Source: an uncultured Synergistales bacterium (GTDB lineage Bacteria; Synergistota; Synergistia; Synergistales; Aminobacteriaceae). From it: 37,344 nt of DNA. A program made the translations under genes and the position numbers. The notes under the pieces were generated by a model. It worked only from the letters and a program-made list of their open reading frames with translations, had not been told where the DNA came from and made no database searches. How positions within the stretch are numbered: the stretch's first letter is position 1; each line of letters begins with the position of its first letter. The DNA is taken from contig CAJOLN010000027.1 in assembly GCA_905235395.1 (NCBI GenBank), positions 1 through 37,344 of the forward strand, in the 5' to 3' direction. Positions 1 to 37,344 of this stretch are shown one piece after another.

Positions 1-756
1 GGCCAGAACAAACATGATGCCGCTGGAAGTTTCATATCAGGTTCAGCCGCTAACATCTTAACGCTCCCGTCTTCAAACTCAACAAGTCCATGAACGAATG
101 ATCCAGGTGATATTAATGCGTCAACCTGTAATGAATCTAATCCGAAAAGATACATCGCTTCAATCAGTTCTATTCCCTTGTTCATTAGTGTCGCACTGTC
201 AATCGTAATCTTTGCTCCCATGTTCCACACTGGATGTTTCAACGCCATTTCAGGAGTAACACGTTTAAGTTCATCATACGTGAAGTTCCTGAATGGCCCT
301 CCTGAAGCTGTGAGATATATTTTCCTCACGAACGTTTTATCTTCGCCGTGCAGACATTGCCAGATTGCATTATGTTCACTATCTACAGGACGCAACTGTT
401 CAGAATGTTTCACGAGAGGCATCACCCATTTGCCTGCCGCAACAATACTTTCTTTATTCGCAAGTGATACTGTCTTTCCTGCCTTCAATGCTGAACACAA
501 AGCCTTGATTGCAGATGTACCTAGCGACATGTTCAATTTCAGAATCGCATGCTATTTCTTCGAGGCCATGTTCACCTGTCTCTTCGTATGCATAAACTTT
601 CTGAACTGAAAATTTTTCTGCAAGTGCCTTCAGCTTTTCGGACATGTGATTTGCCGCAAGAGCCTTCACATGAATTTTATCGGGCCATGCTTCACACACT
701 GACATCACAGAGCTTCCTACACTGCCAGTAGCACCAATTACGCCGAGATTTATCAT
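1..756 (-). CDS. dxr: 1-deoxy-D-xylulose-5-phosphate reductoisomerase, 3' partial at the window edge, with an apparent frameshift near 521-531
   Basis: N-terminal MINLGVIGATGSVGSSVMSV (ORF 454..756). After an apparent 1-nt shift the minus strand continues SLGTSAIKALCSALKAGKTVSLANKESIVAAGKWVMP...GGPFRNF...HPVWNMGAKITIDSATLMNKGIELIEA...AAEPDMKLPAA, classic Dxr. Confidence 0.9.
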
Positions 757-1622
757 TACAGTATCACCCTCAGCACTAAGTATGTGAGTAATCCATTGAA
801 CAATATGCTGTCGAAACGGTCTAACATTCCTCCATGACCAGGAATAATACTGCCCGAATCTTTCTGCCCTGCCTCACGTTTAATCAATGACTCTGCAAGG
901 TCTCCTACCTGTCCTGCAATCCCGCAGATGAATCCGATTAAGATTAAAGGGTAACTAGGAAGGCTGTAATAATATATTGCCCCTGCATTCACGATTAGAC
1001 TTCCAAGTATGCCGGCAATGAATCCCTGAACTGTTTTTCCTGGGCTGACATACTCACATAATTTCACTGAGCCGAATAATTTTCCTCCGATATATGCTCC
1101 TACATCACAGCCCCATGTGCATACGAAAAGCGTAATCAGTAACTGACGGCCAAACGAATAATCACGAAGCACAATCATGCAGACCCAAGGAACTGTTATA
1201 TACATCACGCCTGAGATAACTCCTCCTGCATTACTGAGTGCATAACTCTCTGCTCCTCTCGTCAGTTGCTTACGAAATACTTCAACAACGAACACCGAGC
1301 ACACACATAAAGCTAATATCATTGCGAGCACTATAGGCTGAGGGTTCTCACGGGCTGCAGCAATCAGGAATATCAACGAGAAGATATATCCCATTCCCGG
1401 AGATATTCTGTTTCTGCGTTTACCTGCTGACGTATCCATTCTCTGAATCAGTCTGTAGTATTCACTGAGTGATAACATTGCGATAATTGAAGCTACGATT
1501 GTCCATGCAAAGCTCCCGTAATTTATGCCTCCGATTATCACAGTCACAATGAAAATGCTGCTTATGGTTCGTGTCAGCAGCTCCTGATTGAATAGCTTGC
1601 TGTTATTTCTTGAGTCCGCCAT
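756..1622 (-). CDS. cdsA: phosphatidate cytidylyltransferase (ORF extends to 1652; likely start MADSRNN at 1622 after a GGAAGGGAG RBS)
   Basis: Multi-TM protein with C-terminal GQVGDLAESLIKREAGQKDSGSIIPGHGGMLDRFDSILF signature. Confidence 0.95.
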   Translation of the reverse strand: MADSRNNSKLFNQELLTRTISSIFIVTVIIGGINYGSFAWTIVASIIAMLSLSEYYRLIQRMDTSAGKRRNRISPGMGYIFSLIFLIAAARENPQPIVLAMILALCVCSVFVVEVFRKQLTRGAESYALSNAGGVISGVMYITVPWVCMIVLRDYSFGRQLLITLFVCTWGCDVGAYIGGKLFGSVKLCEYVSPGKTVQGFIAGILGSLIVNAGAIYYYSLPSYPLILIGFICGIAGQVGDLAESLIKREAGQKDSGSIIPGHGGMLDRFDSILFNGLLTYLVLRVIL

Positions 1623-2304
1623 AACGACGCTCCCTTCCTGCATAATCATCAAGTGCCTTCTTCAGTTCTGCCTCATCGAAATCAGGCCAGTGTACGTCAG
1701 TGAAGTAGTACTCGCTGTATGCGCTCTCCCATAACCAGAAATTGCTCAGTCTCAATTCTCCGCTTGTACGTATAATCAGGTCTGGGTCTGGAACATCAGG
1801 AAGATATAAATGATTTTTCAAATCCTGTTCCGTAACATTGCCTTCATGGCCTGAAGCAATCAATGAATTCACAGCGTCAAGAATCTCTGCACGTCCTCCG
1901 TAGTTGATACACAAAATGAAATCCATAACCTTCTGGTCTGCTGTGTAATCTTCTGCCCATTTCATTTGTTCAAGCAAATCTTCGGGCAGTTTGTCCTTTC
2001 GTCCGCAGAAACGTATTCTTGCTCCTTCTGATTTTATTTCATCAACCTTGTGCCTGATGTAATATCTGAACAAGCTCATTAGGCCAGTTACTTCCGTGAC
2101 GGGACGATTCCAGTTTTCGGTTGAGAATGCATACACTGAGAAATATCGAATGCCTTCGCGCTTAACGAGTCTCACCATTTTTTCGAGTGTCCTTACTCCT
2201 GCACGATGACCCATAAGTCTTGGTAAATTTCTTTTTTTTGCCCAGCGTCCATTACCGTCAAGAATTATTGCCAGGTGATTCGGTTTTTTTATTTCTTCTG
2301 TCAA
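1603..2304 (-). CDS. uppS: isoprenyl transferase / undecaprenyl diphosphate synthase
   Basis: HLAIILDGNGRWAKKRNLPRLMGHRAG...FSTENWNRP...DLIIRTSGELRLSNFWLWESAYSEYYF. Confidence 0.96.
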   Translation of the reverse strand: MTEEIKKPNHLAIILDGNGRWAKKRNLPRLMGHRAGVRTLEKMVRLVKREGIRYFSVYAFSTENWNRPVTEVTGLMSLFRYYIRHKVDEIKSEGARIRFCGRKDKLPEDLLEQMKWAEDYTADQKVMDFILCINYGGRAEILDAVNSLIASGHEGNVTEQDLKNHLYLPDVPDPDLIIRTSGELRLSNFWLWESAYSEYYFTDVHWPDFDEAELKKALDDYAGRERRYGGLKK

Positions 2305-2310
2305 AGTGAT

Positions 2311-2913
2311 TCAGCTCTCCTTGCTTTTATTTTTCAATTTATCTATTTCTGCTTTCAGTTTTTTTACGTCCTGCCACGTTAAATATTTTGGACTGCCTAC
2401 AGCATTAGATTGATTGTGAAGTAAATGACTTGGATGAAACATAGGAAATAATTTTATTCCACGCCAATTTTTACAATCACCCCTCATAGATGTTATGCCC
2501 TGAGTAGTATTTAACAGAGGCTTTGAAGGAACATTGCCCAAAGTAACAACGATATCAGGGTGAATTAACAATAACTGTGCTTCAAGAAAATCTCTGCACG
2601 CATTTATTTCTCCTTCGTTCGGGTCTCTGTTATTCGGTGGTCTGCATTTCACCATGTTCGTTATGTACAATGATTTTCTGTCTATGCCTCCGCCCTTTTC
2701 GAGTATGTCCGTCAATAACCTTCCTGCTTGACCGACAAACGGCCTCCCGGATTCGTCTTCTTCCTTACCAGGCCCTTCTCCGATTATTACGACTCTGCAA
2801 TCATGCGGCCCTTCACCTGGAACTGTGTGATGTCTCATGTCACACAGATCACATTTTCTGCATGATGCTATTCTTCTGTGAAGTTCTTCCCATGCTGATT
2901 CAATATCTATCAT
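2311..2913 (-). CDS. type-4 (Fe-S) uracil-DNA glycosylase
   Basis: CRKCDLC..., GEGPGKEEDESGRPFVGQAGRLL, TNMVKCRPPNNRDP, FHPSHLL motifs. Confidence 0.92.
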   Translation of the reverse strand: MIDIESAWEELHRRIASCRKCDLCDMRHHTVPGEGPHDCRVVIIGEGPGKEEDESGRPFVGQAGRLLTDILEKGGGIDRKSLYITNMVKCRPPNNRDPNEGEINACRDFLEAQLLLIHPDIVVTLGNVPSKPLLNTTQGITSMRGDCKNWRGIKLFPMFHPSHLLHNQSNAVGSPKYLTWQDVKKLKAEIDKLKNKSKES

Positions 2914-2916
2914 GAT

Positions 2917-3756
2917 CTATAAAAATATTTCATTCACCTTTATGTTTACTCGCCGTATTTCCATTCCCGTAAAGTAACTAAGTCCCGCACGAATTTTTTT
3001 CTGCAATGCCTTTGCTATTGAGAGTGCGCTTTTTCCTCCGAGATTCAAATCTATCTCTATGCTCAATTCTATTCTGTCCTCGAATGTCTCAAGGTCTATT
3101 CCTCGAATTCTCTTCACATGCTCACTGTCCAACAGCTTTTTTGTCATCTCAAGAATTGCTTCTGAGCCTATAATTACTTTTCCGTTGAAACTGAATAACG
3201 GCTTTACAATTGTGTTCCGTGATTCGTCTTTATCCCTGCCCTTGAAGAATCCACGTATCTGACTTACGAGCTTACCCGCAAAGTTCTGTTCAATCTGTGC
3301 CTTTGCAACCGGAACTACATGCTGTTTTTTTTCTCTGCGTTCCCGTAATGCTGCTTCAATTTCTTCTGGTGTAGATACGTCTGTGATGTTTATGATTCTT
3401 TCAGGGGAATTAAGGCCAAGCCTCGCGGTTATCTTTTCAATCATGCCTTCTGATGTTGCAAGTATCATTAATTTTTCAGGAGGATGTTCTGAGAGATAAT
3501 TCACAACTTCATTTCTGTGTTCAGGGTATTCAAATATTGCGCGTTTTATTGCTCGCAGACGATTCACTTCTGACTTTGCGCTTCTGCCTGCTAAAATTCT
3601 TCCTCGTGATATGACCAGACCATCATCAATTATGAAATCGATTCCGTTCTGACGTGCCACATGTGTAGCCCGATGACTCTTGCCTGTTCCTGCCGGGCCT
3701 ACAAATGCGAAAACTTTTATGCGTGAGAGATCATGAGACGAGTTCAACCTGTGCAC
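2917..3756 (-). CDS. P-loop NTPase with C-terminal Asp23/Gls24-like domain
   Basis: Walker A VGPAGTGKSHRA near the N-terminus; C-terminal ...SIAKALQKKIRAGLSYFTGMEIRRVNIKVNEIFL resembles Asp23-family endings. Confidence 0.6.
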   Translation of the reverse strand: MHRLNSSHDLSRIKVFAFVGPAGTGKSHRATHVARQNGIDFIIDDGLVISRGRILAGRSAKSEVNRLRAIKRAIFEYPEHRNEVVNYLSEHPPEKLMILATSEGMIEKITARLGLNSPERIINITDVSTPEEIEAALRERREKKQHVVPVAKAQIEQNFAGKLVSQIRGFFKGRDKDESRNTIVKPLFSFNGKVIIGSEAILEMTKKLLDSEHVKRIRGIDLETFEDRIELSIEIDLNLGGKSALSIAKALQKKIRAGLSYFTGMEIRRVNIKVNEIFL

Positions 3757-4993
3757 CGAGTGATTTCAATTTTTTGTCGATTGCTTCATATCCCCGCCAC
3801 ACGTGAACCATATCTTCAACGATAGTCTCACCTTCGGCTGAAAGTCCCGCAATGATTAACGCAGCACCAGCACGCAAATCTGTAGCTTTGACATTTGCAC
3901 CCTTCAATCTTTCAACGCCACGAATTACCGCAACATCACGCGAGATTTGAATATCTGCTCCCATTCGATTCAGTTCCTGCGCATATAGAAATCTCGCCTG
4001 AAACACGCTCTCTTCAATTGTGCTTACACCTCGTGCTATTGATAATGCTGCTCCCATTTGAGGCTGAGAGTCAGTTGGGAAACCAGGATAAGGCATAGTC
4101 TTTACGGAAATGGGATGAAGTCTTTTTTTCGCGGGAAATATTTCTATTACGTTTCTTCTCACAGAAAATTTTGCTCCTGCCTCTTCAAGTTTAGCGAGAA
4201 TTGCATCAATGTGAGACGGAACAATATCCTCAATTTTGATGTGTCCATTCGTCATTATGCCTGCGAGAATGTATGTGCACGTTTCAATTCTATCCGGGAT
4301 TACGCGTTCATGTCCTGAATGCACAGATTCGATTCCCTGAATGCGGACTCCTCCAGTGCCTTCAAGTTCAACAGGTACACCTATGCAACGCAAAGCTGCC
4401 GCGAGGTTATCGATTTCAGGTTCACGGGCAATATTCTCAATGATAGTTTCTCCTTTTGCAAGTGAGGCCGCCATCATTAGATTTTCAGTTGCTCCCACAG
4501 AAGGAAAATCAAGATATATTCTTCTGCCTCGAAGTTTGCCTTTCACGCTCGCATGTACTATACCGTTTTGAATCTCTATGTCCGCTCCCATTTGCTTTAA
4601 TCCTTTAAGATGAAGGTCAATCGGTCGTGCTCCAATCGAACAGCCTCCGGGAAGAGGAAGTGATACACGTCCGCAGCTTGCGAGTACAGGGCCAAGAAGC
4701 AAAGATGAGCCTCTCATTTTTCTGGCTAAATTTTCGGAGACTTCCCATTTTATTTCTTCAGGTACATGAAACGCTATCTGTGATTTATTTTCACTGCGCA
4801 TTATCTCCGCATTAACTCCGAGATCCTCAATCAGTGCTATCATCGTGTTTATATCGTATAAATCCGGGACATTGTCGAGTGTTAATGTCTGACCACGAAG
4901 CAATAAGCATACAGCCATGACAGGAAGAGCGGCATTCTTTGCGCCCTGAGTTTTTATTGTGCCTTTCAGAGGAATTCCTCCGTTAATCTTCAT
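3731..4993 (-). CDS. murA: UDP-N-acetylglucosamine 1-carboxyvinyltransferase
   Basis: MKINGGIPLKGTIKTQGAKNAALPVMA...; GGCSIGARPIDLHLKGLKQMGA; AGAALIIAGL. Confidence 0.96.
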   Translation of the reverse strand: MKINGGIPLKGTIKTQGAKNAALPVMAVCLLLRGQTLTLDNVPDLYDINTMIALIEDLGVNAEIMRSENKSQIAFHVPEEIKWEVSENLARKMRGSSLLLGPVLASCGRVSLPLPGGCSIGARPIDLHLKGLKQMGADIEIQNGIVHASVKGKLRGRRIYLDFPSVGATENLMMAASLAKGETIIENIAREPEIDNLAAALRCIGVPVELEGTGGVRIQGIESVHSGHERVIPDRIETCTYILAGIMTNGHIKIEDIVPSHIDAILAKLEEAGAKFSVRRNVIEIFPAKKRLHPISVKTMPYPGFPTDSQPQMGAALSIARGVSTIEESVFQARFLYAQELNRMGADIQISRDVAVIRGVERLKGANVKATDLRAGAALIIAGLSAEGETIVEDMVHVWRGYEAIDKKLKSLGAQVELVS

Positions 4994-5023
4994 TGTGTTC
5001 TCTATGTTACATTTCCTCCTTCG

Positions 5024-6142
5024 CTATATCCCGAAATAACTTCTCACTGCTTCATGAATCTTTTTGCTCGCTGTTCCGTTTCCAAATGGCATTATATTCT
5101 TCGCAGTTATTGATTTCATGTACTCAGGCTCATTTAAAATTTTCAATGCCTCATTACGAATGTTATTGCGTTCCGTTCCGACAAGAATACATGTTCCGTG
5201 AGTAATTGCGTCTGGTCTCTCTGATAGTGTACGCATAATCAGAACTGGTTTGTTGATTGCGCTTGCTTCCTCCTGAACTCCTCCGCTGTCTGAGAGAATG
5301 AATATGCTTCTGTTCATTGCATAAACGAACTCAGGATAATTCAGAGGCTCAGTGAATATCACGTTATCAGAATAATCATCAAGGCACTCATGAATCACAT
5401 CACGTACAACAGGATTTTTATGCAGAGGAATCAGGAAGACTACATCATTGCGTTCATGAATCACATCAATAACTGCTGAACATATTTCTCTGAGAGCTTC
5501 TCCCCATGATTCACGTCTGTGTGCAGTCATCAATATTAAAGGACGGCCATGAAATTTGTATATGTATTCAGGTTCACGCATTCCCTTCTGACTTTCGAGA
5601 ATTGCATACAGAGAATCAATTACTGTGTTGCCGGTTATGTGAATGTGATTTGAATCAATGCCCTCACGAATCAAATTGTCAGCGTCGCCTTTAGTCGGAG
5701 CAAAGAAGAGTTTAGTTATTCTGTCAGTGAGGAGCCTGTTAGCTTCTTCTGGAAATGGAAGATTTAAATCGTGACTGCGTAATCCTGCCTCGACATGGCC
5801 AATCGTTACGTGTCTGTAGAAACCTGCAAGTGCCGCCGCAAATGTCGTTGATGTATCACCGTGTACGAGTATCATATCCTGTTCATGAGTATCAAGGAAC
5901 TCACCGACACCCTGCAACACACTCGAAGTTATGTAATCGAGTGTCTGAGTTTTCTTCATGATATTTAGATTAACATCGGGGACAATTCCGAAATCATTCA
6001 ACGCCTGAATCAACATATCTGTATGCTGTCCAGTTGAAAGCACCGTAACATGAAAATTTTTACTCTTCCGCAATTCGAGAATCACAGGAGACATTTTTAT
6101 TGCTTCTGGTCTCGTTCCGACAACACAGGTTATCTTCTTCAT
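5024..6142 (-). CDS. wecB: UDP-N-acetylglucosamine 2-epimerase (non-hydrolyzing)
   Basis: VVGTRPEAIKMSPV...STGQHTDML...VHGDTSTTFAAALAGFY...GHVEAGLRSHDLNLPFPEEANR...DSGGVQEEA. Confidence 0.96.
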   Translation of the reverse strand: MKKITCVVGTRPEAIKMSPVILELRKSKNFHVTVLSTGQHTDMLIQALNDFGIVPDVNLNIMKKTQTLDYITSSVLQGVGEFLDTHEQDMILVHGDTSTTFAAALAGFYRHVTIGHVEAGLRSHDLNLPFPEEANRLLTDRITKLFFAPTKGDADNLIREGIDSNHIHITGNTVIDSLYAILESQKGMREPEYIYKFHGRPLILMTAHRRESWGEALREICSAVIDVIHERNDVVFLIPLHKNPVVRDVIHECLDDYSDNVIFTEPLNYPEFVYAMNRSIFILSDSGGVQEEASAINKPVLIMRTLSERPDAITHGTCILVGTERNNIRNEALKILNEPEYMKSITAKNIMPFGNGTASKKIHEAVRSYFGI

Positions 6143-7023
6143 GTCAGTCTGAAATACACTCTCATTCCAAGTGCAAGCGTCATAATCTGAAGCATTAATA
6201 GAATTATTACCGTTATGATCGTTGAACCTGTAAGAGACATCAATACATGGTGCAGGTGTTTCTTGTCAGGATAAAACGGAGATTTTCCCGTCAGCATTCT
6301 TCGTGTGAAAGCAGTCAGAGTATCAATAACAGGAAATCCTCCGAACAGAACGAACAGAAGGAGCAAGTCAGTGAATCTCACAGTACGCAGAGCAGGAAGG
6401 GCTATCGTTATGAAATGTGACGCGAATAAATATCCAAGCAGTGTGCTTCCGCCGTCACCTAAGAAAGTTTGTGCCGCAGGAAAATTCCAGCATAATATCC
6501 CTAATGCCATTGCTCCCATGAATACGCCTGAATATGAACGCCCAATCACAAACAACGCTATTGATGACGCAATGAATATCGATATGCATAACCCGTTCAT
6601 GCCGTCTACGAGATTGTATGCGCTCGTTACTCCTGCAAGCCATACGATTGCAATTACGCTTACGACTGGTGAAAGGTTCAGAGGAATCACGACAATAGAC
6701 GCAGCTATCATATGAAGTCCGAGCCTGAGATACGGAGAGAGTGAGCACATATCATCGAGATAACCGCAGAGAAAAATTATAGTTGCACCTGTAGATATTA
6801 ATTTAAGTTCGGGAATTTCCTGAGACATTATCACACTCATTAGGAGATACCCGAACCATAAACCTAAACCTCCTCCGCGAGGCATATTACCCTTATGAAT
6901 TTTTCTTGCGTCAGGAATATCAAGAATGCCGTAAATATCAGCAAGGCGAATCGAAACAGGAGCAGTTAAGCCTCCCCAGAAGAAGCCGATTATCAGAAAG
7001 ATGAGAAATTTTACATCAAGCAT
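6139..7023 (-). CDS. wecA: MraY/WecA-family undecaprenyl-phosphate sugar-1-phosphate transferase
   Basis: Multi-TM; KIHKGNMPRGGGLGLW, CGYLDDMCSLSPYLRL, YNLVDGMNGL, TFLGDGGSTLLGYLF, DKKHLHHVLM. Confidence 0.88.
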   Translation of the reverse strand: MLDVKFLIFLIIGFFWGGLTAPVSIRLADIYGILDIPDARKIHKGNMPRGGGLGLWFGYLLMSVIMSQEIPELKLISTGATIIFLCGYLDDMCSLSPYLRLGLHMIAASIVVIPLNLSPVVSVIAIVWLAGVTSAYNLVDGMNGLCISIFIASSIALFVIGRSYSGVFMGAMALGILCWNFPAAQTFLGDGGSTLLGYLFASHFITIALPALRTVRFTDLLLLFVLFGGFPVIDTLTAFTRRMLTGKSPFYPDKKHLHHVLMSLTGSTIITVIILLMLQIMTLALGMRVYFRLT

Positions 7024-7032
7024 TTCTGAAAA

Positions 7033-8157
<1,125 letters not shown>

Positions 8158-8222
8158 TTAGATTGCGTATATTATAGCAACAGTGAGAATGAAAAAATTA
8201 TTTTTGCATAGGAGTTTTCAAT

Positions 8223-9053
8223 TTGGCAGATAAAGACATGACAGAGAAAACGCTTTTAGGATTCAATGATGTGTTTGCTGATGTGGTGAATGCATTCTTT
8301 GCTATTTCGGGTATTAACCGAAGGATAGCTCCCGATGAACTTGAAGACGCACGCACATGGTCGATGTATAAAGCTGAAGATAAATTGCGTGAACAGGAAC
8401 GCGATGTGATGAAGCTATGGAAGTCAGAAGGTGCTGTGATAAGTCTTATAGGTTTGGAGAATCAGAGCGATGTTGATTCTGATATGGCACTTCGTATATT
8501 TGGTTATGAAGGAGCCGATTACAGAGGGCAGTTATCACGTAAGGTAAAAGAACCTTATTTTGTGATGACGATTGTGTTATATTACGGGACAGAAAAACGA
8601 TGGAATGTACCAAAGAGTTTATTTGAGCGTCTTAATGTTCCTGAAGAATTTCGTCCATTCGTTAATGATATTCATGTTAATGTTCTGGAGCTTGCGTGGC
8701 TCACTGATGAACAGGCTGATATGTTCAAGGGCGATTTTAGAATCGTTGTTGATTTTTTGCGTCATGCCCGCAAAGGTGATGATTATGTACCCAGTGAGGC
8801 AGAGATAAAGCATATCGATGAAATTCTGAAGCTGATGCGTGTTATGACAGGCGACAGAAGATTTGAAGAAGTGCTAAACACTGCACCGAACAAAAAAGGA
8901 GAGAGGCAAATGGTAAAGAGCTATTTTGATGTTGTAGAGGAAAAAGGCAGAGCAGAAGGTAAAGCTGAAGCAATTCGTGAAATAATGCAGCGTTTAATTG
9001 AAAGAGGCATATCACCAGAAGAAGCAGCAGCTATAACAAGTTTATCTGAGTGA
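8223..9053 (+). CDS. Rpn family (PD-(D/E)XK) recombination-promoting nuclease / putative transposase; TTG start
   Basis: KTLLGFNDVFADVVNAFF...LIGLENQSDVDSDMALRIFGYEGADYRGQL...PYFVMTIVLYYGTEKRW...; C-terminal EEKGRAEGKAEAIREIMQRLIERGISPEEAAAIT; RBS aggag before TTG. Confidence 0.85.
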   Translation: MADKDMTEKTLLGFNDVFADVVNAFFAISGINRRIAPDELEDARTWSMYKAEDKLREQERDVMKLWKSEGAVISLIGLENQSDVDSDMALRIFGYEGADYRGQLSRKVKEPYFVMTIVLYYGTEKRWNVPKSLFERLNVPEEFRPFVNDIHVNVLELAWLTDEQADMFKGDFRIVVDFLRHARKGDDYVPSEAEIKHIDEILKLMRVMTGDRRFEEVLNTAPNKKGERQMVKSYFDVVEEKGRAEGKAEAIREIMQRLIERGISPEEAAAITSLSE

Positions 9054-9185
9054 ATCAAAATTTAGTGCAAAAAATTTCGCAGGGTGTTAATATATCTTGC
9101 GCTTACACTCAAAGCTACGAATATCGCTCTCTGGATTGGCGTTGTTCCTGGCTCTGAAGTTATATCACAGGAGGTTTATTTATTC

Positions 9186-9452
9186 ATGATCCAGAAGGAA
9201 AAGAAACAGGCAGTAATCGCAGAGTTCAAGACTCACGAAAACGACACAGGTTCACCTGAAGTACAGGTAGCAATTCTCACAGAAAGAATTCGTGAACTCA
9301 CAGAACATTTGAAGACTCACAAGAAAGATTTCCATTCACGAAGAGGACTGCTCAAAATGGTAGGTTCAAGACGAAGACTTCTGCGTTACCTCATGAACAA
9401 AGACTTCAACAGATACCGTTCACTGATTGAGAGACTTGGTTTAAGACACTAG
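9186..9452 (+). CDS. rpsO: 30S ribosomal protein S15 (ATG at 9186 after aggagg)
   Basis: [53 protein letters not shown]. Confidence 0.97.
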
Positions 9453-9467
9453 GAGGAAATCATCACA

Positions 9468-9695
9468 ATGAAAAAAAATATTCACCCTGAATATCAGGAA
9501 TGCAAAGTTACATGTGCCTGCGGAAATACATTCATGACACGTTCAACAATGAAAGAAATCCGCGTAGGTGTCTGCTCGGCATGTCACCCGTTCTACAGCG
9601 GCAAGAAGGGCAGAGTTCTCACTGAGGCAGGCCGTCTTGAAAAGTTCCAGCAGAAGTACAAAGGAATCAATTACGGCCAGAAGACAGAAGTATAA
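9468..9695 (+). CDS. rpmE: 50S ribosomal protein L31, zinc-binding (C+) form
   Basis: [22 protein letters not shown]...[17 protein letters not shown]. Confidence 0.96.
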
Positions 9696-9713
9696 TTCAC
9701 ATTGCTCATTTAT

Positions 9714-9739
9714 GGGGGCTGAAATATGCTCCCTTTTTT
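9714..9739 (+). terminator. Rho-independent terminator after rpsO-rpmE
   Basis: GGGGGC-tgaaatat-GCTCCC followed by TTTTTT. Confidence 0.65.
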
Positions 9740-9742
9740 ATT

Positions 9743-10438
9743 ATGAACATGAACGTAATATTATTATCACATACACCTGAACCTGATGCTCTCGTTGCCG
9801 CCGCTGCACGTATATGCTACCGTGATGTAACTGCGTCTGAACTTCTTCAAGGCGAAGAACAAAATTTATCTCGTAAACTCATTGCTGAACTCTTCATGAG
9901 CGGACATACATCAACGTTTGAACATGTGAGTTTCACTTTCGGGATTGATGGACTGAGCAGAGTTGCATCACATCAGTTAGTGCGTCATCGTTTAGCGAGT
10001 TTCAGTCAGCAGAGTCAGCGTTACGTGAAGATGAATTATGACCCTGAAGCCGTAATCGTTCCTCCGTCAATCGAATCGAATCCCGAAGCATTGAGAGTGT
10101 TTCATGAAGCAGTGAAGACATCGCAGGAAGCATACAGGCAGTTAATTGAAATGGGAATTAAGAAAGAAGATGCGAGATTCATTTTGCCTCACGGACATTC
10201 AACACGTCTTGTTATGACCATGAACGCAAGAGAACTTCATCACTTCTTCAATTTGAGATTATGCAGACGCGCACAATGGGAAATTCACGAACTCGCACGT
10301 AAAATGTTAATCTTATGCAGAGAAAAAGCACCAGTGTTATTTGAAAAGGCCGGGCCGTCATGTATATTTGGAAAATGTGAAGAAGCACGTACATGCGGAA
10401 AACCTTATAGAGATATGGAGGAATTGATACTTGATTAA
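9743..10438 (+). CDS. thyX: FAD-dependent thymidylate synthase
   Basis: ThyX signature RHRLASFSQQSQRYV; STFEHVSFTF; RELHHFFNLRLCRRAQWEI. Confidence 0.95.
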   Translation: MNMNVILLSHTPEPDALVAAAARICYRDVTASELLQGEEQNLSRKLIAELFMSGHTSTFEHVSFTFGIDGLSRVASHQLVRHRLASFSQQSQRYVKMNYDPEAVIVPPSIESNPEALRVFHEAVKTSQEAYRQLIEMGIKKEDARFILPHGHSTRLVMTMNARELHHFFNLRLCRRAQWEIHELARKMLILCREKAPVLFEKAGPSCIFGKCEEARTCGKPYRDMEELILD

Positions 10439-11363
10439 GAGATTGAATATGCTGATGATGATTGCGATGAACCTCTTCGGACTTCATGCTGAAGATGATT
10501 CGAGAAAAATTCCAGTCGGAGGTCAGGCAGTCATTGAAGGAGTACTGATGAAGGGAAAAAATTTATGGGGATTAGCAGTTCGCAGACCTTCAGGTGATAT
10601 ATTTCATGAGCATTGGCCGAACTCATCACGCACAACAAGAATGCCCTATAAGCTCCCTTTCATCAGAGGAGTAGTTGTGATGTGCGAAATGTTGGCAACA
10701 GGGTTCAAGGCATTATCACGTTCAGCAGAGGTTGCACTTGAAGAGACGCAGGAAGAATTGACGTTTAAGGATATATTGCTGTCAATCGTAATTGCAGTTG
10801 TCGCTGTTGGAGGATTATTCATCGCATTGCCTTTATGGATTGCAGGAAGACTTTCTGATGTTCCCCTTTACGTGAATATCATCGAGGGAATAACACGCGC
10901 TGTAATCTTCATAGGGTACGTTGCAATCATAGGACTATGGCCGGACATTAAGCAGGTATTCAGGTATCACGGAGCTGAACATAAAACGATAAATGCGTTT
11001 GAACATGGCCTTGATATGACACCTGAAAACATAATGACGTGTTCAAGGATTCATCCAAGATGTGGAACTTCGTTTTTACTGATTGCGGTTATTGTGAGCA
11101 TAGTAATCTTCTCGCCAGTCAAAACATTTATTGCAGGAGAGAGTTTCATTCTTCAGGTACTCGCGAGAATCATTTTGATACCAGTTGTGATTGGAATATC
11201 ATACGAAATAATACGCCTCGCGTCTAACTCAGGGAAATTCGGACTGTGTATTATCGCTCCTTTTCTGACACTTCAATACTTAACGACAAGAGAACCCGAC
11301 ATAAAGCAATCTGAAGTAGCATTAGAATCATTGAACACAGCACTTAACGGAGGACTTGAATGA
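10431..11363 (+). CDS. DUF1385 membrane protein
   Basis: PVGGQAVIEGVLMKGKN...RPSGDI...PFIRGVVVM...YHGAEHKTINAFEHG...CSRIHPRCGTSFL. Confidence 0.9.
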   Translation: MIKRLNMLMMIAMNLFGLHAEDDSRKIPVGGQAVIEGVLMKGKNLWGLAVRRPSGDIFHEHWPNSSRTTRMPYKLPFIRGVVVMCEMLATGFKALSRSAEVALEETQEELTFKDILLSIVIAVVAVGGLFIALPLWIAGRLSDVPLYVNIIEGITRAVIFIGYVAIIGLWPDIKQVFRYHGAEHKTINAFEHGLDMTPENIMTCSRIHPRCGTSFLLIAVIVSIVIFSPVKTFIAGESFILQVLARIILIPVVIGISYEIIRLASNSGKFGLCIIAPFLTLQYLTTREPDIKQSEVALESLNTALNGGLE

Positions 11364-12444
11364 CATGAATATAGAACCAAAGTTACAGGCAATAGAGCAG
11401 GAATATAACGAGACATCAAAGAAACTGGAAGACCCTGATGTAATATCAAATCCTAAAGAGCTTCAGATACTCGGCAAGAAACGTGCACAGCTTGAACCCG
11501 TAGTAAGCAAGTATCAAGAATACAAAGACGCATTGAAATCTATCGCCGAAGCCAAAGAGTTAATCAAATCTGGAGATTCGGAACTTGAATCATTAGCGCG
11601 TGAGGAACTTGCATCTCTTGAACCTAAAATTGAAAGTTTCACTCACGATTTAACATTGCTTCTTCTTCCTCAAGACCCTAATGATGAGAAAAGCGTTGTA
11701 GTTGAAATTCGAGCGGGTACAGGAGGAGATGAAGCTACACTCTTTGCGGCAGACCTCTTCAGAATGTACGTGAGATTCTGTGAACGTCAGCGGTGGAAGA
11801 TTGAAGTGATTGACAGTTCAACGAACACTGCGGGCATTGGAGGCTATAAGGAAATAGTCTTCAGGATTGATTCACGAGGAGCATACAGCAAGATGAAATA
11901 TGAATCAGGGGTTCACAGAGTTCAACGCGTTCCTGTTACTGAGGCAAGCGGACGAATTCACACAAGTGCGGCAACAGTTGCAGTTCTTCCTGAAGCAGAT
12001 GATGTTGAAGTTGAGATACGTCCCGAAGATTTGAAGATTGATACATATCGTTCAAGCGGTGCAGGTGGTCAGCACGTCAACATGACAGACAGCGCAGTTC
12101 GCATTACGCATTTGCCTACGGGAATAGTAGTAACGTGTCAGGATGAACGCTCGCAAATAAAGAACCGTGCACGTGCAATGTCGTATCTGAAGACTAAACT
12201 ATTTGACCTCGAACAGCAGAAACAGAATTCAGAACAGGCAAGTGAAAGACGCGGTATGATTGGATCAGGTGACAGAAGTGAACGTGTACGCACATACAAT
12301 TTTCCGCAAAACAGAATTACGGATCACAGAATCAATCTCACACTCTATAAGCTCGAATCATATTTAGACGGAGATTTATACGAGATGATTGACGCTATGC
12401 TCCTCGCTGAACAGACACAAAAGTTGCAAGACCTTGAAGGTTAG
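11356..12444 (+). CDS. prfA: peptide chain release factor 1 (TTG at 11356 or ATG at 11365)
   Basis: RAGTGGDEATLFA; HRVQRVPVTEASGRIHTSAATVAV (PVT = RF1-type PxT); YRSSGAGGQHVN; GSGDRSERVRTYNFPQNRITDHRI. Confidence 0.95.
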   Translation: MNDMNIEPKLQAIEQEYNETSKKLEDPDVISNPKELQILGKKRAQLEPVVSKYQEYKDALKSIAEAKELIKSGDSELESLAREELASLEPKIESFTHDLTLLLLPQDPNDEKSVVVEIRAGTGGDEATLFAADLFRMYVRFCERQRWKIEVIDSSTNTAGIGGYKEIVFRIDSRGAYSKMKYESGVHRVQRVPVTEASGRIHTSAATVAVLPEADDVEVEIRPEDLKIDTYRSSGAGGQHVNMTDSAVRITHLPTGIVVTCQDERSQIKNRARAMSYLKTKLFDLEQQKQNSEQASERRGMIGSGDRSERVRTYNFPQNRITDHRINLTLYKLESYLDGDLYEMIDAMLLAEQTQKLQDLEG

Positions 12445-13258
12445 TGATTACGTTAAACGCCTCGAACATGAAGACATTCAGAACGCAGGACAGGAATCAT
12501 TATGGCTAATCTCTCATGCTCTGGGCATATCTCATTCAGCCGTACTCACGAAGAATACACTTTCTGATGATGAATGCACAAAGATTGAAGATGTAATTTC
12601 GAGACGCATTAAGGGTGAACCATTGCAGTACATTCTTGGTGAAACAGACTTCTACGGAAGAGATTTTCATGTTGGAAGAGGCGTATTGATTCCGAGACAT
12701 GACACAGAAACTCTCATTGAGGCCATGAAATTTTTTGCGAAGCCCGATGAGAGTTTTTGCTTTGCCGATTGGGGAACAGGTTCAGGCTGTATTGCAATAA
12801 CCATAATGCTTGAGTTCCCGCATTCATTTGCATACATGATTGAACAGAGTGAAGACGCAATCACATTCGCTCGAATAAATCTCGAACGCTATAATGTAAT
12901 TCACAGAGCAAAAATCATTTCACGACTCGAAGATGTGAATCGCAAGTGCAGATTCATTTTGAGCAACCCTCCGTACATATCTTCAGATGAAATTGACAGA
13001 CTCATGAAGACAGTGCGGGATTATGAGCCTCATGTTGCGTTAGACGGAGGCAATGACGGAATGAATTTTTACAGGCTCATCATGAATCGTTCAATGAGTG
13101 TGCTTGATGATGACGGCTATCTGATTTTCGAGACTGGCAATATGAATCAGGTTCATGCGTTAGAATCTGTTAGTGATAATTTCATGTTCGTGCGTGAATT
13201 TCATGATTCAAATAATTTTCCGAGATGTATAGCTCTAAAGAGGAGAGTGAATGAATGA
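12434..13258 (+). CDS. prmC: peptide chain release factor N5-glutamine methyltransferase (start uncertain; ORF open from 12389, overlaps prfA)
   Basis: KGEPLQYILGETDFYGRDFHVGRGVLIPRHDTETLI...DWGTGSGCIAI...FILSNPPYISSDEI...ALDGGNDGM. Confidence 0.92.
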   Translation: MKVSDYVKRLEHEDIQNAGQESLWLISHALGISHSAVLTKNTLSDDECTKIEDVISRRIKGEPLQYILGETDFYGRDFHVGRGVLIPRHDTETLIEAMKFFAKPDESFCFADWGTGSGCIAITIMLEFPHSFAYMIEQSEDAITFARINLERYNVIHRAKIISRLEDVNRKCRFILSNPPYISSDEIDRLMKTVRDYEPHVALDGGNDGMNFYRLIMNRSMSVLDDDGYLIFETGNMNQVHALESVSDNFMFVREFHDSNNFPRCIALKRRVNE

Positions 13259-13557
13259 TGAGAAAACGTAAAGCAGAAACACTTGTTGAATTCCTCGTGG
13301 CTTCGTTTATATTCGTTGAGATTATGGCAGGTATATTGAGTTTCATCGCCAATCAGACAGAGACGCTCGTTAATATTCGTAACAGAGATACAATGATGTT
13401 CCATGCACAGCGTTTCATGAATATGGGTGTCAGCATATCAGAATATAATAATGATGACATATGCAAGGCTGATAATGTAACTCTGAATCAGGACGGCAGT
13501 ATGTTGACAGTGAGCAGAGACACAAAAAGCACAATGACAATCAACCTTAAACCATAA
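13255..13557 (+). CDS. short type IV prepilin-like protein
   Basis: ATGA overlap with the prmC stop; N-term KRKAETLVEFLVASFIFVEIMAGILSFIANQ resembles a class III signal (TLVE after cleavage), followed by a ~60-aa globular tail. Confidence 0.55.
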   Translation: MMRKRKAETLVEFLVASFIFVEIMAGILSFIANQTETLVNIRNRDTMMFHAQRFMNMGVSISEYNNDDICKADNVTLNQDGSMLTVSRDTKSTMTINLKP

Positions 13558-13602
13558 GGATACTTCTTCCCCCCGTCGATATGGCAGGGGGTTATTCATT
13601 CA

Positions 13603-14517
13603 TCAGAACGGATTTCTTGCCTTCTTGCAGTCCCGATAAATTTTCACGACACATTCAACGAGTTTATACACATCAGGTTTCAGCACATGAATTATTTTGA
13701 GAGACTCTGCACGGTCTAAGAGTTCCTTCACCATTATCGATGAGAATAATATTACCGGCATGTTCTCTGTACGTTCATCCTGTCTGAGAGTTTCAACGAG
13801 GCTCAGGCCATCAAGAAGGGGCATCTCAATATCAGACACAAGAAGATCAAAGTTCTCTCCCTGATCCAGTAATAATTTTCTCGCTTCAACTCCGTCTTTC
13901 ACAGGATATATGCTCGTGAATCCGGACTGCTTTAACACATCACATGTCTGTTGTCTCAACAGCGGCGAATCATCAGCAACAAGAATATGAAAATCTTCAA
14001 CGTGTCCTACCTGACGATGATACGCACCAAGTTTCCCCTGATCGAACATGTGTTCCGCTACTGCCGGTGCTGTCTCCTGTATGATTGCCTCATAGTCGAG
14101 AAGCAAAATATTTCTGTTATCCCTCTTGATGATATAGAGTACCCACTTCAATGATACTCCCCTCATCTTTGAACTGTCTAAATCCTCCGCGTTTATTTGT
14201 CGTATCCGTTCTACTCCGTCAACAAGGAAGCCAAGTTTTATGTCATTGAATTCTGCTACCATTACCTTAGTCTGATTCGTCGGTACAGGTGATTGAATCC
14301 CTAAGAATATTCTCAAATCTATTAATGGAAGTGTCGCTCCTCTAAGTGTAGTTATGCCTACGAAAGCAGGTATCTTTGTGGGTATAGGTCTGCATCCTGT
14401 CCAACGCAAAATTTCACGTGTCTTATTCACATTTATTGCAAAGGCTTCATCTCCGAGCGTAAACACCACTATTTCCCATTTACGGCTCGCTGCTGCCACA
14501 GTTTTTTTCTCTTCCAT
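13603..14517 (-). CDS. cheV: CheV-type chemotaxis protein (CheW + receiver); likely start MEEKKTV at 14517 (ORF open to 14628)
   Basis: CheW-like KWEIVVFTLGDEAFAINVNKTREILRW...ITTLRGATLPLIDLRIFLG, then REC VADDSPLLRQQ...DLLVSDIEMPLLDGLSLVETLR. Confidence 0.92.
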   Translation of the reverse strand: MEEKKTVAAASRKWEIVVFTLGDEAFAINVNKTREILRWTGCRPIPTKIPAFVGITTLRGATLPLIDLRIFLGIQSPVPTNQTKVMVAEFNDIKLGFLVDGVERIRQINAEDLDSSKMRGVSLKWVLYIIKRDNRNILLLDYEAIIQETAPAVAEHMFDQGKLGAYHRQVGHVEDFHILVADDSPLLRQQTCDVLKQSGFTSIYPVKDGVEARKLLLDQGENFDLLVSDIEMPLLDGLSLVETLRQDERTENMPVILFSSIMVKELLDRAESLKIIHVLKPDVYKLVECVVKIYRDCKKARNPF

Positions 14518-14549
14518 GTCCGAACTTCTGCCTCCCTTTTGATAACACT

Positions 14550-14600
14550 TTAAGATTATAGCAAAATGGCCTGAATAATTATTACACGCTATAATAGTTT
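14550..14600. promoter_or_regulatory. divergent promoter region with two mirrored -10 boxes (cheV / A2M)
   Basis: Inverted ATTATAGC (14555-14562) and GCTATAAT (14588-14595): one TATAAT facing each strand. Confidence 0.5.
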
Positions 14601-14633
14601 CACTTATCTCAAAATGAAAGGACTGCATTAAAA

Positions 14634-17033
14634 TTGTTTAAGCCTCAGAAATTTTTCATTGTGCTTCTGATTCTTATCATGGCAGTATCATGTGCAAATG
14701 CTGCTTCACGCACGAATATGCCTCCAGGTGTCAGAAGTTTTTCACCAACGGGAACAGTACCCGAAAACGTTTCATTCAGGGCAGTGTTCAATAACCCTGT
14801 AGTGAATCGTTCTCAGCTCGGAAAAGCAATCACTCCCGAAAATTCATTGTTCCCGTTTGAAATCAATCCGCCCCTGCAAATTGAAGGACGGTGGCAGAAT
14901 GACCGGACATTCACCGCGAGATTGTTATCTCCTTTGAGAAATGCTACTACATATACAGCAACTCTCAAAGATAATCTCAAAGACAGACGCGGAAACAAAA
15001 TCGGGCCAGGCGTATTCAGATTTCAGACTGAAGGAATATCACCGACAGACATAAAAGCATCAATGGGCAAAGACGGACGTGCATACTTCAGCCTGACGTT
15101 CAACATGAAAGTGAACCCTGCACAATTGAAGGGCTTCATGAGAATCATAAACTCAGAAGGAAAAGAAATGCCCTATTCAATAATCGGTGAACTTCCGTCA
15201 AGAACAATAAGAGCAGCTGTACCTGTTCAGAAGTCATCATCAAGACAGAGCTTCACAGTCAGAATTGCGGCAGGAATGAAGACAGGTGAAGGCGATATTA
15301 CATCAGGCAAAGATTTCACACAGACCGTAGTGTTAAATCCTGAGCTTATGATTCATGGCCTTTATCCAGGTGAAAATGAAATAAGAGCATCATTCAACTT
15401 TGGGATTGACACACAGACAGCAAAGAATTTTATTCAGATTGAACCTTCAGTGAGTGATTTGCGAGTTGAATCGACTTGGGACGAAGAAGTATTCACAATG
15501 CGTTCAAGTGAATTCAAACCCAGAAACAGATTCGTGATTACATTCAGAAAAGGTTTTCCGTCAAAGAATGGTTTAGTTCTCAAAGAAGATTACAAGCAGG
15601 CAGTCATTATGCCAGACCTTGAATCACGAGTTCAACTTCCTTCATCAGGTGTATATCTCACAGCAATGGAGAAGGGACTGATTCCTATTGAGCTTCGTAA
15701 CGTGAAGACTCTTCAGCTTGATTTATGGAGAATGTATGAGAATAACATTCCGTATGTGCTTCATGATGAGTATGATAACTTCCAGAGGGATATAGCAAGG
15801 AGAGTTTACACGAACGAGATTAAGTTAGACCTTCCATTGAATGAAAAAGTTAGAAGAAGCATTCCCGTTGAAGATATTGCGAAAGGTGAAAGAGGATTAT
15901 TCCTTCTGACTGCAAAAGATGCCGCCAGAGAAGAATGGTATGAAGCAGAACAGATGATAAATCTTTCAGATATAGGAGCAACTGCAAGACTATGGGATGA
16001 TGCAATATTAATCTGGGCTAATACTCTCACAACAGCAAGAGGGATTCAGGACGCAGAAGTAAAAATTTATTCGGACAAGAAACAGCTATTAGTTCATGGC
16101 AAAACTAACAGCGGCGGAGTGTTTTACTATGAGCTTCCGAATGGAGCAGTATGGGATTCAAATAATCAGCCGGAAATTGCAATCGTAACAAGCGGAACAG
16201 GTGCTTCTGCCGACATCACATATCTACAGCTCACACGAAATCTATTGAACCGTGAAATTTTTGATACGTCAGGCCGTGAATGGTTACGTTCAGGATATGA
16301 TGCAATGATATTCTCACCGCGTGATATATACAGGACAGGAGAGACTGCACAGTTCAAAGCAATAGTACGCAATGCAGATATGACTACGCCTGAAGCATTC
16401 CCTGTGATGTTCGTGGTACGCGATTCATTGAACCGAAAAGTGAAACAGGATACCGTTATGCTGAATGCAAGAGGAAGCACAGTATCAGAGCTAAAGATTC
16501 CGTCGAACGCAATAACAGGAACATGGACAGCAGAGATTGCGATACCAGGCCATGAAGATAAATCGATTGCGTCATACAGATTCCATGTTGAGGACTTCGC
16601 ACCTCCGCGCATAGAAGTAAAACTGAATTCATATAAAAAATTCCTCGTGCATAATGACACTTTCACTGCGGATATTTATGCGAGGTGGCTGTTTGGTGTT
16701 GACGGCTCAGGATTGCAGTACAAAACATCATGGATTGCACGTGAAGGAACATTCAAACCTGAACAGGACAGGTGGAAAGGTTACACGTTCGGAGACCCTT
16801 CGAGAAGATTCACAAATCTTGAAGGTGATATAGCAGAAGGTAATCTTGATAACTTCGGTGCAGGCCATGCAAATCTGAATCTCGAAGATGACTGGCAGGC
16901 TCCAACAAAAATTGATGTAACAATCGGACGACAGCGGAAGGTGGGTAACGAGCACAATAACGAGACCGTATTATTCAGCACCGTATCTTCTCGGAATTGC
17001 TCCGACAACAGACAAGGCAACAGTACGCACTAA
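14634..17033 (+). CDS. bacterial alpha-2-macroglobulin family protein, N-terminal fragment (TTG start; frame lost near 16920)
   Basis: Signal peptide MFKPQKFFIVLLILIMAVSCANA; Ig-like/MG domains; IFSPRDIYRTGETAQFKAIVRN...; in-frame homology ends near PTKIDVT. Confidence 0.88.
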   Translation: MFKPQKFFIVLLILIMAVSCANAASRTNMPPGVRSFSPTGTVPENVSFRAVFNNPVVNRSQLGKAITPENSLFPFEINPPLQIEGRWQNDRTFTARLLSPLRNATTYTATLKDNLKDRRGNKIGPGVFRFQTEGISPTDIKASMGKDGRAYFSLTFNMKVNPAQLKGFMRIINSEGKEMPYSIIGELPSRTIRAAVPVQKSSSRQSFTVRIAAGMKTGEGDITSGKDFTQTVVLNPELMIHGLYPGENEIRASFNFGIDTQTAKNFIQIEPSVSDLRVESTWDEEVFTMRSSEFKPRNRFVITFRKGFPSKNGLVLKEDYKQAVIMPDLESRVQLPSSGVYLTAMEKGLIPIELRNVKTLQLDLWRMYENNIPYVLHDEYDNFQRDIARRVYTNEIKLDLPLNEKVRRSIPVEDIAKGERGLFLLTAKDAAREEWYEAEQMINLSDIGATARLWDDAILIWANTLTTARGIQDAEVKIYSDKKQLLVHGKTNSGGVFYYELPNGAVWDSNNQPEIAIVTSGTGASADITYLQLTRNLLNREIFDTSGREWLRSGYDAMIFSPRDIYRTGETAQFKAIVRNADMTTPEAFPVMFVVRDSLNRKVKQDTVMLNARGSTVSELKIPSNAITGTWTAEIAIPGHEDKSIASYRFHVEDFAPPRIEVKLNSYKKFLVHNDTFTADIYARWLFGVDGSGLQYKTSWIAREGTFKPEQDRWKGYTFGDPSRRFTNLEGDIAEGNLDNFGAGHANLNLEDDWQAPTKIDVTIGRQRKVGNEHNNETVLFSTVSSRNCSDNRQGNSTH

Positions 17034-17130
17034 CATTCCGTTCAAAGTTGCGGCAGTTACACCCGAAGAAGAACCAGCAGATCCCGGAGAACTTAACGCA
17101 GAACTCTACAAAGTAAAATGGAATTACAAC

Positions 17131-19989
17131 ATGGTAGAGATTGACGGCCGTAAACGCTGGCAGAGCAGTGAAGAACTTGTGCAGGTTGATGAGAAGACAT
17201 TGACGCTCAGAAATGGAACGGGTGAAATATCATTCAGACCAGAAGATTACGGCACATATATGGTGAAAATTTCTGACGCTGAAGACAACGCACGTGCAGT
17301 GTACAGATTCTACGCCTCATCATCAGAAGGCAGAGGTTCAGGTTCACAGCTTATTGACCGTGTAGAGATGTCAACGGAAAAAGAATTCTACAAGCTCGGT
17401 GAGACAGCAAGAATAAAAGTGAAAGCTCCGTTTGAAGGCTTAATGCTTATTACAGTTGAGAATTCAAAGCTAATGCTCAGAAAGATTCAGCAGATAAAGG
17501 AATCAGAAATCACGTTTGAGATTCCGGTTACGCAGGAGTTCAGACCAAATACATGGATAACCGCCTGGCTCATTCGTCCGGTCGATAACAGTGACGCAAA
17601 AGCATGGGCTTCACATCGAGCAATAGGGATAACGAGAATCAAAACGGATATATCAGATTACAATATCGACATTGCGATTGACGCACCGAAGAAGATTGAG
17701 CCTGCCTCAAAACTTCCCGTAACAATCACACTCAAAGGAAGCTCACAGGCAATCTCAAAGAATGCAGATGTTGCTGTAGCATTTGTTGATGACGGTGTAC
17801 TTGGCCTAACGAAATATAAGACACCTGACCTCCTGAATTATTTCTGGGGATTGAAGAAATTAAACTCTCAGGGATTCGATATTTACGACCAGTTAATCCC
17901 TGTTGAAGACAAAGCGACGGAACAGTTACATCCCGGCGGTGATGAAGCTATGGATGCACTTGCAGGGAACATAGAAACTCAGAGATTCAAGATACTCTCA
18001 TTGTTCGACGGAGTTATGTATCCCGATGACAAAGGCGTAATTCACACTGAGCTTGATATTCCAGAGTTCAGCGGAAGAGGAAGGCTGTTTGTGATTGCGG
18101 CTTCAGGAAGGAGTTTCGGAAATGCAGAACAGACAATCGAAATTGCAAGAGACATTGTAACTGAGACAGGGCTTCCAAGATTTGCTGCACCTGGCGACTC
18201 ATTCATGATACCGACTTCCGTATTCAATACGTCAAATGAAACTCGTGAAGTGAAAGTGAATCTCATACCAGAAGGATTAATGCTCAACGAATCATATGCG
18301 GCATTAAGAATTCCGTCAGGCTCAAAGGAATCATTCAATGTTCAGGCAAGAGCACTAGGAGGAGCAGACAAGGCAATACTAAGAGTTGTAACGACATGGA
18401 ACGAAGGCAATAAAGAACGTTCATTCACTCAGGAAATAGAAATGCCGGTTAGATATGCATGGCCAATGACAACAGTCGGAGGTACAGGGACATTCACGGA
18501 AGGCATAACGAAACTTGAGCTTCCGTTTGATGACTTTAACGGTGAAGTTCTCGGTTCACTCACGCTCGCTGACACACCAGCAGTGAATCTCAACAAGGCA
18601 GTGAACTTCCTGAATTCATATCCGTATAATTGCCTCGAACAGACAATTTCAGGTGCATGGCCCTTCCTTATTCTTCCCGACGCTGTTGCTGAACTCGACC
18701 CATTAGTAACCAGTGACACAGGACTTCAGGAACGAACAGACGGAGCAATCGCACGAATTCAATCAATGCAGCTATATGACGGTTCATTCTCAGCGTGGCC
18801 AGGTACAGGAACATCATATAACTGGGGCAGTGTATATGCGGCTCACTTCTTACTGAGTGCAAAGAATGCAGGAATAAATTTCCCTGAAGAAATGCTGACA
18901 GGCGTAAATAATTGGATGCGTCAGTTCCTTGCCTCAATGCCAGCATACAATAACATAGACGATGAACGCGATGACCTTACGACAAAGGCATATGCAGTTT
19001 ACGTTCTTGCACTCAACGGAGAAAAACCGCTCGGTTGGATTGAATATCTCCGTGAGAATCAAAACAGTCTCAGACCTTCAGGCAATATATATCTTGCAGG
19101 AGCACAGGCACTCATTGACGGAAGAGCAGACTCTTTACGAAACGTGAATCTCGGAGGCAATCCTGGCTATTCAGGCACAACTCTTGAGAGTGATACGAGA
19201 AATACTGCCGCACTTCTATCAATGTGGTTAGACGTTGAGCCTCAGGCATCAGAAGTTACTGAACTCGCAATGCGTCTCGTGAATCTCGGCAATAAAGGTT
19301 CATGGTTCAGCACTCAGGATAACGCTGCGGTATTGACTGCACTCGCAAGATACAATGTTGAATCAGCAGGAGCAAAGAGCGAAATTACAGCGAGACTTAA
19401 CACTGAGACAAGCGACAATGCAATACTGAGTTATGAATCAAACAAGAAGCCCGTATCCATAAAAATGAATGAACTTCCGAAAGTTTCAGGTATTCAGATT
19501 GAAGCAAATGGAAGCGGTCAGGGTTGCTATTCATGGAGCATGTCGGGGTACACGAAATCACAGCCTAAAGCAGAACGAAGAAACATTAACATTGAGTGCT
19601 CATACTTCGATGAAAAAGGAAACGCTGTAGATTTAACTCATGAGATTTCACACGGCACAGTGATTCAGGTTGTACTGACCATAAAGCCGTCAATGACCGT
19701 CAATAATCTCGCAGTGAGTTATCTTCTTCCCGCAGGTTTTGAACTTGAGAACCCGCGCATTGAAGACGGTGCAGAAAATTCATCAGGCAGTTACGGAATC
19801 GTCAATGATATTCGCGATGACAGACTGAATTTGTTTTTCGGAAGAATCAAAGGTGAAAGGTCATACGGATTTAAGATGAGAGCAGTTACAAGAGGGACAT
19901 TCAATGTTCCGCAGGTAAGTGCATTCGGTATGTATGATCCTTCAATCAGATTCACAGGTCAGCCGCAGAAACCAGTTGTGATTAAGTAG
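17131..19989 (+). CDS. bacterial alpha-2-macroglobulin family protein, C-terminal fragment with thioester motif (same gene; frame open from ~16924)
   Basis: Same-frame translation from ~16923: SDDSGRWVTSTITRPYYSAPYLLGIAPTTDKATVRTNIPFKV...; thioester YNCLEQTISGAWPF; DDGVLGLTKYKTPDLLNYFWG. Confidence 0.9.
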   Translation: MVEIDGRKRWQSSEELVQVDEKTLTLRNGTGEISFRPEDYGTYMVKISDAEDNARAVYRFYASSSEGRGSGSQLIDRVEMSTEKEFYKLGETARIKVKAPFEGLMLITVENSKLMLRKIQQIKESEITFEIPVTQEFRPNTWITAWLIRPVDNSDAKAWASHRAIGITRIKTDISDYNIDIAIDAPKKIEPASKLPVTITLKGSSQAISKNADVAVAFVDDGVLGLTKYKTPDLLNYFWGLKKLNSQGFDIYDQLIPVEDKATEQLHPGGDEAMDALAGNIETQRFKILSLFDGVMYPDDKGVIHTELDIPEFSGRGRLFVIAASGRSFGNAEQTIEIARDIVTETGLPRFAAPGDSFMIPTSVFNTSNETREVKVNLIPEGLMLNESYAALRIPSGSKESFNVQARALGGADKAILRVVTTWNEGNKERSFTQEIEMPVRYAWPMTTVGGTGTFTEGITKLELPFDDFNGEVLGSLTLADTPAVNLNKAVNFLNSYPYNCLEQTISGAWPFLILPDAVAELDPLVTSDTGLQERTDGAIARIQSMQLYDGSFSAWPGTGTSYNWGSVYAAHFLLSAKNAGINFPEEMLTGVNNWMRQFLASMPAYNNIDDERDDLTTKAYAVYVLALNGEKPLGWIEYLRENQNSLRPSGNIYLAGAQALIDGRADSLRNVNLGGNPGYSGTTLESDTRNTAALLSMWLDVEPQASEVTELAMRLVNLGNKGSWFSTQDNAAVLTALARYNVESAGAKSEITARLNTETSDNAILSYESNKKPVSIKMNELPKVSGIQIEANGSGQGCYSWSMSGYTKSQPKAERRNINIECSYFDEKGNAVDLTHEISHGTVIQVVLTIKPSMTVNNLAVSYLLPAGFELENPRIEDGAENSSGSYGIVNDIRDDRLNLFFGRIKGERSYGFKMRAVTRGTFNVPQVSAFGMYDPSIRFTGQPQKPVVIK

Positions 19990-20003
19990 CTTTAAAAAAA
20001 ATT

Positions 20004-20036
20004 AACCCCTCTCTGAAATTGGGAGGGGTTTTTTTT
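20004..20036. terminator. Terminator between convergent A2M (+) and yjfF-like (-)
   Basis: AACCCCTC ... GAGGGGTT followed by T8; A-rich 5' flank could also serve the minus strand. Confidence 0.85.
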
Positions 20037-20057
20037 GTTTTGATTCTCAGTTCTGAA

Positions 20058-21089
20058 TCATTTTCGTTTACCCGCAGATGTAACTACGAACCTCTGTATG
20101 CATATGAACAGGAGCAATAACAATCCCGTTGCTATTTTTCCCCACCACGATAACAGATTTCCATTGAATGTAATCAATGCAGGTATAACTGACTTCAATA
20201 GCACTCCGAATAACGTACCTATCATTGAGCCTACGCCTCCTGTAAGCAACGTTCCGCCTATGACTGCACACGTAATCACTTCAAGTTCTCCGCCTTGCAA
20301 TGATAAGTTCCAGCCGCTTTTCACATACAGTGCATAAGACACGCCTGCGAGAACTGAGCATAAGCCATTGAAACCGTAGACAAGAATTTTTGTGCGTCCT
20401 GCCGGAAGTCCCATTAGTGAAGCTGATTGTTCATTGCCTCCGATTGCATATATGTTACGTCCGAAACGTGTACGCTGAAGAATAAATGTTCCTATGATTA
20501 TCATGATGACGAACAAAATCACGTTGAAGTTTATGAATGCTATAGGCCGAATTCTTACCCATTGACCATTTGCATATTTCATAAGATATATCTTCCAGCC
20601 CGCTAATGCATCTATGAACGGGTGATGTATGTCTATAGACTCACGGCTAATCAGTGAACATACGCCACGTGCAAAGAACATTCCCGTTAAGGTTGTGATG
20701 AATGGAGGAACATTGAGATAATGAATCACCCAGCCCATTAGGAGGCCAAGACCTACTCCCATAACAAGAGAAGCTAATATACATGTCATAGGGTGAAGGC
20801 CAAGTACTGTTGTGCCATATGCTATGAACATTCCTGTAAGTGAGGCTACTGCTCCAACAGACAAATCTATTCCGCCTGTGATGAGTACCATTGTCATGCC
20901 TACCGCAGATATTCCGTAATATGCGTTGTCGATGAAGAGGTTCGCGAATGTTCTGATTGTTAAGAACCCCTTATCGCTGTACATGAATGCTCCGAATGCA
21001 TAAACTATCAGAAATATTCCTATAGTTGCATAGACCATTATGTATTTGGGATTCGTGATTCGATTCAATAAGCTCTGCCTGTTATGCAT
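20058..21089 (-). CDS. sugar ABC transporter permease (YjfF-like, furanose type)
   Basis: RbsC/YjfF-like TM protein: ISAVGMTMVLITGGIDLSVGAVASLTG...GRNIYAIGGNEQSASLMGLPAGRTKILVY. Confidence 0.88.
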   Translation of the reverse strand: MHNRQSLLNRITNPKYIMVYATIGIFLIVYAFGAFMYSDKGFLTIRTFANLFIDNAYYGISAVGMTMVLITGGIDLSVGAVASLTGMFIAYGTTVLGLHPMTCILASLVMGVGLGLLMGWVIHYLNVPPFITTLTGMFFARGVCSLISRESIDIHHPFIDALAGWKIYLMKYANGQWVRIRPIAFINFNVILFVIMIIIGTFILQRTRFGRNIYAIGGNEQSASLMGLPAGRTKILVYGFNGLCSVLAGVSYALYVKSGWNLSLQGGELEVITCAVIGGTLLTGGVGSMIGTLFGVLLKSVIPALITFNGNLLSWWGKIATGLLLLLFICIQRFVVTSAGKRK

Positions 21090-22131
21090 GACTTACACCT
21101 TCTTTCTTTCTTGCACGTTTCGCGAAGTATTCACGTACTGGTTCTGACTGCAATACAATCACGACTGCGATAATGAGTGCCTTGAATGCCATTGTTGCTT
21201 CAGATACGATTCCGAAATAATATACGAAGGTTACGATTGTGCGTATGATAAGTGAACCTACAACTGTTCCTGCAAGGCTGAACTTTCCGCCCGCCATGTT
21301 CGTCCCTCCGATTACTACCGCAAGTATCGCGTCCATTTCAAAATTTAATCCCGCATTGTTTGAATCGTTCGACATGATTCGACTTGAGTATATCAGTCCT
21401 GCAATGCCCGAAAGCAATCCAGTTATCATGAACACAATCAAGATTACTGTATCTGCTTTAATGCCCGATAACCTGCTTGCACTTGGATTCACTCCTACAG
21501 ACTCAACGAATGCTCCGAACGCCGTTTTTCTCGTGAACAATGCAACAGCAACGACAACAATTATCGTTATGATTATGGGCATAGGAAGATACATGAAACT
21601 TCCCTGACCTATAACCCTGAACGGAGAATAACCCGTTGTGAATTGCTTTCCGTCCGTGAGTATCTGTGCAACTCCGCGACCGCATACCATTAAAATCAAT
21701 GTCGCGATTATCGGCTGCATTCCTCCTTTTGCGACAAGGAAGCCGTTGAACAATCCCATTAACGCACATACAATCAGCGGAACAAATATCACTAGCACAT
21801 AAGGATACACTGTGTAATCACCAGGTGTATTGTATGTGAGAACGTCCCAGCGAAGAAACTTCAAAGAGATTGCACCTGCAACTGCAACTAATGCACCAAC
21901 GGATAAATCTGTTCCTCCGAGTGCAATTACGAGAGTCATTCCCATAGATATGATTGTGATTTCTGCACTGCGATTCACAATATCAATCAGGCTTCCGTAA
22001 AGCATACCCGTTGAAGGCTGATAGCTTATGCTGAAGAATTCAGGACGAATGATAAAGCACACGAGAAGTATTAATGCCTCAGCGATGATTGCCCATGTAA
22101 CTTTTGACTGCATTAATCTTGATACTTTCAT
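21082..22131 (-). CDS. sugar ABC transporter permease (YtfT-like)
   Basis: EITIISMGMTLVIALGGTDLSVGALVAVAG...FGAFVESVGVNPSASRLSGIKADTVIL... Confidence 0.88.
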   Translation of the reverse strand: MKVSRLMQSKVTWAIIAEALILLVCFIIRPEFFSISYQPSTGMLYGSLIDIVNRSAEITIISMGMTLVIALGGTDLSVGALVAVAGAISLKFLRWDVLTYNTPGDYTVYPYVLVIFVPLIVCALMGLFNGFLVAKGGMQPIIATLILMVCGRGVAQILTDGKQFTTGYSPFRVIGQGSFMYLPMPIIITIIVVVAVALFTRKTAFGAFVESVGVNPSASRLSGIKADTVILIVFMITGLLSGIAGLIYSSRIMSNDSNNAGLNFEMDAILAVVIGGTNMAGGKFSLAGTVVGSLIIRTIVTFVYYFGIVSEATMAFKALIIAVVIVLQSEPVREYFAKRARKKEGVSHA

Positions 22132-23628
22132 TTATGCTGCCCCCTCTGCTATTATCTTCAAAATGTCCTGCTGTGTGCATGATGAACCGTCAATCTCCGC
22201 AACCTTCTCACGATCTCTCATGATTACGATTCGATTTGAACAGCGTATTATTTCATCGAGTTCCGAGCTGATGAATATGACAGACACACCTGAACCGCAC
22301 ATCTCAAGCATTAATCTCTGAATTTCAGCTTTAGCTCCTATATCAATTCCTCGTGTAGGCTCATCGAGAATCAATACCTCTGGTTCTGCCGCCATCCATC
22401 TCGCAAGAATCACTTTCTGCTGATTTCCGCCGGATAATTCTCCTGCTTTCTTCTCGCAGTCAGGTGTAGCTATTCCGAGAAGGGTAATGTATTTATTCGC
22501 GAGATCTGTCTGTTCCTGTCTGGTCATTGGCTTCATGAATCCCTTTCGAGATTGCACAGCAAGCATGATATTTTCACGTATGCTCAGGTCTCCTATTATG
22601 CCGTCGCGTTTACGGTCTTCAGGACAGAACGCAATTTTAGCTTTGATTGCGTCAAATGGTTTTGTGAGATTCAATTTTGTTCCGTCAAGAATGATTTCTC
22701 CCTGAACGATTCGACTTGCTCCGAACAACATTTCTGCTGTCTCTGTTCTTCCGCTTCCAAGCAGACCAGCAAAGCCGAGCAATTCTCCTTCTTTGAGCGT
22801 AAGTGAGATATCCTTGATGTGTGATGAGTCACCGATATGATTAGCCTGCAATGTGATTCGTGAATCTGGTTTTACGTCCGCACGTTTGAGATTGAATATC
22901 ACGTCCATATCTTTGCCAACCATTTTAGTAACAAGTTCTACTTTGCTGAGTTCTTTTATGCCGTATGTGCCGACAAGATGACCGTTGCGTAATATCGTCA
23001 TTCTGTCTGAGACTGCATATATCTGGTCTAAGAAGTGTGTGATGAATATTATTCCCATTCCGTTGTCTTTGAGTTCCCGCATTACATTGAAGAGTAACTG
23101 CACTTCATTTTCATCAAGAGAACTTGTCGGTTCGTCCAGTATTAACACCTTCGCCTGAATATCTACTGCACGAGCTATAGATGTCATTTGCTGAATTGCA
23201 GTTGAGTAATACGATAACGGTCTCGTAACATCAATATCAAGATGAAAACGCGACATCAATTCTTCTGCACGCCGGTTAATTTCTCGCCAGTTAATTTGTC
23301 TGTGCTTCATCGGCTGTCTTCCTACGAAAATATTTTCTGCAACGCTCAGGTTCGGACATAAATTGACCTCCTGAAACACTGTAGATATTCCCGTTTCTAT
23401 TGCTTCCATTGGACTTGACGGACGAATTTCTTTACCCTCAAGATAAATTTTCCCTTCGTCCATGTGATTAACTCCCGTGAGACATTTTATGAGCGTTGAT
23501 TTCCCTGCTCCATTTTCGCCGAGCAATGAATGAATCTCTCCTGCATTCAATGAGAAGTCAACGTTATCGAGTGCCTTCACTCCGGGAAATTCTATCGTTA
23601 TTCCCTTCATGCTTAATAGTTCTGACAA
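22132..23628 (-). CDS. sugar ABC transporter ATP-binding protein, double cassette (YtfR-like); likely TTG start ~23628 (ORF open to 23652)
   Basis: Two NBDs: LLGENGAGKSTLIKCLTG and GFAGLLGSGRTETAEMLFG; LSGGNQQKVILARWMAAEPEVLILDEPTRGID. Confidence 0.92.
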   Translation of the reverse strand: MSELLSMKGITIEFPGVKALDNVDFSLNAGEIHSLLGENGAGKSTLIKCLTGVNHMDEGKIYLEGKEIRPSSPMEAIETGISTVFQEVNLCPNLSVAENIFVGRQPMKHRQINWREINRRAEELMSRFHLDIDVTRPLSYYSTAIQQMTSIARAVDIQAKVLILDEPTSSLDENEVQLLFNVMRELKDNGMGIIFITHFLDQIYAVSDRMTILRNGHLVGTYGIKELSKVELVTKMVGKDMDVIFNLKRADVKPDSRITLQANHIGDSSHIKDISLTLKEGELLGFAGLLGSGRTETAEMLFGASRIVQGEIILDGTKLNLTKPFDAIKAKIAFCPEDRKRDGIIGDLSIRENIMLAVQSRKGFMKPMTRQEQTDLANKYITLLGIATPDCEKKAGELSGGNQQKVILARWMAAEPEVLILDEPTRGIDIGAKAEIQRLMLEMCGSGVSVIFISSELDEIIRCSNRIVIMRDREKVAEIDGSSCTQQDILKIIAEGAA

Positions 23629-23650
23629 TATTATTTGCCTCCTTTCACAC

Positions 23651-23695
23651 AAAAAAACAGGGCTGAAGGTTTAAGTTCATGCCTCCATGCCCTGC
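23651..23695 (-). terminator. Intercistronic terminator/attenuator between the ytfQ-like and ytfR-like genes
   Basis: Minus strand: GCAGGGC ... GCCCTGT TTTTTT. Confidence 0.7.
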
Positions 23696-23717
23696 AATAT
23701 ACTTCAGTATGCGTAAA

Positions 23718-24707
23718 CTAGTACTGACGAGTTGCAATTACATCTGCGGCTTTGACTGACTTCACTGTTCCGAGATCAATTCCTCCGTTCATGTCGAACA
23801 CGCCTTCTTCAGGGTGTATAACTGACTTGTCAAATTTCACTCCGCGTTCAAGTGCTTCAATTGTCGGGACAACAAACGCCGCGTAAAGAGGTGTGCATTC
23901 AACCGTGCAGTTCATATCTCCTGCAACTATTGCATCAAATGCTGCCTTCACTGAATCACAACCTACGATAATAATATCTTTGCCTGGAACTTTTCCTGCT
24001 GCCTTGATTGCATCGATTGCACCGAGTGCCATATCATCATTCTGTGCGATGAGTACATCAATCTTCGGAATCGATTTCAGCCAGCTCTCCATTACTGCCT
24101 GACCTTCTGCTCTGGTGAAATTTCCTGACTGCTGACCCACGAGTTTAAGATGTGGATATTCCTTGAGGGCTTTAAGGTTGCCTTCAGTGCGTCCTGTCTG
24201 TGCTGTTGCTCCCGTTGTGCCTTCCATGATGACAACGTTCACATCTTTATCACCTTTGCCTATGCTCTTCAGGTACTCGCCTGCCCACGCAATCTGTCTG
24301 CGTCCTTCTTCAACGAAATCTCCGCCGAATGCCGCAACGTAATCGATTCTGTCTGCGCAGTCCGGAAGTCTGTCGATGAGCAATAACGGAATCCCTGCCT
24401 CATTCACTTCTTTTAACACTTCATCCCAGCCTGTTGATACTACGCCTGTGAACAGAATGTAATTTACGTCCTGTGTGATGAAATTGCGAAGTGCCTTAAT
24501 CTGATTCTCCTGCTTCTGTTGAGCATCATCATACACTAACTTCCAGCCCGGATGATTCTCAATTGCTTTGCGAAGGTCATCAGTGTTAGCTGTACGCCAG
24601 TCTGATTCCTGACCGATCTGCGAGAACGCGATAACGACATCTGCACTTGCACTCCCAACGAATGCAAGAAGAACTAACGCGGTGATAAGAAGAAATACTT
24701 TTTTCAT
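23718..24707 (-). CDS. sugar ABC transporter substrate-binding protein (YtfQ-like, furanose type); start at 24707
   Basis: Signal peptide MKKVFLLITALVLLAFVGSASA; DVVIAFSQIGQESDWRTANTDDLRKAI...GWDEVLKEVNEAGIPLLLIDR; aggaggt RBS upstream. Confidence 0.9.
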   Translation of the reverse strand: MKKVFLLITALVLLAFVGSASADVVIAFSQIGQESDWRTANTDDLRKAIENHPGWKLVYDDAQQKQENQIKALRNFITQDVNYILFTGVVSTGWDEVLKEVNEAGIPLLLIDRLPDCADRIDYVAAFGGDFVEEGRRQIAWAGEYLKSIGKGDKDVNVVIMEGTTGATAQTGRTEGNLKALKEYPHLKLVGQQSGNFTRAEGQAVMESWLKSIPKIDVLIAQNDDMALGAIDAIKAAGKVPGKDIIIVGCDSVKAAFDAIVAGDMNCTVECTPLYAAFVVPTIEALERGVKFDKSVIHPEEGVFDMNGGIDLGTVKSVKAADVIATRQY

Positions 24708-24810
24708 GGAATTTTTACCTCCTGAAATATAAATTTTAGATTTTGGGGTGATGTTTATGTTACACTCTAACAATACAAATTTCAATTCGCAAAAGGAGGA
24801 TTTATTTTTC

Positions 24811-25842
24811 ATGTCAGTACATAAGAGTTTCTTCGGAACTTTGCCTGACGGAAGGAACGTGTTCAATTACACATTCATTGATGAACATGGACAAAGCGCA
24901 GTCATCTCCGAATATGCGTGTGCGATTGTTGAGCTTAATATTCTCGATAAGGACGGCAATATTCGTGATGTTGCATTGGGATATGATACTCTCAATGAAT
25001 ATCTCAAAGATACAAGATGTTTCGGTGCAACTGTAGGACGATATGCGAATCGAATCGCAAAAGGAAAATTCACACTCAACGGCGTAACATATCACCTGCC
25101 AATCAACAATGGCCCTAACACTTTGCACGGAGGCCCTGACGGATTCGCTCACAGGATTTACGAGAGTGAGATGAAAGATGATTCTGTTACGTTCAGAATC
25201 GATAGCCCTGACTTAGACGCAGGCTTTCCTGGAAATTTCACGCTGAAGGTTACGATTACATTCAATGACGGCAATTTACGCATGAACTACGAATACTCAT
25301 GTGATAAAGACTGTCCTGCGAACATCACGAATCACAACTACTTCAATCTTAATGGACACGGACACGGAAACATCTTGAATCATTATCTTGTGATTCATGC
25401 GGATAAATATTGCAAAGCTGATGACAATCTCCTCGCGCTAGCACCAACAGTAAGCGTTGAAGGAACGCCTTTTGATTTTCGTGTGCATCATAAAATTGGA
25501 ACTGGAATTCTGAGCAATGCAGATGAAATCATTCACGCAAATGGAGGTTACGATCACTGCTTTGAACTTTCAGGCAACAAAACTCCCGCCGCAATTGTTA
25601 AAGGAGATGAGAGCGGAATAATTCTCGATGTCAGTACGGACATGCCAGCGATACAATTCTATTCAGGGAATTCAATCGGACATTGCAGAGGCAAACATGG
25701 TGCGTTCTACAACAACTATGACGGCTTCGCGTTAGAGTGTCAGCAGTTTCCCAATGCAGTAAATGAGCTGTCCTTCCCCAATGCAATCATCAAGGCCGGA
25801 CAGCTCATCAAAACATTCATATCTTACAGGTTCTCCCGCTGA
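24811..25842 (+). CDS. galM: aldose 1-epimerase (mutarotase)
   Basis: TVGRYANRIAKGKFTLNGVTYHLPINNGPNTLHGGPDGF...ITNHNYFNLNGHG...; ATG at 24811 after aggagg. Confidence 0.93.
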   Translation: MSVHKSFFGTLPDGRNVFNYTFIDEHGQSAVISEYACAIVELNILDKDGNIRDVALGYDTLNEYLKDTRCFGATVGRYANRIAKGKFTLNGVTYHLPINNGPNTLHGGPDGFAHRIYESEMKDDSVTFRIDSPDLDAGFPGNFTLKVTITFNDGNLRMNYEYSCDKDCPANITNHNYFNLNGHGHGNILNHYLVIHADKYCKADDNLLALAPTVSVEGTPFDFRVHHKIGTGILSNADEIIHANGGYDHCFELSGNKTPAAIVKGDESGIILDVSTDMPAIQFYSGNSIGHCRGKHGAFYNNYDGFALECQQFPNAVNELSFPNAIIKAGQLIKTFISYRFSR

Positions 25843-26528
25843 CCGTAATACGCATTAGCTCCGTGCTTTCTCAGATAGTGCTTATCTAAGATATACTGCG
25901 GAGCTTCATTTGCATTTGCATCAATCGTTACCGTGTACATTGCCATCTTCGCAATTTCTTCCAACACTACCGCATGATACACTGCCTGCTTTGAATTTTT
26001 TCCCCAAGTGAACAACCCATGACTGCGGCATATTACTCCTGGTACTGCAACAGGGTCTAGCTTCTGATTCATGAATGTCTCTACGATAACTTTTCCTGTG
26101 TTCATTTCGTAATCTTCATTCACTTCTTCGGGCGTTAAGTTTCGTGTGCATGGAACGCTTCCGTAAAAATAATCTGCGTGCGTAGTTCCGTAACATGGAA
26201 TGCTCTTTCCAGTTTGAGCCCACGCTGTTGCATATGAACTATGCGTGTGAACTATCCCTCCGATTTTCGGAAATGCCTTGTAGAGTTCAACATGTGTCTT
26301 TGTGTCAGAAGACGGCTTTAGATTTCCTTCTACAACTTTATTATTCAGGTCAACAATAACAAGAGCGTCAGGAGTTAATTCTTCATACTTAACCCCTGAC
26401 GGCTTTATCACTACGAGACCTTTATCACGATCTATACCGCTTGCATTTCCCCACGTGTATAAAACTAACTTTCGTTCGGGAAGTTCCATGTTTGAACGGT
26501 ATACTTCTTCTCGTAAATCTTCTAACAT
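25824..26528 (-). CDS. araD: L-ribulose-5-phosphate 4-epimerase (class II aldolase family); likely start 26528
   Basis: LVLYTWGNASGIDRDKGLVVIKPSGV...GIVHTHSSYATAWAQTGKSIPCYGTTHADYFYG...RSHGLFTWGK. Confidence 0.93.
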   Translation of the reverse strand: MLEDLREEVYRSNMELPERKLVLYTWGNASGIDRDKGLVVIKPSGVKYEELTPDALVIVDLNNKVVEGNLKPSSDTKTHVELYKAFPKIGGIVHTHSSYATAWAQTGKSIPCYGTTHADYFYGSVPCTRNLTPEEVNEDYEMNTGKVIVETFMNQKLDPVAVPGVICRSHGLFTWGKNSKQAVYHAVVLEEIAKMAMYTVTIDANANEAPQYILDKHYLRKHGANAYYGQRENL

Positions 26529-28003
26529 GACTTCAGCTTCCACACTATATCTGACAGGAACAGATCTTGTTCTAGTGCTTCTACTGTTGTGTCTTTTCCG
26601 ATGTGAACAAATTCAATGTCCATTATTCGCGCCCAATCACGCATTTGTTCAGCGTCAACATCATATGAAAGAACAGTATGATGTGCTCCGCCTGCGAGTA
26701 CCCAGCATTCAATACCTGTTGTGAGATTCGGAAGTGCTTTCCACATTACGCGTGCAACAGGGAGATTAGGCATTGGGTAAATCGGTTTCACACATTCGAT
26801 GTCCTGACAGATTAAGCGTAAACGTCCTCCCATATCGATCAGGCTCAATACTACTGCTTTACCTTCATGGCCTTCAAATACGATTCTTGCAGGGTCTTCC
26901 CTGTCTCCGATTCCAAGATGATGAACTTCAATTCGTGGTCTTTCAGCCGCAACTGAAGGACATACTTCGAGCATGTGTGCACCTAAGCTGTATTCTTTAC
27001 CTTCGGCGAGGTTGTACGTGTAATCCTCCATAAATGCAGTTCCGCCCTTCTGGCCTTCAGTCATGAATTTTATGATTGCAGTCATTCCTGAAACCTTCCA
27101 GTCTCCTTCTGCACCATATCCGTAACCTGACGCGAGCAAGTGCTGTGTTGCGAGTCCGGGTAACTGCTTCATGCCATAAAGATTCTGAAACGTGTTCGAG
27201 AATGCACAGCAGCCTTCAGCATCAAGCATTTTCTTCATTGCAATTTCTTCACGTGCTTGATAGCGAATCGCTTCAATGTTATCGGTTGCAATGTCATAGA
27301 GTGATTCATATTCCTTCATGAGAGCGTCAACTTCTGATTCACTCACTAAATTTATTTCTTCAGCGAGCGTACCTACAGGCCAAGTATTAACCTGCCAGCC
27401 GAGTTTCATCTGAACCTCTACCTTGTCGCCTTCCGTTACTGCAACTTCACGCATGTTATCCCCGAAACGCATTATCTTTAATGTCTTTGAGAATTCAACA
27501 CCTGCTGCTGCTCTCATCCATTTTCCGATACGTTTCTGAACATCTTCATTCTGCCAGTAACCCGCGATAATTTTTCTGGGCTTACGAAGTCTCGCACCAA
27601 TGAATCCATGTTCACGGTCTCCATGTGCCGCCTGATTGAGATTCATGAAATCCATATCGATCTCTTCATTCGGAATTTCAAGATTGTACTGCGTTGCTAA
27701 ATGACACCATGCCTTCTGTAATCCTTCGAGGCCGTTTATCCACATCTTTGACGGGCTGAATGTATGACACCACGTTATGATACCTGCACATTTCGTATCA
27801 TAATTTGCTTCACGCACAACATCGGTAATCTCCTTATTGGTCTTGGCCGTAACCTTATATACCAATTTGCATGGAAGATTGCCAGACGCATTGAGCTTGT
27901 CTGTCATTTCCTGTGCACGTTCCGCTACTGTCTCTAATACTTCAGTCCCATAAAGATACTGACTGCCGACCACAAACCAGAATTCATAATCTCGTATGCT
28001 CAA
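26522..28003 (-). CDS. araA: L-arabinose isomerase
   Basis: FWFVVGSQYLYGTEVLETVAERAQEM...IITWCHTFSPSKMWINGL...QFNLE-like region; MEDYTYNLAEGKEYSLGAHMLEVCPS. Confidence 0.96.
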   Translation of the reverse strand: MSIRDYEFWFVVGSQYLYGTEVLETVAERAQEMTDKLNASGNLPCKLVYKVTAKTNKEITDVVREANYDTKCAGIITWCHTFSPSKMWINGLEGLQKAWCHLATQYNLEIPNEEIDMDFMNLNQAAHGDREHGFIGARLRKPRKIIAGYWQNEDVQKRIGKWMRAAAGVEFSKTLKIMRFGDNMREVAVTEGDKVEVQMKLGWQVNTWPVGTLAEEINLVSESEVDALMKEYESLYDIATDNIEAIRYQAREEIAMKKMLDAEGCCAFSNTFQNLYGMKQLPGLATQHLLASGYGYGAEGDWKVSGMTAIIKFMTEGQKGGTAFMEDYTYNLAEGKEYSLGAHMLEVCPSVAAERPRIEVHHLGIGDREDPARIVFEGHEGKAVVLSLIDMGGRLRLICQDIECVKPIYPMPNLPVARVMWKALPNLTTGIECWVLAGGAHHTVLSYDVDAEQMRDWARIMDIEFVHIGKDTTVEALEQDLFLSDIVWKLKSC

Positions 28004-28004
28004 A

Positions 28005-29048
28005 CTATTTTGTCTCTCCTTTTGATTTTGTCTCTATTGATTTCATAAGCGATTCAAATGCCGCATTGAATGATTTCAATCCGTCTTCAAGAAGTTTTGT
28101 GTACACCGCATCAATATCAATGCCGAGTTCCTTTACACGCTTCATATCTTCACGTGCTTCTTCAAGACCTTTCTCTATCGTAAGCTCTGAATGTCCGTGA
28201 TTCAGGAATGCCTCAAGTGTTGCAGGAGGAACTGTATTGACAGTATCAGCCGCAACTATCTCCTCAATGTATTTCACATCAGAATACGCTTTGTTCTTCG
28301 TGCCTGTACTTGCCCATAACGGACGCTGTACCTGTTCTGCACCTTCAAAGAGCTTTTTGAATTCTTCATACATCAATTTGATTCCGTCTACTGCGATTCG
28401 TCCCTGCAATGACGGTGCACTCTTCTCAGACAGCAATTTATCTACTGCACCGTCAACACGGCTCACAAATACAGAAGCTACTGAATGTGCTTTGCCTCCC
28501 CGTTTCGTTCCTTCAATGTATGCTTTTGCAACTTCAACATACTGTTCAGGTGAGAATATCAAAGTTGAATTCACGTTTACGTTTGACGCTATGCATTCTG
28601 TAAGTGCTGAAATGCCTTCGGGTGTTGCAGGAATTTTTATCATTACGTTCGGACGATTCAATAATGCAAACAATCTTTTTGCTTCGCTTATTGTTGTCTC
28701 ACGGTCTGACGCGATCAACGGATTCACTTCGAGACTCACATAACCGTCTACTGCCTTCGTCTGATAGTACACAGGACGCAGAATATCAGCCGCAGCTCCA
28801 ACTTCCTCAAGCGTTAATATTTCATAAATTTCTGCTGTCGTCTTTCCTGCCTTTGAGAATGATGCAATCTTTTCATCATAATCTGATGTCTTCGCAATCG
28901 CATTCTCAAATATTGAAGGGTTCGTTGTTACTCCTGTTACTCCTTCGTTGATCCAGCGTTCGAGTCCGCCTGACGCAATTAACTCACGGCTTATGTAATC
29001 GAGCCATATACTTTGACCCAGTTCATAAAGTTCATGTATATGTGTCAT
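28005..29048 (-). CDS. tal: transaldolase
   Basis: LGQSIWLDYISRELIASGGLERWINEGVTGVTTNPSIFENAI...VMIKIPATPEGISAL...NSTLIFS. Confidence 0.93.
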   Translation of the reverse strand: MTHIHELYELGQSIWLDYISRELIASGGLERWINEGVTGVTTNPSIFENAIAKTSDYDEKIASFSKAGKTTAEIYEILTLEEVGAAADILRPVYYQTKAVDGYVSLEVNPLIASDRETTISEAKRLFALLNRPNVMIKIPATPEGISALTECIASNVNVNSTLIFSPEQYVEVAKAYIEGTKRGGKAHSVASVFVSRVDGAVDKLLSEKSAPSLQGRIAVDGIKLMYEEFKKLFEGAEQVQRPLWASTGTKNKAYSDVKYIEEIVAADTVNTVPPATLEAFLNHGHSELTIEKGLEEAREDMKRVKELGIDIDAVYTKLLEDGLKSFNAAFESLMKSIETKSKGETK

Positions 29049-29057
29049 GATTTCACC

Positions 29058-30653
29058 TTACCATTTCATTGCTTCTATTGCTGACTTCTCAATTTCGAGA
29101 CCAGCAACGTAATGCTTCATGAATTCCTCAAAGCCTTTCACATCTTCGGGGTCTGGTTTCACGACATCGCCGGTTAATTCCTTGAACACTCTCTGATTCA
29201 GATAGTCCTCAAGTTTTCCTGTCTTCTTACCGTCAGCCAGGTATGCCGCAAGCAATGCTATTCCCCATGCACCGCCTTCACTTGCTGTTGACATTACGCT
29301 CACTGGTGAATTCACTGCTGCCGCAAGGAACTTCTGCATGACTAACGGTGTCTTGAATAATCCGCCGTGTCCCATGAGCATATCAAGTTTCACGCCTTCA
29401 TCTTTGAGGAGAATATCCATTCCCAGTTTGACCGCTCCCAATGACGTATAGAGATTCACTCTCATGAAGTTCGCAAGATTGAATTTGCTGTTAGTTGTGC
29501 GTGCGAATAACGGCCTGCCCTCATTGATGAACGTGATGTTCTCTCCGCTGTAATATCCGAATGCTAACAGTCCTCCGCAATCTGCATCTCCCTTCAGTGC
29601 GTGATTGTAGAGTTTGCTGAAGAGTTCACCTGTTCCGCATTTCACTCCCATTAATCCGCAGAATTCCTTGAACATTTCTACCCATGCATTAAGATCTGTA
29701 GTTCCGTTATTCGCGTGAGACATTGCGCAGGGGAAGCCTGAAGGTGTAGTGACCATATCAATCTCACGATGAAGTTTCGACAACTGACGTTCAAGAACAA
29801 CCATTGCGAATATGCTCGTGCCTGCTGAAAGATTTCCTGTTCGTGGTGCAACTGAATTCGTTGCTGTCATTCCCGTACCTGCATCACCTTCGGGAGGACA
29901 CATAGGAATTCCGGCCTTCAATGTTCCTGTTTCGTCGAGAAGTGCTGCTCCTTCTGCTGTTAGTGATCCTGCATCATCACCTGCAACTAATACCTTCGGG
30001 AATACTTCACGTATCTTCTGAGTGTATCCTGCTTTGGCCATGAGAGCATCAAATTTATCTGCCATTCCCGCATCATAATCAAGTGCATTTGAATCAATTG
30101 GGAACATTCCTGCCGCATCACCGACACCGATAACTTTCTTTCCAGTCAGCTTGTAGTGCATGTACGCCGCGAGTGTGAATACTGAAGCAACATTCTTCAC
30201 ATGCTCTTCACCGTCGAGAACTCTCTGATACAGGTGCGCCGCTGACCACCTAAGTGGAACGTTGAAGTCAAAAAGTTCAGTGAGAATATCTGCCGCCTGA
30301 GTCGTGTTTGTATTTCTCCATGTCTGGAAGGGAGCAAGCTGTTTATCATTTTTATCGAGGGCAATATAACCATGCATCATTGCACTTACTCCTATTGCTC
30401 CGAATGTTGTAGGTGTTACTCCGTATTTCGCTTCAACTTCTTTTCTCAGTGATGAGTAGCATGAACGAAGTCCTGCGTCTACATCTGCGAGGTCATAAGT
30501 CCATACACCATTGATGAACTTGTTCTCCCACTCATGAAAACCTGATGCTAATACATGGCCGTCATAATCAATGAGAACTCCCTTAATTCTTGTTGAACCA
30601 AATTCAATTCCAAGTGCTGTTTTTCCCTGCGCAATTAATTCTTTCGCTTCCAT
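29058..30653 (-). CDS. FGGY-family carbohydrate kinase (candidate ribulokinase by context)
   Basis: ALGIEFGSTRIKGVLIDYDG...GVSAMMHGYIALD...TWRNTNTTQAADILTE...GNLSAGTSIFAMVVLE...; located between tkt and tal/araA/araD. Confidence 0.85.
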   Translation of the reverse strand: MEAKELIAQGKTALGIEFGSTRIKGVLIDYDGHVLASGFHEWENKFINGVWTYDLADVDAGLRSCYSSLRKEVEAKYGVTPTTFGAIGVSAMMHGYIALDKNDKQLAPFQTWRNTNTTQAADILTELFDFNVPLRWSAAHLYQRVLDGEEHVKNVASVFTLAAYMHYKLTGKKVIGVGDAAGMFPIDSNALDYDAGMADKFDALMAKAGYTQKIREVFPKVLVAGDDAGSLTAEGAALLDETGTLKAGIPMCPPEGDAGTGMTATNSVAPRTGNLSAGTSIFAMVVLERQLSKLHREIDMVTTPSGFPCAMSHANNGTTDLNAWVEMFKEFCGLMGVKCGTGELFSKLYNHALKGDADCGGLLAFGYYSGENITFINEGRPLFARTTNSKFNLANFMRVNLYTSLGAVKLGMDILLKDEGVKLDMLMGHGGLFKTPLVMQKFLAAAVNSPVSVMSTASEGGAWGIALLAAYLADGKKTGKLEDYLNQRVFKELTGDVVKPDPEDVKGFEEFMKHYVAGLEIEKSAIEAMKW

Positions 30654-30657
30654 TTTG

Positions 30658-32571
30658 TTACCCCCTTAACTGCATAAACTCTTTCGCGATTCCCTCTGCT
30701 GATATTCCCATATCCGCACGTACCGCGTCTGATGTTCCAGATGCTCCGTAATGATTCACTCCGAGCGTCTTCACTTTCGGCAATGCAATTCCGTTTCTCA
30801 CTGCCTCAAGCAACATGATTGCTCCCATTCCTGTATTAACGTTATGGTCTTCTACTGTGACGATTGGCCCACATGCTGCTGCTTCTTTCAATGCGTTCAT
30901 GTCTGGCACTAAAGGAGATGATACCGCGTAAACATTCACTGAGAGGTTGTTAGCTTCTGCCGCCTGAACTGCAAGCTGTGCCATGTAGCCAAGTGCAAAT
31001 ATGCTTCCGTCATTTCCTGAACGCAGTTTTACCGCCTCACCGTATTTGAATTCGTAATCTCCTGCGAATTCCTTCAGACCGTCTACTTTGCTTCGTCCTA
31101 CCGCCATGCAGATATCTCCAGGTGTCTTTAACATCCAGCGCGTTGCTCTGTCAGTCTGATTCGGATCAACAGGAACGACTAACTTCCAGCCGAACATATT
31201 GCGCATTAGGCCAACGTAATCTATGCACTGATGTGTTTTGCCGTCTTCTCCGACATCAAGCCCAACGTGAGTTAAAACTGTCTTGTTGCCTGCGAGATTA
31301 ATATCGTTGAGCCTCTGCTGATTGTAGACTTCATCGATTCCGAATACGCCGAACTCTGCCCATAATGAAACTACACCTGCTATGCTTGCTGTTCCCGACA
31401 TCGTTGCAACGTTGTGTTCCTGAATTCCAGATTGAACATACCATTCCGGGCAATTTTTACTGAATGCACCAGTCATTACTGAAGGGTGAAGGTCACAATC
31501 GAAAACGAGAATCGGAGTTTTGCCTTCAACTTTGTAATTTAATTTGCCAACATCTGCGAGTGCCTTTCCAAATGCTCCGCGATTATCTGAAATCTTTTTG
31601 CCTTCGTAGTTGAACGGTGTACCTGTATCAAGTGAAGGTGCAGGAGGATACACTACTGTTCTGCCTTTGCTTACTGGAGGTGTCTTTCTTCGTTCGAGTG
31701 CTTTCGTGAGCGTGTCAGGGGATTCACCGAGACCTTCAACTATTGCGTTATAGTCTTCAACTGCTGGAGGCTTTCCGTGATACGTAGCTACACCTTCCAT
31801 TATGCCGCCGTATTTCCCCATTACTGTTTTGCACATTAAGACCGTTGGCTTTCCGTGAGTTCCTGCCGCCTTCAATGCGTCATAGAGTGCACTGAATGAA
31901 TGACCGTCAACTTCAATTGCTTCCCAACCGTCAGCTTCCCATAGTGCTTTAATGTTGCAGGGCATGATTTCCTTACGTAAACCTGAAAGCTGAATATCGT
32001 TCCAGTCGATTAACGCAACAAGTCCCGTAAGATTTTCTTTCACAGCAGTACGTCTTGCCTCTGCTAATTGTCCTTTGGTCTGTCCTCCGTCACCCATGAG
32101 AACATATACGCGTCCTTTATGACCGGTTGCTCTCTGTGCGAGTGCGAAGCCTGCTCCTGCTGATAAACCCTGTCCCAAGTTTCCTGTTCCCCAATCGATG
32201 CCGGGTATTTCGCGTTCAACATGGCCTTGAAAGATTGAGCCGCAATTTCTGAAATGACTCATTACATCATCACGGTCAATGAATCCCCATTCACTTAACG
32301 CCGCGTATACTCCTGCGCTTGTGTGTCCGTGTGATACGACTACATAATCACGTTTCGTGTCATTGCAGTTTGCAGGTGTTAGGTCTGCAACTCCGTAAAC
32401 TGTCATGAACATTTCCATTGATGAGAATGCTCCGCCTGGATGTCCGCTCTTGGCCGCAGATACCATTGTGAGAGCAGCAACTCGTGCACGCTTGGCAGAT
32501 TCTTCGAGTAAAGTTATCTGTTCATCGGATAGATGATCCTGCGGGAATTTATTTAGTCTCGGTAAAGACAT
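30658..32571 (-). CDS. tkt: transketolase (single polypeptide)
   Basis: AAKSGHPGGAFSSMEMF...GTGNLGQGLSAGAGFALAQR...VLMGDGGQTKGQLAEARR...; C-terminal Pyr and C domains. Confidence 0.9.
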   Translation of the reverse strand: MSLPRLNKFPQDHLSDEQITLLEESAKRARVAALTMVSAAKSGHPGGAFSSMEMFMTVYGVADLTPANCNDTKRDYVVVSHGHTSAGVYAALSEWGFIDRDDVMSHFRNCGSIFQGHVEREIPGIDWGTGNLGQGLSAGAGFALAQRATGHKGRVYVLMGDGGQTKGQLAEARRTAVKENLTGLVALIDWNDIQLSGLRKEIMPCNIKALWEADGWEAIEVDGHSFSALYDALKAAGTHGKPTVLMCKTVMGKYGGIMEGVATYHGKPPAVEDYNAIVEGLGESPDTLTKALERRKTPPVSKGRTVVYPPAPSLDTGTPFNYEGKKISDNRGAFGKALADVGKLNYKVEGKTPILVFDCDLHPSVMTGAFSKNCPEWYVQSGIQEHNVATMSGTASIAGVVSLWAEFGVFGIDEVYNQQRLNDINLAGNKTVLTHVGLDVGEDGKTHQCIDYVGLMRNMFGWKLVVPVDPNQTDRATRWMLKTPGDICMAVGRSKVDGLKEFAGDYEFKYGEAVKLRSGNDGSIFALGYMAQLAVQAAEANNLSVNVYAVSSPLVPDMNALKEAAACGPIVTVEDHNVNTGMGAIMLLEAVRNGIALPKVKTLGVNHYGASGTSDAVRADMGISAEGIAKEFMQLRG

Positions 32572-32655
32572 AAAATTTTCACGCCCTTTTTTTTATGATT
32601 TTGATTCTGGAAAAATATGATGAGAATATTTTATCAAGCACTTCACTTTATCGCA

Positions 32656-33825
32656 CTAGTAAATACATGAAAAAATTATAGTTCTCAAAGCATCTATGAA
32701 ATCATCAACATCATCACGTGAATTGAAATATCCAGGTGAAACTCTCAATGCTCCCTGAGGAAATGTATTCAGCGTTTTATGTGCAGAAGGTGCACAATGC
32801 AAACCCGGCCTCGTCTCGAATCCTGAACGTGAAAGTTCATCAGCTAATATCCCGTTATCAATTCCACGAACGTTGAATGCGAATACAGATACACGATTAT
32901 TCATGTCATGTCTTCCTGAAAGAATTACATCATCAATCTCAAGTAATTTCTCAAGCAGATATTCGCCTGTCATGCGTTCATGTTCAGCGATATTTTTTAT
33001 GCCTGTATCATTGAGCCATTGAAGTGCGGCATTAAGTCCAGCAATGCCTGGAAGATTAGGTGTCCCTGATTCAAATTTATCGGGCAAATCTTCGGGCTGA
33101 GTTTCAAGATGTGAATAGCTGCCTGTTCCGCCGGTTATGATTGGCTGAACACATGATGCAAATTCAGGAGACCATATGATTCCGCCTGTACCCTGAGGCC
33201 CCATTAAGCCCTTATGACCAGTGAAACATAAAGCTGAAAGTTTCAGTTCAGATACATTTATATCAATCAGTCCTGCTGTCTGTGCAGTATCGACTACAAG
33301 AGGCACATTGTATTTCATGCATAGCTCTGCAATCTCATTCAATGGCTGAATAGTTCCGCATACATTGCTTGCATGTGATATTACTGCGAGATTGTATTTG
33401 TGATTCATCAATGCGTATTCAAAGTCTGAAGGATTCAACCTGCCTTCTGAATCTGCATTTATCACTTCAACATTCACACCTGAACTTTCAATTGCTCTCA
33501 GCGGACGCATAACAGCATTATGTTCCATTGAAGATGTAATCACGCTCATTCCCTTATGAAGATAACCTCTAAGTACGATATTCAATGCCTCAGTTATATT
33601 TGATGTGAACGTGACAAAAAGGGGATTTGCATTTTCGTAGCCTCCGAACAAATTTGCAAGTTTAACCCTGCAATCTAAAATCATATTCATAGTTTCCATA
33701 TCGCGGGCAGAAGATGTTCCTCTTGATGAATTTGCTCCTCCGTTCAACATGAAATCACGTACAGCATTACTAACACATTCGGGCTTTGGCCAAGAAGTAG
33801 CGGCATTATTGAAATAGCAAGACAT
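32656..33825 (-). CDS. class V aminotransferase / cysteine desulfurase family protein (selenium-cluster type)
   Basis: YFNNAATSWPKPECV...SSMEHNAVMRPLRAI...CFTGHKGLMGPQGTGGI...ETRPGLHCAPSAHKTLNTFPQGALRVSPGYFN. Confidence 0.9.
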   Translation of the reverse strand: MSCYFNNAATSWPKPECVSNAVRDFMLNGGANSSRGTSSARDMETMNMILDCRVKLANLFGGYENANPLFVTFTSNITEALNIVLRGYLHKGMSVITSSMEHNAVMRPLRAIESSGVNVEVINADSEGRLNPSDFEYALMNHKYNLAVISHASNVCGTIQPLNEIAELCMKYNVPLVVDTAQTAGLIDINVSELKLSALCFTGHKGLMGPQGTGGIIWSPEFASCVQPIITGGTGSYSHLETQPEDLPDKFESGTPNLPGIAGLNAALQWLNDTGIKNIAEHERMTGEYLLEKLLEIDDVILSGRHDMNNRVSVFAFNVRGIDNGILADELSRSGFETRPGLHCAPSAHKTLNTFPQGALRVSPGYFNSRDDVDDFIDALRTIIFSCIY

Positions 33826-33845
33826 GAAACGAAATCACTTCCTGA

Positions 33846-33875
33846 TTGCATAGATAGAGGTGCATACATTATAAT
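33846..33875 (+). promoter_or_regulatory. putative sigma70 promoter for tRNA-Sec
   Basis: TTGCAT - 18 nt - TATAAT, about 12 nt upstream of the mature tRNA 5' end. Confidence 0.55.
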
Positions 33876-33887
33876 TCATAACATTAG

Positions 33888-33985
33888 GGGGGCGAGATTT
33901 GTCTGGTGACAGGCTCAGGCTTCAAACCTGAAGAGGGGTGGTTTAAGCTGTCTCTGGTGGGTTCGATTCCCACACGCTTCCGCCA
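33888..33985 (+). tRNA. selC: tRNA-Sec (UCA), 98 nt with encoded CCA
   Basis: Anticodon stem-loop TCAGG-CTTCAAA-CCTGA; long variable arm AGGGGTGG..CTGTCTCT; T-arm GTGGG-TTCGATT-CCCAC; 6-bp D-stem TTTGTC-TGGT-GACAGG; ends GCCA. Confidence 0.95.
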
Positions 33986-33986
33986 T

Positions 33987-34025
33987 AAAAAATCCCTGCC
34001 GACTACTTAAATCATCAACAGGGAT
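33987..34025 (-). terminator. Terminator of the yedE-yedF unit, abutting the 3' end of tRNA-Sec
   Basis: Minus strand: ATCCCTG - 20 nt - CAGGGAT followed by TTTTTT. Confidence 0.75.
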
Positions 34026-34039
34026 ATCAAATTCACTTC

Positions 34040-34258
34040 TTACTTCTCAAGAATAACTTTATATCCGCCATCGCGTTCCTCTGTGCTGACCTTCCAGCCT
34101 TTATTACCTGCATAACGTGATACATTGTTTCTTGATGTCGCAGTATCAACGAGAACCTCAACACGTCCTGATGAAATTTCTGACAGTGCCTTCTTAGTGA
34201 GCATGACAGGCTGAGGACATGAAAGCCCCGACGCATTGACCGTAATAACATCACTCAT
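34040..34258 (-). CDS. yedF: TusA/SirA-like sulfurtransferase domain protein (YedF N-terminal type)
   Basis: VNASGLSCPQPVMLTKKALSEISSGRVEVLVDTATSRNNVSRYAGNKGW; adjacent to yedE. Confidence 0.85.
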   Translation of the reverse strand: MSDVITVNASGLSCPQPVMLTKKALSEISSGRVEVLVDTATSRNNVSRYAGNKGWKVSTEERDGGYKVILEK

Positions 34259-34264
34259 GAAAGA

Positions 34265-35338
34265 TTACCCCCTGTCTCTGAAACATAATCCAACGAACGC
34301 ACAGAACACTAACCCGATAATCGTAACGTGAATTCCATACGCGCCTATGCCTGCACCAGATGAAGCCGCCGAAAAATTATGAGCAACAGCTGCACCTGCA
34401 AGCATGCCGATAACGAAAATTCCCGCATCAGAATCACCTTCACCTGCCATAATTAACTGACGGCCCGGACAACCTCCTGCAAGTGTGAACGCAAGACCAG
34501 AGAGAACCATTCCTAGAAAATTCCAGAGTTCATTTGTGTGTGCTACAGGCTGTGATTCAAATCCCGGCTTGAATGTTCCAAGTGCATAATTCGCAATGAA
34601 GGCTACGAGTGTGAATGAGATTATGCCTTTGAGGAGATAAGCATCACCCATCATGAGGAAATCACGAACTGCTCCTACAGTACAGAACCTGCTCCTCTGT
34701 GCTAGCCACCCGACAACGAGACCTGCACCTAATGCAATGAGAATGGGTGCATGCTGTGAACCTGGCCCTGATGATGAGAAGAATACAGGAGCATTATCGC
34801 CGAACTTAGGAGCGATGAAGAGTAATGCAAGAAGAGCAATCGATATCAACGGCATAATGAGACCTGCGGCTTTTGGATTTGATTCTGAAGCGCCGAGACT
34901 AAAACCATTCCATAAGAATATTATTCCGATGAAGATTCCTACGATTAATCCTCCCAAACCGTAAAGCGCATTCCAATCGCCTCCTGCAACACGAAGATAT
35001 GCTCTCCAAGGACAGCCTAAGAAAACTAATGCACCGAGCATAGCGAACATTCCGAGACCGAATCGTACTGCGGGAGATGAACCGCCTCTTGGGGAATATT
35101 CACGGAAGATTAAAGATGAAATGAATGAACCTAGAATGAAGCCGGGTATCTCAGGCCGAATGTACTGAACGATACCTGCTCTGTGAAAACCTAATGCGCC
35201 TGCGATGTCTCTGGTGAAACATGCGACACAGAAACCCATATTGCCCGGATTGCCGAAGTGTACGAGAGCCACAGCGATTAAGCCAATGATTCCTCCAGCA
35301 ATACATGGGCCATATTTAGACGTTAAAGTCTTGTCCAT
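34265..35338 (-). CDS. yedE: YedE-family putative selenium transporter (DUF395/YeeE-YedE)
   Basis: GNMGFCVACFTRDIAGALGFHRAG...LVFLGCPWRAYLRVAGGDWNA...QRSRFCTVGAVRDF...LAGGCPGRQLIMAGEGD. Confidence 0.93.
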   Translation of the reverse strand: MDKTLTSKYGPCIAGGIIGLIAVALVHFGNPGNMGFCVACFTRDIAGALGFHRAGIVQYIRPEIPGFILGSFISSLIFREYSPRGGSSPAVRFGLGMFAMLGALVFLGCPWRAYLRVAGGDWNALYGLGGLIVGIFIGIIFLWNGFSLGASESNPKAAGLIMPLISIALLALLFIAPKFGDNAPVFFSSSGPGSQHAPILIALGAGLVVGWLAQRSRFCTVGAVRDFLMMGDAYLLKGIISFTLVAFIANYALGTFKPGFESQPVAHTNELWNFLGMVLSGLAFTLAGGCPGRQLIMAGEGDSDAGIFVIGMLAGAAVAHNFSAASSGAGIGAYGIHVTIIGLVFCAFVGLCFRDRG

Positions 35339-35408
35339 GAAAATGAAACCTCCTTATACTATTTTATTACAGCTCATCGTGTATTAATGCATTCACCGCA
35401 GAAAATTT

Positions 35409-35552
35409 TTATTCTTTGAGCTTGCATTTTATTACGCTGTAACGTTTGGGCGTATCGTCTGCTGAAAGTATGCATATGATCGGGAGTTTCTATTTGCCTC
35501 CGAAAGTTTCTGAGAGATGTTTTAACGGACACATAAAATCTTTTTCCGTCAT
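35409..35552 (-). pseudogene. HxlR-family transcriptional regulator remnant
   Basis: Minus strand from ATG 35552: MTEKDFMCPLKHLSETFGGK*KLPIICILSADDTPKRYSVIKCKLKE*; matches the HxlR wHTH N-terminus, TAG where the conserved W of GGKW is expected, C-terminal part lost. Confidence 0.8.
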
Positions 35553-35618
35553 GTAAAAAATTCTCTTTTCGATTTCAAATTAAAGTATGAAAACATTAGC
35601 ATATATTAAAAAACTGAG

Positions 35619-35635
35619 TACTTGTAATTTAAGTA
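35619..35635. promoter_or_regulatory. inverted repeat, candidate HxlR-type operator
   Basis: TACTT-gtaattt-AAGTA between the divergent hxlR and PNPOx remnants. Confidence 0.35.
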
Positions 35636-35655
35636 TCGTATTCTAAAATTGAATT

Positions 35656-35898
35656 CATCTTGCGGCAAATCCAAAAGTTGAAATATGCGCAGTTGATGAG
35701 AATATGAACACGATGAGGATATGCGGAACTGTGAAATTTGCAACGACACCTGAAACGCAAAAGAAAGCACTTGAGGTTATGCCGTCATTGTTAAAGATAT
35801 ACTCAGTCGGGGACGGCAGATTCGAGATATTTTATCTTGATGAAGGCAAAGCAGTATGTTCATCAATGAGCGGCGAGAAGAAAGAGTTTTCATTGTAA
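35656..35898 (+). pseudogene. pyridoxamine-5'-phosphate-oxidase-like protein, N-terminally truncated remnant (ORF 35704..35898 is its tail)
   Basis: Frame open from 35653: IHLAANPKVEICAVDENMNTMRICGTVKFATTPETQKKALEVMPSLLKIY...FEIFYLDEGKAVCSSMSGEKKEFSL, C-terminal half of PNPOx-like flavoproteins; no start codon or N-terminal half upstream. Confidence 0.7.
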
Positions 35899-35920
35899 AT
35901 TATTGAGGGGGATAAAATTT

Positions 35921-36643
35921 ATGCAGATTAAAGTTGTAAAGCTCTACGAGGGCGGCGAATTCAACGAGGAATTTTTATTCGGCGGAGAGAACAAAGCAGA
36001 CGGACACAAAGATGTAATGTATCCCGGCAGCCTTCAGAACTTTCTGATTGATACAGGCGATGAAGTGATTCTTGTTGATACAGGTTTTCCTTCTGAAGTA
36101 CCGTTCAAAGGCTACACGAAGATTCTCGATTACGTTCCTGCACTTGAGGCACTCGGATATAAGCCCGAACAGGTCAGCAAGATTCTCGTAACGCACAAGC
36201 ACCCGGATCACACTGGAGAGTTACGCGCATTCCCGAACGCAAAGATATACATCGGCCCTGAAGACGCAGACGCGCTCAAGCTCACAGGCGATAACATTGT
36301 GCGTGCGACATATTCTGACGGCCCTTATCATAATTTTCCTGAAAGCCAGAAGATTGTTGACGGAGTATATTTCATCAAGGCAAGAGGACACACGAACGGA
36401 AACAGCATAGTCATTGCTGAATGTGACGGCGTGTATTACATGATGCATGGTGATGTCACGTATGTTGACGCGGCACTTCATGCAAACAAGCTCTCAATAA
36501 TATTTGAAGATATCAAAGCCGCACGAGAGACATTAGACCGTGTTCGTGAGTTCATAAAGAACAATCCGACCGTTTACCTTTCAACACATACACCTGAAGG
36601 CGTAAAGAATCTTGAAGAGAAAATCATAATGAAGCTGGACTAA
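35921..36643 (+). CDS. metallo-beta-lactamase-fold hydrolase (N-acyl homoserine lactonase-like)
   Basis: FLIDTGDEVILVDTGFP...ILVTHKHPDHTGELRAFPNAKIYIG...ARGHTNGNSIVIAE...MHGDVTYVD; RBS gaggggg before ATG 35921. Confidence 0.88.
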   Translation: MQIKVVKLYEGGEFNEEFLFGGENKADGHKDVMYPGSLQNFLIDTGDEVILVDTGFPSEVPFKGYTKILDYVPALEALGYKPEQVSKILVTHKHPDHTGELRAFPNAKIYIGPEDADALKLTGDNIVRATYSDGPYHNFPESQKIVDGVYFIKARGHTNGNSIVIAECDGVYYMMHGDVTYVDAALHANKLSIIFEDIKAARETLDRVREFIKNNPTVYLSTHTPEGVKNLEEKIIMKLD

Positions 36644-37221
36644 TGACAATGGAATTTGAAAAAGTGTTAACTCATCGTGTGTCTACGAGGAAATATAACG
36701 ATAAGATGCCTGATGACGCTGCGATAAATAAAATAATTGACGCAGCTTTATTAGCGCCTATAGTCCGTATGCACAAGCTGCATCTGTCAGTCGTGACTGA
36801 CAAGGCCGCAATGGAGAAAGCTGAAGATGCAGCTGAAAAATTTTTTGACAGTCCTGAAATGCCCGTTAAGATGCGCCGGCCTTTTTTATACGGAGCGCCG
36901 GTCTGGATAATTCTTGCCGGCAAAAAATACGGCGAGGCAGAAAACGTTAATGTTAATGCAAAATTAATGAACGACAATTTATTCTGGAACGTAGGATCAA
37001 TTATCGAGAACATGGAGCTTCAGGCAACGGCGCTTGGCCTTGCAAGCTGCGGAATAAATACTGCAGTTGTAGCTATGAAAGACCGGCCGGATGTTAGACA
37101 AGCCGTCGGCATTCCGGACGGCTATGATGCGCTCGCCTCGGTAATTATAGGCTACTCTGACACAGCATATCCCGAACGCACAGTTAAGCCCGAGCTTATA
37201 CCCGTATCATACGTTAAATAA
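36643..37221 (+). CDS. nitroreductase family protein
   Basis: EKVLTHRVSTRKYNDKMPDDAAINKIIDAALLAP...IIENMELQATALGLASCGINTAV...VGIPDGYDALASVIIGY. Confidence 0.88.
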   Translation: MTMEFEKVLTHRVSTRKYNDKMPDDAAINKIIDAALLAPIVRMHKLHLSVVTDKAAMEKAEDAAEKFFDSPEMPVKMRRPFLYGAPVWIILAGKKYGEAENVNVNAKLMNDNLFWNVGSIIENMELQATALGLASCGINTAVVAMKDRPDVRQAVGIPDGYDALASVIIGYSDTAYPERTVKPELIPVSYVK

Positions 37222-37274
37222 AAATATAGCTTAAATAATTTGCCTTTAGAGCCGCGTGATTATAAAATAATTTT

Positions 37275-37344
37275 ATGCTAAAAAATAATTTTATAAATCG
37301 CTTAGAGAAATTAAATATATCAAATCCGGAGCAGGAATTTATAT
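37275..37344 (+). CDS. possible start of a truncated downstream CDS of unknown function
   Basis: Open frame MLKNNFINRLEKLNISNPEQEFI... to the window end. Confidence 0.3.
   Translation, partial: MLKNNFINRLEKLNISNPEQEFI

Follow-up and report, generated by a model that had tools for sequence, protein, structure and literature searches.

Gene-within-gene toxin–antitoxin systems of the RpnL/RpnS type were described by Zhong et al. in 2023 (PMC10327210). In E. coli, the internal starts of rpnA, rpnB, rpnC, and rpnE were established by profiling and blots, and a short internal transcript was seen for E. coli rpn (PMC10327210). The small proteins of RpnA, RpnB, and RpnP2 block toxicity, SOS induction, or cleavage; RpnS binds RpnL via the tail in a 2+2 complex, in which cleavage is blocked (PMC10327210). 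In the case of C. difficile Rpn, cloning into E. coli showed that internal initiation yields a small protein (PMC10327210). The gene-within-gene design is already known, with experimental proof from several E. coli genes and a single one of C. difficile. What is added here is evidence that the internal start is under selection across Synergistota, together with the free-standing copies that mark the first residue and the extension to the PF12784 nucleases.

The rpn gene of the window

The window analyzed here is a stretch of 37,344 nucleotides from the genome of an uncultured Synergistales bacterium of the gut. On its forward strand, the ORF at positions 8223–9053 begins with TTG and encodes 276 aa; it was read as rpn, the gene of the full-length nuclease RpnL, from its match to PF04754 and its hhalign alignment with E. 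coli RpnA. The match to PF04754 (Transposase_31/YhgA-like) reached 38.4 bits, above the curated cut-off of 21. With TIGR01784, the NCBI 'Rpn family' subfamily model, the score was 24.8 bits, below the curated cut-off of 52.1, the tail alone being matched, and thus the protein was not filed in that subfamily. The hhalign comparison gave a probability of 94.6, and D61, E79, and Q81 of the window protein were aligned with D63, E82, and Q84 of RpnA. On the forward strand, the codon of Asp61, opposite the catalytic Asp63, lies at 8403–8405, and the codons of Glu79-Asn80-Gln81, which align with Glu82-His-Gln84 of the PD-(D/E)XK site, lie at 8457–8465. Among 21 homologues, E79 and Q81 were invariant and D61 was nearly so. 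As RpnA D63A, E82A, and Q84K are each inactive (PMC5350276), the window RpnL, in which the same residues are aligned, is probably an active endonuclease. Tyr was found at codon 61, where the catalytic Asp is expected, in rpn of a goat relative (L032), in whose genome rpnS is also present as a free-standing copy; a similar pairing is seen in E. coli, where ypaA lies downstream of rpnE, a gene with an annotation as inactive. Of the named relatives of the MAG that contains the window, the closest are a Synergistales genome associated with reindeer (95% identity) and a Synergistaceae genome from goat abomasum. The MAG itself holds one gene of the window's rpn group and two PF12784 nuclease genes.

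The strength of each Shine–Dalgarno sequence (SD) was expressed as its duplex energy with the 16S tail (SD:anti-SD dG, kcal/mol). The SD of RpnL is AGGAG at 8210–8214 on the forward strand, with the TTG 8 nt 3' of it; its dG of −6.8 is weaker than that of the internal SD. The latter, AAGGAG at 8896–8901 on the same strand (−9.3), sits inside AAAAAAGGAGAGAGG with its core AGGAG at 8897–8901, and is followed, 8 nt past AGGAG, by an ATG at 8910–8912 in frame with the rpn ORF. The predicted gene of the internal protein, rpnS, extends from 8910 to 9053 on the forward strand and was assigned from the sequence, the comparative tests, the duplicates in relatives, and the predicted helices. A preliminary description had placed the core motif, its spacing, and the in-frame ATG inside the Rpn ORF at exactly these positions, and translation from 8910 gives the 47-aa C-terminal product that it proposed. 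By analogy with E. coli, the 47-aa RpnS is probably an antitoxin, and the same segment probably also acts as the C-terminal oligomerization domain of RpnL.

In its layout, the locus resembles E. coli RpnA-L/RpnA-S, as well as RpnB, RpnC, RpnE, and RpnP2: a PD-(D/E)XK nuclease ends in a charged helical tail of about 50–60 aa, immediately preceded by an SD and an in-frame ATG. This E. coli RpnS precedent, invoked in the preliminary description, is real (PMC10327210). E. coli RpnS proteins have 49–60 aa compared with 47 aa in the window, the catalytic D, E, and Q are aligned, and the SD strength is equal, the internal starts of E. coli rpnA, rpnB, rpnC, and rpnE giving −8.3 to −10.8 and that of the window −9.3 by the same measure. 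However, the window protein shares only ~21% identity with its E. coli counterpart over the aligned catalytic region, belongs to another phylum, and is known from sequence alone. Its SD also lies in another codon phase, TTG takes the place of ATG as the outer start, and its tail is almost without 4-aa repeats. C. difficile Rpn/RpnS likewise has an internal-start small protein in a distant phylum, a likeness drawn here from its description.

The predicted internal start in the window and across Synergistota

In the window alone, the internal site was matched or bettered by 34% of the synonymous recodings of the same peptide, and a dG of −9.3 or better was found at 8 of the 290 internal in-frame ATGs of the window ORFs, although a few of these ATGs may be where the ORF really begins, its listed start lying too far 5'. 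Taken singly, the SD and ATG of the window are barely more than what chance would give. The preliminary description had argued from one well-placed SD; since these recodings and ATGs equal the site, that argument is by itself insufficient. The predicted unpaired fraction in the window was 0.77 for the internal SD versus 0.33 for the outer SD. A scan for internal promoters returned 4 promoter-like sites in the window against 2.5 ± 1.5 expected, and shuffled sequences did equally well.

Homologues were gathered on the similarity of their proteins, with no regard to the SD, and antisense ORFs that had entered the early homologue list (with a seed from L070) were left out of every test. The null was synonymous recoding with pooled codon usage, from which 500 null sums were obtained; it is conservative, since the peptide is held constant although any selection on the SD will have helped to shape it. 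An SD and start codon were present at the same domain boundary in 24 of 24 Synergistota homologues of the window's group. The summed SD strength of the 24 genes deviated from the null by z −6.6 and was reached by 0 of the 500 null sums. After removal of near-duplicates, all 21 remaining genes passed −8.5 kcal/mol, compared with 9.1 expected, and z was −5.8. When the whole gene was scanned in windows of 11 codons, only the RpnL start and the RpnS site stood out, and no other internal window had z below −3.

The SD occupied all three codon phases across the 24 genes (17, 5, and 2 genes), and the residues encoded at the SD varied among KGE, GGE, GEE, ERR, KEE, and QGG. The internal start codon was ATG in 22 genes, GTG in one, and TTG in one, at a spacing of 6–11 nt from the SD, most commonly 8. 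The residues change while the SD and start stay; conservation acts on the DNA and not on the peptide. The preliminary description had held that homologues retaining the protein but lacking the SD and ATG would speak against an internal gene, and 0 of the 24 homologues were of this kind. Its toxin/antitoxin-like, gene-within-gene reading gains support from the 24 homologues together with free-standing tails that begin at the Met. As judged from these comparisons, which are decisive on this point, the internal start signal is maintained by selection in the distant phylum Synergistota.

The mean SD energy in the homologues was −11.0 for RpnS versus −8.2 for RpnL. Of 21 outer starts, 13 were TTG or GTG; of 24 inner starts, 22 were ATG. 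The contrast between outer and inner starts is suggestive, as the outer ones were picked by score, and the genome-wide start-codon baseline was not properly measured. Together with the more open inner SD of the window, these values suggest that initiation may favor the antitoxin over the nuclease.

Free-standing tail copies and competing explanations

A second, separate tail copy was located just downstream of rpn in three relatives, namely, G034 (L032), G038 (L011), and G018 (L112). The copies of G038 and G018 are near-identical to the parent tail, their homology begins at the internal ATG, and they have fewer 4-aa repeat units, being 8 and 40 residues shorter, respectively. The copy of G034 has diverged from its parent, and its reading frame overlaps the stop codon of rpn. 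One further tail copy, in G037 (L114), belongs to the sister nuclease family PF12784. Because the free-standing copies begin there, the predicted internal start has been used as a gene boundary in evolution at least four times. E. coli ypaA (rpnE-S), a downstream duplicate of the tail, is matched in these four relatives; a copy of this kind is absent from the window, and no free-standing rpnS remnant was found in it. The 3' end of rpn and its flank in the window (9020–9095) resemble the end of the second tail copy of L032 (2075–2160 of that locus), which suggests that tail copies may have recombined with each other.

The 4-aa repeats, which in RpnL/RpnS systems stand early in the tail and vary in number, are clear in relatives; in the window tail, no more than roughly a single unit (GRAEGKAE) can be made out. 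The AF2 model of the 47-aa tail contained helices at residues 5–31 and 36–45 with a pLDDT of 75; nothing significant was found among its PDB matches, and two helices were predicted compared with three in RpnA-S. The full-length AF2 model, built from 4 sequences, was poor (pLDDT 55), and its comparison with the PDB gave no significant match. A PDB sequence search with the profile retrieved designed helical proteins only, and the tail of RpnA itself, used as a query, retrieved 7TH0, the entry of the three-helix RpnS dimer. The helical prediction is compatible with an RpnA-type contact but is no proof of the same contact.

The locus is very likely an RpnL/RpnS gene-within-gene toxin–antitoxin system of the kind that Zhong et al. 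reported in 2023. Less in line with this reading are the promoter scan at chance level, the near absence of 4-aa repeats, the two-helix tail model, the poor full-length model, and the ten nearby proteins scanned for defense genes, in which a single partial, methylase-like match was obtained. In such a system, ribosomes starting at TTG 8223 would produce the PD-(D/E)XK DNA endonuclease RpnL, and an independent start at ATG 8910 would produce just the helical tail of 47 aa. Once free, this tail would bind the same tail on full-length RpnL, a contact made in the E. coli 2+2 complex by the first long helix, and the tail-bound nuclease would be held inactive. If the balance of L to S or the complex were disturbed, for example by phage infection, the nuclease would be freed. 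Initiation at 8910, i.e., production of RpnS, is what we strongly infer from the sequence comparisons; the neutralization of RpnL by RpnS, its release, and phage defense we infer by homology with the E. coli systems.

An SD and ATG at this place may also arise with no internal initiation, as the by-product of a structural Met and of a linker with many Lys, Gly, and Glu codons (AAR GGN GAR). The window alone would allow this, as 34% of recodings yield an equally good SD, but over the homologues the SD goes far beyond the needs of the peptide (z −6.6, and −5.8 in the non-redundant set). Moreover, the SD is kept in other phases with ERR, KEE, and QGG, a Val or Leu at the start position is encoded by GTG or TTG, and the free tail genes of relatives start at the same Met. 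The by-product explanation thus appears largely refuted by the comparison of homologues, and we consider it improbable. Should RpnS be produced, it may instead be an assembly subunit, comparable to Cas11d for Cas10d, which is required for nuclease activity or DNA binding. Small subunits from internal starts that aid a large partner are known (discussed in PMC10327210), and the RpnA tail is an oligomerization domain; the small proteins of E. coli RpnA, RpnB, and RpnP2 nevertheless inhibit (PMC10327210), and such a role is unlikely in the window, if slightly less so than a mere by-product. It is very improbable that the peptide is functionless and that the main role of the internal start is to aid a second cistron by coupling or to protect the mRNA by transcript shielding. 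Coupling is plausible in the goat relative, where the free rpnS overlaps the rpn stop codon (L032), but the tail has been duplicated at least four times as a separate coding gene with its frame kept, and the window rpn has no downstream partner gene.

A broader form of the toxin–antitoxin reading can be proposed tentatively and is, taken as a whole, rather doubtful. The selected antitoxin start would be near-universal in PF04754 and PF12784, the dose would be set by the imbalance of initiation, and free copies would be spare or specificity-shifted antitoxins. As part of this joint proposal, the toxin dose would follow from the weakness of the outer start, in many cases TTG or GTG, relative to the strong ATG inside the gene, and copies with other repeat numbers would provide immunity to related Rpn nucleases or be a record of former tails. 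As regards the preferred RpnL/RpnS reading, Synergistota is a distant, largely uncultured phylum, and its transposase-annotated genes are probably self-contained toxin–antitoxin units. The recoding test, applied to the SD and start at the tail boundary, is applicable family-wide and predicts the exact small proteins that are missed by annotation pipelines.

Wider occurrence and genomic setting

Among distant Synergistota PF04754 genes with quite different tails, an SD and start were found just before the repeats in 20 of 22; the remaining two are fragmentary ORFs with the tail outside the fetched stretch, and many of the 22 are near-identical members of tandem arrays and not independent. The same arrangement was found in a viral contig (L123) and in an unannotated, phage-labelled contig from human feces. 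A relative of rpn with putative internal starts also occurs in another phylum, on the rumen Selenomonas ruminantium plasmid pSRC7 (NC_017077.1, L125), where the tail boundary has strong SDs ahead of TTG and GTG codons that are in frame. In the tandem rpn arrays of L103 (G081:C1:1890000-1902000) and L104 (G073), the nuclease domains are near-identical and the tails carry varying numbers of 4-aa repeats (GREEGRMEGRQEG...).

Genes of the PDDEXK_2 (PF12784) nucleases often have an SD and start before the tail as well. Among the Synergistota genes of this family that were examined, a strong in-frame SD and start near the tail were present in 35 of 45 (z −5.2). Unlike the window gene, they belong to a different Pfam family, their predicted internal product usually has about 90–120 aa, and the signal is less uniform. 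One such paralogue lies in the window's own genome (L186, G000:C49:9830-10555), with the SD AAAGGAG and an in-frame ATG that would give a 93-aa C-terminal product.

The distribution of rpn is patchy: a match was found in 14 of the same-genus genomes and in the window's own genome. In the window, rpn lies between an rpiB-upp fusion gene and rpsO, and rpn-free rpiB-upp/rpsO junctions were found in at least six relatives (L131, L132, L134, L139, L144, and L146). Neighbors joined without rpn fit the single-gene gain and loss described for rpn. When a defense island was sought with PADLOC among ten nearby window proteins, only a partial match to 'mad2' (methylase-like) was obtained, for the ORF at 12389–13258; since this ORF is directly 3' of prfA, it was read as a housekeeping methyltransferase. 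The rpiB-upp fusion gene (7033–8127, reverse strand) carries the RpiB-type isomerase and uracil phosphoribosyltransferase domains in one ORF, and several relatives have the same arrangement.
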